Shown here one piece after another: positions 1-56,896 of a stretch of 56,896 nucleotides of DNA (position 1 is the first letter of the stretch; every line of letters starts with the position of its first letter). The translations under genes and the position numbers were made by a program. The notes below the pieces were generated by a model. That model worked only from the letters and a program-made list of their open reading frames with translations, did no database searches and was not told the DNA's origin. The stretch spans positions 1 through 56,896 of the IMG/VR virus record IMGVR_UViG_3300024346_000078; one strand, 5' to 3'. The DNA is from a virus.

Positions 1-1998
1 GTTGATACGGTAAGCAATACCCCAGTTCCTGCGGGTGCACCAAATGTCGGTGAAACCCTCAACGAATACAAGCGTCGTAAATATAACGAACACCAGAAGC
101 GTGTACGCGAAATTCGTCAAGGTGGCGGTAAAGCAGGAATGCTTAGATACCCAGAGTGGGATAAATTCCACGGTTCAGCCATTGAAGAAAACTGGAACAA
201 AAAGAATGGTGTTCCTAAGGCTAGAAAGCGTGTTATTAACGAACCGAAGCCTAAAGACAAAATTGATGCTGTTGCTCAACCCAAGAAGCCCGTCAAGCCT
301 CGTGCGCCCAAGGCAAAGATTGCAGACGCCAAGAAGGAAGTAACTGCAGAGAAGCCAGCAGTAAAGAAGGCTGCCGTTAAGAAACCTGCTGCGAAAAAGC
401 CTGCGGTCAAAAAAGCGGCAGCACCTAAGCCAGTAATTAAAGAAAAGACCGACTGGGGTAAAGAAATACTAAAGTCATTAGATGATGAAGATGTATTAAA
501 TGTCAAAAACATTGAATCTTTGTTGAAAAAAGCAAATATCGAACAGACCGTAATTGACAGAACGATTAAGAACCAACTTGACCGAGAGGCTGATGCTGCT
601 AAGCAATTTGCAATGCGTCAAAAACAACTTGAAGACGGTCTAATTACAAGCGCAGAATACGAGAGATGGGTAGATACATTTATCCAAGATATTGCTCCCG
701 TTAAAGACGGAATCAAAGACAGACTCAATTCTTTTATTAAAGAAGTAGAAGACAACAAAGACCCAGACGAAATTAAACGGAAGTTAGAACGACTACTTAC
801 GGGTAACAGGCTTCAGGTTGCCAATGTTGTGGTTGCTGATTTGGCAAAGAAATTTAATGCCGCTCAACAAGCCAAAAAACCAGTTCAGCCTGTTGACAGT
901 GCACCATCAGTACCCAAAGCAGCCAATGCGGGTAAAAATCTAGCGAAGGCACTTCGTGTTGCTGGCGTTAGAAAGCACGGCAAAGAAGGAAAGATTGCCG
1001 CAGGAGATGGACTCCCACCTAAACCAGGAGAACTCCCAGTTCCTCATCTTGTTAAATCCAAGATGACCAGCACTGAAGCCATTGAGCATTTAAAGAACGG
1101 TGGCGACCTCGCCGTTGTTCCCCATCAATTCTGGTTCCAAGCAATTCAGGCTAACTTGAAAACACCAAATAACCCAGATGGCACATGGGACACATTGGCT
1201 AAAAAAGGTGGAAATATTGGTGACACTTTTATTTTCGTAAAACTTGACGCAAAAGGCAAAAAAACAAATTCAGGATGGGTTTTTAAAGCCGCATCAAATA
1301 GCGATAACTTGCATGAATTAATGGCATGGAACCTTGCAGGCGCTCATGGGTTCGACATTGAAGGTGCTCATATGGATGGTCAGATTGGTGGACGAAACTC
1401 TGTAGTTCTTCCATTTGCTCAGCACCATATTCCTAGCGACTGGAAAGAAATTAAGGGCAACGGCGATAACTTCGACAGAGATGCGATTGATAACTTGGAC
1501 GATAAGGCATACCCACAACGGGTTGCTCATTATCTTCATAACTATCTTCTTGATGTTAGGGATAGGCATCCTGGCAATGGTTTTGCTAAAGTTTTTGCGA
1601 AGCCAAGCGGCGAAAAAGTAGCACATATTATTCCAATTGACCAGGGTTGGGCATTCAAAAAGGGATACAACTCGCCAGCGAGCATCAGAGAATATGGTTT
1701 TGGCATGGACAATAACCTTCTTGAAAGAGTCAAACGGCACTTAGAGCAGATACCCAATAAAAAAGAACAAGCAAGACAAAGACAAGCCGTAGTTGATGCA
1801 ATGGACGGAATCATTGAAAACGCTCAAAAGGTGATGAACATGGACACTTCTGATGTTTACGCTTGGGTAAGGTCTATGTATCCAGAAGGTCAAGATGTGA
1901 GCGAAGCGCAAGTAACCCGTTTTTGGAATAGTTACAATAAGATGGTAAAACAACTTGCTGCAGAACGCGCCGACATCATAAAGAAAATTGGAGGATAG
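1..1998 (+). CDS. Head-module protein with C-terminal PI3/4-kinase-like domain (5' partial)
   Basis: The frame is open from base 1, so the gene starts left of the window; the ATG at 139 is only an internal Met. After about 50 residues comes a Lys/Ala/Pro-rich linker (bases 280-440), then helical sequence, then a kinase-like region (about 1030-1700). There I see a candidate nucleotide-binding Lys in WVFKA, a helix with HELMAW, a catalytic loop DVRDRHPGNG and a metal motif IPIDQGWAF. This order (N-lobe Lys, DRHxxN, xxD) is that of the PI3/4-kinase/HipA-like fold. It lies three genes upstream of the major capsid protein, so it may be a head or injected protein. Substrate unknown. An alternative is a MuF-like head protein fused to an effector domain. 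Confidence 0.7.
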   Translation, partial: VDTVSNTPVPAGAPNVGETLNEYKRRKYNEHQKRVREIRQGGGKAGMLRYPEWDKFHGSAIEENWNKKNGVPKARKRVINEPKPKDKIDAVAQPKKPVKPRAPKAKIADAKKEVTAEKPAVKKAAVKKPAAKKPAVKKAAAPKPVIKEKTDWGKEILKSLDDEDVLNVKNIESLLKKANIEQTVIDRTIKNQLDREADAAKQFAMRQKQLEDGLITSAEYERWVDTFIQDIAPVKDGIKDRLNSFIKEVEDNKDPDEIKRKLERLLTGNRLQVANVVVADLAKKFNAAQQAKKPVQPVDSAPSVPKAANAGKNLAKALRVAGVRKHGKEGKIAAGDGLPPKPGELPVPHLVKSKMTSTEAIEHLKNGGDLAVVPHQFWFQAIQANLKTPNNPDGTWDTLAKKGGNIGDTFIFVKLDAKGKKTNSGWVFKAASNSDNLHELMAWNLAGAHGFDIEGAHMDGQIGGRNSVVLPFAQHHIPSDWKEIKGNGDNFDRDAIDNLDDKAYPQRVAHYLHNYLLDVRDRHPGNGFAKVFAKPSGEKVAHIIPIDQGWAFKKGYNSPASIREYGFGMDNNLLERVKRHLEQIPNKKEQARQRQAVVDAMDGIIENAQKVMNMDTSDVYAWVRSMYPEGQDVSEAQVTRFWNSYNKMVKQLAAERADIIKKIGG

Positions 1999-2000
1999 TC

Positions 2001-2318
2001 ATGGCACAAGAAGAAATCCTTATCTACAAGACCCCTACATCAATCCATGACGAAAGTGAAGGGGAACTTATTTGCTCTATTTCTCGTGAAGGTCAATCAT
2101 TGACCATCAGGGGTATGAACAAGAATTGGGCAAGCACCTATTCTGACATCATTAAAAACTCTTCAGGACGCCCAGATATTGGAAAAGACAAGTATGGTCT
2201 GGTCACTATCCTGAACTCCACATACGGCAGAGAAGTTCATTACGGCGACCAAATCGAAGACGGAGTATTTGCTGAAGAATCAGCAACTCTTCCATTCAAA
2301 ATTACACTAAAAGTTTAG
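2001..2318 (+). CDS. Small head-module protein, unknown function
   Basis: 105 aa. It starts 3 nt after the stop of the kinase-like gene with a clear GGAGG ribosome binding site at about 1990, so it is translated in the same operon. The protein is soluble, mixed alpha/beta in composition, with no motif I recognise. Its position between the kinase-like protein and the capsid gene suggests a minor structural or assembly role, which is inference only. Confidence 0.75.
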   Translation: MAQEEILIYKTPTSIHDESEGELICSISREGQSLTIRGMNKNWASTYSDIIKNSSGRPDIGKDKYGLVTILNSTYGREVHYGDQIEDGVFAEESATLPFKITLKV

Positions 2319-2324
2319 GCACTC

Positions 2325-3152
2325 ATGTCAAGAAAATCCATCATAGAGATAAAGACAGACAACCCTAAGTCGCCGCTATTCCCCACCCGTGAGCAAGCAA
2401 TTGCTGCTGGTAAAGGATGCACAGGTGTTCGCATCGTTCTAGTTAATGGAACACAAATGTTTGCTCCATGTCCTCCAAATGCGGATGGATTTGAAAAACT
2501 AGGCGAGCGTGGTGTCGCTGGAATAGAGACTCTCCCTGACGGCGGGTTAGTTTCAGCAAAAGATGATGACATCGTGGAGATAGATGAGAAAGGGTTTGTC
2601 AGCAACTACAGTCGCTCCACTGACCCTGATGTTTTCTCTGACCCTGACTCTGCCCGTGTTCGTGCCCGCAATCTTGGTTGTATCGGCATTCGCTCCTATA
2701 TTGCAAAAGACGGCAAAAAGGTTTACCTTCCTTGCACTAACTCTTCTGACTACAACAAATACACGGGTTTGCGCCACGACGGCGCTCCTATGAAGAAGAA
2801 GTCAGCCATGTCTCGTGTCGGTAAGCGCAAAATGCGCACGATTCTTACGAAGCCGACAAAACCAAGCGTGCCTAAAGAAATAGATATTGACTCACAGACT
2901 GTAAATACTCTTGCTATGAAAGTACGCCAGCATAACTCTGGGGTAACAAACAAGCCAGACTGGGCACACACTAACCTTAGAGTCTTAAAAGATGTTTACA
3001 TAAGGGGAAATAAGGACGGCAAAGGCTTCGCTCGTGTCAATGAATTTCTAAAACTTGTACGCAGTGGAACCGCTGATTCTGGCTACCACAAAGATGACGA
3101 CCTTTTGGACTCAAACCACCCTTGGTTGAAGAAGCCAAGTGGTAAAAAATAA
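2325..3152 (+). CDS. Head-module protein with duplicated GC...PC domain
   Basis: 275 aa. Two internal copies of one unit can be read: residues about 18-58 (FPTREQAIAAGKGCTGVR, then APCPP) and about 105-147 (DSARVRARNLGCIGIR, then LPCTN). Each has a helix ending in GC-x-G-[VI]-R and, about 14-16 residues later, a Pro-Cys. Comparable GC...PC units occur in other phage head or tail proteins of unknown function. The C-terminal third is Lys-rich (KKKSAMSRVGKRKMR) and ends in a basic tail. It lies just upstream of the capsid gene, where scaffold or protease genes often sit, but I see no protease triad. Confidence 0.7.
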   Translation: MSRKSIIEIKTDNPKSPLFPTREQAIAAGKGCTGVRIVLVNGTQMFAPCPPNADGFEKLGERGVAGIETLPDGGLVSAKDDDIVEIDEKGFVSNYSRSTDPDVFSDPDSARVRARNLGCIGIRSYIAKDGKKVYLPCTNSSDYNKYTGLRHDGAPMKKKSAMSRVGKRKMRTILTKPTKPSVPKEIDIDSQTVNTLAMKVRQHNSGVTNKPDWAHTNLRVLKDVYIRGNKDGKGFARVNEFLKLVRSGTADSGYHKDDDLLDSNHPWLKKPSGKK

Positions 3153-3295
3153 AACCAAAAATTTCCAAATAGTTGCAGGGATACAACATAGTCAAGTGTT
3201 ACTCTGCTTAATAAGACATTAAACGGTTGGGTGCTCACCTGAGCCTTTATTGTAGAAAACAAAAATCCACCATAACTAACTTTTTAGGAGTTAAC

Positions 3296-4597
3296 ATGTC
3301 TTTTGACGAATCCCGCCTACGGGAACTACAAGGTGCCTTGCGCACAAAAATGGCAGACAACAAAGCAATTGCTGACTCATTCCAAATTGAGAATGAAACA
3401 GTAGTAGTTGATGCCAAGCAGAAGTCAGCATTCGATAGCAACATGCGTGATATCCGCGAAATCAAGAGCCTCATTGAGGGTCTTGAAGGAATGCGCGATG
3501 TCGATTCATGGTCAAGCCAACCAGCATCTGGTTCGGTAGCACAAGAGTCAAACGCTCAAGGTCAGTGGGCTCCTCAGCCTCAGGCTAAGAGCCTTGGTCA
3601 AATGTTTGTTGATTCTCCAGAATTCAAGGCTTTGGATTCAGGTAAGAATGGCGCAAACATGCCAAGTCCTTTCCAATTGAACCGCGCAGATGTTGCGGGA
3701 ATGTGGAGCACAAAGGATATCTACTCAGCACTTCCATCAGGTAACCCTGGTTCATTTGGTTCAGTCCAGCGTGACCCAATGGTTCTTCCTCCAATGCGTA
3801 CTCGCCGTGTTCGTGACTTGTTCCCAAGCCGCACCACGACAGCAGCAGTTATTGAATACTTCCGTATGACTGGTTTCACCAACAATGCAGCGTCAGTTGC
3901 AGAGCGTGATGGCGGTTCATTCGCTGCCAAGCCACAGTCGTCTTTCTCCTTCGTTGGAGAGCAGGCTCCTGTTCGCACCTTGGCACACTGGGAAGCAGCA
4001 CATCGCAATGTTCTTGCTGATGAGCCACAACTGCGTTCAATCATTGACAACGAACTCCTTTACGGATTGCGTTTGCAGGAAGATTCCCAAATCCTCACAG
4101 GTAACGGTTCAGGTGAAAACCTTCGCGGTATCTTGGAGACCACAGGAATCCAGACATACGACTGGTCTGCTGGACTTGTCGGTGACAACAAGGCTGATGC
4201 GATTCGTCGTGCCGCAACCTTGTCGTTCCTTGCTTACTATGAGCCAACAGGTGTTGTTCTTCACCCTAACGATTGGGAAGACATTGAACTTTCCAAGGAT
4301 GACAATGGTCAGTACCTCGTAGCAGTTTCTGTTGCTATGGGTGGCGAGCCAAAGTTGTGGCGTATTCCTGTGGTTGATACCCCAGCAATGACAGAGGGCA
4401 CTGCTCTTGTCGGTGCTTTCGGTACAGGCGCACAGTTGTATGACCGTGAACAGGCAAGCATCCGTATCAGCGAACAGCATGCAGACTTCTTCGTCCGCAA
4501 CGCTATCGTTGTTCTTGCTGAGCAGCGTTTGGCTCTTGCAGTCAAGCGTCCAGAAGCATTCGTCGCAGTATCTTTCGACGGCGCTCCAGTAGCCTAA
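3296..4597 (+). CDS. Major capsid protein, HK97 fold
   Basis: 433 aa. The start at 3296 is chosen because TTTAGGAG lies just ahead of it; an open frame reaches back to 3227 but lacks a ribosome site. The N-terminal 90 residues are charged and helical (the delta/scaffold region of HK97-type proteins), followed by a Gln/Ser/Pro linker and then the capsid core with the typical pattern MVLPPMRTRRVRDLFPSRTT (P-domain), E-loop region SSFSFVGEQAPVRTLAHWEAAHRNVLAD, and GNGSGENLRGIL. This pattern and length fit the phage_capsid (HK97 gp5) family. It forms the icosahedral shell. It is followed by a strong terminator, as usual for a highly expressed gene. Confidence 0.93.
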   Translation: MSFDESRLRELQGALRTKMADNKAIADSFQIENETVVVDAKQKSAFDSNMRDIREIKSLIEGLEGMRDVDSWSSQPASGSVAQESNAQGQWAPQPQAKSLGQMFVDSPEFKALDSGKNGANMPSPFQLNRADVAGMWSTKDIYSALPSGNPGSFGSVQRDPMVLPPMRTRRVRDLFPSRTTTAAVIEYFRMTGFTNNAASVAERDGGSFAAKPQSSFSFVGEQAPVRTLAHWEAAHRNVLADEPQLRSIIDNELLYGLRLQEDSQILTGNGSGENLRGILETTGIQTYDWSAGLVGDNKADAIRRAATLSFLAYYEPTGVVLHPNDWEDIELSKDDNGQYLVAVSVAMGGEPKLWRIPVVDTPAMTEGTALVGAFGTGAQLYDREQASIRISEQHADFFVRNAIVVLAEQRLALAVKRPEAFVAVSFDGAPVA

Positions 4598-4611
4598 TAA
4601 GCATTAAGCGG

Positions 4612-4648
4612 AACCCCGCTCATACCTTTGGGTGTGGGCGGGGTTTTT
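4612..4648 (+). terminator. Rho-independent terminator after capsid gene
   Basis: Long stem AACCCCGC plus CATACC pairing with GGTGTG plus GCGGGGTT, 4-nt loop, then TTTTT. It closes the head operon. Confidence 0.9.
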
Positions 4649-4673
4649 GCTATATATGGCACGGTTCTAACAT

Positions 4674-4702
4674 TTGTGATATTGCCTTATGTGAGACAAT
4701 AT
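4674..4702 (+). promoter_or_regulatory. Promoter candidate for a small RNA
   Basis: TTGTGA, 17-nt spacer, CAATAT. It lies between two terminators with no ORF behind it. Confidence 0.4.
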
Positions 4703-4708
4703 ATACAT

Positions 4709-4765
4709 GCCTACCTTAGGGCTAGAGAAACCCCCTGTCCGTAAAAGGCTGGGGGTTTTTTTATT
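4709..4765 (+). ncRNA. Candidate small RNA between capsid and ribonucleotide reductase operons
   Basis: A promoter-like site (4674-4702) is followed by about 20 nt and a complete terminator hairpin, which would give a transcript of roughly 55-60 nt with no coding potential. The interval is otherwise unexplained. Confidence 0.3.
4727..4763 (+). terminator. Terminator, probably bidirectional
   Basis: AACCCCC and GGGGGTT pair around a 15-nt loop that can itself pair CC/GG, followed by a run of seven T. It separates the plus-strand head genes from the minus-strand operon ending at 4767. Confidence 0.8.
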
Positions 4766-4766
4766 A

Positions 4767-5129
4767 CTAAATTATGGCTATCTCTAGCCTATTGATTTGT
4801 TTATTAAAGAAAGACAAAGCGTCATCAGTAGTTGCAGTTTCACTCCACGAGTTGATGTCCTCATCCATGAAGGCTTCCAAGTACTTAATTGTCTCTGCGT
4901 AGAGACCAAACCTGTTTGAGTTAATGGGAACATCCTCAAGGGAGCCATCCCATGACTTCATATCTTTAAGAGAAGCACCACAAGCCAAAGCAACAGCGCC
5001 GTTTATGTTTATCTTCCCTGAATACGAATGAAGGGGCAGCCAACCATTAAAGCCATACTGCTCAACATTGCTTGCAGCATTCTTTAATATGTCAACTACC
5101 CCTATTCGTACTAGGTCAAGCAGTGTCAT
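4767..5129 (-). CDS. Small phage protein, DUF6197-like
   Basis: 120 aa. An N-terminal helix is followed by NGAVALACG, then a short D/S-rich stretch and ETIKYLEAFMDED. The ALACG segment and the later helix resemble the DUF6197 family of actinobacterial and phage proteins; function unknown. Its stop is next to a terminator and its start lies 4 nt after the stop of the ribonucleotide reductase gene, so it is the last gene of that operon. Confidence 0.6.
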   Translation of the reverse strand: MTLLDLVRIGVVDILKNAASNVEQYGFNGWLPLHSYSGKININGAVALACGASLKDMKSWDGSLEDVPINSNRFGLYAETIKYLEAFMDEDINSWSETATTDDALSFFNKQINRLEIAII

Positions 5130-5133
5130 GCAC

Positions 5134-7059
5134 TCACTTTACAGGACAAGCACCGCCTGCACAGTCATCGAAATCAACTTCAAATCCGCGAGCGGCTTGC
5201 ATTGGTGCAGAGAAGTCAATCTTTGAGAAAATCTTCTCGTACTCTGCTTCAGTGATTTCCTCATATGGAGGCAATGGGAAGTTATGGTCAGCATGAAGAA
5301 GGAATGAAACCGACTTAACACTCACATCGTAATTATTTGAAAGCCATTCCTTGATTGATTCAAGTTCTTCCTTACGGTAGTACACAGTTACCGACACAGC
5401 ATTGTCTGCCCAGTCGCGCTGTAGAGCACTTACCCATTCCAACTGGTCAATAGCAGTCATATCTTTTGCAAGAACTGAGTTGTCAGGAGACTTACATGGA
5501 AACTCAACTACATACTTAGTGTGGTCTTCGCGTCCATCAAGACCAATGTCCCAAGTGACCTTGTAGCCACGACGACGACAAGCATCAACAAGTTTGTCAG
5601 CAGCACCGAAACGAACACGACGGATGTAGTGACGGGCAAATGCTGGGTGGATTCCTGGCGTTACGCCAGGAAGAAGTGACAAGGTTCCTGAAGGCTGAAC
5701 TGTTGTTAGACGCACAGATACTGGAAGTTTGTTTTCAGCAGAGTAAGACTTGTCAAACTTGTCAAGTTCTTCATAGCCAGTTTTAAGCCATGAAAGTTGC
5801 TCTGTGTTGCACTGAAGGATTCCTGTAACAGATTGTCCAAGTCGTGCATTCTTCTTAACGATGTTTGTTGTTTTCTCGTATGGGTAATCCATTTGAGTAA
5901 TGCGCTTTTGGCAGAGATACAGCAGGCGTGAGATTTCACAGAACTGCTCGTATGACTCAATGTTCGGCAAGAACAAAGTTGCAAGGTTGCAAGACTCCCC
6001 GTCGGCTAGAGCAATCTCTGCGCAGGGGTTGAAGCCCTCAATAGATGGGTCAGGGCGCTTCTCCCCAGTACGACCGAATTGACGCGCTAGGCGGCGATTG
6101 AGAAGCCCGTACGGCTCTCCGTTGCCTCCGTAACCCTTCCAAAGTTCAGGAAGGATGTGGTCATAGTAGTCAGCGTAAATACTGTTGTTTGAGTTTGCCC
6201 GCCATGCAGGTACATCGCCGCTTCCCCAGTTCTTTGCACGAAGGAAAAGAACATCGTCAGGGTCACCGATTGCAATTTGTGCTGAACGACGAGAAGAACC
6301 AGAAACAACAATACGACCAATGATGTTGCAAATATCAAGCACATCTACTGAACGGAGTTTCTTTCCTGCACGATTGTTCATCACATTACAAATGTCTTCA
6401 ATGCCGTCGATAAGAGCACCAGGACCAGACGCAGTACCACCGAATGTGCTCAACTTGGCACCAAATTCACGAACAAGGATTGTTGAGTAAGTGAACGACT
6501 TACCTGTAACAAAGTACGACTTCAATGCAGCGTGAAGAAGGCGACGCCATCCACCACGAGAGTCAGGAACAATAATGTCTGCATCGTTTGTGCGCTCATG
6601 AGTGATTGTTACATTTGACTTGACCTTAGGAAGGTCATGAATCTTGGAACGCTCAACAGAGAACCCAACTCCACCGCCAAGCATGAGATAGTCAAAGAGA
6701 AGTTCAAAGTCTTCAATCTTTTCAATGTTGGTGAAGTAGCAGTTGTTCATTGATGTACCGTTGAACTGCTGTACAAGTGGTGTACCTAATTGCCATAATG
6801 CGCGTCCGCTGAATGAACAGCGAAGGTTGAACATGTGGTCAAAAAGTTTTTCTGCATCTTCTTTTGAGTACGGAACCCCAATGTCGTATGCACCATTAAT
6901 GCATCGCTCAATTGTTTCAGCCCATGTTTCATTCATATCTGTGCCGTCAACTGGACGGCTATAAGTGCGCAGATAAACAATCTCGCCCAGACCACCAAAA
7001 CCCCAAGGTGGTGTTTGGTTTTCGTACGACAAAACAAACGATTTATCAAGTATTGACAC
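5134..7059 (-). CDS. nrdJ: Adenosylcobalamin-dependent (class II) ribonucleoside triphosphate reductase
   Basis: 641 aa, GTG start with ribosome site AGGGGAC. It reduces ribonucleotides to deoxyribonucleotides with vitamin B12 as radical source, so it needs no oxygen. The cysteines match the Lactobacillus leichmannii monomeric enzyme: C107 in MNNCYF, radical Cys C346 in NPCAEI and its partner C357 (11 residues apart, as in the model enzyme), and a C-terminal shuttle pair C633/C638 in CAGGAC. The model enzyme is 739 aa, so this is a trimmed version. A thioredoxin at 20370-20687 could re-reduce the C-terminal pair. Many phages carry this enzyme to boost dNTP supply. Confidence 0.95.
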   Translation of the reverse strand: MSILDKSFVLSYENQTPPWGFGGLGEIVYLRTYSRPVDGTDMNETWAETIERCINGAYDIGVPYSKEDAEKLFDHMFNLRCSFSGRALWQLGTPLVQQFNGTSMNNCYFTNIEKIEDFELLFDYLMLGGGVGFSVERSKIHDLPKVKSNVTITHERTNDADIIVPDSRGGWRRLLHAALKSYFVTGKSFTYSTILVREFGAKLSTFGGTASGPGALIDGIEDICNVMNNRAGKKLRSVDVLDICNIIGRIVVSGSSRRSAQIAIGDPDDVLFLRAKNWGSGDVPAWRANSNNSIYADYYDHILPELWKGYGGNGEPYGLLNRRLARQFGRTGEKRPDPSIEGFNPCAEIALADGESCNLATLFLPNIESYEQFCEISRLLYLCQKRITQMDYPYEKTTNIVKKNARLGQSVTGILQCNTEQLSWLKTGYEELDKFDKSYSAENKLPVSVRLTTVQPSGTLSLLPGVTPGIHPAFARHYIRRVRFGAADKLVDACRRRGYKVTWDIGLDGREDHTKYVVEFPCKSPDNSVLAKDMTAIDQLEWVSALQRDWADNAVSVTVYYRKEELESIKEWLSNNYDVSVKSVSFLLHADHNFPLPPYEEITEAEYEKIFSKIDFSAPMQAARGFEVDFDDCAGGACPVK

Positions 7060-7125
7060 GATGTCCCCTAATTCTTTACTAACTGTGGAGTACTAGCATA
7101 CACGGAACAGGAATACAGAAAGTGT

Positions 7126-7428
7126 TTAGAGTAGTCCTAATTCTTTTGCTTTTTCGACTGTGATGTAACTGCCCTTGCGGGCTAACAAAACTTTGTTTCT
7201 GTAAAAAGGGGTTATTTGTCTATCTTCAAAAATGTCTTCTTCTACCAATACCGTAGTTTTCTTATTCAACGATTCATAGATACCAATACCAACAATGTGC
7301 TTGGGTGCTGCGCCATCAGCCGTGCAGTCGCCTGTTTTATTTCCACAAACAATGCATGGTTGCCGTGATGCTCTCAGTATCTGGACATCGTCAAAGATGA
7401 ATTCTGGTCGTTCGCCTTGATTACTCAT
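7126..7428 (-). CDS. Small zinc-ribbon-like protein
   Basis: 100 aa. The start at 7428 (MSNQGERPEF) overlaps the stop of the upstream gene by 8 nt, typical of translational coupling; longer frames run through the neighbour and are rejected. The sequence has CIVCGNKTGDC, a compact Cys cluster that could bind zinc, and a basic middle with KAKELGLL at the end. Function unknown. Confidence 0.65.
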   Translation of the reverse strand: MSNQGERPEFIFDDVQILRASRQPCIVCGNKTGDCTADGAAPKHIVGIGIYESLNKKTTVLVEEDIFEDRQITPFYRNKVLLARKGSYITVEKAKELGLL

Positions 7429-8080
7429 TGTTATCCACAGCATTTTCCACAGAGCCGATGCGCTGTTGTATTCGGTCGTTATCGCTAGGGTATATATTTC
7501 GCAGTTTTTCACCGTCCGCCGTCGTGACTGCACCGCCATGCAAAACTTTGCCAAGACTAAACCCGTAACACGCATTCACAACATCACAAACACCGAACAT
7601 CATGACTGAAATCCTCTTGCGTCGCCAGTTTGGTGCAGTAATAATTTGTTGAATCATCGGGTCCCCAGCACGCCAATTAATCATCCCCGCCCATGAGGAC
7701 ATATATTCTTTACTGAGCCTTCTCATGGCTTCTGAAGCCTCCACGACAGTACCCCACGGGTATGTATCATCAGCAAATCCCAGAAGGATAAAATGAGCAG
7801 GTTGAATATGTGTGCCGTCAAGAAGCACAAACCAAAGTTTTGTTACTTCTTCTTCAGAACCAAAAACTTCTTCACGGTAATATCTAGCAACAAGGCGACC
7901 TTTATCGTCAATTTCGCCCCAGCCCCACTCGGTCAAGTCTTCAGTAGGCAGTTCTTCGTCAGTCGTGTACCACCTTTTTGGTGGTGGACGCATACCAGCC
8001 GAAAGCCAGCGGATATCAAAGAAACGGTCGCTAAGTTTGTTGCCTGTATCTAGTGCAAATGTTGAAGGAAATTTCGCCAT
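7421..8080 (-). CDS. Conserved-looking phage protein, unknown function
   Basis: 219 aa. Trp/Arg-rich (RWYTTDEELP, EWGWGEI) with a central beta-rich part LWFVLLDGTHIQPAHFILLGFADD and the stretch PNWRRKRISVMMFGVCDVVN, which could be the nucleotide-binding turn of an acetyltransferase-like fold, but the motif is too weak to call. It begins the short operon that continues with the zinc-ribbon protein. Confidence 0.65.
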   Translation of the reverse strand: MAKFPSTFALDTGNKLSDRFFDIRWLSAGMRPPPKRWYTTDEELPTEDLTEWGWGEIDDKGRLVARYYREEVFGSEEEVTKLWFVLLDGTHIQPAHFILLGFADDTYPWGTVVEASEAMRRLSKEYMSSWAGMINWRAGDPMIQQIITAPNWRRKRISVMMFGVCDVVNACYGFSLGKVLHGGAVTTADGEKLRNIYPSDNDRIQQRIGSVENAVDNNE

Positions 8081-8111
8081 GTAGCGAGATTATCACTTTT
8101 TCAACTAATAA

Positions 8112-8810
8112 TTAGTCGTTCCACCATGCTGTCCAAGGCTTTGCTGAAGCCGAAACTGCATCTGTGTCGTGAATACCAGTGTAGGCAATCGAGATTGTGA
8201 CGATTGCATCGTTTTCGTAACCCGTCCAGTCGCCATCGGAAGCATAAGGGAAAACCTGAAGGAACTCGTCAGTGTTCATAATGGCAACATCTGCGAGGTA
8301 TGCCCGTTGGTTGAAGTTGGTTTCGTTGTATGCCCAACTTGTGTTAAAAGCATTTCCCTTGTCAACAGGTGTCGCGGCGGTACTACGAAGGCTCAATTGG
8401 CTTCCCACTATTGCACTCGATGCGGCAAATGCGCCAATTTTCCCAGCAGCATTATCTGGATTTCCGAGCCACATTGTCGGCTTCAGTGTTTCGTCAACAA
8501 TTTGGTTATACCCGATGTTTTCAAATACATACATGAACTCTGTTGGGTTATCATACTGTGAGTACTGTGTTTTGGTGTTCTTGGTCTTCGTTACCGACAA
8601 AGATAGTTGTCTTTCAGTTGTCTCAACATCTACAGTTCCGTTATCAGTAGTACCCCAAAGACCGCTAGTCGCGCCGTAATTCTGTTGCGTGGTGAACCAG
8701 ATTGACTCAATCTTTACACGGAACGGAAAAGACACATTCAAAAAAGAAGGGTCAGACTGCCTCACTGTCCACTCGTAGTTGACGATTGATGGGGGCGTAA
8801 TTCCAGACAT
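8112..8810 (-). CDS. Possible virion protein, unknown function
   Basis: 232 aa from an ATG at 8810 with a strong AGGAGA site 8 nt upstream; the longer frame to 8864 has no ribosome site. The protein is rich in Asn, Ser, Thr and aromatic residues with few Lys, ends in KPWTAWWND and looks all-beta, the composition of phage surface or decoration proteins. It stands alone behind a terminator (8857-8890), so it probably has its own promoter. No family recognised. Confidence 0.6.
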   Translation of the reverse strand: MSGITPPSIVNYEWTVRQSDPSFLNVSFPFRVKIESIWFTTQQNYGATSGLWGTTDNGTVDVETTERQLSLSVTKTKNTKTQYSQYDNPTEFMYVFENIGYNQIVDETLKPTMWLGNPDNAAGKIGAFAASSAIVGSQLSLRSTAATPVDKGNAFNTSWAYNETNFNQRAYLADVAIMNTDEFLQVFPYASDGDWTGYENDAIVTISIAYTGIHDTDAVSASAKPWTAWWND

Positions 8811-8856
8811 TGTTTCTCCTAGAAAGTGTAAGGCTGTCCAAATATTATGACATAAA

Positions 8857-8890
8857 AAAAGCACCCTACTGACTATCAGCAGGGTGCTTT
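8857..8890 (-). terminator. Terminator for the gene at 8903-9145
   Basis: Perfect stem AAAGCACCCT / AGGGTGCTTT with a 13-nt loop; on the minus strand it is followed by TTTTTTT. Confidence 0.88.
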
Positions 8891-8902
8891 AAATGTGTTT
8901 AG

Positions 8903-9145
8903 TTACACAGTTTTAATAAAACGCTTATCACTCTCAAGTGCAGAGTACTCTTCGTTGAAAAGAACCTTGAACTCATCTTCATACTTATGTGAAAGTACAA
9001 CATTCGCACGACGGCGTGCCTCTGCACGACGAGCATTTTCACGCTTCTGTACTTCGTTCCGACGAGCCTTCTCTGCTTCTGGCAACGGCTTGCGACCTTT
9101 GCGCTTTTGAAGTGATGCCTTCATTTGTTCATATGGTGTAGTCAT
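8903..9145 (-). CDS. Small basic coiled-coil protein, possible DNA binder
   Basis: 80 aa starting MTTPYEQMKAS; the start was chosen as the first Met after the promoter and operator region. The centre is a run of Arg/Glu/Ala heptads (KARRNEVQKRENARRAEARRRA) expected to form a charged helix or coiled coil. A class-2 promoter and a 16-bp palindrome lie directly upstream, and a strong terminator follows, so it is a monocistronic, regulated unit. It may be a regulator or nucleoid-type protein. Confidence 0.65.
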   Translation of the reverse strand: MTTPYEQMKASLQKRKGRKPLPEAEKARRNEVQKRENARRAEARRRANVVLSHKYEDEFKVLFNEEYSALESDKRFIKTV

Positions 9146-9167
9146 GATGTCTACTTTCTGTCTAGGT

Positions 9168-9183
9168 GTGTTCTTTTGAACAC
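9168..9183. promoter_or_regulatory. Palindromic operator candidate
   Basis: GTGTTC-TTTT-GAACAC, a perfect 6-bp inverted repeat just downstream of the -10 box of the minus-strand promoter at 9189-9217. Confidence 0.5.
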
Positions 9184-9188
9184 TTGAA

Positions 9189-9217
9189 ACAATACACACC
9201 CCTCACCCGAATTGCAA
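9189..9217 (-). promoter_or_regulatory. Class-2 promoter of the gene at 8903-9145
   Basis: Read on the minus strand: TTGCAA, 17-nt spacer ending GGGGTGTG, TATTGT. The same G-rich spacer end is seen at 9541 and 18577. Confidence 0.65.
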
Positions 9218-9276
9218 CTTTTCTCAAATAATCTTTTGACTTGCAATAATCCCCGAAAGAAGATAAAGTGCCAACC

Positions 9277-9537
9277 ATGACTAATACCTCCTTTGACTAC
9301 GAGCAAGAAAAAACCCTCCTTCAAGCCCTAGATGAAGCAATCAAGGTTGCTGGCAAAAAGATGGACTTGGATGACATCGCTGATGATGCCCCCGATGACG
9401 AGCAGGACTCCATATACGAAGAGCGCTTCCACTGTGGCACCTGCATTGTCCGTTCCGTCTTGGACACCATCTGGGTCGATATGGAGCGTCTGATGGACTT
9501 CTATAGGGATTCAACCCCACCAGAAAATATTCTGTAG
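9277..9537 (+). CDS. Small acidic protein, unknown function
   Basis: 86 aa from ATG 9277; a GTG at 9268 in the same frame is an alternative start, nearer to the GAAAGAAG site. Acidic (DDIADDAPDDEQD) with two Cys in HCGTC. No family recognised. It lies alone ahead of the phosphatase promoter. Confidence 0.6.
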   Translation: MTNTSFDYEQEKTLLQALDEAIKVAGKKMDLDDIADDAPDDEQDSIYEERFHCGTCIVRSVLDTIWVDMERLMDFYRDSTPPENIL

Positions 9538-9540
9538 AAG

Positions 9541-9569
9541 TTGCAATACTACAACAGGGGGTGTATAGT
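9541..9569 (+). promoter_or_regulatory. Promoter of the phosphatase operon
   Basis: TTGCAA, 17-nt spacer ending GGGGGTG, TATAGT. It starts right after the previous stop codon and fits the class-2 promoter pattern of this phage. Confidence 0.75.
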
Positions 9570-9600
9570 TAATCCCCTTACCTACTAAAGAAAGATAAAA

Positions 9601-10083
9601 ATGAACATTTCACCTATTGAGTTACCTGTTGTCAGGAACCTCTCAGAATCACGAGAACTAGCATCAATGTTTGCAGCAGTATTAACTGTTGGGCCAGAAC
9701 AACGCGAAGTCAGTTGGAAACACAACAACCACAAGGTTCTAGTTTTTGGTGACACAACAAGCGGTCACGGCGCACCAACATTTGAACAAATTGCTGAAGC
9801 AGTTGAATGGGGCAAAGACCAAAATGACTTGCTTGTTCACTGTCACGCAGGAATGTCACGCTCCACCGCCACAGCATGGGGCATTTCAATCGCACGAGGC
9901 GCAGACCCACTAGATTCATTCCTTGCACTTAAAGAAGCGCAACCAAAGAGTGAATACCGTGATGGGCGCAGTCGTGAGTTCATTCCCAACAATCTCATCG
10001 TCAAGCACCTTGAAAAGTTCTTCAACCTTAAAGGTCTTGTTGATATCCGTAAGGAACACGCAACATCGGGTGGATGGTTCTAA
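9601..10083 (+). CDS. Dual-specificity/tyrosine protein phosphatase
   Basis: 160 aa. The signature HCHAGMSRST (Cys-x5-Arg, followed by Ser/Thr) at residues about 80-89 is the active-site loop of Cys-dependent protein phosphatases; a general acid Asp is likely in FGDTTSG upstream. Later KEAQPKSEYRDGRSREFIPN matches the usual helix after the loop. The domain is compact and near minimal length. It probably removes phosphate from host or phage proteins, or from other phosphoesters, in the cytoplasm. It heads a plus-strand operon of small genes and overlaps the next by one base (TAATG). Confidence 0.85.
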   Translation: MNISPIELPVVRNLSESRELASMFAAVLTVGPEQREVSWKHNNHKVLVFGDTTSGHGAPTFEQIAEAVEWGKDQNDLLVHCHAGMSRSTATAWGISIARGADPLDSFLALKEAQPKSEYRDGRSREFIPNNLIVKHLEKFFNLKGLVDIRKEHATSGGWF

Positions 10084-10361
10084 TGACCGACGAAACGCAA
10101 AAACCCAAAATGGTTCATGGCACATATGCTTGTTACACAAATAACAAATGCAGATGTGAACTATGTGCGGGTGCGGCTCGTGAATACATGCGTCAATATA
10201 GGCAGACCGAACAAGGACGCCAGAAAAGTCGCTTCTATACACATCTTGCTGCAAAGCGTGCAAGCCGTGCCGCATCATGGCTAAAAGAAAACAACCCTGA
10301 AGTATGGGCTGAAATCTGTCTTGAAATCAATCCTTCAACATACAAAAATGGTTCTCGCTAA
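10083..10361 (+). CDS. Small HGT...CRC..C zinc-binding-like phage protein
   Basis: 92 aa; ATG overlaps the phosphatase stop (TAATG), so the earlier frame start at 10074 is rejected. The N-terminal half has HGTYACYTNNKCRCELC followed by AAREYMRQYRQ, a pattern (HGT, CRCxxC, then Tyr/Arg-rich helix) that recurs in small actinophage proteins and probably binds zinc. The rest is helical. Role unknown, perhaps nucleic acid binding. Confidence 0.7.
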   Translation: MTDETQKPKMVHGTYACYTNNKCRCELCAGAAREYMRQYRQTEQGRQKSRFYTHLAAKRASRAASWLKENNPEVWAEICLEINPSTYKNGSR

Positions 10362-10583
10362 ATGGCAGACCATGCCGAAATCCAACGCATCATGCGGAAT
10401 CTATCAATCCACGATTGCCTTGATTCCCTAATGGGTCTCGCTACAAGCGCACTCACCACAACTGAAACTGCGCAACTAGCACTTGATGCACACGGGTTTT
10501 TAACAGAACTAGCCGCTGAAAATAAAGTATTCAACGACGCCCTGCGTAATAGGGGCACAACATATCCACATGAAGTGGTTTAA
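10362..10583 (+). CDS. Small helical protein, unknown function
   Basis: 73 aa, starting on the base after the previous stop. Predicted to be all helical with TETAQLALDAHGFLTELAAEN. No motif recognised; operon position is the main support. Confidence 0.6.
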   Translation: MADHAEIQRIMRNLSIHDCLDSLMGLATSALTTTETAQLALDAHGFLTELAAENKVFNDALRNRGTTYPHEVV

Positions 10584-10643
10584 CGACTCTCTAAGTGGTC
10601 ACAACTCTCTTGGGTTTGACTACTGTGTAGAAAATGGAGAAAG

Positions 10644-10859
10644 ATGGTATGGTTTACTACTATGGAACAAAGTAATAGGAATAAGAATCAAAGAGACGAG
10701 ACGGATGCTCTCCGCCAAGAAATTTCAGAACTCCGTGGACGACTTGTCGAAAGTAATCGCGTGGTTGAACGAGAAGAATACAGCGAATCAGCAATCGGAA
10801 GAACCCTCGGAACAATCGGAACACGATTCAAATCCCTCTTAAACAATAAAAAAATCTAA
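10644..10859 (+). CDS. Small coiled-coil protein
   Basis: 71 aa from ATG 10644, preceded by GGAGAAAG; Met 7 (10662) is an alternative start. RDETDALRQEISELRGRLVESN forms heptads of a coiled coil and the C-terminus is basic. An overlapping frame (10570-10842) is also open for 90 codons and starts inside the previous gene; its first third reads like protein but its end does not. I prefer the present frame, but both could be used. Confidence 0.5.
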   Translation: MVWFTTMEQSNRNKNQRDETDALRQEISELRGRLVESNRVVEREEYSESAIGRTLGTIGTRFKSLLNNKKI

Positions 10860-10878
10860 ACTAACTAGAAAGTAAAAA

Positions 10879-11175
10879 ATGCAACTATCGTCTTTCCCAG
10901 ACGACCATGATGTTTCCAATACAGTGCCATGCATTGTGTTGCTCCACTACCCCAATGGGGATGGTGTATATCACGGTCCATTCAACAATGTCCATGAAGC
11001 ACGCAAATGGATAGATGACCTTCACGACAATACGAGTCGCCACATGTCTATGTCAATAATCCACCTTCGTCGTACTGACCTGCAAATGAGAACTGGCGAC
11101 TACTACGCTCCCTCAAGTTGCTTCAGCGAAGAAGACTACTTAAATCTCTACATCAGAAATGAAACGGAAAAATAA
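10879..11175 (+). CDS. Small protein, unknown function
   Basis: 98 aa, preceded by AGAAAG. Mixed alpha/beta with VYHGPFNNVHEARKWIDDL, a pattern seen in small phage proteins of unknown role (a beta strand, then GPF, then a helix). It is followed after 2 nt by the next gene. Confidence 0.65.
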   Translation: MQLSSFPDDHDVSNTVPCIVLLHYPNGDGVYHGPFNNVHEARKWIDDLHDNTSRHMSMSIIHLRRTDLQMRTGDYYAPSSCFSEEDYLNLYIRNETEK

Positions 11176-11177
11176 AA

Positions 11178-11360
11178 ATGGAAATGCCAGACCTGCCACC
11201 AGCAGAAAAATCAGCCGAACAACGCAGAGCACTAAAGTTCTGGGTTGACCACAGTGCACGACTAGAAGCAATGATTGGTGAACTTCGTGCTCAACTCACA
11301 GAGACTAAAGGCTTGCTAGAAAAACTAGAACAGCGCCTTAACCAAGAACAACCCCAATAG
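11178..11360 (+). CDS. Short coiled-coil protein
   Basis: 60 aa. Almost one helix: RLEAMIGELRAQLTETKGLLEKLEQRL has clean leucine heptads. Last gene of the plus-strand operon; it converges with the minus-strand holin-like gene 3 nt away, with no room for a separate terminator. Confidence 0.6.
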   Translation: MEMPDLPPAEKSAEQRRALKFWVDHSARLEAMIGELRAQLTETKGLLEKLEQRLNQEQPQ

Positions 11361-11362
11361 GG

Positions 11363-11605
11363 TTATTCTGCTTTTCTGTCCACCTTGTTGAAGACAGCAT
11401 GAATCTCACTAGAGTCCAATTTGCCGTCATCAAGGTATGCCCTTGATAAGCCCTCAACTACGGTGGCGACGCCTGCAATGCCTGCCATAAAGCATGCTTT
11501 CCATAGCGGAACACCTGCAACTGCACCTGCACCAATAACGCCCAGCCCTGATGCAGCAAATACAGCAAGAATACGGGTAAGTATGTTAATTAATGACTTC
11601 ATCAA
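11363..11605 (-). CDS. Small membrane protein, possible holin
   Basis: 80 aa. Two hydrophobic segments (about residues 8-30, ILAVFAASGLGVIGAGAVAG, and 34-52, ACFMAGIAGVATVVEGL) are joined by a short turn, with a charged C-terminal tail. Two-segment proteins of this size with a Gly/Ala-rich membrane part are typical phage holins. It lies next to a thermonuclease rather than the lysin at 30181-31236, so the assignment is tentative. Confidence 0.5.
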   Translation of the reverse strand: MMKSLINILTRILAVFAASGLGVIGAGAVAGVPLWKACFMAGIAGVATVVEGLSRAYLDDGKLDSSEIHAVFNKVDRKAE

Positions 11606-11626
11606 TTAATTATACTTTATGGACTG

Positions 11627-12040
11627 CTACTTTGAGTCCTTCTTGAACTCAGACCAAGTCTTATCGCCAACACCAAAGTATTCACGGGCATAGCCAGACT
11701 GAATAATGTCCTTATTAAGACAGGCAGTTGCTGGGTCGTCAATATCGTCCGACGAAAAAATTCGTGCCAAAATACGACCGTATTTGTCATTCTTATCTGG
11801 AATCGTATTCACAAAAACCCATTTGTGGTTAGTGAGCCAATCCTGCGTGTACGCCTTCGCTTTCATGCCCATATCTTTTTCAGCAAGGTCTTTAGTGCGT
11901 GATTCTGGCGTATTAACACCATAAAGACGAACACGAATCTTGTGATGAATATTGAACCCAAGGTCAATCATTAACTCAATGGTGTCACCATCAATCACCT
12001 TTAACAGCGTTGCGCCATACCAAAATCGTTCGTTAGTCAT
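11627..12040 (-). CDS. Thermonuclease (staphylococcal nuclease family)
   Basis: 137 aa. The SNase fold is shown by VIDGDTIEL (Asp metal ligands), VRLYGVNTPESRTKD (catalytic Arg and Pro-Glu), and KYGRILARIF (second catalytic Arg). It cuts DNA or RNA with calcium. No signal peptide, so it should act inside the cell, where it might degrade host DNA late in infection or serve as a repair nuclease. Confidence 0.88.
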   Translation of the reverse strand: MTNERFWYGATLLKVIDGDTIELMIDLGFNIHHKIRVRLYGVNTPESRTKDLAEKDMGMKAKAYTQDWLTNHKWVFVNTIPDKNDKYGRILARIFSSDDIDDPATACLNKDIIQSGYAREYFGVGDKTWSEFKKDSK

Positions 12041-12047
12041 AATTGTC

Positions 12048-12959
12048 TCAATCTTTTGTTTTGGCGTATTTGGCTAAAAGTGCACGCCCCTTCGCAGCAA
12101 GTTTTGCTGCATCTTCTACTGTTTCTGGAACTGGTTCACCCCATGCAGCAGCAGAAAGAGCCAAACGAGTCGGTCTGCCTTTTTCATCTTTCATAGGGCC
12201 GCTGGGATTAGTGAAAAACCGTGTCAAAAAAGAACCTTTGCGACGCATTTTTGCAGGGGTATCAGCGGGTCCATCTACGCCAGGTTTCAGGTTTGAACCC
12301 TGAGTGCGATTGAAATGTCTACGACCTGCAGCGGTTAAGCCACCTTTAGGGTCTTTAAGAGGCTCATCAGATTTTCCGTCAACCCAATCAAAAAAGTCCG
12401 ACAACTGCATTTCGGTCAAGTCGCCAAGCGACTCTTCGTAATCACCGTCATCTGCTTTTTCAGAGCGGTAACCGCCACCCCGTTTTTTATATTCCCGAAC
12501 CAACCAAGCATTTGCGTAAGCAGATGGATAAACATCAAACTTCGCTTTTGCTTCTGCCTTCACTCTTGCATACAAAGCCGCGTCTGTCGGTATTGCCGAC
12601 TTAGACTCAATCGCGCCATCTTTTTTATCGGTCGACACATATATCGGCTTGTTGCCATCTCTTGTTTGGGTTGATTCTGCTCGTCGTTTTCTAGATATTG
12701 CAGAGCGGATTTCTTCGGCAGACATTTTACTCGCTCTGGATGCGGGAACACACTTAGGATATTTGCCTGTGTCGGCATCGTCTCTGCCGCAAGGCTCAAA
12801 TCCACCGCCCTTTTTGGGTCTGGAGATGTCGACCCATTTTTCTTTAAACCATTCTTTTAATGATTTTTCGGCGTACTCAAAAGAATCTTCGTGGCTTTCA
12901 AATCTAACAGACTTGATGCTTCCTTGATAATCTTTCCAGAGCATAAAGCACCCAATCAA
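12048..12959 (-). CDS. DUF5872/DUF6321-like two-domain protein
   Basis: 303 aa. The first part has WVDISRPKKGGGFEPCGR and KYPKCVPASRA, the pattern of DUF5872; the C-terminal part has GGLTAAGRRHFNRTQGSNLKPG and GSFLTRFF...RPTRLALSAAAWGEP, as in DUF6321. Both are found in phages and large viruses without known function; two conserved Cys could bind metal. The start may be Met 6 (MLWKDY). Order and length suggest an intact fusion. Confidence 0.65.
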   Translation of the reverse strand: MIGCFMLWKDYQGSIKSVRFESHEDSFEYAEKSLKEWFKEKWVDISRPKKGGGFEPCGRDDADTGKYPKCVPASRASKMSAEEIRSAISRKRRAESTQTRDGNKPIYVSTDKKDGAIESKSAIPTDAALYARVKAEAKAKFDVYPSAYANAWLVREYKKRGGGYRSEKADDGDYEESLGDLTEMQLSDFFDWVDGKSDEPLKDPKGGLTAAGRRHFNRTQGSNLKPGVDGPADTPAKMRRKGSFLTRFFTNPSGPMKDEKGRPTRLALSAAAWGEPVPETVEDAAKLAAKGRALLAKYAKTKD

Positions 12960-12997
12960 TAGCGGTAAGTATGCTCACATTATACCAGTTAAGGCTT

Positions 12998-13582
12998 TTA
13001 TCGGTAAGGTTCACCCTCAGCCCAAGCAGCAAGACACCAGCGTTCACCATCCGTAATTGGGGTGACATGGTTAGGGACATACGATGCCCACAAAGTCGCA
13101 AAGCCAATATTGGTTGGAATCACATTGTCAGTATGTCCAGCAGACAAAACAACATCTCCGCCCTCGTATTCGTCTGGTTCTGAGAGTTGAAGAACCATAG
13201 AAATCTTACGACGGGGGGTGGCTGATGACCAATCCATAGAGCGACTCTTGTGGTCTCCTTGTTTAAACCTCAAGATTTGGACAGACCTAATTACGCTCCA
13301 CTCAAATCTCCAAGAGTTGGAACCTTCAAAAATTGTTTGCAGTCTTTCCCAAAGCCCTGGGTATTTTTTCTGCGTCAGCGTATAAACCGTAACAGAACGA
13401 ATAGATTTATCCGAGTCGTTTTCATCAACCAAAACTTCATAAGAGCCCTCTTCAGCCAAAGCCAAAGCAATCAACTCTTCGCATTCTTCGGGAGTAAAAA
13501 CAGAAACAACATTCGCTACACCATGAAGACTGGGTGCATACACAAGTTTGCCTTTCGGCATGAAATGTCTAGCCTTTACCAT
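12998..13582 (-). CDS. 2OG-Fe(II) oxygenase-like protein with altered metal site
   Basis: 194 aa. The region from RRKISMVLQLSEPDEYEGGDVVL to NHVTPITDGERWCLAAWAEG matches the prolyl-4-hydroxylase/PKHD type of Fe(II)- and 2-oxoglutarate-dependent oxygenases: the distal His and the 2OG-binding Arg are present. In the family the proximal ligands are His-x-Asp just before this region; here the aligned residues read Ser-Met-Asp (FKQGDHKSRSMDW), and the only nearby His is six residues ahead of the Asp. The enzyme may bind iron differently, have lost activity, or bind a ligand only. Such proteins are common near phage DNA-modification genes. Confidence 0.75.
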   Translation of the reverse strand: MVKARHFMPKGKLVYAPSLHGVANVVSVFTPEECEELIALALAEEGSYEVLVDENDSDKSIRSVTVYTLTQKKYPGLWERLQTIFEGSNSWRFEWSVIRSVQILRFKQGDHKSRSMDWSSATPRRKISMVLQLSEPDEYEGGDVVLSAGHTDNVIPTNIGFATLWASYVPNHVTPITDGERWCLAAWAEGEPYR

Positions 13583-13811
13583 TTTTCCTCATCTTTGCGT
13601 AACACTCATGCATTGCAGAAACTGGCGCTTCATGCTGGTCACTAGAAACAAAAGAATCACCAAGCCACGCGCGGCAACGCCATGCATCATTAGTAAAAGT
13701 CAAAGAAAAACTACAGTTGTTCAAAGCAAACCATTTTGTGTACTGCGCCAAATCATAAGAACTAGAGACACTGTCGCTAGGGATTTGTTCATGTCCATAT
13801 AAAACTGGCAT
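13569..13811 (-). CDS. Small protein, unknown function
   Basis: 80 aa from ATG 13811, chosen because AAGAAAG lies 9 nt upstream; a TTG at 13820 is too close to that site. It overlaps the start of the oxygenase-like gene by 14 nt, so the two are coupled. Contains SSSYDLAQYTKWFALNN and one Cys-Arg rich segment (AWRCRAWLG). No family recognised. Confidence 0.6.
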   Translation of the reverse strand: MPVLYGHEQIPSDSVSSSYDLAQYTKWFALNNCSFSLTFTNDAWRCRAWLGDSFVSSDQHEAPVSAMHECYAKMRKNGKG

Positions 13812-13846
13812 ATCAAGCAACTTTCTTTATCACTGCTACAGACATA

Positions 13847-14998
13847 CTAGAACAAAGTCGGTTCAGGAGCAGGAGTCTCCGCAATTCTCTTACGAGCAAT
13901 CTCCGCATAATCCGAGTTCAACTCACAACCATAAGAATTGCGACCCAAAGACTTCGCAACAGCCAAAGTAGTACCAGCCCCAGCAAAAGGGTCAAGAACC
14001 GTACAAGGAACAATCTCGGCTTCGCAGTTACAACTAGCAGCCCAACCAACTGTAATAGTAGGAACAACATGCTTCAAAGTGGAACCCTTATCGATACCAG
14101 TCCTCTTCATTGACTGCTCTTTAATGTCATACTGACCAGCACCATTAGCACTCCAAGCCTGAAGAATCGGTTCACCCTTTTCAATCAACCGCTGATACGG
14201 AGCACCACAAGACGCACAACAACCATGCTCGCTAGTTCCCGCCTTAATACAAGGCTCAACCAACGCAACAGGGAAAGTGGCAAAGTGTGCAGCCAAATAA
14301 GGCTTCGTATTTATAGTCCAAACAGAACGACGATTTTTATGCGTACCAGTACTACCCGACATTGAGTTGTAGTTAGTACCACGACGCGTATCAGTACGCG
14401 CACCACGATTATCACCAGCGTAAATTGCTGGCTCCTTAATAGCCTCAGCATCGTAATAGTAACGAGGCTTCTTCGCTAACAGAAAAAGATACTCATGATT
14501 CGTAGTGCATCTATCCGTCACACTAGAAGGCATAGCGTTCGGCTTGTGCCAAATAATATCTTGACGCAAATACCAGCCGTCAGCCTGCAAAGCAAAAGCA
14601 ACACGCCACGGAATCCCCATCAAATCTTTAGGCTTCAAACCATCAGGAGTTAATTTGTGAAGCGTGCCAATGATTGTTCCAAGTGAAGTTGCCTGCTTAC
14701 TCGCGGGGTCAACATTCGCAGAACCATCAGCATTGCGACCCTTGCCAGAACCTGCATAACTATCGCCAAGGTTGAGCCACACAGTGCCGTCGTCACGCAA
14801 CACCCTGTGCACCTCACGGAACACAGCAACAAGTTGAGCAACATACTCATCAGGAGAGTTCTCTAACCCAATCTGGTCATCTTCGCCATAGTCGCGTAAA
14901 CCAAAATAAGGTGGTGATGTAACAACGCAATGAACCGAATTTGCTTCAAGTTTTTTTAGCGTTTCACGGCAATCGCCAATGAGTATTTCTTCAGACAT
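13847..14998 (-). CDS. DNA methyltransferase (N6-adenine or N4-cytosine), beta class
   Basis: 383 aa. The catalytic motif IV TSPPY is at residues 27-31 and the S-adenosylmethionine motif DPFAGAGT near the C-terminus (about 345), an order typical of the beta class; motif X follows as NSDYAEIARKRI. A long insert between them holds CCASCGAP and another Cys pair (ASCNC), possibly a zinc-binding target-recognition part. SPPY fits either N4-cytosine or N6-adenine methylation. I see no restriction enzyme beside it, so it probably protects phage DNA. Monocistronic or first gene of the minus-strand run. Confidence 0.9.
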   Translation of the reverse strand: MSEEILIGDCRETLKKLEANSVHCVVTSPPYFGLRDYGEDDQIGLENSPDEYVAQLVAVFREVHRVLRDDGTVWLNLGDSYAGSGKGRNADGSANVDPASKQATSLGTIIGTLHKLTPDGLKPKDLMGIPWRVAFALQADGWYLRQDIIWHKPNAMPSSVTDRCTTNHEYLFLLAKKPRYYYDAEAIKEPAIYAGDNRGARTDTRRGTNYNSMSGSTGTHKNRRSVWTINTKPYLAAHFATFPVALVEPCIKAGTSEHGCCASCGAPYQRLIEKGEPILQAWSANGAGQYDIKEQSMKRTGIDKGSTLKHVVPTITVGWAASCNCEAEIVPCTVLDPFAGAGTTLAVAKSLGRNSYGCELNSDYAEIARKRIAETPAPEPTLF

Positions 14999-15030
14999 GT
15001 AGCAACTATATCGCTACAAGAAAGTTTTTG

Positions 15031-15324
15031 CTATTTGAACCAAGCAAGTACACGCGCACGCAGACCCTTGCTCTTGATGTCGTTAGCGCGAATAATCGTG
15101 TTGGTGACAACCGTCGTAGGGGCTGGTGAAACAACCGTAGTAGAAGTTGTGCTATTTGGGTACACAACAGTCTTCGTAGCAGGCTGTGTCTTAATCGTTG
15201 GTTCTTTAGGAGCAGCCCGCTTTACTGGTGCCTGCTTCTTTGCTGTTGCCTTCTTCGCTGGCGCTGCTTTTTTTGCAGGAGCCTTTTTAGCGGTTGGGTT
15301 TTTTGGTTTGTCTTTGTTAGCCAT
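15031..15324 (-). CDS. Lys/Ala-rich protein with hydrophobic Thr/Val centre
   Basis: 97 aa starting MANKDK. The first half is histone-H1-like repeats of K-K-A-P/A (TAKKAPAKKAAPAKKATAKK), the middle is Thr/Val-rich, and the end is RARVLAWFK. The same Ala/Lys/Pro repeat style appears in the linker of the protein at 1-1998. It may bind DNA or the cell envelope; no fold is recognised. Confidence 0.6.
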   Translation of the reverse strand: MANKDKPKNPTAKKAPAKKAAPAKKATAKKQAPVKRAAPKEPTIKTQPATKTVVYPNSTTSTTVVSPAPTTVVTNTIIRANDIKSKGLRARVLAWFK

Positions 15325-15396
15325 AGGCGAAAACAATACTACGAACCGACCCCAAAAGGTGGAACTTTGGCATACTTTTTCGGCTAACCTTCCATA

Positions 15397-16014
15397 ATGG
15401 ATTCATACGACACTGAATTAGACAAAATCGCATTAGCGGTCGAAAGTGCTAAAACTGCTAAGTCAATGGTCGTAAAGACTGAAGGTATTGGTGAGGAACT
15501 CAATATCACTCTTATGGCGTGGAGTAATGACTCGTTGAGGGTTGTTGCGCAAATGCACACCGATGCAATGAAGGACAAAGAAGGCAGACTGGGTCGCCTT
15601 ATCAAGGTTGGATGCGTCCTACGACAGGGCTGGGAAATTGACGAGTTCACCCTTTTCGCTGAAGGCTATTTAAGCAAAGATTTGAAGGCTACCGACGGGC
15701 GAGATATGGCTCAGGTCTACGCCGAGCAAAACTCCCCAGTGGTTGAGTGCCTCTCATTCACGCATATCCAAACAGACGATGTCATCAATGTCGCCGTCCC
15801 CTACACCCTCGCGCCTCCCCGCACTGTCCATTTCCAGACCCCCCTAAAATACGAAGGGGAAGGCATTTTTCGGGAGTCTCAATATATTGACTACCTACAA
15901 AAGTGTCTCTTTCTAGAAGCGCAAGATATCCCAGACGATTTAGATGTTGACGAGTACCACAGCGCACTTGCTGAGGCTCTTGTTCTTGAAGGTTTTGAAA
16001 TTAACTATAAGTAG
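15397..16014 (+). CDS. Unknown protein
   Basis: 205 aa. Soluble, acidic, mixed alpha/beta (RLIKVGCVLRQGWEIDEFTLFAEGYL) with a helical C-terminus. I see no known motif. It is flanked upstream by the divergent Lys/Ala-rich gene and downstream by the HNH endonuclease insertion, and its own promoter is not obvious. Confidence 0.6.
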   Translation: MDSYDTELDKIALAVESAKTAKSMVVKTEGIGEELNITLMAWSNDSLRVVAQMHTDAMKDKEGRLGRLIKVGCVLRQGWEIDEFTLFAEGYLSKDLKATDGRDMAQVYAEQNSPVVECLSFTHIQTDDVINVAVPYTLAPPRTVHFQTPLKYEGEGIFRESQYIDYLQKCLFLEAQDIPDDLDVDEYHSALAEALVLEGFEINYK

Positions 16015-16083
16015 TTTGCAGCGCGTAGCGCCAAGCGCAAAATTTTGATTTCGCCCCTAAATAAGGTCAGCAGTCCCTTGCTA

Positions 16084-16095
16084 TTTAGATTTAAA
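16084..16095. repeat. TTTAGATTTAAA, inverted copy of cassette-border repeat
   Basis: Exact reverse complement of the 12-bp core TTTAAATCTAAA found at 16710-16721 and 17512-17523. It lies just downstream of the HNH gene stop. Confidence 0.5.
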
Positions 16096-16116
16096 CGGCG
16101 TTGCTTGCTGCTTCAG

Positions 16117-16656
16117 TTATAAGCCCTGCTCTTTATTCTTCCTAGAATGATAGAGATTCCGCTGCTGTTCGTTTAACTTCTCTTTGTTTTTGCGATTGTA
16201 TTCACGCATGTACTCAAGGTTTTTCCCGACCCGATTTGAGTCGCTAATACGCTTACATTCCTTGCAGTACTTCTCAACCTTGCCGTTTTTCCTTGTGAAA
16301 GTCTTAAACCCAAAAATCGCAAACTCATGACCACGCCTACAGTGCGTTTGTGTACGCATTGACCGACCATGCCTATCTTTAGCAATCATGTCCTGCATAT
16401 TGTCCGAATGAGTACCAACCCATAAATGCTCAGGGTTCACACACGCAGGAACATCACAAGAATGGCAAATATGCATACCCTTAGGAATTTCTTCCTTAAA
16501 CCACATAAAACTAAGCCTATGAGTGCTGGTAACCTTGCCCTCAAACATCATAGAGCCATAGCCTTTAGAATTTAAAGCCCCCGTCCAAAGCCAACAAGAA
16601 TCAGTCTTGTTCACCTTCTGGAAAAAACGCTCTTCATATGACATATCTTTACTCAT
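16117..16656 (-). CDS. HNH homing-type endonuclease
   Basis: 179 aa starting MSKDMSYEERFF; the upstream extension (MSGVFALAF) crosses a repeat and is rejected. The HNH_3 core reads HRLSFMWFKEEIPKGMHICHSCDVPACVNPEHLWVGTHSDN, with the central His-His/Asn and two structural Cys. A second Cys-rich part (CRRGH...CKECKR) and a basic Lys/Asn tail follow, typical of free-standing phage homing endonucleases. It sits between genes in both orientations and is bracketed by an inverted 12-bp repeat, consistent with a mobile insert. Confidence 0.85.
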   Translation of the reverse strand: MSKDMSYEERFFQKVNKTDSCWLWTGALNSKGYGSMMFEGKVTSTHRLSFMWFKEEIPKGMHICHSCDVPACVNPEHLWVGTHSDNMQDMIAKDRHGRSMRTQTHCRRGHEFAIFGFKTFTRKNGKVEKYCKECKRISDSNRVGKNLEYMREYNRKNKEKLNEQQRNLYHSRKNKEQGL

Positions 16657-16706
16657 GCAACGATTATAAACAACACCACCAGAAAATGCAAGAGCGAAGA
16701 CCCCAC

Positions 16707-16721
16707 TCATTTAAATCTAAA
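16707..16721. repeat. Direct repeat, left copy (TCATTTAAATCTAAA)
   Basis: 15-bp repeat identical to 17509-17523. The two copies bracket two genes whose codon use is much richer in A and C than that of their neighbours. Confidence 0.6.
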
Positions 16722-16762
16722 AAAACGGCGACAGGCTATTAGAAATAATCCACGACCCCCAC

Positions 16763-16791
16763 TTGCATAAACACAAAACACTAGATAAAAT
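16763..16791 (+). promoter_or_regulatory. Promoter of the A/C-rich gene pair
   Basis: TTGCAT, 17-nt spacer, TAAAAT, about 24 nt before the start codon of the gene at 16816. Confidence 0.7.
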
Positions 16792-16815
16792 AACCACCCA
16801 AAGAACAGGACAAAA

Positions 16816-17025
16816 ATGACCCAAAAATACGACTTCACATCAAGCGGCATCAAAGTCAAAGGCAACGACTCCTATCATGTCTTCAAACTAGAAGAACAAG
16901 ACGAATGGGTACTCATCCGCTACAGAGACAACACAACCTACAAAGCAGCAACCTTCATCTCCCCCGACGAAGCACGAGCATTCGCACACGCCCTAGGCTT
17001 AGAACTAACAAAAGTAAAACAATGA
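16816..17025 (+). CDS. Small protein, unknown function
   Basis: 69 aa preceded by AGGAC. Compact beta/alpha sequence ending TFISPDEARAFAHALGLELTKVKQ, which resembles small phage proteins with a conserved beta sheet and one helix. Codons end mostly in A or C, unlike the surrounding genes. It overlaps the next gene by 4 nt (ATGA). Confidence 0.65.
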   Translation: MTQKYDFTSSGIKVKGNDSYHVFKLEEQDEWVLIRYRDNTTYKAATFISPDEARAFAHALGLELTKVKQ

Positions 17026-17507
17026 TAATCCAACTAGAACCTTGGGAATACACACACGCCTGCAACATAGGCATCGGACGCTACACAGCCAACTGGGGAA
17101 AACAAGACGCACCCCACTACAAAAAAGCACTAATGGAAGACGACCGCACCGCAACAGTCGCATCAGCAATCTGCGAACTAGCAGTAGCCAAAGCAACAAA
17201 CAGATACTGGTCAGGACATGTCTGGACAAAAGCAGACCACAACAAATACAGAGACCTACCAGATGTCGGAACAAACATTGAAGTCCGACGAGTCCGAACA
17301 GGCAATACCGTAGCAGTACGCAAACACCAACTCGGCAAAGGCTTAGTCCTCTTCGGAGCACAACCAGAACCACCCGAATTCACACAAGTAGAAATCTGGG
17401 GCTGGCTAGACTACGACCAAGCATGGGAACTAGCAGAACCATCACACTACGAACCAGAAAAAGTACGCCTACTAGACCGAAAACATCTAAAGCCCCTGAA
17501 GTCCTAG
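17022..17507 (+). CDS. PD-(D/E)XK-like phage protein, predicted nuclease fold
   Basis: 161 aa from ATG 17022, overlapping the previous stop; the frame start at 16905 is a shadow of the upstream gene. AICELAVAKATNRYWSGHV, then DVGTNIEVRRVR, then TVAVRKHQLGKGLVLFG and a C-terminal Trp/Leu strand form the order of a widespread small phage family that resembles restriction-endonuclease folds (Glu ... Asp ... Glu-x-Arg). Activity is not proven for the family. Very A/C-rich codon use, and a 15-bp direct repeat lies directly after the stop, so it looks recently inserted with its neighbour. Confidence 0.65.
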   Translation: MIIQLEPWEYTHACNIGIGRYTANWGKQDAPHYKKALMEDDRTATVASAICELAVAKATNRYWSGHVWTKADHNKYRDLPDVGTNIEVRRVRTGNTVAVRKHQLGKGLVLFGAQPEPPEFTQVEIWGWLDYDQAWELAEPSHYEPEKVRLLDRKHLKPLKS

Positions 17508-17508
17508 G

Positions 17509-17523
17509 TCATTTAAATCTAAA
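17509..17523. repeat. Direct repeat, right copy (TCATTTAAATCTAAA)
   Basis: Identical to 16707-16721. Base composition flips from A/C-rich to G/T-rich on the plus strand immediately after it. Confidence 0.6.
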
Positions 17524-17619
17524 TGAACTTCATGAGAGTTCAAAATATTTCGTACGGTCTCCCACAGTATATAGAGCCGTTCTTTTAGGCGCTAGCCCCG
17601 CATCTCTACATCTGTGTGT

Positions 17620-17635
17620 GCGAACACCTGTTCGC
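17620..17635. promoter_or_regulatory. LexA (SOS) box
   Basis: GCGAACACCTGTTCGC is a perfect palindrome fitting the Gram-positive/actinobacterial LexA site CGAAC-N4-GTTCG. About 200 nt upstream of the small genes at 17826 and 17915. Confidence 0.6.
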
Positions 17636-17653
17636 CTATTGTTGCAATGCTTG

Positions 17654-17809
17654 TTGAGGGGTCAGTTGCATGATGCTTGTGAGGGTAGTGGCAGATGCAG
17701 TCGCTGTAGAGTTGGTCGCAAGCCCGACATCTTTCTGTGCTGTTTAGTTGCATTATGCTCGCCTTTAGTTTTGTTTTACTACTCGCTTGCCTTTGTCTTT
17801 AGTCTGTGA
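17654..17809 (+). CDS. Candidate small Cys-rich membrane protein
   Basis: A frame of about 51 residues without ATG (TTG or GTG start needed) reads LHDACEGSGRCSRCRVGRKPD and then a hydrophobic tail (LVALCSPLVLFYYSLAFVFSL). The CxGSGxCxxC pattern looks like a small zinc ribbon. No ribosome site is clear, so it may be chance. Confidence 0.25.
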   Translation: MRGQLHDACEGSGRCSRCRVGRKPDIFLCCLVALCSPLVLFYYSLAFVFSL

Positions 17810-17825
17810 CTGCTAAACTTTTGCA

Positions 17826-17918
17826 ATGCTAGATATTCTTTCTACCTTGTTTGCAGGCGTGTGTCTAGTGTTGCTTGTGATTGTTTATGTTGCTACTAGC
17901 GAGAAGTTTGATAAGTGA
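17826..17918 (+). CDS. 30-residue membrane protein
   Basis: ATG at 17826; MLDILSTLFAGVCLVLLVIVY followed by VATSEKFDK is one transmembrane helix with a short charged tail. Its stop overlaps the GTG of the next gene by 4 nt (GTGA), which supports real translation. Function unknown. Confidence 0.55.
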   Translation: MLDILSTLFAGVCLVLLVIVYVATSEKFDK

Positions 17919-18094
17919 CTGCTGTAGGGGCTGTAGATGTTGTCCCCTCTACTGATAGCCAAGCCTCTCTTAGTGTGGCTCTACGGCTGATTGACAGTGC
18001 TCTCACGACTATCCAGCATAGGGAAGTGGTGGCAGTTTCTGAGATGACTGACCTGCTCCTTGATGTGCGTCTTGCCATCGCCTCTGTCTCTTAA
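17915..18094 (+). CDS. Small helical protein
   Basis: 59 aa, GTG start overlapping the previous stop. ALRLIDSALTTIQHREVV followed by SEMTDLLLDVRLAIAS gives two amphipathic helices, a pattern common in small actinophage proteins. A strong terminator follows. G/T-rich codon use, unlike the A/C-rich pair just upstream. Confidence 0.6.
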   Translation: MTAVGAVDVVPSTDSQASLSVALRLIDSALTTIQHREVVAVSEMTDLLLDVRLAIASVS

Positions 18095-18130
18095 CCTTGC
18101 CGTGGCCACGGGTGCCTACGGGTAACAAAA

Positions 18131-18154
18131 GAGGGGGGCTTTTACACCCCCCTC
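18131..18154. terminator. Bidirectional terminator
   Basis: GAGGGGGG / CCCCCCTC perfect stem with an 8-nt loop between converging genes ending at 18094 and 18168; T-rich on both sides when read outward. Confidence 0.85.
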
Positions 18155-18167
18155 GTTCTTTGTTCTG

Positions 18168-18467
18168 TTAGCCGTACACTACTTCTTTGAGTGTTGCTCG
18201 CTGTATGACATTGTCGCCTTCGCTAGCGTCTAGGTCTAGGTCTTCTTCCCATATGACTCCCTTGCCACATTGTGCCACTAGAGCGGTCATGATGTTGCTG
18301 ACTGAGAGTTGGTATGTCTTGCCCTCTATTCCTACTGTGAGGAACTTTGTCTTTTTGTCTGACGGGTGTGTGTCCCAGTCAAATCCTTCTGCGAATGTTA
18401 CTTCTTCGTACCATTCCCAAGTATCAAAGGCTGAGCCTAGAACGGCGCTGATTAGTGGATATTCCAC
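18168..18467 (-). CDS. Small acidic protein, unknown function
   Basis: 99 aa from a GTG at 18467, chosen because AAAGGGGAC lies ideally upstream; the 13 nt AGGGGACATCGTG are identical to the leader and start of nrdJ. TTG at 18494 is an alternative. Trp/Asp/Glu-rich (WEWYEEV, IWEEDLDLD). No family recognised. Confidence 0.6.
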   Translation of the reverse strand: MEYPLISAVLGSAFDTWEWYEEVTFAEGFDWDTHPSDKKTKFLTVGIEGKTYQLSVSNIMTALVAQCGKGVIWEEDLDLDASEGDNVIQRATLKEVVYG

Positions 18468-18576
18468 GATGTCCCCTTTCACGAAACATATCAAGTACTT
18501 CTTGATGTATGTACCTTATCAAAGGTTACGGGTAAATGCAACTCTATTTAAAAGATAAATAAATAAATATTACGGC

Positions 18577-18605
18577 TTGCAATATTGCGCAGGGATGTGT
18601 ATGCT
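18577..18605 (+). promoter_or_regulatory. Class-2 promoter, probably leaderless
   Basis: TTGCAA, 17-nt spacer ending GGGATGTG, TATGCT; the ATG of the next gene is 6 nt after the -10 box, at the expected transcription start. Confidence 0.7.
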
Positions 18606-18611
18606 GAGGAG

Positions 18612-18758
18612 ATGAGTAATGAATACACCCTCACCATAAAGGTCAGAAAACGAGACGACCTAGAAAAACCAGCGTGCATAGAAGATGCAGTAAGCATCGT
18701 GTACCAACTCCTCCTAGAAGGCTCCTTCCTAGAGGTAGTGAGCGTCAAAGGCTCCTAA
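18612..18758 (+). CDS. 48-residue protein
   Basis: ATG 18612 is 6 nt after the -10 box, so the mRNA is probably leaderless; the GAGGAG just before it is too close to act as a normal ribosome site. MSNEYTLTIKVRKRDDLEKPACIEDAVSIVYQLLLEG suggests strand, then helix. Overlaps the next gene by one base (TAATG). Confidence 0.65.
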   Translation: MSNEYTLTIKVRKRDDLEKPACIEDAVSIVYQLLLEGSFLEVVSVKGS

Positions 18759-18946
18759 TGGCTCTTGGTATGTACCTGTGGCATAGACACCGTGTGAAGG
18801 TGCTACGGGGTAGAGACTTGGATAAGTTCAACAGAGCACTAGAGGAACGGGAAGATTGTTCACCGTTCTGCTGTGAGTGCTGTGATTGGTGTGACTGTTG
18901 CGGAGTGAATGAGGCGTGCCCTGATTGTCACTCTCAATGGCTCTAA
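18758..18946 (+). CDS. Cysteine-rich small protein
   Basis: 62 aa starting MALGMYLWHRHR; the frame start at 18674 lies in the previous gene. The C-terminal half has nine Cys (CSPFCCECCDWCDCC, ACPDCH), enough for two or three metal sites. An amphipathic basic N-terminus precedes. Likely a metal-binding regulator or adapter; its exact role is unknown. Confidence 0.65.
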   Translation: MALGMYLWHRHRVKVLRGRDLDKFNRALEEREDCSPFCCECCDWCDCCGVNEACPDCHSQWL

Positions 18947-19149
18947 ACCACGAATGATTTAGCGCATGACGCAGAGCAGAAGAACTTCTCTGCCTTGACA
19001 CGAACCATGCCCTTGACCGTACTTGTGCCACACGAGGGGCAGACGGAAGGGGCGTTCTTGCTACCGTGATACTTCAACATTGTGCCGTAAATAGCAGGGT
19101 CTTGAACCGCTTGCTTAGTTATGCCTGATGAGGGTTTCTTTGGAGCCAT
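18943..19149 (-). CDS. Small zinc-ribbon protein
   Basis: 68 aa. CPSCG ... FCSASC forms a four-Cys zinc ribbon of the MYM/FCS or TRASH-like type behind a Lys/Ser-rich N-terminus. It converges with the Cys-rich gene, overlapping by 4 nt. May bind nucleic acid or protein. Confidence 0.65.
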   Translation of the reverse strand: MAPKKPSSGITKQAVQDPAIYGTMLKYHGSKNAPSVCPSCGTSTVKGMVRVKAEKFFCSASCAKSFVV

Positions 19150-19192
19150 TCTCCATTATAGTAGAAAATATACACTTACGGGTGTAATACGC

Positions 19193-19273
19193 CTACCAAG
19201 ATGACTTGTTGCCAAGAATGTAGCCAAGCACAAACGCTATTGCGATTGTGACGATGTAGATTACTTCACCCAT
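19193..19273 (-). CDS. 26-residue membrane protein
   Basis: ATG overlaps the stop of the upstream gene (TAATG). MGEVIYIVTIAIAFVLGYILG is a single transmembrane helix; the tail is NKSSW. With the gene at 19273-19521 it forms a two-gene membrane operon. Confidence 0.6.
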   Translation of the reverse strand: MGEVIYIVTIAIAFVLGYILGNKSSW

Positions 19274-19521
19274 TATTCCCCACTTGCTTCGTGCCATGTG
19301 CCGTCATCTGAGAGTACAACACCAGCAGGGTGTACGCAGGTATCAAGTGCGACGGGTGTTCCATCCCATGTCCAACCCTGAGGGGTCATCTTGACATTGC
19401 AGGTTGGTCGGTCGTCTACGAGTGCTGTTATTCCGAGTCCGATAAGGATTGTTATCCCTAACCAAAAGGCGCATCGGACGATTGTGCGAGTGATGTAATA
19501 AAGTGGGTTATGTGTTTTCAT
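19273..19521 (-). CDS. Small membrane protein with external Cys pair
   Basis: 82 aa. One transmembrane helix (about 17-37, RCAFWLGITILIGLGITALV), then an outside-facing tail with two Cys (TCNVKMTPQGWTWDG ... LDTCVHPAG) that could form a disulfide. A leaderless promoter (19528-19556) drives it. Could act at the cell surface, for instance in superinfection exclusion; that is speculation. Confidence 0.65.
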   Translation of the reverse strand: MKTHNPLYYITRTIVRCAFWLGITILIGLGITALVDDRPTCNVKMTPQGWTWDGTPVALDTCVHPAGVVLSDDGTWHEASGE

Positions 19522-19527
19522 GACTTC

Positions 19528-19556
19528 ATATTACAAAGGTGTAATTAGAATGTCAA
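19528..19556 (-). promoter_or_regulatory. Leaderless promoter of the membrane-protein pair
   Basis: Minus strand: TTGACA, 17-nt spacer with TTACACC, TAATAT, then 6 nt and the ATG. Confidence 0.75.
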
Positions 19557-19563
19557 GCATTTC

Positions 19564-20373
19564 CTAGAAATCTGCGTGAGCCTCTAGGAACCCCATAAGT
19601 CTCTCGGCAATGGTGTCCCCATCCTGAGCAGGGTCGTTCCTCAGCCAGCGCATAAAGTCGTACCAGCGACGCTGTTGAGTCGGGTCATCAAAGACCAGCG
19701 AGTATTGCACAACCGCACGAGAGCCACCAGCCATGCCAGCCGATGTAGAACCCTGAGTAACGAGAGCCTTAGTATCAGAGCCATCGGGCTGTTCCAGCCT
19801 GTCCTCGCCACCAGCATCAACAAACGAAACCGCCGCCTGCTGCTGAGGCATCGTATTTGTCCGAGTTTCGTGAGTATGTTCGTCGCTCAGCAACGGGACT
19901 ATCACAGGTTGCTCGTAAATGCCAGGTGTAGCCAGTTCCCCACGCTCAGTAGATAAATCTAAAATCGCCAACTCAAACTCGTCCCACTGCAAGTTCTCCA
20001 GCAAATCACCGTAATCATCAATAATGATGCCCAAAGCCTCATGTAAGAGGTCGTCATCTGTATGTCCAAGTTCATTGGTGCGGTTGTCTGCAACAGCAAA
20101 CGCAAGTGCACGGGTGTCGTCAGCATCCATCTGAACCACAGCAATGTGTGTCCAGCCCAGTTGCTTCGCAGCCTGAAGTTGATGGTTGCCCGCAATAACC
20201 GTCGCAGTCCCGTCATCGTTAGGACGAACAACAATCGGACGCACCTGACCAAACTCAGCGTACGAAGATGCGATTGAATCAACATCTCCCTTGCGTGGGT
20301 TATTAGGAAGGGGGATTAAAGTGTCTACGGGTACAGCAAGGTCTGTAATAGCCGAATGGATGTTATGCATCAC
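19564..20373 (-). CDS. ParB/sulfiredoxin-like nuclease-domain protein
   Basis: 269 aa. The N-terminal 110 residues show the ParB N-domain: VPVDTLIPLPNNPRKGDVDSIASSYAEFGQVRPIVV, then TVIAGNHQLQAAKQLGWTHIAVV and AFAVADNRTNELG. In phages such proteins act as nucleases, CTP switches or methyltransferase partners. The middle is Gln/Asp-rich, and the C-terminus (QQRRWYDFMRWLRN...FLEAHADF) is typical of actinophage ParB-like proteins. It overlaps the thioredoxin gene by 4 nt and is the last gene of the replication operon. Confidence 0.85.
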   Translation of the reverse strand: MMHNIHSAITDLAVPVDTLIPLPNNPRKGDVDSIASSYAEFGQVRPIVVRPNDDGTATVIAGNHQLQAAKQLGWTHIAVVQMDADDTRALAFAVADNRTNELGHTDDDLLHEALGIIIDDYGDLLENLQWDEFELAILDLSTERGELATPGIYEQPVIVPLLSDEHTHETRTNTMPQQQAAVSFVDAGGEDRLEQPDGSDTKALVTQGSTSAGMAGGSRAVVQYSLVFDDPTQQRRWYDFMRWLRNDPAQDGDTIAERLMGFLEAHADF

Positions 20374-20687
20374 TTGAGGAACTTCTCTAACTTGGAAACT
20401 AATACAGGCTTCTCATGTGCACCGATAATCATCTTTGCCATCTTGCCGTCCTTGTAGATGAGGAGAGTGGGGATGTTTGTTACGCCGTTTGCTTTCGCAA
20501 CCTCGGGGTATTCATCAATGTTCAGTTTTGCCACGATGACCTTGTCGTCATACTCAATAGCAATCTCTTGCAACACGGGTGCCAGAAACTTGCATGGCTG
20601 GCACCAGTCAGCCCAGACATCAATAATCACGGGAAGCGGGGCATCTGCGATGAATGATGCGTAATCTTTATCTGTTAGTTCTTTCAT
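20370..20687 (-). CDS. trxA: Thioredoxin
   Basis: 105 aa. Active site WCQPC with C29 and C32, preceded by VIIDVWAD, followed by NIDEYPEVAKANGV and cis-Pro in TNIPTLLIYKDG: a complete thioredoxin fold. The usual site is WCGPC; Gln replaces Gly here. It may reduce the shuttle cysteines of the phage class II ribonucleotide reductase. Coupled with ParB-like and coiled-coil genes. Confidence 0.93.
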   Translation of the reverse strand: MKELTDKDYASFIADAPLPVIIDVWADWCQPCKFLAPVLQEIAIEYDDKVIVAKLNIDEYPEVAKANGVTNIPTLLIYKDGKMAKMIIGAHEKPVLVSKLEKFLK

Positions 20688-20693
20688 TGTTCC

Positions 20694-21041
20694 TCAGTTC
20701 TGAACTTGCGCTCTGACATTTGCATTCAAAGTTCGCAATGCGTCAATGGAAGTCCGTAATGAAAGGAGTTTCTCACGCTTGGCTTTTACCAACGCCTCTG
20801 CTATCTTATAATCATAGCCTTCATCGGACAGTTTGTAGTCCGACCATGCTTCTCGCTCACGGATAGAACCCTTTGCGGAGAGGTATTCTTTAGCCCAATT
20901 GGATTTATACAACGCTTCTTTTTTGGCATTGTCCTCGGCTAGTTGTTCAAACGCCTCGGTTTCCTGTTCCAGCATTTCTAGGAACCGAAGTATCTCGTTC
21001 TCTATTTCGACTTGTGAGATTGGTTGATTGCGTTTGTTCAC
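20694..21041 (-). CDS. Coiled-coil phage protein in the recombination operon
   Basis: 115 aa, almost entirely helical and charged. EIENEILRFLEMLEQETEAFEQLAEDNAKKEALYK and later EALVKAKREKLLSLRTSIDALRTLNANVR form two long helices. Proteins of this shape are common beside single-strand annealing or resolvase genes in phages, but the function is not known. Located 2 nt from the RuvC-like gene. Confidence 0.65.
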   Translation of the reverse strand: MNKRNQPISQVEIENEILRFLEMLEQETEAFEQLAEDNAKKEALYKSNWAKEYLSAKGSIREREAWSDYKLSDEGYDYKIAEALVKAKREKLLSLRTSIDALRTLNANVRAQVQN

Positions 21042-21043
21042 AT

Positions 21044-21559
21044 CTATCCTTCTAGTGGAGACCAGTCTACTTTGTCAAGTGCAGAAAGTTGCTCTTTCGT
21101 CCAGTCCCATTGCGAGTCAATCCCCAGACGAACCATTCCCATGCGTTCAAGCACCCAAGCATCACACTCGTCGTTGCCCGAAGCCCCGCTAAAGATGATG
21201 CCAGTCTTTGCTGAGATGGCGGAGATAACTTCTCCCTTTGATGCGTTTCCTCGTCCAGTTGCAAACTTCGCTCGGCAGGTGGGTGGGATTTCAACAACAG
21301 GAATGTTGCATTCAAACAATGTCATTCGGATACAACCACCCAGTTCACCGATACTGAACGCTTGTCCACTTCGGGAAGCAAATGAGTAGCCCTCAATAAG
21401 GACGCAGATTATTTCGTTTTCCAAGCACTCATGTAATACAGTTCTTGTAATATCGGACAGACGCTCGGCACCTCGTGCTTTGGAGCGGATAACACCAGTT
21501 ACGCCGTCCATAGAGATGCCTGTAGATGTAAGTGAGAGGTCAAGCCCCATCAGTTTCAT
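21044..21559 (-). CDS. RuvC-like Holliday junction resolvase
   Basis: 171 aa. RNase H-like fold with metal residues D7 in MGLDLSLTSTG, E56 in CVLIEGYSFASRSGQAFSIGEL, and the C-terminal GNDECDAWVL Asp pair; a basic KFATGRGNASKGEV lies between. These are the RuvC landmarks. It should cut four-way DNA junctions before packaging. Overlaps the HNH gene by 4 nt. Confidence 0.9.
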   Translation of the reverse strand: MKLMGLDLSLTSTGISMDGVTGVIRSKARGAERLSDITRTVLHECLENEIICVLIEGYSFASRSGQAFSIGELGGCIRMTLFECNIPVVEIPPTCRAKFATGRGNASKGEVISAISAKTGIIFSGASGNDECDAWVLERMGMVRLGIDSQWDWTKEQLSALDKVDWSPLEG

Positions 21560-21858
21560 CTTTCCCAGCCCCTCTTGGCTAAACCTAAGTCAAATGCAAG
21601 TTGGGGGTAATTGCCGATACGGGTGTGACAAGGACGACAAACAGCCATCAGGTTCTCCTCGTCAAGGATAGAACCACCCTGTGAGCGACGAACGATTTCG
21701 TGGATGTCTTGAGAGGGGCGACAGATGTATGTAGCCAACTCATCATGTTGAGCAAAAACAGCACAAGCCTGACACATCGGGAATTCTTCCAGAAGCCGAG
21801 CAACTAATGGTCGGCGCAACCGATATTCCGCCTCCTTTTTACTGGAGCGCGGGCGCAT
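21556..21858 (-). CDS. HNH endonuclease, small
   Basis: 100 aa. CQACAVF ... QDIHEIVRRSQGGSILDEENLMAVCRPCHTRIG carries the His-Glu, Asn and His of the HNH core and two Cys pairs for zinc. This is the small HNH type often found in phage DNA-processing operons, unlike the homing-type enzyme at 16117-16656. Coupled with the resolvase. Confidence 0.85.
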   Translation of the reverse strand: MRPRSSKKEAEYRLRRPLVARLLEEFPMCQACAVFAQHDELATYICRPSQDIHEIVRRSQGGSILDEENLMAVCRPCHTRIGNYPQLAFDLGLAKRGWER

Positions 21859-22233
21859 TTACTTACCGCGTTCAGCGCGGGGCTTGCGTGCCCTTTGATT
21901 CTCAGTCACAATCTTCATACCGCACTGAAGACAAACATTTGCCCACGGGTAAAAACGGCGCATATTCGTCGGATGCGAACAATCAAGTACTTCTTTAGCC
22001 TTTTCGTTGCAAGCATTACGAATAAATTCAGCCATTGAGATGTTGTGGAAGTCGGCTGCGTCTTTCCAACGCTGGTGGTCAAGGTCGGTTGCACGAAGCA
22101 ACACTTGCTTTGAAGCAGGGTCACCTGGCGTAGAACCAGTCTTTGACTTGCGGGTTGGGACAATCGTGTCTGCGACGGCGTTCATCGCCACCTCAAGGTT
22201 GTCTTCTGTTGGCTCTACGGGGCTATCACTCAT
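21859..22233 (-). CDS. Ribbon-helix-helix and zinc-finger-like DNA-binding protein
   Basis: 124 aa from ATG 22233, 6 nt after GGAGG located in the end of the upstream gene. SKQVLLRATDLDHQRWKDAADFHNISMAEFIRNACNEKAKE reads as an RHH (Arc/CopG-like) domain, and CSHP...CLQCG at the end as a small zinc ribbon. Likely binds DNA as a dimer, perhaps regulating the operon. Confidence 0.7.
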   Translation of the reverse strand: MSDSPVEPTEDNLEVAMNAVADTIVPTRKSKTGSTPGDPASKQVLLRATDLDHQRWKDAADFHNISMAEFIRNACNEKAKEVLDCSHPTNMRRFYPWANVCLQCGMKIVTENQRARKPRAERGK

Positions 22234-22861
22234 CTTCATCCTCCACGACATCTGCGTCGATAATATTCGACTCTACACCACTATTGAGTCCATTAGCCCC
22301 ATTACCTAGCAACTGCGAGATTGTGTCCGAGGGCAAAACCCCAGAAGCGCCCATGATTTCCAGCAACTTACGAACTTCCTGTTCGGGGTCAAACGCATTA
22401 ACCGCAATGGCTTTGTCGCTCGCACCAGCAAAAGCAGCACGAATTGGCTGTCCTTCCCCAATGTCCATCTGAATGTTTAGATTTGTCTGTTCCATACCTA
22501 GCAACTTTGCTCGTTTGTCCATAATTGATAATGCCGTCTGGATTGCTTTCATATCTGGCTCAACTGTCACCTCAGTCCCGTCATCCATGCGAACCTTGCG
22601 GTGCTGGGTGAGGGGCCAGACGGATGACTGAAGTGCATCAAGTCGTTCAAGTTCCATACGGAGAACTTCTGGGTAAGCCATCAAGGCTTCGGAGTTGAGT
22701 TTCTGCAACTGCCTTCTGACAGCATTGCCAACCGCAGCCGTTGTCATCGTGAAACGGCGGGCAATTTCATTCATCGGCACACCTGCTTGACGCATCTTGT
22801 AGATACGCAAGTCTCGTTCGGCAAGGAACTCTCTCGTCAAGCCTTTGTTTGAATTGCTCAT
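22226..22861 (-). CDS. Helix-turn-helix protein, possible small terminase subunit
   Basis: 211 aa. The start has RIYKMRQAGVPMNEIARRFTMTTAAVGNAVRRQL, a clear HTH of the resolvase/transposase type. A helical middle (MELERLDALQSSVWPLTQHRKV) and an acidic C-terminus (DADVVEDEDE) follow. HTH plus helical middle plus acidic tail is the plan of many small terminases, but its neighbours are replication genes. Coupled to both neighbours. Confidence 0.6.
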   Translation of the reverse strand: MSNSNKGLTREFLAERDLRIYKMRQAGVPMNEIARRFTMTTAAVGNAVRRQLQKLNSEALMAYPEVLRMELERLDALQSSVWPLTQHRKVRMDDGTEVTVEPDMKAIQTALSIMDKRAKLLGMEQTNLNIQMDIGEGQPIRAAFAGASDKAIAVNAFDPEQEVRKLLEIMGASGVLPSDTISQLLGNGANGLNSGVESNIIDADVVEDEDE

Positions 22862-24651
22862 CAGTCCACTTTCATAAACTCTAAAACTTCAAAGGGGAAA
22901 ACTTTCCCTCGTTTCATTTTAGTTGGAAACTGACGCTGGTCTCTTGCGCCTCGGAAGTGACTCACATTGTACACGAATCCCTCAACCGAGGTTGGGTCGG
23001 GTGTTAAGGAAAGACCAAACTCAGGCCAGCGTGACCAAACGGCGGAACCAAAAGGACGCAAATCTCGTGAACCCATCGACGAACCCAGAGGTGCGTGATG
23101 CTCCAACCAGAGTGCACAGCCGTAGTAGTCCCGAATACTGTCCAGATACTTCGCCACCTCAATTGCAACCGACTCAGATGTTCTGCCACCTGGGTCTACG
23201 AACGCTTTGTACAGCGGACCTAAAATAACCAGTTGAGGTTTCGCTTTTTCTATTGCTTCTTCAATAAGTGCACGGTCGCTTGCTTTAAGAAGGTCAATAC
23301 CAGCAGGTTTGATAAGCAATTCGGCTTCAACTTTGCTTGCATGACCAAATCGTTTAGCCGCAGCCATGATGTTTCGTGAAGTACGACGAATGATGCGTTC
23401 TGGGTTTTCCAAGTCAATAGTTAAAGTACGCACGGGAGGAATCTTTGCCATCGTGAACGGGTGAAGCCCCGCAGATGCACACAACGCAACCTGTCTCGCC
23501 AGCATTGTTTTACCAACACCTTCGGCGGCGACAACAATTACTCGTTCTTGCTTCTCAATAAGGTTTGGAATAACCCATTCGTAAGCATCGCTTTCTGACT
23601 CCAACAGGAATTCTTCCCAATTGACATGTCGTGCTTGGGAAATGCTGGTTGTTGTGCGACCAAATGAGTTCATCAGGATTGACGCACGGTTTATGCGCTG
23701 GTCTTCAGTTAAGTCATCTCGTTCAAACAGGTTGGTGATGCCACGAAGAAGTTCCGACATCGGTTCTTCCTCGGGACTCGTGTCCTCTTCGTAGTGCTCT
23801 TCAGGCGGAGCAACATATTCTTCGTCATTTGTCAAGTTTGCTTCAGAAAAATCTTCGAGGTCTTCAAGAGTTTTGCCTGCTTCAATTACATCCGTAACAT
23901 CTTTGTACTTTGCAGGTGGTTGGTACATGACGACTTCGCAACCGACTTTACGCAGTTCGCTTGCAACATGAAGTGCGTGTTTACGCCCAACAGCATCGTT
24001 ATCTGTGATGATTGCAACGCTTGCACCCTCAAGTGATTCGGTGTGGATGTCAAGCCAAACTCCAGCCCCACCTGTTTGTGTTGTTGCACACAGTCCAAGA
24101 GCGACGAGAGTGTCTACATCTTTCTCACCTTCAACAACCCAGATTTGTTCGTTGTGAGCAATCGCGTTCGCAACCTGCGGGAGTCTGTAGAGGACACGCG
24201 GGACTTCGCCCAACTGGTAAGTCCACTCACCGTTTTCATCTGGTCTGCGTTGGCGGAATGTCTTCTTGCCTTCAGCATCAACAAAGCGTTGCTTCTGGAA
24301 CAGCAGTTCTCCAAGTGCGTCTCGGTAGTCATAACTTGCGACAAGGGTAAGTTTTTGTGGTTTAGTAGGTTCAGTTTTAACTTTGACTCGTTCTTTTTCT
24401 TCTTTAGATTTGTCAGGGAACATATCTTCGGGTCGGATATCCATTGCATTGCATATCCCTTTAACATCGCAAGGGGTTCCTCTGTGGCAGGTAACAAGAA
24501 CACGACCATCATCGCCTTGTCCAATAGAAAGCGACGGGTTCATGTCATCATTACGACATGGGCATCTTGCAGCCCAGTTAGCCCCTGTCTTTTTAACTCC
24601 TTGTAACTTGGAAAGAAATGATGCAACTTCTGGTGATGCGTAATCAGCCAT
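22861..24651 (-). CDS. Primase-helicase (TOPRIM plus RecA-like ATPase)
   Basis: 596 aa. Order of parts: N-terminal zinc-binding region (CPCRNDDMNPS, then CHRGTPCDVKG); TOPRIM domain with VVEGEKDVDTL and IITDNDAVGRKHA; acidic linker (EEHYEEDTSPEEE); RecA-like ATPase with Walker A VAAEGVGKTM and Walker B-like LTIDLEN, ending in the RepA/AAA_25 pattern LWLEHHAPLG. This is a bifunctional primase and helicase at the phage fork. No DNA polymerase is visible nearby. Its start overlaps the WhiB stop by 8 nt. Confidence 0.9.
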   Translation of the reverse strand: MADYASPEVASFLSKLQGVKKTGANWAARCPCRNDDMNPSLSIGQGDDGRVLVTCHRGTPCDVKGICNAMDIRPEDMFPDKSKEEKERVKVKTEPTKPQKLTLVASYDYRDALGELLFQKQRFVDAEGKKTFRQRRPDENGEWTYQLGEVPRVLYRLPQVANAIAHNEQIWVVEGEKDVDTLVALGLCATTQTGGAGVWLDIHTESLEGASVAIITDNDAVGRKHALHVASELRKVGCEVVMYQPPAKYKDVTDVIEAGKTLEDLEDFSEANLTNDEEYVAPPEEHYEEDTSPEEEPMSELLRGITNLFERDDLTEDQRINRASILMNSFGRTTTSISQARHVNWEEFLLESESDAYEWVIPNLIEKQERVIVVAAEGVGKTMLARQVALCASAGLHPFTMAKIPPVRTLTIDLENPERIIRRTSRNIMAAAKRFGHASKVEAELLIKPAGIDLLKASDRALIEEAIEKAKPQLVILGPLYKAFVDPGGRTSESVAIEVAKYLDSIRDYYGCALWLEHHAPLGSSMGSRDLRPFGSAVWSRWPEFGLSLTPDPTSVEGFVYNVSHFRGARDQRQFPTKMKRGKVFPFEVLEFMKVD

Positions 24652-24976
24652 TAATGTTCTTCCGTCTCATGTTGCGTTGCGCTCGGCGGGCAGTGGAACT
24701 CATACCAACCAATGCTGTATCGCTTAGTTGAATGCCGTATTGCCTGCGCTTCTGTTCTCGTTCTGTTTCTGATAGTCCACCCCAAATACCATGTGTTTCA
24801 TGGCGGAGAGAGAACTCCAAACATTTCTCTACGACTGAACACTCACGACAGATGGCTTTGGCGTTGCGTGAGTTTTCTTTTGCAGTGCGTGATGCGTCTT
24901 CTGGAAACCACCAATTAGTTGGTCTTCCGACGCATGCACCAGATTTCATTTCAAAGAGAAATTCTATTTCAGACAA
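24644..24976 (-). CDS. whiB: WhiB-family iron-sulfur transcription regulator (copy 1)
   Basis: 110 aa from a TTG at 24976 behind GGGGGAC; MKSG (24947) is an internal alternative with no ribosome site. Cys ligands: GACVG, then CRECSVVEKC; the turn GIWGG follows, then basic RRAQRNMRRK. WhiB proteins bind a [4Fe-4S] cluster and region 4 of the main sigma factor, and are made only by actinobacteria and their phages. In mycobacteriophage TM4 a WhiB copy blocks host septation. It may control phage promoters or host genes. Coupled to the primase gene. Confidence 0.92.
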   Translation of the reverse strand: MSEIEFLFEMKSGACVGRPTNWWFPEDASRTAKENSRNAKAICRECSVVEKCLEFSLRHETHGIWGGLSETEREQKRRQYGIQLSDTALVGMSSTARRAQRNMRRKNING

Positions 24977-25023
24977 GTGTCCCCCGTTTCGTTGCCAAAC
25001 TATACAGGCGGGACTCCCGATAA

Positions 25024-25485
25024 TCAAATTGCCTTTGCTTGTCTATCCGCTTTTGGGTCACGCAGTTCGTACAAACCTCGTTTGATTTTACGAAAGAGGT
25101 CTGGTCTGTCAGTAATAAACTTCAATGCTGTTGGATATGAGATTTCACCCACAGCCATGATTTCTTGTGCGGTTACTTGCTCAAACAAATGTTGTTGAGT
25201 CCAGTCGATAATGCCTTGATATTTATCAACACGCTTGACACGCTTTTCGGCTTCGGGGATTTCATCCATGAAGCGACCCCAGACTCGCTGGTCTACTGAA
25301 TAGTGCTTGAAGACTTCATGTATAGGTGTTCCAGTATTGACATTGATGCAATACCCAGCCCTCATTGTTTCTCCTGCGATGAACACAAGTTCTTGAGGGA
25401 CATTGGTTGCGTCGCCGTACTTTTCTAGGAACTCAACCCATGTGGCTTTGTGTTCTTGCTTTAGTTGTTCTATGTCTACTAACAT
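25024..25485 (-). CDS. Phage protein with C-terminal winged-helix-like part
   Basis: 153 aa. A helical N-terminus (EQLKQEHKATWVEFLEKYG) precedes a region IDWTQQHLFEQVTAQEIMAVGEISYPTALKFITDRPDLFRKIKRGLYELRDP that reads as helix-turn-helix plus wing. Probably a DNA-binding accessory factor of the replication operon. It starts 12 nt after a GGAG-like site. Confidence 0.6.
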   Translation of the reverse strand: MLVDIEQLKQEHKATWVEFLEKYGDATNVPQELVFIAGETMRAGYCINVNTGTPIHEVFKHYSVDQRVWGRFMDEIPEAEKRVKRVDKYQGIIDWTQQHLFEQVTAQEIMAVGEISYPTALKFITDRPDLFRKIKRGLYELRDPKADRQAKAI

Positions 25486-25517
25486 TTTTCTCCTTATTTA
25501 TTTATGTTTGTACTTTA

Positions 25518-25988
25518 TCAGATGGGTGTGTCGCTGTCAAATCTAGCCAAACGCTTTGCAACAACGATGTCCATGAACACAACTACATATCGTGCGCTCA
25601 AGTCCCCGTTCTCGTCAACTTCAGTGATGACCTCAACTGATTCAGGCGAGCATCCTAGCGCCAACACGAGCCCCGCACGCAACTTACTTGACTCCAAGTC
25701 AGTCTCGCCATCGGCGTCAATGTACGGGACTTCCGCCTCTTCTTCAGTCCATGCTTGTGGCAATCGGGCGGATGACCTTACTGGGTTTGAGAGAAGTTGA
25801 AGTTCTTGTTGTTTTTCTTCAGCAACAACGCACCACGAACAAGCAATCTTCGGTGCAGAACTGGGACGCTTTCGTATCTCTACATGACCACAAGTAAGGC
25901 GATGTCGGTAATCAACCTTTCCCCATTCACCTGAACGCTCAATCTCTAGGATTTCTCGCTGTGGGGCTTTCTTTAGATTTACTTTCAC
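25518..25988 (-). CDS. Phage protein with CGH...CxxC zinc site
   Basis: 156 aa. LTCGHVEIRKRPSSAPKIACSWCV has one Cys-Gly-His and one CSWC, a pattern common in actinophage proteins beside primases. The C-terminal half is an alpha/beta part (VEVITEVDENGDLSARYVVVFMD). First gene of the minus-strand replication operon; no confirmed function. Confidence 0.65.
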   Translation of the reverse strand: MKVNLKKAPQREILEIERSGEWGKVDYRHRLTCGHVEIRKRPSSAPKIACSWCVVAEEKQQELQLLSNPVRSSARLPQAWTEEEAEVPYIDADGETDLESSKLRAGLVLALGCSPESVEVITEVDENGDLSARYVVVFMDIVVAKRLARFDSDTPI

Positions 25989-25997
25989 TTACACACA

Positions 25998-26026
25998 ATA
26001 ACAGTGACGCACCCCTTCGGTAATGT
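25998..26026 (+). promoter_or_regulatory. ACACCC-family promoter (variant)
   Basis: ATAACA, 17-nt spacer containing GCACCC, TAATGT. It drives the small gene at 26064. Confidence 0.5.
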
Positions 26027-26063
26027 GTGATTAACAACTACAACACCGATTGGGGGTGAAAAA

Positions 26064-26207
26064 ATGGATAACGATTTTCCTGTGGAGTGCTGTCGTGATG
26101 GCTACAGCCCCTGCAAGGGCGAGGTTGTCGTGCGTGCGATGGCAGTTGCCTACGAAATTCCTGCGTTTTGCGAAAAGCATTGGGCAGAGGTTTCTCGTGG
26201 GCGATAA
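26064..26207 (+). CDS. 47-residue Cys-containing protein
   Basis: ATG at 26064 after a GGGGGTG stretch. MDNDFPVECCRDGYSPCKGEV ... PAFCEKHWAEV has four Cys and a His, likely a small zinc-binding fold (CC, C, CEKH). Its promoter belongs to the repeated ACACCC family, and a terminator follows, so it is an independent unit. Confidence 0.65.
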   Translation: MDNDFPVECCRDGYSPCKGEVVVRAMAVAYEIPAFCEKHWAEVSRGR

Positions 26208-26221
26208 GCACACCTCCCCTT

Positions 26222-26249
26222 AGACCCCTACTGCGGTGGGGGTCTTTTT
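26222..26249. terminator. Terminator after the 47-residue gene
   Basis: AGACCCC / GGGGTCT stem followed by TTTTT, between converging genes. Confidence 0.8.
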
Positions 26250-26252
26250 GCG

Positions 26253-26630
26253 TTACTCGGTAAAGAGGTATTCCATTGCTTCCCCAACGGCTTTAGTCAG
26301 CCCATCAGACCACATGAAGTTCAATTGGTCTGCCCATCTCCTCGTCGCCCATGAAGGAACTTTTCCTGCAAGCAACTGCGTCTCAGTGAGTTGTTCCTTT
26401 TCCAGCAATTTGCCCAGAGCGTAATATGCCCTGTCCTGCGCCTCTATCTGGGCTTCAAGCCAGTCCCGCGCAGATTGGTCGTTCCAGTCGGGCGGGGCTG
26501 CGGTGATGCCCTTCTCTATGAGGATTGCGTCCCTGACTAGTTTGGGTGGGAGTATTTCGTCCATTTCGGCGGTTTGCGTGCCCGTAATGATGAGGGCTAG
26601 AATGTCGTCTGGGATTGCACTGGAAATCAT
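26253..26630 (-). CDS. Helical protein, unknown function
   Basis: 125 aa. Helical, with PPKLVRDAILIEKGI, then DWLEAQIEAQDRAYYALGKLLEKEQLTETQLLAG. No family recognised. A leaderless start is suggested: -10 box TAGGCT (26637-26642) with exactly 6 nt to the ATG, and no ribosome site. Confidence 0.6.
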   Translation of the reverse strand: MISSAIPDDILALIITGTQTAEMDEILPPKLVRDAILIEKGITAAPPDWNDQSARDWLEAQIEAQDRAYYALGKLLEKEQLTETQLLAGKVPSWATRRWADQLNFMWSDGLTKAVGEAMEYLFTE

Positions 26631-26636
26631 GAAATT

Positions 26637-26642
26637 AGCCTA
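26637..26642 (-). promoter_or_regulatory. -10 box of a leaderless promoter
   Basis: Minus strand CCCGATAGGCT, 6 nt, ATG. The same word precedes the gene at 37344-37544. The -35 part is poor. Confidence 0.45.
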
Positions 26643-26695
26643 TCGGGTGTAATTCAGCCCGTCCAGACATAAATATAAATAAATCTGGATATGGC

Positions 26696-26724
26696 TTGAC
26701 AAAACCACAAAGTGACGATACAAT
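26696..26724 (+). promoter_or_regulatory. Strong promoter of the metallophosphoesterase
   Basis: TTGACA, 17-nt spacer, TACAAT, with the A/T-rich ATAAATCT element about 15 nt upstream. Confidence 0.8.
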
Positions 26725-26766
26725 GAAGTTGTACTAATAAAGTACCTAATACCGAAAGGGGTAGAC

Positions 26767-27525
26767 ATGAAAAGAGTTTTATTTGCTGGTGACATTCACG
26801 GCAACAAAGCACACGCACAGTGGTTGTTCAACCATGCGAAAAAGAACCAAGTAGATGTCATCATCGCCTGCGGTGACTTCGGCTACTGGACACACATGAA
26901 GCACGGACAGACATTCATCAAGTTCGTCGCAAACCGTGCTGAGACGCTCGGCATCAAGTTCATGTGGGTAGATGGCAACCATGAGAACCACGACATTCTG
27001 GACGACCTTGTACGCATCAACGGACGAGACAATCCAATCCCAACACCTAACGAGTGGTTGCAATACATTCCTCGTGGTTGTCGCTTTGACATTGAAGGAC
27101 ACACCTTCATGGGTTACGGCGGTGCATGGTCTGTGGACTGGATGCATCGTGACCTCGGAGTATCGTGGTGGAAGCAAGAACTAGTGAGTCCGTATCACAT
27201 GGACGCGTATGTAAGCGACGACCCAGTAGATGTTCTCATCACACATGAAGCACCTTATGGAAAGGAAATCTCATACAAAGATGAGTTACCAATCTCCGTC
27301 GGTCAGCGTGAACTAATCCTTGAATTGCAAAACAAAGTCAATCCTTCTCTTCATGTTTGTGGTCACCACCACACACGGGAGAACTGGCAAAGTGGCATCA
27401 CCGATGTTCATGTTCTCGGTAGAGATACGATGGAAGACGAGAGTGTTCTCATCGTAGACTTTGAGCGCAAAGAAGGTTCGTTCTCCGACTTCAATGAAGT
27501 AAGAGAATACGCAATCGTGGGTTGA
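26767..27525 (+). CDS. Calcineurin-like metallophosphoesterase
   Basis: 252 aa. All metal motifs are present in order: GDIHGN (residues 8-13), GDFGYW, DGNHEN, a His in THEAPYG, and CGHHH. The family hydrolyses phosphodiesters or phosphomonoesters with two metal ions. Substrate unknown; phage relatives range from nucleotide phosphatases to nucleases. It has its own strong promoter and a terminator pair behind it, so it is a single-gene unit. Confidence 0.9.
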   Translation: MKRVLFAGDIHGNKAHAQWLFNHAKKNQVDVIIACGDFGYWTHMKHGQTFIKFVANRAETLGIKFMWVDGNHENHDILDDLVRINGRDNPIPTPNEWLQYIPRGCRFDIEGHTFMGYGGAWSVDWMHRDLGVSWWKQELVSPYHMDAYVSDDPVDVLITHEAPYGKEISYKDELPISVGQRELILELQNKVNPSLHVCGHHHTRENWQSGITDVHVLGRDTMEDESVLIVDFERKEGSFSDFNEVREYAIVG

Positions 27526-27560
27526 GTAATTACCCCCCTTTCAGTTACTCCCCACCTAAG

Positions 27561-27600
27561 CAAAACCCCCGTTGAGAAATCTTCGGGGGTTTTGTTTTTG
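27561..27600 (+). terminator. Terminator of the metallophosphoesterase gene
   Basis: CAAAACCCCC / GGGGGTTTTG stem with a GAAA-containing loop, followed by TTTTT. Confidence 0.88.
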
Positions 27601-27606
27601 GGCAAA

Positions 27607-27648
27607 AGAAAACCCCCATTGCAATTCTGGCAACAATGGGGGTTTCTT
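27607..27648. terminator. Second terminator, bidirectional
   Basis: GAAACCCCCATTG pairs with CAATGGGGGTTTC; flanked by A-rich and T-rich ends, it serves the converging ssb gene as well. Confidence 0.85.
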
Positions 27649-27681
27649 TTTCTTGGTGACAGCAAAGTCTCCGAGATTTAT

Positions 27682-28131
27682 TTAGAAGGGTTCATCATCT
27701 TCTGCTACTTGCTTCGGCTTAGCCGATGCTTTTGCTGGTGATGCTTTCTTGGTGAACTTGCCATCGCCCTCAGCCTTAGCCTTACGGGTGACTTCAGAAA
27801 TACCTGAAACAGAAAGTCCGATGTTGTCAGCAAGAACAGAAATGCGTGACTTCTTTTCTCCTGAGTCTTTATCTTCCCATGAACTCTGCTCAAGACGACC
27901 AGTAACGATTACTCGCATACCTTTTTCAATGACACTTGCTGAGTCCTCTGCAAGATTACGCCATGCGACCACATTGAAGAAGTTTGCCTTCTCCTGCTTC
28001 TCGCCATCTGCGTCTGTCCAATAATGATTGACCGCGATGCTGAATTCCAACTTCGCTGTTCCGTTAGCCAGAAACTTGAGTTCTGGGTCTTGTGTGACAT
28101 TTCCAACAAGTGTTGTCGGTGATGCTGACAT
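27682..28131 (-). CDS. ssb: Single-stranded DNA-binding protein
   Basis: 149 aa starting MSASPTTLVGNVTQDPEL with GAGGAG upstream; an extra nine residues in the longer frame are rejected. OB-fold strands VNHYWTDADGEK...FFNVVAWRNLAEDSASVIEKGMRVIVTGRLEQSSWED are standard bacterial SSB. The C-terminus ends EDDEPF, the acidic tip that recruits partners (host SSB ends DDIPF). Coats single strands at the fork and during recombination. Confidence 0.95.
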   Translation of the reverse strand: MSASPTTLVGNVTQDPELKFLANGTAKLEFSIAVNHYWTDADGEKQEKANFFNVVAWRNLAEDSASVIEKGMRVIVTGRLEQSSWEDKDSGEKKSRISVLADNIGLSVSGISEVTRKAKAEGDGKFTKKASPAKASAKPKQVAEDDEPF

Positions 28132-28199
28132 ATAAGGTTTCTCCTCGTACATAGACCCCAGAAGTCCCGAGGTCTGGGATTCAGCATAGCAGGATGTGG

Positions 28200-28205
28200 T
28201 ATAAA
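28200..28205 (+). promoter_or_regulatory. -10 box TATAAA of a leaderless promoter
   Basis: 6 nt ahead of the ATG at 28212; the -35 is not clear. Confidence 0.45.
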
Positions 28206-28211
28206 TGACAA

Positions 28212-28448
28212 ATGAATATTAATGAAGCCCGTCTTCTTATCCACTCCACGATTACTGACACTTTGGTGTCTTTAGGGCTTTCAGACGAACCAACTGAAGA
28301 GGAAATTGAGCAACTTGACGAAGAAATGCGTGAAATTGCAGACATTTTGCTTGAAGAACTCGGTTTTTCAATTACTTCAGTAAATGATGACGGTTCTTTT
28401 ACGGCACATCTTGTGTTGTTGAACGAAGATGATGATGCCGAAGAATAA
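28212..28448 (+). CDS. Small acidic protein
   Basis: 78 aa. Glu/Asp-rich (EPTEEEIEQLDEEMREIADILLEEL), ending NEDDDAEE. TATAAA 6 nt before the ATG suggests leaderless mRNA. Proteins of this type may mimic DNA and inhibit DNA-binding host factors, which is a speculation from charge alone. Confidence 0.6.
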   Translation: MNINEARLLIHSTITDTLVSLGLSDEPTEEEIEQLDEEMREIADILLEELGFSITSVNDDGSFTAHLVLLNEDDDAEE

Positions 28449-28455
28449 AAACTTT

Positions 28456-28599
28456 ATGGTCAGGTGCGATGGATGCGGGGCTTCTTACGACCCAGACCGC
28501 GTTGAACACATCAATCTTGAGGGTCAACCTCTGGAAAAATGCCTTGTTGTTCCTTCCCCAATATCTCAGCAACGGCAATGGGAAGATACTTCTGACTGA
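28456..28599 (+). CDS. Candidate small zinc-ribbon protein
   Basis: 47 aa frame MVRCDGCGASYDPDRVEHINLEGQPLEKC. The CDGCG start looks like a zinc ribbon, but its second half overlaps the end of the minus-strand gene by 89 nt and there is no good ribosome site. Doubtful. Confidence 0.28.
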   Translation: MVRCDGCGASYDPDRVEHINLEGQPLEKCLVVPSPISQQRQWEDTSD

Positions 28600-28969
28600 G
28601 TTGGTAGATTTCCCTACGGAAGTCGCTCATGGCTCGTGTGCCAATGACTTTAAGGAACATATCCTCGTCGTAAATGCTTAGGGCGTTGAGCAGATAGTTG
28701 TCTACATCGCTCCGCTCAGAGATGATTTCCAAATCCCAGCCTTCAATGCGCTGAACATAATTCATGAGCGCAATGCTTAGGTCTGTTCCGTACTGCCACT
28801 GCAAGTCTTCTAGGGCGTTCTCAACTTCGGAATACATCCGTGCTTCCTTTCTGTCGGCGTCGATAAAGAACTTTGCTATCTCTGCTACAGAATTGATGTC
28901 AACGAATGGCAAATCGGTCGGCTCATACGAGCCTTCGTCTTCGTCATCCCATTCATCATAGAAGTTCAT
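28511..28969 (-). CDS. Acidic protein, unknown function
   Basis: 152 aa. Acidic N-terminus (YDEWDDEDEGSYEP) then helical sequence (ARMYSEVENALEDLQWQYG, NYLLNALSIYDEDMFLK). No motif recognised. It stands behind the terminator of the DUF932 gene, so it has its own promoter, not clearly seen. Confidence 0.6.
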   Translation of the reverse strand: MNFYDEWDDEDEGSYEPTDLPFVDINSVAEIAKFFIDADRKEARMYSEVENALEDLQWQYGTDLSIALMNYVQRIEGWDLEIISERSDVDNYLLNALSIYDEDMFLKVIGTRAMSDFRREIYQLSQKYLPIAVAEILGKEQQGIFPEVDPQD

Positions 28970-29012
28970 TAGTCACACACCCGTCTAAACAAATGTTACA
29001 CCAAGAACGCAA

Positions 29013-29042
29013 AAAAGGGAGTGCCCGTTAAGACACTCCCTT
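29013..29042 (-). terminator. Terminator of the DUF932 gene
   Basis: AAGGGAGTG / CACTCCCTT stem with a 10-nt loop, followed on the minus strand by TTTTTT. Confidence 0.85.
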
Positions 29043-29058
29043 CGTTACTTAGTTCTCT

Positions 29059-30081
29059 TTAGAGCGAGAGAACCAACATCTGTGCTTCAATCTTTTTGCG
29101 ATTGACCCAGTGATTGTCATCCATTGACGCTGTAGCCATTGCTACTTTGTCGCTGTCTCGGTAGTGGTCAAGATATTCCACGATTGAGTTGTAGATGCTC
29201 CAGCCGTTGTAGCCGTACTTCCCACCATTGCGCTCGTTTGTGTACAAGCCACGAACAAGTGCGTTAATGTCTTGACGGTTTGCACGCTGACGGTCTGTTT
29301 CTTCCTTCGCAGGAACGAATACGCCATTGATGACTTTATCCAATCGTGCCGAAGCCATAGGAACTGGAATAGCCAGCATCTGCTCCGCTGTTGCCTTGAA
29401 CTCACGAGCCCAATCAGTAGAGATAGCCAACGCTGTTTGCGCATCCTGCATCGCTGTATCCACATTGCGTGTATGACGAGCAGTGAATGTGCGTGTTGCC
29501 TCTTGGAGACCGAGAACGACAGTGTTGTTACATACTGCACGAATGTCCGTGTTCGCATAACGAATCGGCCATACGCCGTCATGTCCTGTAGATACGACTA
29601 GGTAGCGACCAATCTTGTCGTTCACTCCTAGTGGGTCAATAACAAGTGTGCCCAAATCAATCGTGGAAAAGAAACGAGCACCGCCTCTGAGAACTCCGCA
29701 GGTATCGATGATTGCATCGCCCTTGCTCGCTCCTACAACTGCCAATGCACGCTCAAGTACTTCACGGTTCTGACGAACCTCGTAACGAGTGCCCACTGTT
29801 GCCAATGACTTGTAAGTGCCATCGCCGTTGTCACGGACTGTTGCCCGACTGTCCTCAATCATGACTGGTTTGCCATCTTTATCAAGGATGAAGTTTCCGT
29901 CTGTATCTACTGATGCAATCTTTGTGAGGATTACTTCGTAGTCAGCACCTGATGCTTCAAGCATGGTGTCTACGGTCTGTAGACCTTTCATGGGGGTACC
30001 GAGACGATGCCAAGGTACTTCCCTGTCTGCGTATGCAAAACGAGCCGTGCCGTCTGCATTGATTTCTAGGTCGTGAGCCAT
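29059..30081 (-). CDS. DUF932 phage/plasmid-like protein
   Basis: 340 aa. The family pattern is clear: PWHRLGTPM near the start, YEVRQNREVLERALAVVG, GVLRGGARFFSTIDLG, then VVSTGHDGVWPIRYANTDIRAVCNNTV and the C-terminal NGWSIYNSIVEYLDHYRDSDK. DUF932 (also TIGR03299) proteins occur in phages, plasmids and integrative elements, in some cases next to DNA-repair genes; their function is not known. Strong promoter and palindrome upstream, terminator downstream: an independent, regulated gene. Confidence 0.88.
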   Translation of the reverse strand: MAHDLEINADGTARFAYADREVPWHRLGTPMKGLQTVDTMLEASGADYEVILTKIASVDTDGNFILDKDGKPVMIEDSRATVRDNGDGTYKSLATVGTRYEVRQNREVLERALAVVGASKGDAIIDTCGVLRGGARFFSTIDLGTLVIDPLGVNDKIGRYLVVSTGHDGVWPIRYANTDIRAVCNNTVVLGLQEATRTFTARHTRNVDTAMQDAQTALAISTDWAREFKATAEQMLAIPVPMASARLDKVINGVFVPAKEETDRQRANRQDINALVRGLYTNERNGGKYGYNGWSIYNSIVEYLDHYRDSDKVAMATASMDDNHWVNRKKIEAQMLVLSL

Positions 30082-30109
30082 TATCTGTCAACTTTCTTTA
30101 GTAGTTATG

Positions 30110-30127
30110 TCCGATAGATTTATCGGA
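30110..30127. promoter_or_regulatory. Operator candidate of the DUF932 gene
   Basis: TCCGATA-gatt-TATCGGA, a perfect 7-bp inverted repeat about 10 nt downstream of the -10 box. Confidence 0.5.
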
Positions 30128-30136
30128 TTACAGATA

Positions 30137-30165
30137 AGTTTATCCCATCTAGATAGATTTGTCAA
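30137..30165 (-). promoter_or_regulatory. Promoter of the DUF932 gene
   Basis: Minus strand TTGACA, 17-nt spacer, TAAACT; AGATTTATC lies just upstream of the -35. Confidence 0.8.
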
Positions 30166-30180
30166 CTCCTAGATAAATCT

Positions 30181-31236
30181 TTATGAATTACTTCCAGAGG
30201 TCGCAGACCAGTGACCAAGCCCGCCGTCGTCAAGCAACGCCTTCGCAACCTTCAGATTGCACTCAGATGTGAGTAGCGGGGCTAAGTTGCCGAACTTAGA
30301 GCCACAAACCCGTGCAGTTAAAGTCTTCCACGACGAATTGATTTGCAGAAGTCCGCTGTCGTATGAGCGAACTGCGTAACAACGCTTGTAAATATCGGCT
30401 GGTGCCTTCTTGCAGTCTCGGTAACTGAGTCCAGATTTGTAGTTCCAGCCAATAACTTTCTCTAAACAACGGCTTTCACGCCACATTATGTATGAAAACT
30501 TCTTAACAGGAACCAATCCGTGTGCTTTGAGTCGTTTCTCCCACTGCGGACAACTTTTCACTTCAGAAACGCCAACGCTTTGGGAAGAAACTTTGCCCGA
30601 GAGTCCCGTGGCTTTCACCGTCGGGGCAGGTTTTGGGCGGGTCTTCAGCCACTCAACCATTCCTGCTTCGGTGTATCTGTCTCGCAAAGGTTTGCGTGTT
30701 TTCCAGTTTGCACAATGCTTGCCCCAATTGCTGGAGTTGCGCCATCCAATAGCAGGTCGGAAGAAAGGCTTGTTGTTTAGTTTGTCATCAAGAGTTCTGA
30801 ACACATTCTTGGTCTGATAACCAAAGAAAGCCATGCGGTTAGCAACAATGATTTGTTCATCCTTGGTTGCTTTTGATGGGCGAGAAGCGAATTGACGACC
30901 GCCGTAACCTTCCCAAACTGACTGCGCCATACCAAGTCCACCTGAGTAGTAGCCACCGTCGTTCCATTTATGGTTGGTTTCACACCAAGAAACGGCTTCC
31001 CAAAACTTAATGGAACCGCCTTTTTTGGAGCGCAACTGGGCGACGAGTTCTGGGTGCCTCATGTCAATAGACATCAGATGCACTTTGTTGTTTACTGCGG
31101 GACTCACGGATGTGCTCGGAGTCAACAGTGTTGTTACAGGTTCAGTAGGTTTATTTTCGCCTTGGGCTTTGGAAGCGAATCCAGTAAAAAGTAGTAATGG
31201 GATAATGGCAATCAGGAGTGCTGGTTTTTTGTTCAT
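30181..31236 (-). CDS. Secreted two-domain lysin (Rpf-like plus transglycosylase-like)
   Basis: 351 aa. A signal peptide is clear: MNKKPALLIAIIPLLLFTGFASKAQG. After a Thr/Ser/Pro linker, residues about 72-120 match the resuscitation-promoting factor fold: KFWEAVSWCETNHKWNDGGYYSGGLGMAQSVWEGYGG, with catalytic Glu in WCETN. A second linker leads to a lysozyme-like domain (about 240-345) with IMWRESRCLEKVIGWN, SYDSGLLQINSSW and an aspartate-poor end. Both domains should cleave peptidoglycan glycan chains. Export by the host Sec system avoids the need for a holin. No endolysin amidase is seen in the window. Confidence 0.85.
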   Translation of the reverse strand: MNKKPALLIAIIPLLLFTGFASKAQGENKPTEPVTTLLTPSTSVSPAVNNKVHLMSIDMRHPELVAQLRSKKGGSIKFWEAVSWCETNHKWNDGGYYSGGLGMAQSVWEGYGGRQFASRPSKATKDEQIIVANRMAFFGYQTKNVFRTLDDKLNNKPFFRPAIGWRNSSNWGKHCANWKTRKPLRDRYTEAGMVEWLKTRPKPAPTVKATGLSGKVSSQSVGVSEVKSCPQWEKRLKAHGLVPVKKFSYIMWRESRCLEKVIGWNYKSGLSYRDCKKAPADIYKRCYAVRSYDSGLLQINSSWKTLTARVCGSKFGNLAPLLTSECNLKVAKALLDDGGLGHWSATSGSNS

Positions 31237-31263
31237 GGTGTTCCTTCGGTAGGTGGATAATTC

Positions 31264-31299
31264 CCATATCGCACACGAAGAAAGTAAGTGTGGGATATG
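31264..31299 (-). promoter_or_regulatory. Hairpin in the 5' leader of the lysin mRNA
   Basis: CATATC-C-CACAC and GTGTG-C-GATATG pair around an 11-nt loop (one C-C mismatch), about 27 nt before the start codon. Could time or tune lysin translation. Confidence 0.4.
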
Positions 31300-31324
31300 C
31301 CTAGGTCTAATAAGTCATGGGTCA

Positions 31325-31352
31325 ATTATACCGAAAGCCCCGCAGTATGCAA
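31325..31352 (-). promoter_or_regulatory. Lysin promoter
   Basis: Minus strand TTGCAT, 16-nt spacer, TATAAT; leader of about 85 nt. Confidence 0.7.
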
Positions 31353-31453
31353 GTAAAAAACTACGCTGGGGTGTTAGATAATGGCTCAAACCCACTTATT
31401 TAGCGGGTAAATAACTCATTAAATTGTTAGATATTTTGCCCTAAAGGGGGGTT

Positions 31454-31738
31454 TCAGTAATCTGTTTCATGATTTTCCCTACAGTCCGATTCCGTGTGGA
31501 TAAGACTGCGTTCACACTTTGGACACATGCCGATGTACTTGATTTCCCACCAGCCTCGTCCCTTTGATGATTCGATATAACAATCAACCTCGCCATCAAA
31601 GTCACAGTAGGGAAGTCCACCTTCATTCTCTTCCGCATCTTCAGAGAGTTCATTGTTCTCTGCGCAGTTAAATGAACGAGTCTCTTCCCTGTCGTACATA
31701 TCTTGGTATGGCTTTTCAAGCCATTGGTCATAACCCAT
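31454..31738 (-). CDS. Small Cys-rich acidic protein
   Basis: 94 aa starting MGYDQWLEK; ATG overlaps the stop of the upstream gene (TAATG). CAEN, YCDFDGEVDC and MCPKCERS supply six Cys for metal binding. The overlapping frame 31441-31731 is a shadow. Function unknown. Confidence 0.65.
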   Translation of the reverse strand: MGYDQWLEKPYQDMYDREETRSFNCAENNELSEDAEENEGGLPYCDFDGEVDCYIESSKGRGWWEIKYIGMCPKCERSLIHTESDCRENHETDY

Positions 31739-31917
31739 TAGAAACAATCCTCTCCATCGTAAATATCACGAGGGTCTGATGGTTCAAACCATGCACGACC
31801 ATTCGCTAAACAAAGTTCGCCGTATTCACCAGCGGTATGACCTGCTCCGTCACACACTGTGCAATATTCAATTGACGCTTCCATTTCTGACCAATATTCT
31901 TCTTCTTCTGGCGACAT
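31738..31917 (-). CDS. Small acidic CxxC protein
   Basis: 59 aa, ATG 31917 with AAGAGGAAC upstream. MSPEEEEYWSEMEAS then YCTVCDGAGHTAGEYGELC: a CxxCxGxG motif as in zinc ribbons of small phage proteins. Coupled with the next Cys-rich gene; the two products may work together. Confidence 0.65.
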   Translation of the reverse strand: MSPEEEEYWSEMEASIEYCTVCDGAGHTAGEYGELCLANGRAWFEPSDPRDIYDGEDCF

Positions 31918-31979
31918 TTATGTTCCTCTTTCTATGTCTAACAAACTCACACTGCGTGAGAATCCCTTTCGGGAACCGA

Positions 31980-32008
31980 ACCTTACCAACGGGGTGTGTC
32001 ATGGAGCA
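31980..32008 (-). promoter_or_regulatory. ACACCC-family promoter
   Basis: Minus strand: non-consensus -35, spacer ATGACACACCCCGTTGG, -10 TAAGGT. Drives the Cys-rich pair at 31454-31917. Confidence 0.5.
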
Positions 32009-32192
32009 CCGATGAGGTGGGGAGTTGTTTAGGTTTAGTTATCTAGCGAAAAGCCTGCCCGACGGTTCGTTAGCAATCGCGCCTTTTTTGTTGTGGTTTG
32101 AGCATCCGACGAGCAGGTAAGAACAAATATAGCGAACGAGTCCCGCAAATGCAAGTCGGACGCGGGGCTTGCGGGAAGAAATTTTGGACAGC

Positions 32193-32220
32193 AAAAAACC
32201 CCACCATTTCTGATGGGGTC
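32193..32220 (-). terminator. Terminator of the 35-residue gene
   Basis: Minus strand ACCCCATC / GGTGGGGT with loop AGAAAT, then TTTTTT. Confidence 0.85.
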
Positions 32221-32231
32221 TTCTGGTTTAG

Positions 32232-32339
32232 TTATCGCTCGTCGTATTCACGGTCAAGTTGAGCATCCAAGCGCAGTTGCTGAATCTCATACATTTCCAT
32301 GTCACCGATTTCGTCATCGTAGTCGTAATCATCCCACAT
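32232..32339 (-). CDS. 35-residue acidic protein
   Basis: MWDDYDYDDEIGDMEMYEIQ followed by QLRLDAQLDREYDER; ATG 32339 after AAAGGGGAAAACTAC. It has its own ACACCC-family promoter and its own terminator, which is strong support for a real gene of this size. Very acidic; function unknown. Confidence 0.65.
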   Translation of the reverse strand: MWDDYDYDDEIGDMEMYEIQQLRLDAQLDREYDER

Positions 32340-32389
32340 GTAGTTTTCCCCTTTCCCCTTTCATTTCACGGGTAACTCCCGATACACAC

Positions 32390-32418
32390 AATGTATCAAC
32401 AGGGTGTTACATGGTTCC
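32390..32418 (-). promoter_or_regulatory. ACACCC-family promoter of the 35-residue gene
   Basis: Minus strand: spacer ATGTAACACCCTGTTGA, -10 TACATT; weak -35 (GGAACC, or TTGGAA at 19 nt). Confidence 0.6.
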
Positions 32419-34326
32419 AAGCCCAATGAATAAGCCAATCAGCGCACTCCCAACTGACTCATCATCTGCGACCCCACCTTCAGTCACTGCGTTCACCACG
32501 CTCCGCTTCTGCTCAATCAAGTTGTAGATGTGCTCGTCAATCGTTCCCTCGCACAATAAGTAAGTCACCGTGACACTGCCCTGCTGTCCCAATCTATGGA
32601 GACGGCTGTAGGTCTGGTCTAAATCCGATGGCGTCCACGGAAGTTCCATAAATAAGCAATCTTGAGATGCCGTCAAAGTGTGGCCCGTCTTCGCTGCTTG
32701 AATACTGAGCACGATGACTGGGGCAGTCCCGACGGGTTCGTTCTGGAAACGGGACTTCGCTGCTTCAACATCTTCCAGACTCATGCCGCCCTGAATGCGC
32801 AGGTCCCCGAACTTCTTCGCTAATTCATCAACAATGTCTCTGTGGTGTGCGGCGATAACGACTTTATTTCCAGATTCAATGTGTTGTTCAATGATTTCTT
32901 TGGCTGCTTCCATCTTTGCTTTGGCTGAAAGTCGTCGTAAAACGCTCATTTCGACCAATGCTTGGTTTGATTCGGCTTTTATTCTCGCAATCACTGCGGC
33001 GGAATGTGGAGAAAGTCCAAGTTCTTCAGCAATTTGACGGGCCCGCTGCACGAGATACTCAACGATGTTTGCTTCAGCCTTACGATATTCCTTCATCGCC
33101 GCTTCAGTCCCGCTAACTAACACAGGATTATGCCGAACTGGCGGCAGGTCCGTCAGGACCTGGTCTTTTGTGCGGCGGATATAGCAGTTTCCACGCAGTT
33201 TTTCATTCAGTTCCTGCATGTGCGAGTTACCAGAAATATTCCATTGACCAAATCTGTCTCTAAAAGCGTTGCAATACCTTCGGTAGAAACCCCAAAGCCC
33301 ACCGAAATCATCTAATTTTCCTAACGCATCAAGTTGCGGGCCGTATTCTGCGGGCCGATTCGTGATTGGAGTCCCCGTCAAACACAGAACTATGCCGCCA
33401 CGCGGGGCTGATTTGGTTATTTTGATGGCTGCTTTGGTTCGCTGCGCTGTTGGTGATTTGATGTAATGAGATTCATCCAGAACATAAGATTGGTGTCCCA
33501 TTAGTTGCTTTTCCCAATGACTTATGTTGGCATACCCCACAACTAAGATGTCGTAATCATCCTCGGGGAAGTCTTTGCGGTTTGTAATTACCGCTACTTT
33601 CTTGTCTGGAAGCCACTTTCCGTACTCATTTCGCCAGTTCAGCACCAAGTTTGATGGGCAAACAACAACTGCTGGGTAACTGTCCATGACATATTCCAAT
33701 GTTGCAATAGCCTGAAGTGTTTTTCCCAGTCCCATGTCATCAGCAATAAAACATCTTTTGGCTGCCGCAGCGTACTCAACACCTGCTCTCTGGTACGGAA
33801 GCAATGGAAGCCCCGCGACTTCAACCGTGCCTTCTGTGGCGCGGGACGCTTGCACGGCTGTGTTGTGTGCGTGTTTGAGTTGCGATGCCATCTGGACAAG
33901 TTCTTCTGGCAGGTTTTCTCTAAACTTATTTGCCCATGCGATTACTTCGCTAAGTGATGCGATTGGTGCCCGCCATGCTTTGGTTTTTGCGTACCAAGTG
34001 ACCGAGGGGATTTGCTTGACGGCTTTCACTTTCACGGGGTCATAGATGAAACTTAGATGTATCCAGTCCCCCTCTAGGCGTACACCGAACGCTTGGTTCG
34101 CCTGTGTGGGGAGTGTGAAGGTTAGGACATCGTTCTCTATCGTGAAGCCGTGTTCTGTGGCGAACTCCCGTGCTTCGTTGAGGCTGGTCATGGGGACTCT
34201 CCAGACCTTCGCTAACTTGTCCCAGCGTGCGCCTGCTATGCGCTTTATCTGTGCTACCTGTGCAGGCTCATAGGGGAAGTCAAGTATCAGGTGGTCATCG
34301 TTTAGGAACAGCGTGGAATCACTCAT
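32407..34326 (-). CDS. SNF2-family helicase, SMARCAL1-like
   Basis: 639 aa. The N-terminal 150 residues hold two HARP-like repeats (FPYEPAQVAQIKRIAGARWDKLAKVWRVP and FIYDPVKVKAVKQIPSVTWYAKTKAWRAP). Helicase motifs follow: ADDMGLGKT (I), VVCPSNLVLNW (Ia), LDESHYIKS (II, DESH), LTGTPITN (III), IQAAKTGHTLT (V) and DQTYSRLHRLGQQ (VI). SMARCAL1/HARP proteins rewind and remodel stalled forks, so it may help phage replication or recombination. A transcription-linked SNF2 role is the alternative. Confidence 0.92.
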   Translation of the reverse strand: MSDSTLFLNDDHLILDFPYEPAQVAQIKRIAGARWDKLAKVWRVPMTSLNEAREFATEHGFTIENDVLTFTLPTQANQAFGVRLEGDWIHLSFIYDPVKVKAVKQIPSVTWYAKTKAWRAPIASLSEVIAWANKFRENLPEELVQMASQLKHAHNTAVQASRATEGTVEVAGLPLLPYQRAGVEYAAAAKRCFIADDMGLGKTLQAIATLEYVMDSYPAVVVCPSNLVLNWRNEYGKWLPDKKVAVITNRKDFPEDDYDILVVGYANISHWEKQLMGHQSYVLDESHYIKSPTAQRTKAAIKITKSAPRGGIVLCLTGTPITNRPAEYGPQLDALGKLDDFGGLWGFYRRYCNAFRDRFGQWNISGNSHMQELNEKLRGNCYIRRTKDQVLTDLPPVRHNPVLVSGTEAAMKEYRKAEANIVEYLVQRARQIAEELGLSPHSAAVIARIKAESNQALVEMSVLRRLSAKAKMEAAKEIIEQHIESGNKVVIAAHHRDIVDELAKKFGDLRIQGGMSLEDVEAAKSRFQNEPVGTAPVIVLSIQAAKTGHTLTASQDCLFMELPWTPSDLDQTYSRLHRLGQQGSVTVTYLLCEGTIDEHIYNLIEQKRSVVNAVTEGGVADDESVGSALIGLFIGLGTM

Positions 34327-34334
34327 TAGGGAAC

Positions 34335-34364
34335 ATTCTACGCATGGGAAGCACCGCTATCCAA
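34335..34364 (-). promoter_or_regulatory. Promoter of the SNF2 gene
   Basis: Minus strand TTGGAT, 18-nt spacer, TAGAAT, 8 nt to the ATG; probably leaderless. Confidence 0.5.
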
Positions 34365-34402
34365 TGCCCCTGATTAGCCCCTGAGAAGCCCGTAGAACGA
34401 CA

Positions 34403-34436
34403 AAGACCCCCACTCCCGAATGAGAGTGAGGGTCAG
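34403..34436 (-). terminator. Terminator of the DUF6011 gene
   Basis: Minus strand GACCCTCACTC pairs with GAGTGGGGGTC, followed by TTTG. Confidence 0.8.
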
Positions 34437-34448
34437 TCTGCGTGAGCG

Positions 34449-34946
34449 TTAGATTTTGTTCACACACACTGGTCCGATACCAGCGAGCACATTCTTTTCC
34501 ACGATGAGTTCACGACCGCAAACACAGCATTGCCCGACAAGTGCGCCGATGTCACGAGCCTGCTCAACCGTCATGCGGTTGTCTGCTGACAAGCGATAGA
34601 TAGCACCACCCTCAAAGATGAAGCGTGCGCTACGGTCTGCGCCTTGCGGGTTGTACCGCATTGCGTAGAGACGACCAGCCTTTGACTGCTTTACACGGAA
34701 CACGACATCATCAAGAATGTACATTCCAACTTCCACGACTGGGTTAGCAGGTGCTTCGACCTTGCGTACAGCCTGACGAGCCTGCGACTTCGCATACATT
34801 GAGCGTGCTGAAGCCTCTTGCTTTTCCGACAACTTGCCGTACTTGTTGTACGCCTGCGCAACTGAAAGTGCAAATGAACTCCAGTTCTGCTCTGCGAGCC
34901 ATGCGGCTAATTCGGATACGGAGATGGGGGCGGGTGTTGCGCTCAT
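34449..34946 (-). CDS. DUF6011-like zinc-binding protein
   Basis: 165 aa from ATG 34946 behind AAAGGTGG. N-terminal helices (LAAWLAEQNWSSFALSVAQAYNKYGKLSEKQEASAR), then a beta domain (MYILDDVVFRVKQSKAGRLYAMRY), then the C-terminal zinc motif CCVCGRELIVEKNVLAGIGPVC that marks DUF6011. Such proteins are frequent in actinophages; function unknown, perhaps a DNA-binding adapter. Clear promoter and terminator. Confidence 0.75.
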   Translation of the reverse strand: MSATPAPISVSELAAWLAEQNWSSFALSVAQAYNKYGKLSEKQEASARSMYAKSQARQAVRKVEAPANPVVEVGMYILDDVVFRVKQSKAGRLYAMRYNPQGADRSARFIFEGGAIYRLSADNRMTVEQARDIGALVGQCCVCGRELIVEKNVLAGIGPVCVNKI

Positions 34947-34996
34947 CTTGTGACCACCTTTCAAGGGACACACAGGCGGGATTACCTGATGACTGA

Positions 34997-35025
34997 AATA
35001 TATCAACTGGGTGTTACATAGTCAA
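34997..35025 (-). promoter_or_regulatory. Model member of the ACACCC promoter family
   Basis: Minus strand TTGACT, spacer ATGTAACACCCAGTTGA (17), TATATT, with ATATAAATCT directly upstream of the -35. Confidence 0.85.
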
Positions 35026-35049
35026 GTTTAGATTTATATGAAACATTTA

Positions 35050-35150
35050 GCCCCTGATTGGCAATGAGGTAGGTGAGTACCTTCAGAGCGGTTTTCAAAT
35101 TATCCAGATGAGAACATTTCCTTCCACCACAGGGGTTTCATGAAGAACCG
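35050..35150. other. Possible structured RNA or DNA segment
   Basis: Within this non-coding stretch AGGTA-ggtgag-TACCT forms a hairpin, CCCCTG (35053) pairs with CAGGGG (35132), and GCGGTTTTCA (35087) nearly pairs with TGAAGAACCGC (35138). The last two cross, as in a pseudoknot. Could be chance. Confidence 0.25.
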
Positions 35151-35239
35151 CGAAGAAGTTACTCAACGAATATTTTATTGCTTTTATCCGAGCACAGTTG
35201 TCCCGCAGCGGTTGTTCTGATACCAGAGTGATACCACGC

Positions 35240-35268
35240 TTGCAGAAGCCCCGCGATGGATATAAGAT
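35240..35268 (+). promoter_or_regulatory. Promoter of the small membrane protein
   Basis: TTGCAG, 17-nt spacer, TAAGAT, 8 nt to the ATG; probably leaderless. Confidence 0.55.
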
Positions 35269-35276
35269 GCGGGGCT

Positions 35277-35444
35277 ATGGACGACTTCTCTGATTTGATG
35301 TATATGCTTTTTTGCGCTTTTCTGGTTCTGGTTGCGCCGACTCCCGTCGTTATCATTCCAGCCTTCGGGAGTGCTTTCTATCTTCGGCGTTTGCTTCGTC
35401 GCTTCTGGCGTGACATTGACAAGTTTGATGAGCCACTTGATTAG
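35277..35444 (+). CDS. 55-residue membrane protein
   Basis: MDDFSDLMYMLFCAFLVLVA followed by PTPVVIIPAFGSAFY is a hydrophobic hairpin or one long helix, then a basic cytoplasmic tail (LRRLLRRFWRDIDKFDE). The start lies 8 nt behind the -10 box. Bidirectional terminator follows. Confidence 0.6.
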   Translation: MDDFSDLMYMLFCAFLVLVAPTPVVIIPAFGSAFYLRRLLRRFWRDIDKFDEPLD

Positions 35445-35454
35445 TGGCATGACA

Positions 35455-35483
35455 AAACCCCCCTGCCGTTAGACAAGGGGGTT
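35455..35483. terminator. Bidirectional terminator
   Basis: AACCCCCCT / AAGGGGGTT stem between converging genes. Confidence 0.75.
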
Positions 35484-35494
35484 AGTCGGGCGGA

Positions 35495-35857
35495 TTATTT
35501 GAGTTGGATAGCCCTGCCCAGTGCGACTACTTCGCTGAGGAGCACGCCCCAAGAGCAGTAGTAATGGAGCGGTATGAGCCTTTTACTAGTCGGGTTATAT
35601 CTACCCGTTGCCCAAGTGTCTGTGCGGAGTTCTTTGTCTCCTTCGTTCACTGGGTAAGGGTCACCTACTGGTATCCCACAACTCGCACAAGGTAGGTGTC
35701 CAAAACCGCTATGCGCCAAGTGGACTATAAAACCCTTCCGCTTACGCTTCGTGCCTTCTAGTAGGGCTACCAAGGTGTCCGCTTGCGGATATGCCTTAGC
35801 CCCTGCCTGCCAAGGTTCACGGTATCCCGTCACCTTGTTGGTGGATATCTGTCGCAT
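35495..35857 (-). CDS. Small protein with zinc-binding CxxC...H..C site
   Basis: 120 aa. PCASCGIPVGDPYPV and LHYYCSWG suggest one metal site; HLAHSGFGHLP and KRKRKGF make it basic. It starts MRQISTNKVTG; upstream is an ACACCC-family promoter (35902-35930). Function unknown. Confidence 0.65.
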   Translation of the reverse strand: MRQISTNKVTGYREPWQAGAKAYPQADTLVALLEGTKRKRKGFIVHLAHSGFGHLPCASCGIPVGDPYPVNEGDKELRTDTWATGRYNPTSKRLIPLHYYCSWGVLLSEVVALGRAIQLK

Positions 35858-35901
35858 ATGTCTCCTTTACTTATGCTTAGGGCTAATTCCCTATACCCCT
35901 C

Positions 35902-35930
35902 ACTATATACTAAGGGTGTCACATAGTGGT
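35902..35930 (-). promoter_or_regulatory. ACACCC-family promoter
   Basis: Minus strand: spacer ATGTGACACCCTTAGTA, -10 TATAGT; -35 ACCACT non-consensus. Confidence 0.55.
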
Positions 35931-35955
35931 GGATTTGGATAAGTTTATTTATAAC

Positions 35956-35984
35956 TTGACTATGACACTCCCCTGTAGTATTGT
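35956..35984 (+). promoter_or_regulatory. ACACCC-family promoter (variant ACACTC)
   Basis: TTGACT, spacer ATGACACTCCCCTGTAG, TATTGT; GGATAAGTTT element 18 nt upstream. Divergent from the promoter at 35902. Confidence 0.7.
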
Positions 35985-36028
35985 CTTAGACATAGGGATA
36001 AACCCTAGACCTAGCAGAAAGGAAAAAT

Positions 36029-36391
36029 ATGCTAACTAAATCAGACATACAACTAATGTTGCCAAGGCTTCAAAACCGTCAAGGCAGAAGTTGCGACGCT
36101 AATACCGTTGCACAACAAATAGGTGCAATGACCGTATTGGGAATTACAGGCGGTAAGCGTCTCGGCACTATCCACAATGACCAGAATGAACCTATCGGAG
36201 TACTTCTACTCTGTGGCTCAAATAGAGCGGTTGAGGTCATTCTTGACTACAACGATACCTACACCGTTCAGCGTATCCGTCGCATTACAGGCGGAGCGAA
36301 GAAGGGCGAGATAATCGTGGAAGAAGCAACGAGCGACATCTATTGTGACGAACTCAACAATGCAGTATGGAAAACTTCCTGCTGGAAATAA
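36029..36391 (+). CDS. Unknown protein
   Basis: 120 aa behind AGAAAGGAAA. Beta-rich: MTVLGITGGKRLGTIHNDQNEPIGVLLLCGSNRAVEVILDYNDTYTVQRIRRI. Two Cys near the end (DIYCDELNNAVWKTSCWK). No family recognised. First gene of the accessory region. Confidence 0.65.
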   Translation: MLTKSDIQLMLPRLQNRQGRSCDANTVAQQIGAMTVLGITGGKRLGTIHNDQNEPIGVLLLCGSNRAVEVILDYNDTYTVQRIRRITGGAKKGEIIVEEATSDIYCDELNNAVWKTSCWK

Positions 36392-36409
36392 TCCCCCAAC
36401 AAACTCAAC

Positions 36410-36437
36410 GAACCCGCTTAGAAATAGGCGGGTTTTT
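36410..36437 (+). terminator. Terminator
   Basis: GAACCCGCttagaaataGGCGGGTT then TTTTTT. Confidence 0.88.
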
Positions 36438-36544
36438 TGTTGTCCCCGTTTATGCCCGCAAGCCCCGCGAGCCTTATGTGGCACGGGACTCGTGAGGGGG
36501 AAAGTTTGGAACGCTAAACGCTGTGTTTTGGAACGCCATTTTGG

Positions 36545-36576
36545 GCAAAAAAAATCCGCCACCGAAGCGACGGAAG
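36545..36576 (-). terminator. Terminator with TTCG loop, minus strand
   Basis: Minus strand CCGTCGC-TTCG-GTGGCGG followed by eight T. It ends the transcript of the 35-residue gene at 36676-36783. Confidence 0.75.
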
Positions 36577-36589
36577 TTTTTGTAAGTGA

Positions 36590-36627
36590 GGTACGGCGGG
36601 AAGAAAGGAGTAAAGACCCGCCGTACC
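36590..36627. repeat. Perfect 11-bp inverted repeat
   Basis: GGTACGGCGGG, 16-nt loop holding GAAAGGAG, CCCGCCGTACC. Located between the small gene and its terminator; could stabilise the mRNA end. Confidence 0.5.
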
Positions 36628-36675
36628 CCGCCTGAGATAGTAGCACAACGCTACTGTTTAGTTAGTAACGCACGG

Positions 36676-36783
36676 CTACTGAACCTCGCAATCGTGTCCG
36701 AAGTAAATCTCGTCGCCCTCTACATAAGCGTCGCATTCTGAGCAGATGATGTATTCCACCATGTCCACAATCTTGATTTCCAT
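36676..36783 (-). CDS. 35-residue zinc-binding-like protein
   Basis: ATG 36783 behind AAAGGGGAACCC. MEIKIVDMVEYIICSECDAY then VEGDEIYFGHDCEVQ: CSEC and HDC form a likely one-zinc site. Own promoter (36829-36857). Confidence 0.6.
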   Translation of the reverse strand: MEIKIVDMVEYIICSECDAYVEGDEIYFGHDCEVQ

Positions 36784-36828
36784 TGGGTTCCCCTTTCAAA
36801 GGACATCAGGCATTTCCTGATATGGATA

Positions 36829-36857
36829 AATCTATCAAAAGCGTGTGTCAATGTCAA
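36829..36857 (-). promoter_or_regulatory. Promoter, ACACCC-family relative
   Basis: Minus strand TTGACA, spacer TTGACACACGCTTTTGA (17), TAGATT. Confidence 0.7.
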
Positions 36858-36890
36858 ATCATAAAGGTCATATAAATCTTTCCGAATGAC

Positions 36891-36919
36891 TTGACACATA
36901 TACACCCCTTTGGTAATAT
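36891..36919 (+). promoter_or_regulatory. ACACCC-family promoter, leaderless
   Basis: TTGACA, spacer CATATACACCCCTTTGG, TAATAT, 6 nt to ATG. TATAAATCTTTCCGAAT lies just upstream of the -35. Confidence 0.8.
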
Positions 36920-36925
36920 GAATAC

Positions 36926-37048
36926 ATGAACAAGAACACCAACGAAGTTTGTACTACTGATGAGTGCGAGAACTTGACCGACCTAGTCATCTGCGATGAT
37001 TGCCTAGATAGTCATTTCGGCTCTTGGGAAAATGCAAAGGAGAACTAA
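36926..37048 (+). CDS. 40-residue Cys-pair protein
   Basis: MNKNTNEVCTTDECENLTD then LVICDDCLDSHFG: CTTDEC and CDDC make a likely zinc ribbon. The start is 6 nt behind a strong -10 box, so the mRNA is leaderless; the next gene follows directly (TAA-ATG). Confidence 0.65.
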   Translation: MNKNTNEVCTTDECENLTDLVICDDCLDSHFGSWENAKEN

Positions 37049-37243
37049 ATGGAATACGCAAGCATGAGGCACACCATCAACGAGTCCGACAGGGCTCTCC
37101 AGTTCGCACAGAACTGGCGACACACCAACAAGTTTTGTGGCAAAGTCGCAAAACAGTTTGACCTTCTCGGTTACATAAGTGAGCGTCAGGTTGAAGTTCT
37201 GCAAGAAATTGAAGAACAGCAACGGCGAGCATTTCGTAACTAA
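37049..37243 (+). CDS. Small helical protein
   Basis: 64 aa behind AAAGGAG. Helical and charged: FCGKVAKQFDLLGYISERQVEVLQEIEEQQRRAFRN. No family recognised. Terminator follows. Confidence 0.65.
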   Translation: MEYASMRHTINESDRALQFAQNWRHTNKFCGKVAKQFDLLGYISERQVEVLQEIEEQQRRAFRN

Positions 37244-37284
37244 GACACGGGGTAACCCCCCGCGTGAAAGAAAATACAACGCAA

Positions 37285-37316
37285 GAACCCCTCAGTGAAA
37301 GTTGGGGGGTTTTTGT
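37285..37316 (+). terminator. Terminator
   Basis: AACCCCTCA pairs with TGGGGGGTT, then TTTTGTTTT. A short extra hairpin (CACGGGG/CCCCGCGTG) lies at 37246-37266. Confidence 0.8.
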
Positions 37317-37343
37317 TTTCCCCAGTTGCGGAGTCCCGCCGCG

Positions 37344-37544
37344 CTAAAACAGCGAGTTCTGCTCGCGGGGCTCGTGTCCTAGTTCTGCGCATATTTTGTG
37401 TGCGAAACCCAGCGGGGCTGATGGGCGAATGACGCTTCCGCCTGCACGACCATTTTTTACTGCAATCCAACCGATTACCTTGTGGACTACGCCAGCATCA
37501 GTTGAGTTCATCGGGGTTTCACAAACTTCGCAAACTACTCTCAT
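37344..37544 (-). CDS. Small zinc-finger-like protein
   Basis: 66 aa. MRVVCEVCETPMNSTD then AHKICAELGHEP: CxxC plus C/H ligands. The ATG lies 6 nt behind TAGGCT (37551-37556), again leaderless; the -35 zone of this promoter coincides with the dispersed GGTGGCGG repeat read on the other strand. Confidence 0.6.
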   Translation of the reverse strand: MRVVCEVCETPMNSTDAGVVHKVIGWIAVKNGRAGGSVIRPSAPLGFAHKICAELGHEPREQNSLF

Positions 37545-37573
37545 GACTTCAGCCTATCGGGAACCCCAAAGAC

Positions 37574-37590
37574 CTACGGTGGCGGATAGC
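37574..37590 (+). repeat. Dispersed repeat copy 1 (CTACGGTGGCGGATAGC)
   Basis: First of nine copies in 37.5-52 kb, all on the plus strand. Confidence 0.7.
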
Positions 37591-37649
37591 CAGTTTCTTG
37601 ACGACACTAACCCTGTGGATAACTTTCTAAATAAATCTATCGGAATGAC

Positions 37650-37679
37650 TTGACACGGATATATCATCTGTAGTAATTT
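37650..37679 (+). promoter_or_regulatory. Promoter with upstream ATAAATCT element
   Basis: TTGACA, 18-nt spacer, TAATTT; preceded by ATAAATCTATCGGAAT. Spacer lacks ACACCC. Confidence 0.55.
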
Positions 37680-37718
37680 TATTTCATAAGCAGTTACCCC
37701 AACTACTTATTAGACCAA

Positions 37719-37747
37719 TTAACTATGTAACACCCATTTGATTGAAT
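37719..37747 (+). promoter_or_regulatory. ACACCC-family promoter
   Basis: TTAACT, spacer ATGTAACACCCATTTGA, TTGAAT; ACCCATT and AATGGGT flank the -10 symmetrically. Confidence 0.75.
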
Positions 37748-37779
37748 GGGTACATAAACCAAATAGAAAAGGACACCAT

Positions 37780-38253
37780 ATGAATTACAGACTCGGAAGC
37801 CACGCCAAAGATGTTTGCAAAGACAAGCACTTTCCAGAAGCCATTATCTACATGGCAGTAGATACGCAATGGGGCGACACTCGTATGCTCAAAACAATCA
37901 CAGGCAACTGCAACCATTGTGGCAACTCTAAAAAGTCACTCACGGTTGTCGGGCAGTTTCGTGGCACGACATACAAGTTTGAGATTATCCATTGCGCAAC
38001 TTGTCGCAAAGTAATCACAATCCACCTTCCATACGACTTAGGAGTAACACCAATTCGTAAAGACCAAGCAATCAAGTCGTACAAGCGCACCTGCAACGAC
38101 TGTGGGCGTGAGTTCACAATCTCCGCTACGACATGGGAGAGGCTCGCTAAGCAGACTTTCCACAAGTGCAAGGGCGTTGAGTGCGACCTAATCGCAGACG
38201 AGCACAAGCACCTCACAGGTGCGCAACTACCAATCGCAAAGAAGGCATCATGA
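37780..38253 (+). CDS. Multi-zinc-ribbon protein
   Basis: 157 aa from ATG 37780 behind AAAAGGACACC; the longer frame start is upstream of the promoter. Cys pairs: CNHCG, CATC, CNDCG and CKGVEC plus HLP, enough for two zinc ribbons. Lys-rich. Likely binds nucleic acids; no family recognised. Confidence 0.7.
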   Translation: MNYRLGSHAKDVCKDKHFPEAIIYMAVDTQWGDTRMLKTITGNCNHCGNSKKSLTVVGQFRGTTYKFEIIHCATCRKVITIHLPYDLGVTPIRKDQAIKSYKRTCNDCGREFTISATTWERLAKQTFHKCKGVECDLIADEHKHLTGAQLPIAKKAS

Positions 38254-38417
38254 GCAAGCGCAGAAATATCAAGTCTGGTCACAAGCAACGACCACTCAAT
38301 GCAGAACAACTGCAAGAGGCAATGGAAACAAAATTGCGTGCAGTCACTTTCTCCGATAAGCGCAAAGTCGTGAACAAGAAAGAATGTCGCAGTTTCCAAT
38401 GGCGAGGTTCCGAGTGA
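38250..38417 (+). CDS. Small basic protein
   Basis: 55 aa, ATG overlapping the previous stop by 4 nt (ATGA). MSKRRNIKSGHKQRPLNAEQ then LQEAMETKLRAVTFSDKRKV: strongly basic, single helix. May bind nucleic acid together with the zinc-ribbon neighbour. Confidence 0.6.
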   Translation: MSKRRNIKSGHKQRPLNAEQLQEAMETKLRAVTFSDKRKVVNKKECRSFQWRGSE

Positions 38418-38432
38418 GTCTCCACGAGACTT

Positions 38433-38461
38433 GCCCTAGTGACACACCCATAAAGTACAGT
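38433..38461 (+). promoter_or_regulatory. ACACCC-family promoter
   Basis: Spacer GTGACACACCCATAAAG, -10 TACAGT; -35 weak (TTGCCC at 19 nt). Confidence 0.6.
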
Positions 38462-38496
38462 CCCTACTAACAACTACTAAACAGAAAGAAGAAGTT

Positions 38497-38811
38497 ATGA
38501 CACCCAACACACTTTCCCAAATGGGCAGGTTTATTGACCAACAAGCGAGCAAAGGTCTCGTGTACCACTTCAACGGCGCACAGGCTTATGTCCGTGTCAG
38601 TCTTGATAGCGATGTCCTCGTGATAATTGACCTCGGTGCTTTCAACCCAGTAGCAACCGTCACCATAGATGGAAGCGAATACTTTGCTAACAACGAAGGC
38701 TCACAGGCTCACTACAAAAAGTCAATGGCTCTGAACTCATTGGAAGCGCACTACAAGCGCATTGAGCACATGATGGAATTGAATGACCTAGAACAAATGG
38801 TGGGCTACTAA
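38497..38811 (+). CDS. Unknown protein
   Basis: 104 aa behind AGAAAGAAG. Helix, then beta strands (YHFNGAQAYVRVSLDSDVLVIIDLG), then helix. No family recognised. Overlaps the next gene by one base. Confidence 0.65.
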   Translation: MTPNTLSQMGRFIDQQASKGLVYHFNGAQAYVRVSLDSDVLVIIDLGAFNPVATVTIDGSEYFANNEGSQAHYKKSMALNSLEAHYKRIEHMMELNDLEQMVGY

Positions 38812-39275
38812 TGGCTACCAGAGGCATCATTGCAATGGAATTAGCAAACGGGCGTTGGCACGGGCGTTATGCGCATTGGGATAACAACCCTGAACGCATG
38901 ACAACAGTTCTAAGCAACCTCGTTGAGCGTGATGGGCTACTAGACACCTATCGCACTCTCCTGATAAACAACTACTCGTGGAGTGTCATTGACGACACGC
39001 AGACAGCGAAAGACGAACTCGGTTACGACAAGAACAATGTCGTAGTCGGATACGGCGTAAAGCACGATGATGTTGAGGAGTCTGATTGGTATGACTCGGA
39101 GTCAAAGTGTCTTTCATGGGCTGACTATCTTTATGTCATGAACAAAGACGGGCTAAGCGTTTATAGCGTCATGACCGTGCGTGCTGATGACAATCCTGAT
39201 GGCGACTCTAAAGACATCACAGAACTGCAATCATTTCACACATGGGAACAACTAAGGGACAGGGTAACGGCGTAA
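38811..39275 (+). CDS. Phage protein of the MATRxxIA type
   Basis: 154 aa. MATRGIIAMELANGRWHGRYAHWDNNPERMTTVL resembles a conserved phage protein family that begins MATRS-x-IA and has GRYxHWDG; function unknown. The middle is acidic, with the WSVID/HDDVEESDWYDSES stretch. Translated with the upstream gene. Confidence 0.7.
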   Translation: MATRGIIAMELANGRWHGRYAHWDNNPERMTTVLSNLVERDGLLDTYRTLLINNYSWSVIDDTQTAKDELGYDKNNVVVGYGVKHDDVEESDWYDSESKCLSWADYLYVMNKDGLSVYSVMTVRADDNPDGDSKDITELQSFHTWEQLRDRVTA

Positions 39276-39310
39276 GCCACCCTGCCTAACTACTACTAGA
39301 AAGAACAGCG

Positions 39311-39670
39311 ATGATAACAATCACCAACCAATGCACTTGCGTATCGTGGAACGACACGACACACGAGTACGACGAAGCACCTGAATGTTGGGGCGACTGC
39401 TACTCAACTTCGGTTGAGGACTTTGAGGAAGCAACTAAAGAACTCTTTGACAATCACGGCACAGAATGGCGCATTGACGGTTTCCCTACTTGGTACGGAA
39501 AGCAATCAGGAACCTTCACGGCTAAGAACGCTCAAGAACTTTTGCGCTCAATCACTCCAGAACGAACAGAATGGACTCTCTCTTATGAGACAGTCGGCAA
39601 CTCTCTCAAGTGCGTCTTGTCTCACCACGATGCACCTACGGGCGGAAGCATGACGGTGACACCACTATGA
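39311..39670 (+). CDS. Unknown protein
   Basis: 119 aa behind AGAAAG. Cys-rich N-terminus (CTCVSW ... ECWGDCYS), then RIDGFPTWYGKQSGTFTAKNAQELL and a beta-rich end. Similar small proteins with a WxG-type turn are seen in actinophages. Overlaps the next gene by 4 nt. Confidence 0.65.
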   Translation: MITITNQCTCVSWNDTTHEYDEAPECWGDCYSTSVEDFEEATKELFDNHGTEWRIDGFPTWYGKQSGTFTAKNAQELLRSITPERTEWTLSYETVGNSLKCVLSHHDAPTGGSMTVTPL

Positions 39671-39867
39671 GACTTCTCTACAACTTCACCCAAGCGCATT
39701 TCTATGCGTACAACCCTGAAACCCCCGTACCGTCTTTTGTTGCAACTGACTCGGACTTCACGGAGACCTACGACATCTCGCATTGGACAGCGCAAGACCT
39801 GATGGACTTCGGCTCACAGCAACCGCTTGACCAACTCGGACAACTGGCAGAACTCGCAACAATCTAA
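39667..39867 (+). CDS. Small protein, unknown
   Basis: 66 aa, ATG 39667 overlapping the previous stop (ATGA). MRLLYNFTQAHFYAYNPETP then a helix QPLDQLGQLAELATI. No motif recognised. Followed by a terminator. Confidence 0.6.
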   Translation: MRLLYNFTQAHFYAYNPETPVPSFVATDSDFTETYDISHWTAQDLMDFGSQQPLDQLGQLAELATI

Positions 39868-39882
39868 AACAAACCCAGAAGA

Positions 39883-39912
39883 AACCCTCGCTCTGAAAAT
39901 GGGCGGGGGTAT
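39883..39912 (+). terminator. Terminator
   Basis: ACCCTCGCTC pairs (with G-T wobbles) with GGGCGGGGGT, followed by ATTTCTTT. Confidence 0.7.
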
Positions 39913-40089
39913 TTCTTTGCCCCGAATTGCCGAGAGTCCCGCGTTGCGTTCAACTTGCGAATATGCGGGGCTTTCACAGAAAGGTTGCCAAGTCGGCAGC
40001 GGGGCTTGCGGGTTCTGGACACGAGGGGTTGTTGTTTCTAGATGCGAGGGGGAAGTTGCGATGGGAGTGAGGAACTAAACCCCCAACAT

Positions 40090-40106
40090 CTACGGTGGCG
40101 GATAGC
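40090..40106 (+). repeat. Dispersed repeat copy 2
   Basis: CTACGGTGGCGGATAGC, identical to copy 1. Confidence 0.7.
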
Positions 40107-40152
40107 CGAGTCGGAATGTGCAAAAAAGTGAAAAAAGTTATCCACAGGGCAA

Positions 40153-40181
40153 ATAACCCTGACACACCCCTCTGGCATACT
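40153..40181 (+). promoter_or_regulatory. ACACCC-family promoter (tandem 1)
   Basis: ATAACC, spacer CTGACACACCCCTCTGG, CATACT, then GTGGGC. Confidence 0.65.
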
Positions 40182-40221
40182 GTGGGCATATCAGGAGTTC
40201 GGATAAATCTTTCCAAAACAC

Positions 40222-40250
40222 TTGACTATGTAACACCCTTCCGATAGAGT
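40222..40250 (+). promoter_or_regulatory. ACACCC-family promoter (tandem 2)
   Basis: TTGACT, spacer ATGTAACACCCTTCCGA, TAGAGT, with GGATAAATCTTTCCAAA directly upstream. Confidence 0.8.
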
Positions 40251-40299
40251 GACTACATAAACCAAACCTACTAAAAATACTACTTAGAAGAAATCACGA

Positions 40300-40328
40300 A
40301 CAACCGTGTAACACCCCTCAAGTAATGT
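40300..40328 (+). promoter_or_regulatory. ACACCC-family promoter (tandem 3)
   Basis: ACAACC, spacer GTGTAACACCCCTCAAG, TAATGT; nearest to the gene at 40364. Confidence 0.65.
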
Positions 40329-40363
40329 TCGCAGTAACAACCCAATAGAAAAGGAAACCCACA

Positions 40364-40765
40364 ATGAACCCATCAACAGTAGCGAAGGCTTACCTCGTAG
40401 CACGAGAAGCATTAGAAGTCGCAGAGAAGGCTAAGGCAGAAGCCGAAGCAATCTTGAAAGAAGCACTTGCTCGTGCAGGCGTAGATTTCGCAATCGCAGA
40501 CGGCATGAAAGTAACAGTCGTTCAAGGCGAGCGACCTGCGTACGATGCAGAAGCGTTGCGTGACCTCGTATCACCAGCAGTATTCAAGAAGGTCACCAAG
40601 TCAGCGATAGACGGCAAGAAGTTCAAGTCGGCTATTGAAGTCGGTGTCATCAAGTCTGATGTCGCAGACGCTGTTACAAAAGTTACGGCGTACGAACAAG
40701 TACGAGTGACTGACTTGAACAAGGCAGAAGCAACAAAAGAAGTAAAGGCAACGAAAGTCGCTTAG
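40364..40765 (+). CDS. Helical Lys/Ala-rich protein
   Basis: 133 aa behind AAAAGGAAA. A long Ala/Glu/Lys helix (VAREALEVAEKAKAEAEAILKEALARAGVD) leads to a small alpha/beta domain (GMKVTVVQGERPAYDAEALRDLVSPAVFKKVTK). With three tandem promoters it should be highly expressed. No family recognised. Confidence 0.7.
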   Translation: MNPSTVAKAYLVAREALEVAEKAKAEAEAILKEALARAGVDFAIADGMKVTVVQGERPAYDAEALRDLVSPAVFKKVTKSAIDGKKFKSAIEVGVIKSDVADAVTKVTAYEQVRVTDLNKAEATKEVKATKVA

Positions 40766-40767
40766 TC

Positions 40768-40789
40768 GGTTGGGGGAGAAATCCCCCAC
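40768..40789 (+). other. GAAA-loop hairpin without T-run
   Basis: TTGGGGGAgaaaTCCCCCA, 3 nt after the stop codon. No T-run, so more likely an mRNA-end or processing hairpin than a terminator. Confidence 0.55.
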
Positions 40790-40817
40790 TCGCCTCACCC
40801 AAACGAAAGGAAATCAA

Positions 40818-41333
40818 ATGGGCTTAGATAACATTCCGAAGAACTATCCGTGCATGACTAAAGGCACGGCAGTACGAGTTGCTCGTCTCAACAAAGACGG
40901 AGAACCACTACTAGAAGAAGATGGAACAACAATGATGGTCACAGACTGTCAGGCTACGCAAGCGTGTGGCGGTTGTCCGTATGTCACCGAGTTGAACAAA
41001 CAGGACAAAACAGAATTGGGCAATCCAGTTTATGGAATGTTCGGTACTGACTGTTGGTATCGGGGGAAGTGGGGAAACCACCTCTTGGAATACATCGGCT
41101 ACGGCGATAGTGATGACTTCTCCTTCTATGGCGATAGCGAAGATGGAACAGAGAAATCAAAAGGCTCATGTCTCACTCTCGCTCAAGTCATTGACGAAGC
41201 AATCACCGAGTGCGATGAGGAAGATGGTGTCTTTCGCATGAACGGCGAGGACATCACTCCAGACCTGCGCTACGCATCGTGGTATCTCAAATGGGCATCA
41301 GAACACGCAGACGGTCTCGTCTGTTGGTACTAA
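40818..41333 (+). CDS. Unknown protein with Cys motif
   Basis: 171 aa from ATG 40818 behind GAAAGGAAA; the frame start at 40770 is in the hairpin. CQATQACGGCPYVTE and CWYRGKWGNHLLEYIG suggest a metal site; the protein resembles small phage proteins of unknown role that react to environment-like repeats (NxVYGMFGTDC). Helical C-terminus ending GLVCWY. Confidence 0.65.
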   Translation: MGLDNIPKNYPCMTKGTAVRVARLNKDGEPLLEEDGTTMMVTDCQATQACGGCPYVTELNKQDKTELGNPVYGMFGTDCWYRGKWGNHLLEYIGYGDSDDFSFYGDSEDGTEKSKGSCLTLAQVIDEAITECDEEDGVFRMNGEDITPDLRYASWYLKWASEHADGLVCWY

Positions 41334-41334
41334 G

Positions 41335-41352
41335 TGTTGGGGGAAACCCCAC
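41335..41352 (+). other. GAAA-loop hairpin after a stop codon
   Basis: GTTGGGGgaaaCCCCAC, same type as 40768 and 45950. Confidence 0.5.
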
Positions 41353-41357
41353 CACGC

Positions 41358-41386
41358 CCGACCATGTAACACCCCTCTGTAATAAT
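41358..41386 (+). promoter_or_regulatory. ACACCC-family promoter
   Basis: Spacer ATGTAACACCCCTCTGT, -10 AATAAT (or TAATAA), then GAGGGC; CCCTC and GAGGG flank the -10. Confidence 0.7.
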
Positions 41387-41418
41387 GAGGGCATACACCT
41401 ATTAGAAAAGGAAAACAA

Positions 41419-41673
41419 ATGGTTACAACAATAATGAATACCGAAGAAGGTGAAGCAGTAACACGCATAAATGTTATGCGGATATTCACCTATGAAGTGG
41501 ACACAATCGTTCAGCAACTGCGTGAAGATAATCGTGTAGGCGATGACGATGAGTTAGAACTCACTCTTGACGATGTTCTTGAGCGTGTCCAGTTTCAAGC
41601 AGAAGAAGATTTCAACTCTCCGATACGGGTAAAAGAGTTGTTGTTCAGCGACGAACACGGGAACGATTACTAA
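41419..41673 (+). CDS. Small acidic protein
   Basis: 84 aa behind AAAAGGAAA. EEGEAVTRINVMRIFTYEVDTIVQQLREDNRVGDDDELELTLDDVLERV: acidic helices. First of six genes chained by 1- or 4-nt overlaps. Confidence 0.65.
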   Translation: MVTTIMNTEEGEAVTRINVMRIFTYEVDTIVQQLREDNRVGDDDELELTLDDVLERVQFQAEEDFNSPIRVKELLFSDEHGNDY

Positions 41674-41837
41674 TGGCAAAGTATTTCGTATCCGTATGGA
41701 ACTCCGAGTTCGTGTACGCAACAAGTGAACAAGAAGCAGAACTCATGGTAAGGGCTGACCTTGCTGATGGGGCTATCAGGGCTAGAGACTTTGAGTACGA
41801 CGACATTGAACTCGTAGAAGAAAGTGAAAACAAATGA
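41673..41837 (+). CDS. 54-residue protein
   Basis: TAATG overlap with the previous gene. MAKYFVSVWNSEFVYATSEQ then EAELMVRADLADGAIRARDF: a strand-helix-strand fold like the next gene; the two may be duplicates (both have Y-x-V near the start and ATSEx-E-AE). Confidence 0.6.
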   Translation: MAKYFVSVWNSEFVYATSEQEAELMVRADLADGAIRARDFEYDDIELVEESENK

Positions 41838-41977
41838 GACAGTACAAAGTTCTTATTATCAAGACTGTTGAAGTTGAAGCAACAAGTGAAGAAGATGCTC
41901 GTGAAAAGGCATACCAAGCAATGAGCGACAACAAACAAATTGAAGATTTTGAGTTTCAGACAGAGGAGTGGGACTAA
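41834..41977 (+). CDS. 47-residue protein, likely paralogue of its neighbour
   Basis: ATGA overlap. MRQYKVLIIKTVEVEATSEEDAREKAYQAM shares with the previous gene the strand, then ATSEEDAREKA helix pattern. Function unknown. Confidence 0.6.
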   Translation: MRQYKVLIIKTVEVEATSEEDAREKAYQAMSDNKQIEDFEFQTEEWD

Positions 41978-42123
41978 TGGTTGTAGATAAACTTATCTGC
42001 GATATCTGTCATCAGGAGACACACGACGACTTCAGCGAAGTCTTTGATGTGTTCTATGGTGACGGCATGACACAAGAGCGTCATTGCTTTGACTGTGACC
42101 CTGCTGACGAGGAGTGTGCATAA
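41977..42123 (+). CDS. 48-residue zinc-ribbon protein
   Basis: TAATG overlap. CDICHQETHDD and RHCFDCDPADEEC: four to five Cys/His for one zinc site. Acidic. Function unknown. Confidence 0.6.
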   Translation: MVVDKLICDICHQETHDDFSEVFDVFYGDGMTQERHCFDCDPADEECA

Positions 42124-42335
42124 TGGCTCGCTACATCGTCAGTTGGCAAATGGTGTATGAAGATACAGAAAACGAACTTGATGCAGTCTCACAGGCGTAC
42201 GCACACCTCTGCGAACTCGCACAAGACCCCTCTATCGGTGCGAACTATCTCAAGGTCACCAACCTTGATACACCCTCATCGTATTCTTTCGTACAAATAG
42301 ACGAGGCACTAAACCTCTTAGGAGAAGCAGAATGA
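42123..42335 (+). CDS. Small protein
   Basis: 70 aa starting MARYIVSWQ, TAATG overlap; the 42114 start is rejected. Beta strand, then helix NELDAVSQAYAHLCELAQDP. Same strand-helix plan as the two genes upstream. Confidence 0.6.
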   Translation: MARYIVSWQMVYEDTENELDAVSQAYAHLCELAQDPSIGANYLKVTNLDTPSSYSFVQIDEALNLLGEAE

Positions 42336-42604
42336 CACTCACCAGAAGCGACATCTACGACATCGTGGAGATACTTGATAGCGAGTACTACTCAATGGGG
42401 ATTACATCAGGACATGAGGCGTTAGCGAATGTTCTTGATGACTTCCTATCGGGGAGACTTGACGGTTTCCTTGAAGAACAGGGAACCAACAAACACGAGT
42501 TTCATAAAACAATCTTTTGGGTTCTTTCCAAGAAATGGATTACCGAAGGAAAAATGTGGCAAGACCAAAAAGTTTGGTACGAACTTCAGAAGAACTATCG
42601 CTAG
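42332..42604 (+). CDS. Small protein, unknown
   Basis: 90 aa, ATGA overlap. Helical: MTLTRSDIYDIVEILDSEY then GHEALANVLDDFLSGRLDGFLEEQ. No family recognised. Last of the coupled series. A GC-rich hairpin repeat follows the stop. Confidence 0.65.
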   Translation: MTLTRSDIYDIVEILDSEYYSMGITSGHEALANVLDDFLSGRLDGFLEEQGTNKHEFHKTIFWVLSKKWITEGKMWQDQKVWYELQKNYR

Positions 42605-42615
42605 TTTTTCTCAAG

Positions 42616-42653
42616 AGCCCCGCAGCGGGGAAAGCGTAGAAACAGGCGGGGCT
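42616..42653 (+). repeat. GC-rich hairpin repeat
   Basis: AGCCCCGC and GCGGGGCT pair perfectly around 22 nt that hold a third GCGGGG. Member of the repeat family of this phage. Confidence 0.6.
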
Positions 42654-42703
42654 GTCGACAGAAGCAATGTGTCCACATTGTTCCCAGATGTAGTCACAAT
42701 GTT

Positions 42704-42720
42704 CTACGGTGGCGGAAAGC
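42704..42720 (+). repeat. Dispersed repeat copy 3
   Basis: CTACGGTGGCGGAAAGC between two gene groups. Confidence 0.7.
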
Positions 42721-42744
42721 GGAGATAGTTGCGAGCGCAACTAA

Positions 42745-42773
42745 ACAACTGTGACACACCCCTTTGGCATAAT
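42745..42773 (+). promoter_or_regulatory. ACACCC-family promoter
   Basis: Spacer GTGACACACCCCTTTGG, -10 CATAAT. Confidence 0.65.
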
Positions 42774-42791
42774 GTGTGTGTTCGGATAAAC

Positions 42792-42820
42792 CTAACCGTG
42801 ACACACCCTCGTGTAATAAT
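42792..42820 (+). promoter_or_regulatory. ACACCC-family promoter
   Basis: Spacer GTGACACACCCTCGTGT, -10 AATAAT, then GAGGGC. GGATAAACCT lies upstream. Confidence 0.65.
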
Positions 42821-42850
42821 GAGGGCAACTACTAGAAAAGGAAGTAAACA

Positions 42851-42985
42851 ATGTTGGCAGAAATTACCATCTCTATCAGCGACAAGGATTTCTACGGCAC
42901 AGTCGGAATCTTCCTCGGACTCATGTTCGGGGTCGCATACACGCTCGTCTTTCAGGTCGCTGTAAAGGCGAAGCGCAAGAAATAA
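42851..42985 (+). CDS. 44-residue membrane protein
   Basis: ATG 42851 behind AAAAGGAAG. After an amphipathic start (MLAEITISISDKDFYG) one transmembrane helix TVGIFLGLMFGVAYTLVFQVAV and a basic tail KAKRKK. Two promoters upstream. Could be a membrane-active phage protein. Confidence 0.65.
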   Translation: MLAEITISISDKDFYGTVGIFLGLMFGVAYTLVFQVAVKAKRKK

Positions 42986-43010
42986 CCTTGACACACCCTT
43001 GTGTCATAAT
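42982..43010 (+). promoter_or_regulatory. ACACCC-family promoter overlapping a stop codon
   Basis: Spacer TTGACACACCCTTGTGT, -10 CATAAT; starts in the stop of the membrane protein gene. Confidence 0.65.
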
Positions 43011-43059
43011 GTGGGGGTGGGATACGCACTGACAGGTAGCGACCCCACACCCAACAGGG

Positions 43060-43088
43060 GAAACCTTGTAACACCCCATTGATACAAT
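43060..43088 (+). promoter_or_regulatory. ACACCC-family promoter
   Basis: Spacer TTGTAACACCCCATTGA, -10 TACAAT, then GTGGGCAT. Confidence 0.7.
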
Positions 43089-43116
43089 GTGGGCATACCT
43101 ACTAGAAAGAAAAACC

Positions 43117-43314
43117 ATGAAACAGATTATTCTTAGTCCTGTCGTAGTCGTCACCATTGACGATGAAGGCAAGATTTCCATAGACATGATGTTCGCAGAC
43201 TCCATCGGAGAGGTGATGGAAGATGACGGCGAGTTCCGTGCAGTCACCGAAGAAGAGCGAACCTTTATTGACGAGAAAGTTCTCCCCTTCATCCCGAAGG
43301 AAATCAATCTCTGA
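43117..43314 (+). CDS. Small acidic protein
   Basis: 65 aa behind AGAAAGAAAAACC. Beta strands (IILSPVVVVTIDDEGKISIDMMF) then an acidic helix (DDGEFRAVTEEERTFIDEKV). No family recognised. Its own two promoters lie upstream and another begins at its stop. Confidence 0.65.
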   Translation: MKQIILSPVVVVTIDDEGKISIDMMFADSIGEVMEDDGEFRAVTEEERTFIDEKVLPFIPKEINL

Positions 43315-43333
43315 TACACCCCTCTGTCATAAT
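43305..43333 (+). promoter_or_regulatory. ACACCC-family promoter
   Basis: Spacer CTGATACACCCCTCTGT, -10 CATAAT; overlaps the previous stop codon. Confidence 0.65.
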
Positions 43334-43363
43334 TAAACCAAGACCTACTAGAAAAGGAAAACA

Positions 43364-43606
43364 ATGGCTAAGTATCCAAATATCAATATCCCATTAGTCG
43401 GGGAAGACGGAAACGCATTCTCCATACTTGGAAGAGTCTCACGCATCATGAAGCGCAACGGACTCAAGGACGAAGTGTCCACATTCCACGCAGAAGCGAC
43501 TTCTGGCGACTACGACAATCTTCTCCGCACCGTCATGGCGTGGTTCTCAGTTGATACCCAACTGGATGAGGACTACGAAGATGACTACGAGGAGGTCGGG
43601 GTCTAA
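43364..43606 (+). CDS. Small protein, unknown
   Basis: 80 aa behind AAAAGGAAA. MAKYPNINIPLVGEDGNAFSILGRVSRIMKRNG and an acidic end (DEDYEDDYEEVG). This N-terminal pattern (GEDGNAFSILG) occurs in small phage proteins of unknown function. Confidence 0.65.
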   Translation: MAKYPNINIPLVGEDGNAFSILGRVSRIMKRNGLKDEVSTFHAEATSGDYDNLLRTVMAWFSVDTQLDEDYEDDYEEVGV

Positions 43607-43631
43607 CCCTGACACACCCCTCTGATACATT
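43603..43631 (+). promoter_or_regulatory. ACACCC-family promoter
   Basis: Spacer CTGACACACCCCTCTGA, -10 TACATT, then GAGGG. Confidence 0.65.
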
Positions 43632-43687
43632 GAGGGAGTCGGAGAGAAAACCGACAAATAAATAAAAAAAGAATTATCAAAATAAAG

Positions 43688-43716
43688 TTGCAATTACCGC
43701 AAACCTTTGATAAATT
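43688..43716 (+). promoter_or_regulatory. Class-2-like promoter of the MoxR operon
   Basis: TTGCAA, 17-nt spacer, TAAATT; an A/T-rich stretch precedes. Second promoter for the operon after 43603. Confidence 0.6.
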
Positions 43717-43769
43717 AAAACCGTTGAGCAATCAACTAGACCAATTAAACATAGAAAAGGAAACATCCA

Positions 43770-44480
43770 ATGAACGAACAACTTCCACAGTGCTGGCAAG
43801 ATGTAGAAGATGCACTCAATGCAGGCATCGACCGAATCATCTTGTTCGGACCCCCAGGAACTGGCAAGACCTACGCAGGTCTCAACCTAGGCGATGTAGA
43901 GGCAGGCGCACACCGTCTCATCTGCACCGACGACATGACCAACGCAGAAGTGACTGGTCACTACATTCCGTCAGGCAATGACTGGCAATGGAAAGACGGC
44001 ACTGCTGTCAAAGCATGGCAAGGCGATGGTCTCCGTGGCGGTCGTCTCGTAGTAGACGAAATTGACAAAGCAGGTGGCGATGTTTACGCAACGCTCCTCG
44101 CAATGACCGACACACCTGACTCCGCAAAGTGGGAGCGTCCAACAGACGGTCGCACACTGCGTCCTCTTGATGGTTTCTCCGTAGTGATGACAACCAACAT
44201 TGAAGATATGCGTGAACTTCCAGAAGCACTGCTTGACCGTTTTGCAATCGCAATCCGAATCAACCAACCGCACCCGAACGCATTAGCAAAGTTGTCACCC
44301 GACTTGCGTAAATATGCAATTCGTATGTGTGATGCAGGCGAGCGCAGAATTAGTCTCCGTACCTTCTTCGCATTTGACAAGTTGCGCACAACGCTCGGTG
44401 AAGAGCGAGCATCCAACCTCGTGTTCGGTGACCGTGCACAATCATTCCGTGATGCAATCGCAGTAGACAAGGTTGCGTAA
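43770..44480 (+). CDS. MoxR/CobS-like AAA+ ATPase
   Basis: 236 aa behind AAAAGGAAA. Walker A FGPPGTGKTYAG, Walker B LVVDEIDKAGGD, sensor 1 VVMTTNIEDMRELPEALLDRF with the arginine finger. Size and motifs fit the MoxR branch, which works with von Willebrand A proteins as chaperone or metal inserter. Its stop overlaps the VWA gene by one base, so the pair is translated together. Confidence 0.9.
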   Translation: MNEQLPQCWQDVEDALNAGIDRIILFGPPGTGKTYAGLNLGDVEAGAHRLICTDDMTNAEVTGHYIPSGNDWQWKDGTAVKAWQGDGLRGGRLVVDEIDKAGGDVYATLLAMTDTPDSAKWERPTDGRTLRPLDGFSVVMTTNIEDMRELPEALLDRFAIAIRINQPHPNALAKLSPDLRKYAIRMCDAGERRISLRTFFAFDKLRTTLGEERASNLVFGDRAQSFRDAIAVDKVA

Positions 44481-45946
44481 TGACTGGTCACTTACCAATC
44501 CCCGAAATGCTAGGTCGTAAAGACACGGCACACGGACAATGGACTATTGATACTTGCGCACCTGTGCGTGGGCTACCGATGACGAACATCATTGACAAGA
44601 AGATGATTGTTCCGACCGACCCTGCAGAAACAGAACGACACATTCGTGCACACGAAATGGTTCACGCAAAAGTTTCACCTGCAGAAGATTTTCAGAAATG
44701 GATTATCAGAGGCGTTGCAACAGAAACTGCACTTCGTGCTGTTGAAGAGTTTCGTGTAAACCTTCTCTTGAAGAAGGCTGGCTTTGACCCCGAGAAATAT
44801 CTTCTTGACGGAAGTGAGCGTCACGCTGGAGAACAACTTTCAGAGCGTGGCGATTGGGCTGGCTGTGTTTACACAACAGTTGGTTTCTCATCGTGCGCAT
44901 CACTCAAAGAGTTTCTTACAGGCGTACGGCGTAACAATCGTGAATGGGGCGCAACGCTCTTAGCAATCTCTAAGAAGGTTGGCAAAGAGTTAGAAAAGTC
45001 TTACAAGGCTGGGCGACTCGGTTCAACAGAAATTGACCAACGCACACAACTTGCACCATTAGGATTTGCAGAAGTTGAACGCATTGCAGAAATGATTGAC
45101 CGTATTGCGAATCCACCACAACCTGAACCCGAAGAAGAACAACCTGAACAGGCTGGCGAAGAAGGTAAGGCTGGCGAAGAAGCAGGCGCAAAGAAAGAAG
45201 AAGGCAAGGCTGGAGCACCTAAAAAAGCACCAGTTGATAAAGATGCTCTCAAGAATATGCAACCTGCAAAGTCACACGGTCGTGGGAGCGTTCCTCAATG
45301 GGGAGAACTCAAGGTTCGTAAACTTCCATTGACACGACACGCAAAGGGCGGTCTCGGTCGCAAGCGTAAAGCGACAGACATGGGGCGTAGTCCACGGCGT
45401 ATCGGAAATATGCTCACAGACCCACAGAAGCGAATCTTTGACTCAACCAAGAGAGGCAACGGCGGTGTGGTCATCATTGATGGTTCAGGCTCCATGTCAC
45501 TCAAGACGGAAGATATTGTTCGCATCGTTGATACGGCACACGGCGCAACTGTTGCGGTGTACTCGGCTGATGGTGAGAACAAGAAAGACAATCTTCTCAT
45601 CCTTGCGGAAAAGGGAAAGATGGTCTCATCACTTCCCGACCGTAACGGCGGTAACGGAGTTGATGCACCTGCATTGCGTTGGGCAATCAATCAGAAGCAA
45701 CACAAGAACGCTCCTGTCATCTTCATCACTGATGGTGCTGTTCACGGATTGCGAGATGGTTACAACGACCTGTTAGCGATGGATTGCATCAACCTCGTGT
45801 TGAAGCACAAAGTCACTGTTGCGAACGATGTCAATCAAGGCGTGAAAGTTTTGGAAGAAATCAAAGCAGGACGGAAACCAACAAAATGGTATCCACGATT
45901 GTGGCGACAGACTTACCGTGAACTGACAGGAACGGAACTGCGATAA
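44480..45946 (+). CDS. VWA-domain protein with HEMVH motif, MoxR partner
   Basis: 488 aa. Region 1 (about 50-180) has HIRAHEMVHAKVS, an HExxH zinc-protease-like motif, followed by EEFRVN with a possible third ligand Glu. A charged linker (PQPEPEEEQPEQAGEEGKAGEEAG) follows. The C-terminal VWA domain has a MIDAS site DGSGSMS and a later TDGAVHG. MoxR-VWA pairs remodel proteins or insert metals (as CobS-CobT in cobalt chelation); the extra metalloprotease-like site suggests a peptidase or chelatase-like role. Ends in a GAAA hairpin. Confidence 0.85.
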   Translation: MTGHLPIPEMLGRKDTAHGQWTIDTCAPVRGLPMTNIIDKKMIVPTDPAETERHIRAHEMVHAKVSPAEDFQKWIIRGVATETALRAVEEFRVNLLLKKAGFDPEKYLLDGSERHAGEQLSERGDWAGCVYTTVGFSSCASLKEFLTGVRRNNREWGATLLAISKKVGKELEKSYKAGRLGSTEIDQRTQLAPLGFAEVERIAEMIDRIANPPQPEPEEEQPEQAGEEGKAGEEAGAKKEEGKAGAPKKAPVDKDALKNMQPAKSHGRGSVPQWGELKVRKLPLTRHAKGGLGRKRKATDMGRSPRRIGNMLTDPQKRIFDSTKRGNGGVVIIDGSGSMSLKTEDIVRIVDTAHGATVAVYSADGENKKDNLLILAEKGKMVSSLPDRNGGNGVDAPALRWAINQKQHKNAPVIFITDGAVHGLRDGYNDLLAMDCINLVLKHKVTVANDVNQGVKVLEEIKAGRKPTKWYPRLWRQTYRELTGTELR

Positions 45947-45949
45947 ATG

Positions 45950-45970
45950 TTGTGGGGAGAAATCCCCACA
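45950..45970 (+). other. GAAA-loop hairpin after the VWA gene
   Basis: TGTGGGGAgaaaTCCCCACA, no T-run; third member of this hairpin type. Confidence 0.55.
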
Positions 45971-46083
45971 CTGCCAGTCACACTTTGGTCGGTGTGGCAG
46001 AGCGAGAAGAACTTACCTCCTTTCAATCAACTCGCTCCAGAAATGTCCACTCGTTCAGAAATGAATGGGTGGACATTTGTGTA

Positions 46084-46380
46084 TCACTTCTTAATTTTTG
46101 TGTCGCCTATCGTCACCTTGTCAAACGCACGAGCGAAGAGCAGTGCGAGAGAAAGCAGGATTGCATCACCAGTGCTCACAGAATCGATATCAAGAATGTG
46201 TGCCACCATCGTGACAAGACTTGTCCATACAGTAACGAGCAACACGAAGCCCATCACACCCTGCACAGATTTTGTAATCGCTGTAGCGCGTTCTGCGCTC
46301 ATTTTATTGTTTTCTGTTACGGCTGGGATACGAAACTTACTTTCACTGTTTCCAATTTGTGGATTTTTCCATTCAGTCAT
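46084..46380 (-). CDS. Membrane protein in the SOS-controlled pair
   Basis: 98 aa starting MTEWKNPQIGNS; it overlaps the upstream gene by 8 nt. Two hydrophobic helices: GVMGFVLLVTVWTSLVTMVAHIL and GDAILLSLALLFARAF, with a basic tail DTKIKK. Two-helix proteins of this size resemble holins or membrane toxins. Under the SOS boxes at 46764-46818 through its partner. Confidence 0.65.
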   Translation of the reverse strand: MTEWKNPQIGNSESKFRIPAVTENNKMSAERATAITKSVQGVMGFVLLVTVWTSLVTMVAHILDIDSVSTGDAILLSLALLFARAFDKVTIGDTKIKK

Positions 46381-46759
46381 TGCATAAATCTTTCGTAATC
46401 TGGTGGACACGCTGGCGTGAGATATTGAACTCGTCTGCAATCGTTTGCAGGCTCGCACCATCGTTGCGAAGTTTCACAATCTCTGCATCACGCTGTGTAT
46501 CGATGGCTGGCCCTGGATTCAGTTTCCACGACCATCCCTGAAGTGACTGGAGAAGGTTTGTGCGTGTCTCGCTCAGCAGACCTGCACGGTTGCGTTGCCT
46601 CATGTAGCCGACCCATGCGCCGAGCGGAATGGTTGTGTCTTTGTGAAGTTCCACATGGCTTGATGGTACGAGGGCGTTGCCTGTTCTGGCAACATACTGC
46701 TGGAGGGCATCGAAGTGATTTGCCCACCTATCTGAATTGGGGATTTTTACTTGCGTCAT
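46373..46759 (-). CDS. Helicase-associated-domain plus HTH protein under SOS boxes
   Basis: 128 aa. The first 75 residues match the bacterial helicase-associated (HA) domain: RWANHFDALQQYVARTGNALVP, then PLGAWVGYMRQRNRAGLLS, then LLQSLQGWSWKL. The C-terminal 40 residues are a helix-turn-helix: AEIVKLRNDGASLQTIADEFNISRQRVHQITKDL. Such HA-HTH proteins are likely DNA-binding factors. Two LexA-type boxes lie in its promoter, so the gene pair probably responds to DNA damage. It stands against the direction of all neighbours. Confidence 0.8.
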   Translation of the reverse strand: MTQVKIPNSDRWANHFDALQQYVARTGNALVPSSHVELHKDTTIPLGAWVGYMRQRNRAGLLSETRTNLLQSLQGWSWKLNPGPAIDTQRDAEIVKLRNDGASLQTIADEFNISRQRVHQITKDLCND

Positions 46760-46763
46760 GACA

Positions 46764-46777
46764 CGAACACTAGTTCG
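46764..46777. promoter_or_regulatory. LexA (SOS) box 1
   Basis: CGAACACTAGTTCG, 5 nt upstream of the ATG at 46759; extended to ACGAAC ... GTTCGT. Confidence 0.7.
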
Positions 46778-46804
46778 TATAACCCTGTCATGTCTTGCAA
46801 TCTA

Positions 46805-46818
46805 CGAACATTTGTTCG
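46805..46818. promoter_or_regulatory. LexA (SOS) box 2
   Basis: CGAACATTTGTTCG, 41 nt from box 1 (start to start), about four helical turns. Confidence 0.7.
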
Positions 46819-46898
46819 CAAGCCCCGCTGCGGGGATTTCGTTGCGCAGCGGCGGGACTCGCGGGAGCGCGGGAGCGTCACGCAACTCACCCAATCAT

Positions 46899-46915
46899 CT
46901 ACGGTGGCGGAAAGC
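46899..46915 (+). repeat. Dispersed repeat copy 4
   Basis: CTACGGTGGCGGAAAGC. Confidence 0.7.
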
Positions 46916-46972
46916 GGGGACAGTGAGACACTTTTTGTCTTTTTGTCTCATATAAATCTTTCTGATAAATAC

Positions 46973-47001
46973 TTGACAATGTTGCACCCCGTTGATATAG
47001 T
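46973..47001 (+). promoter_or_regulatory. ACACCC-family promoter with leaderless mini-ORF
   Basis: TTGACA, spacer ATGTTGCACCCCGTTGA, TATAGT, 6 nt, ATG-AGT-TGT-TGA. ATATAAATCTTTCTGAT precedes the -35. Confidence 0.75.
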
Positions 47002-47041
47002 GATTCCATGAGTTGTTGACCAACGACTCTTTATCTAATAA

Positions 47042-47070
47042 ATAACTATGTAACACCCCCTTGATATATT
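47042..47070 (+). promoter_or_regulatory. ACACCC-family promoter
   Basis: ATAACT, spacer ATGTAACACCCCCTTGA, TATATT, then GGGGGCAT; CCCCC and GGGGG flank the -10. Confidence 0.75.
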
Positions 47071-47098
47071 GGGGGCATACAGAAAGAAGGAACCCCAC

Positions 47099-47512
47099 AT
47101 GGGATACTCAGCAAAAGCAATCAGTCATCCAGAGATTCGCATTCCCCGAGAAAAGGCAAAGCAGTTTCTAGACGAACTACAATTTCACGAACCAAAAGTC
47201 GGGCACATCTCATGGTGCACACTGGTGGACTCATACATTGTCGCTCACGGCGACCTCTCATACGCATCAGCGAGCATGATGGAAGATTACGGCTTCATCA
47301 CCCGTGTCAACCACGAAACACACGATGTCATCCTCTCAGACTGGGGCGGTGACAAAATCGGCTCCTCATGGGACATCGTATGGGAAGCGTTAGCAGTCAC
47401 AGTTGACCCAACCATCCACACACTATGGCATATGGTCGGAGAAGACGACGAGCAGTGGATACAGAGTCTCCACCAAGGCATCTCCCACGGCTACAGCGTC
47501 GTACCCGCATAA
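47099..47512 (+). CDS. Unknown protein
   Basis: 137 aa from ATG 47099 behind GAAAGAAGGAACCCC. REKAKQFLDELQFHEPKVGHISWCTLVDSYIV with later strands (ETHDVILSDWGGDKIGSSWDIVWEALAVTV) suggests an alpha/beta fold. Paralogy with the gene at 47900 is possible (both end a domain with D-I-hydrophobic pattern) but weak. Confidence 0.65.
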   Translation: MGYSAKAISHPEIRIPREKAKQFLDELQFHEPKVGHISWCTLVDSYIVAHGDLSYASASMMEDYGFITRVNHETHDVILSDWGGDKIGSSWDIVWEALAVTVDPTIHTLWHMVGEDDEQWIQSLHQGISHGYSVVPA

Positions 47513-47537
47513 CCCTGATACACCCCCTTGATATATT
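47509..47537 (+). promoter_or_regulatory. ACACCC-family promoter
   Basis: Spacer CTGATACACCCCCTTGA, -10 TATATT; starts in the stop codon of the previous gene. Confidence 0.7.
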
Positions 47538-47568
47538 TATCGCATCAACCAAAACAAAGGAGTCAGAA

Positions 47569-47841
47569 ATGACAAACAAACAATATTCACAAATCGAGTG
47601 CTCAATCTTCTACCACGACGACGGGCGTGACTCCCTAGCGGATGTCGTTATCAAGTTCGGTGAAGAAACTCACGAAGACGACTCAGTGTTCTATTACATG
47701 AACGAAGAAGAACTTGGATTACTTCTCAAAGCGCAAGAGGAACTGCGAGACACTTTCAGCATCGCTGGTACTGAATGGGGCATTGACCTCTGTGAAGACT
47801 ACGAGATGGTTTCATTCATCTCCACTGGTGTGTCAATTTGA
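47569..47841 (+). CDS. Small acidic protein
   Basis: 90 aa behind AAAGGAG. FYHDDGRDSLADVVIKFGEETHEDDSVFYYMNEEELGLLLKAQEELRD: beta strands then an acidic helix. No family recognised. Confidence 0.65.
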   Translation: MTNKQYSQIECSIFYHDDGRDSLADVVIKFGEETHEDDSVFYYMNEEELGLLLKAQEELRDTFSIAGTEWGIDLCEDYEMVSFISTGVSI

Positions 47842-47866
47842 CATACCGCCCGACACATACTACAAT
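47838..47866 (+). promoter_or_regulatory. Promoter, ACACCC-poor variant
   Basis: TTGACA, spacer TACCGCCCGACACATAC, TACAAT. Overlaps the previous stop; spacer has CACAT in place of ACACCC. Confidence 0.65.
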
Positions 47867-47899
47867 GTGTCACATACCTACTAAACCTAAAAGGAAATC

Positions 47900-48247
47900 A
47901 TGACAGAACTACTATTTGATGTTGAGTCGGCTCACCCCGACTACACACCTAACATCGTGGATTACGACCACGCAACCGTATTGTTCGGTGCAATCATCGG
48001 GCACTACTCATTCACAATCAAGCAAGGAACAGACGACTCCGCATACCTGAACTGGAATGACGGCGTTGCTAACGAGTGGACAGAGCATTACCCCTCACTC
48101 ACTTACGCAATCGGTCGTCTTGCTACATTGCAGGCGTGTGCAGAAAGCAACTTTGAAAAGGGCTTTACCCTAACCCCCAAGGGTTTCGTGTCACACTTTG
48201 ACAAGTTCTTAGATATTGCGATGACTCCGTATGGAGGTGCGTCATGA
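47900..48247 (+). CDS. Unknown protein
   Basis: 115 aa behind AAAAGGAAATC. ATVLFGAIIGHYSFTIKQGTDDSAYLNWNDGVANEWTEHYPSLTYAIGRLATL: an alpha/beta sheet protein common in small phage genes. ATGA overlap with the next gene. Confidence 0.65.
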   Translation: MTELLFDVESAHPDYTPNIVDYDHATVLFGAIIGHYSFTIKQGTDDSAYLNWNDGVANEWTEHYPSLTYAIGRLATLQACAESNFEKGFTLTPKGFVSHFDKFLDIAMTPYGGAS

Positions 48248-48681
48248 GCAAACTAATCATTGACACACAGACGGGGACAATTCTCAATATTGAGCATTGT
48301 TATATTGTTGAAGCGAGAGAACTAAGTGAAGACGACTTCACTTGCAGTGAACTTCAAGAAGTAGCAGACCGTGCAGGTATCTCCATCCAAGAGATGGGTA
48401 GGAATACTGGCTGGGGAGACAACAAGTACTCCTACGCAGTCTCATACTCACCTAAATCTATCCGAGATGAATGCGAGTCGTTCATTGACGGTGGTATCTA
48501 CGACGAGACAGACCGTGAATGGCACGCAGTGAAATGGGTGCTTGATATGGCAACACAAGAACAGATAGAAAATCTCTCTAAGTGGATTATGTCCAACGAA
48601 GGCGTATGGAATGAGTACCGTTCAAATCTAATGGAAACACTTATGTTTGTGTACGCAGAAGAAACAAAGGAAAAGGTATGA
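48244..48681 (+). CDS. Unknown protein
   Basis: 145 aa, ATGA overlap upstream and downstream. DTQTGTILNIEHCYIVEARELSEDDFTCSELQEVADRAGISIQEM suggests strand, helix pattern. Acidic with Trp-rich C-terminus. Middle of a four-gene coupled set (47900-49033). Confidence 0.65.
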   Translation: MSKLIIDTQTGTILNIEHCYIVEARELSEDDFTCSELQEVADRAGISIQEMGRNTGWGDNKYSYAVSYSPKSIRDECESFIDGGIYDETDREWHAVKWVLDMATQEQIENLSKWIMSNEGVWNEYRSNLMETLMFVYAEETKEKV

Positions 48682-48824
48682 GCATTAGTGGCTTTATTGT
48701 CTTAGACAAAACAACAGGAGAACGCTTAGCAACACTTCCATTGACTATCCCTATCGGAGACACAGTAGAAGGTTTCGAAAGGGCTGGTTACGAAGTGACT
48801 TGGACTTGGACGGAATCAGAATGA
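48678..48824 (+). CDS. 48-residue protein
   Basis: ATG 48678 overlaps the previous stop (ATGA). MSISGFIVLDKTTGERLATL then PLTIPIGDTVEGFERAGYEV: a small beta fold with no known family. Its stop overlaps the next ATG by 4 nt. Confidence 0.6.
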   Translation: MSISGFIVLDKTTGERLATLPLTIPIGDTVEGFERAGYEVTWTWTESE

Positions 48825-49033
48825 AAGTTTCACAACTAATAGAAATCATGAACACACTTCCACCAGAAACAGAAATCTGTGCACTGTGGTGGGAGCGTGA
48901 AACCTTTGATGATGTCAACGAACCAATTACGGATGAGTGTTGGGCAAAAGTCTGCAACGACTTCGACAACTGGGACGACGCAGGAGCGAATATCACAGAC
49001 TGGGTTGCTGACGCAGTGATTGACAACAGTTGA
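48821..49033 (+). CDS. Small acidic protein
   Basis: 70 aa from ATG 48821 (ATGA overlap); the frame start at 48800 is inside the previous gene. MKVSQLIEIMNTLPPETEIC then ALWWERETFDDVNEPITDECW: the pattern SQLIEIMNTLPPETEI recurs in bacterial and phage small proteins of unknown role. Confidence 0.65.
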   Translation: MKVSQLIEIMNTLPPETEICALWWERETFDDVNEPITDECWAKVCNDFDNWDDAGANITDWVADAVIDNS

Positions 49034-49058
49034 CAAATAAACGCAGGAGTGTTATACT
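49030..49058 (+). promoter_or_regulatory. Promoter with near-leaderless short ORF
   Basis: TTGACA, 17-nt spacer, TATACT; a GTG nine nt later opens a 19-codon frame (49068-49127). AGGAGTGTTATACTCCT across the -10 is a 7-bp palindrome. Confidence 0.55.
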
Positions 49059-49211
49059 CCTTGCCTAGTGACAGAACCCCAAACATCACCGTCGCACTTC
49101 ATTGTAAGGAGATATACGGGGGTCTGAAAAGAACTACTTACCGACGGCAATGGCGATAGCCAACGGCAAAGAGTTCGTTTCACTTTTATCTACTAAACAA
49201 AAAAGGAATCT

Positions 49212-49454
49212 GTGGAAACACTAAAACACATAGAACACTTTGACCCCACCATCAGAGGACTCGCAGGCAAAACAGTCAAGCGGGTTCGTCATATGATTGA
49301 GGAAGAAGTCAAAGGAATGGGCTGGTATCAAAACCCGCACAACAACGCTTATGTGAACACAATCGTAATTGAGTTCACCGACAACACATACGCAATCGTC
49401 AGTTCAGACCAAGAAGGCAACGACGCAGGACATCTCATAGTGGAGGACTACTAA
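49212..49454 (+). CDS. Small protein, unknown
   Basis: 80 aa, GTG start behind AAAAAGGAATC. KHIEHFDPTIRGLAGKTVKRVRHMIEEE, then NTIVIEFTDNTYAIVSSDQEGNDAGHLIVEDY: beta-rich end as in metal-free OB-like small proteins. TAATG overlap with the next. Confidence 0.65.
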   Translation: METLKHIEHFDPTIRGLAGKTVKRVRHMIEEEVKGMGWYQNPHNNAYVNTIVIEFTDNTYAIVSSDQEGNDAGHLIVEDY

Positions 49455-49558
49455 TGAAGTTACTAAAACTTATCCGAAACATCCGAAGGAAACGCTCAAT
49501 GAAGCGACACCCCTCTTACATCCAACACGGTGGCGGAAAGCCCGCACAAATTGCGTAA
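49454..49558 (+). CDS. 34-residue basic protein carrying the dispersed repeat
   Basis: ATG 49454 (TAATG overlap). MKLLKLIRNIRRKRSMKRHP then SYIQHGGGKPAQIA: a basic helix, then a tail whose GGGKP is encoded by the repeat at 49527. The repeat may have created this C-terminus. Confidence 0.5.
   Translation: MKLLKLIRNIRRKRSMKRHPSYIQHGGGKPAQIA
49527..49541 (+). repeat. Dispersed repeat copy 5
   Basis: ACGGTGGCGGAAAGC, inside the 34-residue frame. Confidence 0.7.
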
Positions 49559-49580
49559 AGCGCACAAAACCCGCTACACT
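49551..49580 (+). promoter_or_regulatory. Promoter of the zinc-ribbon gene at 49616
   Basis: TTGCGT, 18-nt spacer, TACACT. Confidence 0.5.
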
Positions 49581-49615
49581 GTCATAAATAAACAACTAAA
49601 TAGAAAGTAAGGACT

Positions 49616-49831
49616 ATGAAAGTTCCCCTCATCTGTCCACGGTGCGACACGCACAACTGGATACCAAACAACAACCAACCCGCAGAATACTGCGGAGCAA
49701 TCTCACGAGCAGACAATAAAACAGAAATCTGCTCAGCGTGCGGAGTCGACGAAGCAATGAAAGACTTCCAAGATGGCGGTTGTGAACCAATCAGCGCGTG
49801 GCCAGTGGCTATCGCTTATTCATCTCACTAG
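49616..49831 (+). CDS. Zinc-ribbon protein
   Basis: 71 aa behind AAGTAAGG. CPRCDTHNW ... YCGAIS ... ICSACGVDEA: two CxxC knuckles of a zinc ribbon. Function unknown. Its TAG stop overlaps the GTG of the next gene (TAGTG). Confidence 0.7.
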   Translation: MKVPLICPRCDTHNWIPNNNQPAEYCGAISRADNKTEICSACGVDEAMKDFQDGGCEPISAWPVAIAYSSH

Positions 49832-50046
49832 TGAAGACGCTAACGCGTAAGCAACTAGAAAACCATCTATTCGTTATTGAGTACCCACCGTTTGATGCGG
49901 ACTGGGTGCCAGTAGCAATAGAAGCATTCAAAGCAGTGGAATCTGGGAAACCAGACGAGTGGATAGCAATACCACCCGAGAACCACGAAATGACTGCATC
50001 GGATATTCTAGAGTTCATGCACATAGCCCAATACAGGTTTGTTTAA
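49831..50046 (+). CDS. Small protein, unknown
   Basis: 71 aa; the GTG at 49831 (TAGTG overlap) is preferred to an upstream GTG at 49798. MKTLTRKQLENHLFVIEYPP then DWVPVAIEAFKAVESGKPDEWIAIPPENHEMTASDILEFMHIAQ: helical. No family recognised. Confidence 0.6.
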   Translation: MKTLTRKQLENHLFVIEYPPFDADWVPVAIEAFKAVESGKPDEWIAIPPENHEMTASDILEFMHIAQYRFV

Positions 50047-50062
50047 ATCTGTATTACAACAA

Positions 50063-50079
50063 CTACGGTGGCGGAAAGC
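50063..50079 (+). repeat. Dispersed repeat copy 6
   Basis: CTACGGTGGCGGAAAGC, intergenic, 28 nt before the next start. Confidence 0.7.
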
Positions 50080-50106
50080 CAGCGTAACTAGACGAAAGTA
50101 AACAAA

Positions 50107-50439
50107 ATGACAAAATTCACCGACGAAGAACTAAAAATCTGGATGGGACAAGACGACAGCGACGATGTACTCCTGCGTTTCGTCAACCAAGAAGACGGAT
50201 ATAAAGTAACCGTCGTTACCTACGACGATGCAGACGAAGACATTTCATGTGTTCAAATGGCGCAAGACGAAATCATTGTCATTATCAATGGCGACTTCGT
50301 ACAGCGCACAATCAACGAAGCGCAAGAAACCCACGGCGACCGTCTCAGTCACCATGCGGCTGGAGCAATCGGATTCTCCGCAATTGTCGTAATGGCAATG
50401 GAAGCGGCTCAAGAGAAATTCGAAGACTCAGACCACTAA
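50107..50439 (+). CDS. Acidic protein, unknown
   Basis: 110 aa behind GAAAGTAAACAAA. DDSDDVLLRFVNQEDGYKVTVVTYDDADEDIS, then IVIINGDFVQRTINEAQETHGDRLSHHAAGAIGFSAIVVMAMEAAQE. Beta strands then a helical end. No family recognised. Confidence 0.65.
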   Translation: MTKFTDEELKIWMGQDDSDDVLLRFVNQEDGYKVTVVTYDDADEDISCVQMAQDEIIVIINGDFVQRTINEAQETHGDRLSHHAAGAIGFSAIVVMAMEAAQEKFEDSDH

Positions 50440-50441
50440 CC

Positions 50442-50475
50442 CTTTACCCGTACATGTTAAAGGTGTACGGTAAAG
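50442..50475 (+). promoter_or_regulatory. 12-bp hairpin directly before a start codon
   Basis: CTTTACCCGTACA and TGTACGGTAAAG pair (one bulged C), 9-nt loop with TTAAAGG, then CC-ATG. It may control translation of the Nmad1-like gene, or be a weak terminator. Confidence 0.5.
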
Positions 50476-50477
50476 CC

Positions 50478-51020
50478 ATGACAACTTGGCAAGAATCCGC
50501 ACGCGACGCACTGACAGAAATCTACGCTGTCCCAACAACAAGCGGAACACTACCGCTATTACGGATATTGTTAGATACCATGATTGACAAGGCATACATT
50601 AGTGACGGTGGCGGAAAGCCAGAGCAAGAGGCTGTAGCCAACTACTGGGGACATCTCGGAAAAGTTGCTTTAGAAGTAAACACCGACAAAGCCGCAATGG
50701 AATTTGAAACAGTCCTCGCAGTACTCATACGCAAACAACGCGATTACGGTCACGAAAACATCCGTCGCTTCGGACGGCAAGGACTCATGGTGCGAATGCA
50801 CGACAAAATCGCTCGTTTAGAAAACCTTTACACCCGCGCCGCAGCGCCAAGTAACGAATCAATCGCAGACAACCTGCTAGATGTCGTCGGCTACTCAGCA
50901 ATCGGAATCATGTGGGAACGCGAAACATTCCTAAACCCATTAGCCCCGCTCAACCCAGAGTTGCATCAACCAAGGCAACCTGTAAGCCCCGCACCCCGTT
51001 CAATCCGATTTCCAAAGTGA
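50478..51020 (+). CDS. Nmad1/DUF1599-like nucleotide modification protein
   Basis: 180 aa from ATG 50478; the longer frame to 50247 runs through the previous gene. The core AAMEFETVLAVLIRKQRDYGHENIRRFGRQGLMVRMHDKIARLENL and ESIADNLLDVVGYSAIGIM is the all-helical Nmad1/MazG-like pattern (KQxDYG, HDKxxRL, DxxxDxxGY), predicted to act on modified nucleotides. Copy 7 of the dispersed repeat lies in frame at residues 43-47 (DGGGKP), as if inserted into the N-terminus. Confidence 0.8.
   Translation: MTTWQESARDALTEIYAVPTTSGTLPLLRILLDTMIDKAYISDGGGKPEQEAVANYWGHLGKVALEVNTDKAAMEFETVLAVLIRKQRDYGHENIRRFGRQGLMVRMHDKIARLENLYTRAAAPSNESIADNLLDVVGYSAIGIMWERETFLNPLAPLNPELHQPRQPVSPAPRSIRFPK
50605..50619 (+). 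repeat. Dispersed repeat copy 7, inside a coding region
   Basis: ACGGTGGCGGAAAGC, read as D-G-G-G-K-P in the Nmad1-like gene. Confidence 0.75.
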
Positions 51021-51153
51021 CAGTCCCGCAGCGGGGATATTACAGACAGTCGCAGATAACTTTGCGAAAGGTGTTGCTTTTACCGCGGGGCTCCTGCTAC
51101 TCTAACTAACTCATAGCCACTGCAGTCCCAAAGGTCTACGGTGGCGGAAACAA
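51021..51153. other. Intergenic: GC-rich hairpin repeat and dispersed repeat
   Basis: AGTCCCGC (51022) and GCGGGGCT (51085) form the hairpin repeat; CTACGGTGGCGGAAAC (51136-51151) is copy 8 of the dispersed repeat, 3 nt before an ATG. Confidence 0.6.
51136..51151 (+). repeat. Dispersed repeat copy 8 (variant)
   Basis: CTACGGTGGCGGAAAC; GGCGGAAA could serve as a ribosome site for the ATG at 51154. Confidence 0.6.
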
Positions 51154-51363
51154 ATGCTGCAGCACTCGGCTTCGTTCTCCTTTTGTAAAAAACAAAAAGG
51201 CAGCGGTCGCCTGGACTTTTTCTGGATAGATTCTAGTAAAGGTTCCCCCAGACCCCCTCCAAAGAGTGGGATTACTGGTTATAACTTATTCCATGTTTTA
51301 ATTACTTGGAATAAATCCTTGAACCTTTGGTATCAAGTTGAACCAGGCCAACCTGGTAGATGA
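51154..51363 (+). CDS. Doubtful small protein in a hairpin-rich region
   Basis: 69-aa frame. KKQKGSGRLDFFWIDSS ... GITGYNLFHVLITWNKSL ... EPGQPGR reads like protein, but codon use is T-rich and unlike the neighbours, and the DNA holds at least four inverted repeats. It may be a foreign gene fragment or chance frame over a structured RNA. Confidence 0.3.
   Translation: MLQHSASFSFCKKQKGSGRLDFFWIDSSKGSPRPPPKSGITGYNLFHVLITWNKSLNLWYQVEPGQPGR
51178..51362. other. Cluster of inverted repeats
   Basis: CCTTTTGT/ACAAAAAGG (about 51179), TTATTCCA/TGGAATAA (about 51287), CTTGA/TCAAG and ACCAGG-ccaa-CCTGGT (about 51343). Could be a structured RNA, attachment site or replication signal. Confidence 0.4.
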
Positions 51364-51407
51364 TTAGAAAAATGACTTTCTTTACGCTTTTCCGCGAAAC
51401 ACTGGAT

Positions 51408-51436
51408 TTGACTTTACTGAAACTAACTGCTAGAGT
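51408..51436 (+). promoter_or_regulatory. Leaderless promoter
   Basis: TTGACT, 17-nt spacer, TAGAGT, GAACAC, ATG. Confidence 0.75.
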
Positions 51437-51442
51437 GAACAC

Positions 51443-51607
51443 ATGCATCAATCACTAGACGAGTTGCCAAAGAAGCACAGAGCAATCGCGCTGGCACTCA
51501 CATCAAAAGGAATCCCAATCTGGGATGGACTACCTGAAGCAGTCATCAAGTCACTATATGACAACGGGTACAAGATTAAACGGAGACGCCGTGCGAACAA
51601 AAAATGA
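51443..51607 (+). CDS. 54-residue basic protein
   Basis: ATG 6 nt behind the -10 box, so leaderless. MHQSLDELPKKHRAIALALT then KGIPIWDGLPEAVIKSLYDNG and a basic tail (KIKRRRRANKK). Its end overlaps the next gene's GTG by 17 nt in another frame. No family recognised. Confidence 0.65.
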   Translation: MHQSLDELPKKHRAIALALTSKGIPIWDGLPEAVIKSLYDNGYKIKRRRRANKK

Positions 51608-51935
51608 GACCGTCGCTAGCCGACCAGCCAAAGCCGCCAAGATACCGCCAGAGCAAATCGAACATGTGTTCGCCTACTGGCGCGAAATCATGGTCAAGGC
51701 TAACCGCGCTATCCTCTCACCAGAGCGGCGAGACCTCATCGGTTCAGCCATCCACGACTACACCTTAGAGGGAGTACTAGAAGCCATCAGAGGATGTTCT
51801 TTGTCTCCTTTCCATATGGGGGCGAACAAGCAACGCAAACGCTACGACTCGTTAGATTTAATCCTTAGGAACACTGACACCATTGAACGGTTCCTTCAGA
51901 TAGCAGAGGAGAACCCTTATGTTGAGCCCTTTTAA
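51591..51935 (+). CDS. Conserved-looking phage replication-associated protein
   Basis: 114 aa from GTG 51591 behind GGAGACGCC; an earlier ATG at 51525 lies in the previous gene. EHVFAYWREIMVKANRAILSPERRDLIGSAIHDYTLEGVLEAIRGCSLSPFHMGANKQRKRYDSLDLILRNTDTIERFL is a domain seen at the C-terminus of actinophage replication proteins (SPFHMG then YDSLxLILR). Probably helps load or organise the replisome. Confidence 0.7.
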   Translation: MRTKNETVASRPAKAAKIPPEQIEHVFAYWREIMVKANRAILSPERRDLIGSAIHDYTLEGVLEAIRGCSLSPFHMGANKQRKRYDSLDLILRNTDTIERFLQIAEENPYVEPF

Positions 51936-51940
51936 TGTAG

Positions 51941-51955
51941 ACGGTGGCGGAAAGC
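51941..51955 (+). repeat. Dispersed repeat copy 9
   Basis: ACGGTGGCGGAAAGC, 1 nt before the GTG start of the next gene. Confidence 0.7.
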
Positions 51956-51956
51956 C

Positions 51957-52043
51957 GTGATTGACTTACTGTGTATCGCTATTTTCGCTTTGGCTTTCAT
52001 GGCTTTGGGTGGCTGGATAGAGCGGAGTACTAGGCGTGACTAA
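51957..52043 (+). CDS. 28-residue membrane protein
   Basis: GTG start immediately after repeat copy 9. MIDLLCIAIFALAFMALGGW is one membrane helix; tail IERSTRRD. The stop overlaps the start of the next gene. Confidence 0.5.
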   Translation: MIDLLCIAIFALAFMALGGWIERSTRRD

Positions 52044-52458
52044 AGAAGAACTCAAGTCACTGGTTGACAGGGTGCATGCGAACTGGAACATCCAGCCTTT
52101 GCCTGCCCAGTTGCAAACCATCTACAAGGCTTGGTTCACCCTGCTAGAACCTTTCACAATTGAACTAGCAGACAGTATCATCACGCAACTAGCCAAAGAA
52201 GACTCATGGGCACCCAGACCAGGCACAGTCTACAACCGCTGCAAAGAAGCCTTAGACCCCAACCCGCCACCCAATGTACATTACGCATGGGAGCAATATA
52301 GAAGCCTTGCCGCACAACTAGACACAGGCGTCTGGCAAGAAACCGACATGCACCCAGTCCTGCGCAACACAATCAACATAATCGGCGGCTACCACCTACA
52401 CACCAACGCCGACCGAGAACACTTCACACAAATCTATATGAAAGAAATGAATCAGTGA
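52036..52458 (+). CDS. G39P-like helicase loader/inhibitor
   Basis: 140 aa, GTG start overlapping the previous stop. LVDRVHANWNIQPLPAQLQTIYKAWFTLLEPFTIELADSIITQLAKEDSWAPRPGTVYNRCKEAL matches the plan of phage G39P loader proteins (N-terminal helical domain, W...L then PPRPG). G39P proteins load the phage replicative helicase. The helicase partner would be the primase-helicase at 22861-24651. A/C-rich codons. Confidence 0.65.
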   Translation: MTKEELKSLVDRVHANWNIQPLPAQLQTIYKAWFTLLEPFTIELADSIITQLAKEDSWAPRPGTVYNRCKEALDPNPPPNVHYAWEQYRSLAAQLDTGVWQETDMHPVLRNTINIIGGYHLHTNADREHFTQIYMKEMNQ

Positions 52459-52730
52459 ACGAAGAACAAGAACGACTCATACACGACAAAGAACTAGAAG
52501 ACCACCTAGAACACGGAACACCCCTACCCCCATACTGGACACTCGCCCCACTATGGTGCTGCAGACAAACCCCAAAACTATGCGGAACACCACAAGCATA
52601 CGAATACCCACAAGGGAATCTATTTCATGACTACCCGCCCGACTACGATACAACACCCTACGAATATGTAGCAGACCCCTACCCCGCAAAAACATTCACC
52701 AAAACAAACAAACTAAGGTCAGACGCATGA
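52455..52730 (+). CDS. Small Cys/Pro/Tyr-rich protein
   Basis: 91 aa, ATGA overlap upstream. PPYWTLAPLWCCRQTPKLCGTP, then YEYPQGNLFHDYPPDYDTTPYEYVADPYP: Pro/Tyr-rich and probably unfolded, with three Cys. Overlaps the next gene by 4 nt. Very A/C-rich codons. Confidence 0.6.
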   Translation: MNEEQERLIHDKELEDHLEHGTPLPPYWTLAPLWCCRQTPKLCGTPQAYEYPQGNLFHDYPPDYDTTPYEYVADPYPAKTFTKTNKLRSDA

Positions 52731-52894
52731 AACGCAACGGACGACCACCCAAACAAGCAACAACAAAAGCAACCCTCACACTAAAAATCGACGCCGAACT
52801 CAAGAATTTGGTGATTTCTTTGGCTGATGGTTACGACATGACGATTACGGAGTATATTCGTACGCTGGTTGAGCGGGATGCCTCGAAGTCCTGA
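52727..52894 (+). CDS. Ribbon-helix-helix protein spanning a composition switch
   Basis: 55 aa. MKRNGRPPKQATTKATLTLK then IDAELKNLVISLADGYDMTITEYIRTLVERD is a small Arc/CopG-like RHH. Its first 25 codons end in A or C; from 52803 on, codons end in T or G. The switch occurs inside the gene. Likely a DNA-binding regulator. Confidence 0.65.
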   Translation: MKRNGRPPKQATTKATLTLKIDAELKNLVISLADGYDMTITEYIRTLVERDASKS

Positions 52895-53219
52895 GCGTGC
52901 TCTTAATTTGGAGCATAACTATAATCTTTTGACGACTGTGCCTGGTTGGTTGAAGAATGAGATTATTGATTTGTGTGAGGCTGAGGGTGTTTCGGTGTCT
53001 CAGTGGGTTTGTTTGACTTTGTTGTCGGGGGTTAGGTCATCTCAGGGTGTGCCTGTTTTGTCTGATGGGCGTCGTTTGCCTGATGCTGCCGAGATTCTGT
53101 CGGAGTATTTTTCGGGGGTTCGTGTTGTTTACCCGTGTGGGCGTACGGATTGTACTCCTGTGATTGTGTCTGTGGCTGGGGTTGATTTTTGTGACCCGTG
53201 TGGGGTTCGGTGTGGTTGA
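52878..53219 (+). CDS. RHH plus zinc-site protein, G/T-rich
   Basis: 113 aa starting MPRSPERALNLEHNYN (52878). VPGWLKNEIIDLCEAEGVSVSQWVCLTLLSG is an RHH-like helix pair, and CGRTDCTPV ... CDPCGVRC a four- to five-Cys cluster. Codons are strongly G/T-rich, opposite to the genes just upstream. Converges with the WhiB operon. Confidence 0.65.
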   Translation: MPRSPERALNLEHNYNLLTTVPGWLKNEIIDLCEAEGVSVSQWVCLTLLSGVRSSQGVPVLSDGRRLPDAAEILSEYFSGVRVVYPCGRTDCTPVIVSVAGVDFCDPCGVRCG

Positions 53220-53220
53220 C

Positions 53221-53526
53221 CTATTTTGGGTACATTTGGGCGATTGATGGTCTGACTGGGGTGATGCCTAGTCGTTTTTGTTCGTTGTGCAACTGGCGTG
53301 ATGTAAACCCTGCCCATACTCCGTGCATGTCTGCTGGTGGGTATTCTAGGGCGTATGCGAGGCATTGGGTTTGTACTGTGCATTCTGCGCAGATGGCTCG
53401 TGCTTGTTTGATGTAGGTGATGTCTTTGTATTCTGTGGGGAACATGAGGTTTGTTTTCCCTTTGCAGTTTGCTCGGCTGCGCCAGTCGCTTGTGTGTATA
53501 TCGGATAAATCTATTTGGTTTGTCAT
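53221..53526 (-). CDS. whiB: WhiB-family regulator (copy 2)
   Basis: 101 aa. SRANCKG, then CAECTVQTQC, the turn GVWAGFTSRQLHNEQKRLG and basic end match the WhiB/Wbl family ([4Fe-4S], four Cys). Its ATG overlaps the stop of the proteasome-like gene by 4 nt, so both are made from one mRNA. With copy 1 the phage has two WhiB proteins that could control different promoters. Confidence 0.92.
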   Translation of the reverse strand: MTNQIDLSDIHTSDWRSRANCKGKTNLMFPTEYKDITYIKQARAICAECTVQTQCLAYALEYPPADMHGVWAGFTSRQLHNEQKRLGITPVRPSIAQMYPK

Positions 53527-54134
53527 TTGGTTAAATCCTGTGTATAGGTCTGAAATGGGGCACCCGTATAGGGGTCGAACTTTGTTGCGACGGTTAATGC
53601 TTTAACAGCAATATTCTTTGCTTGTTGTATTGTGGGTCGTACTTTGGGCTGTAATGCCTGTATCGCACCCAACGCATATGGGGCTCCGCTACCTATAGCA
53701 TAAATACCGTTCGTATCCGAAGTCCATGAATAATCAGACTCAATAATGTAAATAGTTGCGTTAATAACAGCCAGAATGGTTGAACCCTGCTCAGCGACAT
53801 GTTCCTTATCTGCGTCTGGAGGGCTAGAGTATCCCTGCTCATCAAAACAATGTCTCAATGACGGCACAAACTTGTTAGTGATAAACGCATCCAGTTTCTT
53901 ACCCCTCGTCTGAGGAGTCGGAGTCGGAGGCAGGAAACTGTAGTGCAGAATATTAATCGCTCGTACATCCCCCGCTGCACCTAAAAGATACTTACCATTA
54001 ATAGCAATCTTGCTTGTCCCTGCACCCAAAGTCGTTATCTGATAAGCATTACCAGAAGAATCAAAACTAGAGATACGGGAATCAGTACATAAAACAGCAA
54101 AACCATCCCCCTGTATTCCTACTATGGTTGTCAT
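53523..54134 (-). CDS. Proteasome beta/HslV-like N-terminal-threonine peptidase
   Basis: 203 aa. The start MTTIVGIQGDGFAVLCTDSR leaves Thr at the N-terminus after Met removal; Asp at mature position 17 matches the catalytic Asp of 20S beta subunits and HslV. A Lys (GTSKIAI), GAAGD and later AIGSGAPYALGAIQAL (compare HslV AIGSGGPYAQAAARAL) complete the Ntn-hydrolase fold. It should form a self-compartmentalised protease. No unfoldase is seen nearby. Good GAGGG ribosome site. Confidence 0.9.
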   Translation of the reverse strand: MTTIVGIQGDGFAVLCTDSRISSFDSSGNAYQITTLGAGTSKIAINGKYLLGAAGDVRAINILHYSFLPPTPTPQTRGKKLDAFITNKFVPSLRHCFDEQGYSSPPDADKEHVAEQGSTILAVINATIYIIESDYSWTSDTNGIYAIGSGAPYALGAIQALQPKVRPTIQQAKNIAVKALTVATKFDPYTGAPFQTYTQDLTK

Positions 54135-54273
54135 TAGACCCTCTATGTAACTTTCTATCCCTCTCTAGGGACTTTGACCATATTGCGAATCGTGGAGGTT
54201 TATTAAGCCGCCATCGTTCCTTGGTATTGTTACATATAAGTGCTACGCCTGTATAGGGTTGCTCACAAAGTAA

Positions 54274-54453
54274 TTAGTCTAGTTTATTGTTGACAATCTG
54301 TAGTCTGTCTACTTCTTTACGAAGTTTTGATATGAGTAGTGCTGCATCTTCAAGTAACTCAGGAGTCAGGTGTCTTACCTTATTGCCGCTGGTTATCCGC
54401 ATGAAGTATGCAATTGTTGCAAGTTTCTGCTCTACCTGTAACTCAGCACTCAC
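54274..54453 (-). CDS. Small helical protein
   Basis: 59 aa, GTG start (54453) overlapping the previous gene. MSAELQVEQKLATIAYFMRI then LLEDAALLISKLRKEVDRLQIVNNKL: a coiled coil. Last gene of the operon from 56896. Confidence 0.6.
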   Translation of the reverse strand: MSAELQVEQKLATIAYFMRITSGNKVRHLTPELLEDAALLISKLRKEVDRLQIVNNKLD

Positions 54454-54796
54454 TGAAACCTTCAGCAGCAGCAATCTGTGTTGAAAGTGTCTTTACTCGT
54501 GAACCCTTTTTGTGGAGGGTTCCGCCATTCCCTGTAACTTCGCATACGGTGAAAGACTTTTCTTCGTACTTGCGTGTTATCTCGTGCATCTTTGGGTACT
54601 TCTCGCCATCTAGTGATTCAAAGTAATACCGCAATCCACCGAACTTTTCTTTGATTTGAAGGATTTTGTAGTCTGGGTCTACTGCTTTGAGTTCTGTGTG
54701 GCATTCCTCTATGAGGGGATACCAACCTTTGTCGCAGGATATGACTTTCCCGAACGATGATTCCATTCTTCCGAGTATCTCGTTAATAATGTCCAT
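54443..54796 (-). CDS. Conserved phage protein (GWYPLI...KEKFGGLRYY)
   Basis: 117 aa. ISCDKGWYPLIEECHTELKAVDPDYKILQIKEKFGGLRYYFE and VCEVTGNGGTLHKKGSRVKTLS: the motif D-x-GW...P-x-Y-x-x-x-Q-x-KEKFGGLRYY is found in many phage proteins of unknown function, often with a Cys-rich end. Coupled on both sides. Confidence 0.7.
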   Translation of the reverse strand: MDIINEILGRMESSFGKVISCDKGWYPLIEECHTELKAVDPDYKILQIKEKFGGLRYYFESLDGEKYPKMHEITRKYEEKSFTVCEVTGNGGTLHKKGSRVKTLSTQIAAAEGFSEC

Positions 54797-55073
54797 CGTT
54801 ATCCCTTACGAATCCGCTTACTTTGGCTATGGAACGAAGGTAATCATATCCAGTTAAATTAATCCGCCAGCCGTCGCCAACCTTGTTGACAAAGCCGTTC
54901 TTTTCTAGGATTTCCATAGAGCGTATGGCTCTGGAGGGTTTACTGAATTTAGTGGGAAAGCATGCCGCCAGTTCTTCAACAGTGATGAAGGGTTTCTTCC
55001 TTCTCATTGATGCATACAGTAAAGCCGAATGTGTTAGACCATTTGGTTTAAATGGGATTGAGGTTGTACTCAA
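54783..55073 (-). CDS. Winged-helix DNA-binding protein
   Basis: 96 aa, TTG start behind AAGGAC. GLTHSALLYASMRRKKPFITVEELAACFPTKFSKPSRAIRSMEILEKNGFVNKVGDGWRINLTG is a winged helix of MarR/ArsR-like plan. Likely a local regulator. Confidence 0.65.
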   Translation of the reverse strand: MSTTSIPFKPNGLTHSALLYASMRRKKPFITVEELAACFPTKFSKPSRAIRSMEILEKNGFVNKVGDGWRINLTGYDYLRSIAKVSGFVRDNDGHY

Positions 55074-55076
55074 TGT

Positions 55077-55256
55077 CTAGTCCTTAGATTTGTAGTAGCG
55101 ATTGTTCTTGTCATGAACCAGTACAGCATAGCCAGCCTGTAGGTATTCTCCCCAATTTTCGTTCATGTATTTCCACCAATCAAGGCGGTCTTGTTCAGAC
55201 ATGTCTTTCCAGACAGCGAAGTTTTTGCCTACTTCTGGCTCGCTACCAATAGCCAT
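55077..55256 (-). CDS. 59-residue protein
   Basis: MAIGSEPEVGKNFAVWKDMSE then QDRLDWWKYMNENWGEYLQAGYAVLVHDKNNRYY. ATG 55256; acidic and Trp-rich, helical then beta. Stop lies 3 nt before the start of the winged-helix gene. No family recognised. Confidence 0.6.
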   Translation of the reverse strand: MAIGSEPEVGKNFAVWKDMSEQDRLDWWKYMNENWGEYLQAGYAVLVHDKNNRYYKSKD

Positions 55257-55265
55257 TACATCACC

Positions 55266-55889
55266 TTACGAGAATATGGTTGGGATGCTTACAAGAACAA
55301 CAACACCCAAAAGCCATACCACTACTGAGAAGGTTGCTAAATAGGCAACAAGTTTTTTCTCTTTCATCACAGTGGTAATACCTAAAAGAAACAAAGAAAC
55401 AGCAAATAATCCTGTGAGCATCTGAAGTCGATTACTGTGCCTTCCTTCAGTTCCAGACAAATCTGTCCAATACTGACTGCCGTTAAACTGCTCGGTGTAA
55501 GGGTTATACAGTGCATCCATATAAGGCTTACAGTTTGGTAGTTGTTCTTTTGGGTTCTCAATAAAGCAAGGCATCGCAAACTCGTACAACTCGGCAGAGC
55601 CATTGAATGTCTTTATATCCTCATAGATATCATCGGTACTAACACCATCTACAAGTACACGGACTTGCTTGTCTTTCCATACAGAAAGGTCGTCTCGGTA
55701 CTTAACTTCTGATGTAACCCACATTCTGTCTGCTTCAGACAAACTTAACTGATAACTAGAGTTGGCGTCCGAAGACCTTCCCCCATGAAGGGATGATTGA
55801 ATTGCTGCCCATGCGGTAGTGGTAGAAACCAAGCCGAGCATTACGACAATAAACAGGTCGCCTGAGAATTTTTGGATTATCTTGTTCAT
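55266..55889 (-). CDS. Membrane protein, DUF4337-like
   Basis: 207 aa. One N-terminal membrane helix (LFIVVMLGLVSTTTAWAAIQSSLHGGRS), a long soluble helical part with Cys (AMPCFIENPKEQLPNCKPYM) and two C-terminal membrane helices (MLTGLFAVSLFLLGITTV, LATFSVVVWLLGVVVLV). AWAAIQSS ...G resembles DUF4337 proteins, function unknown. ATGA-type overlap with the next gene. Confidence 0.65.
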   Translation of the reverse strand: MNKIIQKFSGDLFIVVMLGLVSTTTAWAAIQSSLHGGRSSDANSSYQLSLSEADRMWVTSEVKYRDDLSVWKDKQVRVLVDGVSTDDIYEDIKTFNGSAELYEFAMPCFIENPKEQLPNCKPYMDALYNPYTEQFNGSQYWTDLSGTEGRHSNRLQMLTGLFAVSLFLLGITTVMKEKKLVAYLATFSVVVWLLGVVVLVSIPTIFS

Positions 55890-56140
55890 TTGTTACTTTC
55901 TGTTTGTTTACGCCATTTGAACATGTTTCGCAAATGCACAAACTGCCACATGCCGAACATTGCAATAAACCCAGGCTTATCAAACACGATTGAGTACACA
56001 AGCCACGGGTACGAATGTAGTGCAACAATCAAATGACCGTACCATTTGTTGTTTCCTACAATGAAACTCCCGCCAACACCGACGAACTCCATCGCAAAGA
56101 GAAGCCAAGTCCATGTTTGTTCACTCACGGGCAGCCTCAT
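55886..56140 (-). CDS. Small membrane protein
   Basis: 84 aa from ATG 56140 (GTG 56161 possible). Three hydrophobic stretches (WTWLLFAMEFVGVGGSFIVG, YGHLIVALHSYPWLVYSIVF, GFIAMFGMWQFVHLRNMF) and a basic end: a small integral membrane protein, PnuC-fragment-like in length of helices but with no proven relation. Confidence 0.6.
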   Translation of the reverse strand: MRLPVSEQTWTWLLFAMEFVGVGGSFIVGNNKWYGHLIVALHSYPWLVYSIVFDKPGFIAMFGMWQFVHLRNMFKWRKQTESNK

Positions 56141-56360
56141 AGGCTCGCATAGCGATATCACTCATGGGATTACTGACAGACAAGCCATGTTCATGAATGA
56201 AAGCCAACGCCCTATAGAGTTCGTCTGCCAAAGAAGATTCCTGTACCCACAAATCCTGCAGGACTCTAATCTCTTTGTCGCTAATCTTTCGTTCTTCCTC
56301 AAGGTCAGCAATCATGTTTGTGAGTACCGTGTATTCAGGGTCTTCCCTACGAATCTTCAT
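56121..56360 (-). CDS. Helical protein, unknown
   Basis: 79 aa starting MKIRREDPEYTVL; the longer frame runs through the phosphoesterase. TNMIADLEEERKISDKEIRVLQDLWVQESSLADELYRALAFIHEHGL: one charged coiled coil. Overlaps the next gene by 20 nt. Confidence 0.6.
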   Translation of the reverse strand: MKIRREDPEYTVLTNMIADLEEERKISDKEIRVLQDLWVQESSLADELYRALAFIHEHGLSVSNPMSDIAMRAYEAARE

Positions 56361-56361
56361 A

Positions 56362-56896
56362 TCAGTTAATGAGATGGAGGTCGCCCCAGCCATCCTCTTC
56401 AATAACAAGCGATAGTGTTCCAGCCCTTGTCTTGACTCCATAGGAATCTTGGAAGTATTCACCGACTGCTGTAAGACTTGGACATACAAACACGACGCGT
56501 CCTTCCTGCTCCTTGACATTCAAGTGGTGATAGTGACCAGTAATGAGCATGTTTGCGTCTGCAACGCCAGGGTGTCCCTTGCCCATAGTTTGGTCTTTCC
56601 ACCAGTTCCAGACAGATTGACCCGCATTGCCGCTTGGCTTTGAGAGGTGTCCGTGTGTAAAGGCAACATTATGACCAGATAAATTTAACGCTACTGAAAG
56701 ACGCTCCAACGGAAGTCGGAAACCGATATGACCGTATGCGCTTGGGTTTGCCGCAAAGATTTCAGCAACCTGCTCAAATACTGCAACATCGTCGTTATCA
56801 CCAGTTGTTGTGAACGCCTTGCCAGCCAGCCCACGGTTTTCGCCGTGATTACCGCCAACTGCAGTCACTGTTATCTTTTCCGATAACGGTGCAATG
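56362..56896 (-). CDS. Metallophosphoesterase (5' partial)
   Basis: The frame continues past the right edge; only about 178 C-terminal residues are seen. GGNHGENRG and the later GHYHHLN are metal-binding parts of the calcineurin-like phosphoesterase fold; VAFTHGHL in the middle carries another His. The first metal motif (GDxH) lies outside the window. A second enzyme of this class next to 26767-27525; the two share little sequence and may differ in substrate. Confidence 0.8.
   Translation of the reverse strand, partial: IAPLSEKITVTAVGGNHGENRGLAGKAFTTTGDNDDVAVFEQVAEIFAANPSAYGHIGFRLPLERLSVALNLSGHNVAFTHGHLSKPSGNAGQSVWNWWKDQTMGKGHPGVADANMLITGHYHHLNVKEQEGRVVFVCPSLTAVGEYFQDSYGVKTRAGTLSLVIEEDGWGDLHLIN

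Follow-up and report, generated by a model that had tools for sequence, protein, structure and literature searches.

The viral DNA stretch analysed here (all 56,896 nucleotides of IMG/VR record IMGVR_UViG_3300024346_000078, hereafter the window) encodes a MoxR/CobS-type AAA+ ATPase and, overlapping it, a VWA protein whose N-terminal domain carries a predicted zinc-protease-type active site that is strongly supported by its conservation. Our preferred reading, to which we give about an even chance, is that the pair forms an ATP-driven machine in which a zinc-dependent, gluzincin-type peptidase acts on a DNA replication or repair protein. The relevant features of the window are listed in Table 1.

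Table 1. Features of the window that bear on the ATPase-VWA pair
Feature	Position	Strand	Details
MoxR/CobS-type AAA+ ATPase, 236 aa	43770..44480	+	Walker A GPPGTGKT (27), Walker B VVDEID (94), sensor-1 TTN (141)
VWA partner, 488 aa	44480..45946	+	N-terminal zinc-peptidase-like domain, acidic linker, C-terminal MIDAS VWA
Gluzincin-like domain (predicted), residues 6-215	44495..45124	+	HEMVH on helix 50-65, EEFRVN on helix 82-99, three strands before
Acidic disordered linker, residues 214-252	45119..45235	+	From sequence and pLDDT < 50 at 216-247
VWA region	45446..45943	+	MIDAS DGSGSM (334-339), TDG (417)
Helicase-associated (HA) and Sigma70 region 4 HTH protein	46373..46759	-	Pfam HA 6e-14, Sigma70_r4 2e-6
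Two exact Gram-positive LexA-type (Cheo) boxes	46764..46818	.	CGAACACTAGTTCG and CGAACATTTGTTCG, immediately ahead of the HTH gene start
Adenosylcobalamin-dependent ribonucleoside-triphosphate reductase (RTPR)	5134-7059	-	TIGR02505 over cut-off; in all 9 sampled records of the phage clade

The two genes meet at GTAATGACT, where a single base is common to the stop and the start, and the pairing of the ATPase gene with the gene of the VWA partner is retained in relatives. A preliminary description of the locus, which we find partly supported overall, had reported this one-base coupling, the motifs HEMVH and EEFRVN and an acidic linker ahead of the MIDAS domain. All three hold: both ORFs are present, HEMVH lies at residues 58-62 and EEFRVN at 89-94, ahead of DGSGS (334-338) and TDG (417), and the linker, from about residue 213 on, has 11 D/E against 6 K/R in 39 residues. 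The MIDAS residues D334, S336, S338 and D418 are invariant in 20 sequences, made up of the window protein plus 19 homologues from IMG/VR.

Whether the zinc motif is real is decided by its conservation; from composition, about 0.023 HExxH motifs are expected in the VWA partner. The motif had been read as the zinc site of gluzincin peptidases, with loss of its His and Glu residues in relatives named as the sign of a chance occurrence. The residues are kept. Across 32 homologues, the most distant of them 27% identical, only 13 of 210 domain columns are invariant, and H58, E59, H62, E89, E90, R92 and N94 make up seven of them; the probability that four named columns are all invariant is about 9e-6. 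Both histidines and the general-base glutamate of HExxH occur in 32/32 homologues, and either E89 or E90, both invariant and both on the downstream helix, is a candidate third ligand. HExxH and EExRVN are likewise kept in all 20 non-redundant sequences (the window protein and the 19 IMG/VR homologues, which are 36-69% identical), and, wherever the region is covered, in bacterial genome-bin loci with identities as low as 28%. Some of the homologue scans used peptides of the motif region and are biased towards it. That bias does not touch loci picked through the ATPase alone, for which the motif played no part in selection; they carry it in 20/20 cases, representing about 13 distinct proteins. 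Chance is thus ruled out by the invariance in the 32 homologues. We infer zinc binding and proteolysis by the VWA partner from this pattern; a gluzincin site can also be retained in a structural or metal-carrying role.

The full-length AlphaFold2 model of the VWA partner has a pLDDT of 79 and that of the isolated N-terminal domain 93.8; the latter is modelled as three strands, the HEMVH helix, the EEFRVN helix and further helices. In a Foldseek search of PDB structures the highest probabilities belong to the minigluzincins selecase (0.77, 0.69), abylysin and jannalysin, with E > 0.8, and ArdC ranks lower, its E-values also not being significant. Because these PDB E-values are not significant, the fold call rests on the motif, the secondary structure and the ranking, and the zincin-like fold of the N-terminal domain is modelled rather than proven. 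In a viral structure library the best match to the VWA partner has E=1.1e-21; several matches cover the whole length, two of them (699 and 809 aa) equal in length to Ochrobactrum and Stenotrophomonas phage proteins, and polyvalent-protein, SprT-like and other metalloproteases appear at low significance.

Profile searches place the ATPase more readily than its partner. The ATPase matches Pfam AAA_5 over the cut-off (E=9.4e-14), falls just short for the MoxR-type AAA_3 (26.4 bits, cut-off 27), and in PHROGs matches the ATPase family phrog_16448 (2.3e-31) and phrog_249, 'porphyrin biosynthesis' (1e-9). By tblastn it finds cyanophage CobS at 5e-8, as well as Gordonia phages and actinophage DSL-LC01; a Lon protease record from the ATPase search was a false lead. 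The sole convincing PHROGs match of the VWA partner is to the unannotated phrog_33218 (5.5e-42, residues 265-464). It has no family match in Pfam, NCBIfam or PADLOC and no protein-level match in INPHARED at 1e-5, and a PDB sequence search with the family profile gave nothing meaningful. The DUF2201 profile PF13203 has no match in the window record, its controls having matched, and neither has the CobT profile PF06213, whose positive control matched in Caulobacter. Membership in either family is ruled out by these non-matches, as is membership in the bpMoxR family, whose profile reaches only E=0.1 in the window (12.1 bits, cut-off 27). This last result bears on the ternary MoxR-VWA conflict systems, which the preliminary description had counted among the closest named systems, a kinship that the bpMoxR score does not bear out. 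Conflict systems are known to include MoxR-vWA modules that carry effector domains (PMC7159879), and the pair might by analogy be an anti-host or counter-defence effector. The strongest PADLOC match, however, is a weak P-loop (E=8e-4), no third component is conserved and the chromosomal relatives described below include one vertical-looking clade, so that we hold a conflict role to be extremely unlikely.

The locus had also been called an unusual combination for a phage, and this does not stand: the combination of an ATPase with a metallopeptidase-VWA protein is already known and belongs to a widespread phage family. A MoxR ATPase and a vWA protein with a fused N-terminal metallopeptidase have been described in jumbo phages (Iyer et al. 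2021, PMC7824862), and a cyanophage relative is annotated 'peptidase' in 463 phage records, the examined members of which all have HExxH and ExxR. In cyanophage, in Gordonia phages and in actinophage DSL-LC01, the ATPase gene has next to it or nearby the gene of a VWA protein in which E[ED]xR follows HExxH. Further members, all with HExxH, come from Pelagibacter, Ochrobactrum, Stenotrophomonas, Microbacterium and Gordonia phages and from three more cyanophages; in Gordonia phage Forza DELR replaces EELR. Three divergent phage groups have an HExxH...E[ED]xR-VWA protein beside a CobS/MoxR-like ATPase. Profile comparisons among the three give E = 1.1e-5, 3.4e-5 and 7.9e-6, with HExxH aligned on HExxH and ExxR on ExxR.

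Relatives of the pair have been annotated as CobS, CobT or cobalamin biosynthesis, an archaeal-virus paper has argued that the viral cobT was 'mistakenly annotated as a peptidase' (PMC8651126), and CobS-CobT was the other system to which the locus had been likened. On that account the pair would be a viral cobaltochelatase that joins the host CobN, inserts cobalt and raises B12 for the phage ribonucleotide reductase (RNR). The window phage and 8/8 of its sampled relatives do encode a B12-dependent RTPR, and the VWA regions of the phage protein and CobT share a short profile match (E=2e-4). Against this, the CobT profile has no match to the phage, the N-terminal domains of the phage protein and CobT show no significant match, and HExxH is missing from 30/30 bacterial CobT loci. 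CobN was found in 0/20 genomes or records (11 actinobacterial genomes with the pair and 9 viral records; the controls matched, but these MAGs and virus records are possibly incomplete). Among 14 annotated phages with a related pair, 10 have a class I, B12-independent RNR, and an RTPR match is seen only in DSL-LC01. Since the pair occurs both with and without a B12-dependent RNR, it does not follow the need for B12, which as a factor shared by all carriers is ruled out by the RNR type. Three reasons make 'CobST' a poor label (CobT without HExxH, CobN absent, and an RNR of either kind), and a cobaltochelatase role is very unlikely. Kinship with CobS-CobT is remote at most, and a weak case can be made for a possible common origin with CobT. 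The N-terminal domain of bacterial CobT has its own set of invariant or nearly invariant residues, H84, H89, P94, E107 and R110 (HDxxxH...P...EQxR), possibly an altered metal site. We tried the idea that CobT keeps a degenerate zinc site: a combined phage profile scores 19.3 against the CobT N-terminus, where the maximum of 200 decoys (199 column-shuffled, one reversed) is 17.8, but with P=0.026 and an alignment that is unstable between runs this is kept as a lead only.

The neighbours of the pair in other phages point to DNA functions. Prochlorococcus phage P-HM1 and Ochrobactrum phage OC have gp46 (endonuclease subunits) on one side of it and gp45/gp44 (clamp and clamp loader) on the other, and in P-SSM2 it comes after gp46. 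Its neighbourhood includes uvsX, primase/helicase and thyX in DLP_6, thymidylate synthase in GMA2 and dUTPase in GodonK. The window's own context is uninformative because the pair lies among small genes without known function, the closest replication gene being about 9 kb away and the capsid gene (3227-4597) about 39 kb. These contexts bear on the proposal made for the jumbo-phage pair of the same architecture, that it serves virion assembly (PMC7824862, which cites a MoxR-vWA pair needed for archaeal virus tails); the ATPase and VWA protein would then fold or assemble virion proteins that the peptidase trims. Yet in the phages examined the pair is near replication, recombination or nucleotide genes and not head or tail genes, in the window it is far from the capsid gene, and related pairs on bacterial chromosomes adjoin lexA. 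A role in the virion therefore seems unlikely.

Downstream of the VWA gene, most relatives have a minus-strand HTH-like ORF, an association by position only. In the window, LexA-type boxes directly precede this gene, and the same placing recurs in three other loci (L010, L042 and L046). Exact CGAAC-N4-GTTCG boxes number four in the window (17621, 46764, 46805 and 51659), as against 0.01 expected in shuffles, which suggests a host with a Gram-positive-type LexA or a phage repressor that uses this operator. We rejected the idea that the window pair is itself under a LexA box, as its upstream region (43620-43770) contains none. The window phage also encodes a second protease, an HslV/proteasome-fold peptidase on the minus strand at 53523-54134 (phrog_1040; Pfam Proteasome 5e-9).

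Related pairs are found on the chromosomes of actinobacterial MAGs, where the pair is divergent from lexA, the gene of the bacterial regulator of the DNA-damage response, in 6/10 genomes; in most cases a LysM gene, nrdR, a PIG-L deacetylase gene and dinB come after it. One clade, with 100/100 support, unites the acidimicrobial copies, and another set, from freshwater actinobacterial bins, branches with phage L042. The ATPases of L136 and L137 are confirmed; L141 covers the VWA gene at its start only and showed no ATPase ORF of its own. The spacer between lexA and the ATPase gene holds exact CGAAC-N4-GTTCG boxes, two of them in L059, one being 16 bases ahead of the annotated ATPase start, and these lexA-side boxes match the Gram-positive LexA consensus CGAACRNRYGTTYC (PMC2248561). 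The chromosomal members L139, L140 and L143 lack the lexA link, and the lexA-nrdR order could reflect no more than conservation of the gene neighbourhood. Just past the chromosomal VWA gene there are also exact LexA-type boxes in pairs, spaced by about 24 bases (L059 7323/7347, L065 7342/7366, L140 8353/8378, L143 7879/7905), including where lexA is not adjacent; these may serve the next gene. On freshwater actinobacterial MAG contigs (L052 4291-8637, and also L051, L054 and L055) a small VWA gene, the MoxR gene and the HExxH-VWA gene are followed by a gene for a 400-aa protein with the motif SFxITPxEFxLLATFMAP and without a Pfam match, possibly a four-gene version of the pair. A narrow search of the open-access literature found no published lexA-linked chromosomal version of the pair. 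The lexA-linked clade offers a testable route to function.

How the pair might work is best drawn from NorQ-NorD, in which NorQ is a hexamer, a finger of the NorD VWA domain enters the pore and the linker is stretched on ATP turnover (PMC13036017). By analogy, the MoxR-type ATPase would assemble into a ring on which the VWA/MIDAS domain of the partner docks. The N-terminal domain, predicted to be a zinc-dependent gluzincin-type peptidase with H58, H62 and E89 or E90 as ligands and E59 as general base, would then cut or process a protein pulled open by the ring. Across the phages and the chromosomal clade a DNA replication or repair protein is a likelier target than cobalamin synthesis, and we infer a role in DNA maintenance. 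Alternatively, the His-Glu site could be structural or hold a metal, the pair activating or loading an enzyme as a chaperone or metal inserter without proteolysis, as in NorQ-NorD and CbbQ-CbbO. The MoxR-VWA pairs studied so far mostly remodel or metallate their targets, and the acidic flexible linker is compatible with the NorQD cryo-EM structure. A pure metal carrier, however, would not need the general-base Glu of HExxH, which is invariant even in 28% identical chromosomal members, and we judge a non-proteolytic role rather unlikely. Because the domain across the linker has an intact protease-type site, a protease that is recruited to the working ATPase or switched by it is the simplest reading.

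A narrower version of this peptidase reading is motivated by yeast, where the minigluzincin-like Wss1 and the AAA ATPase Cdc48 act on genotoxic protein conjugates (PMC4559962), together with the lexA and replication contexts. Speculatively, the pair would be a prokaryotic and phage counterpart of Wss1-Cdc48 or SPRTN-p97, an AAA+ ring with a minigluzincin-like protease that clears DNA-trapped proteins (e.g., DNA-protein crosslinks or stalled replication factors), LexA-induced in certain actinobacteria and present in the replication gene clusters of many phages. We consider so specific a role distinctly unlikely.

Two published readings of such genes conflict, one taking them for a cobT mislabelled as a peptidase (PMC8651126), the other for a metallopeptidase-fused vWA gene of virion assembly (PMC7824862). 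Our comparisons speak for the peptidase label and against CobST. The label matters because cobS and cobT are commonly listed among the auxiliary metabolic genes for B12 that viruses carry. To this debate we add the lack of HExxH in CobT, the absence of CobN, the independence of the pair from RNR type and the lexA-linked chromosomal clade.

Among known systems, CobS-CobT resembles the window pair in combining an AAA+ ATPase with a MIDAS VWA protein that has an acidic linker, but differs in the features of CobT and CobN given above. The MoxR AAA+/VWA activators NorQ-NorD and CbbQ-CbbO share an AAA_5 ATPase, a VWA partner and a flexible linker with it, whereas the N-terminal domain of NorD is not presented as a peptidase in PMC13036017. 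The bacterial putative metallopeptidases of DUF2201 likewise have an HExxH domain ahead of a VWA MIDAS, although their profile does not match the window partner and profile comparison is weak (E=0.007). Minigluzincins such as selecase, abylysin and jannalysin and the SprT/Wss1 proteases have the HExxH helix and the Glu helix; in the minigluzincins only about 50 residues superpose, at E-values that are not significant, and there is no VWA domain. The T4-like cyanophage 'peptidase' (phrog_459) beside cobS has HExxH...E[ED]xR followed by a MIDAS VWA and an adjacent CobS-like AAA+ ATPase, with a profile link of E=1.1e-5. At about 740 aa it is 12% identical to the window partner in the aligned core, and its VWA gene precedes the ATPase gene, whereas in the window the ATPase gene comes first. 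The group 2.2 jumbo-phage pair (ASV44729.1 / ASV44728.2; PMC7824862), likened here by its published description, is the same gene pair with the same domain order; it belongs to other phages, whereas the window has a short 236-aa ATPase and a 488-aa partner without a Pfam match, and the context of its relatives points to DNA functions, not to virions.
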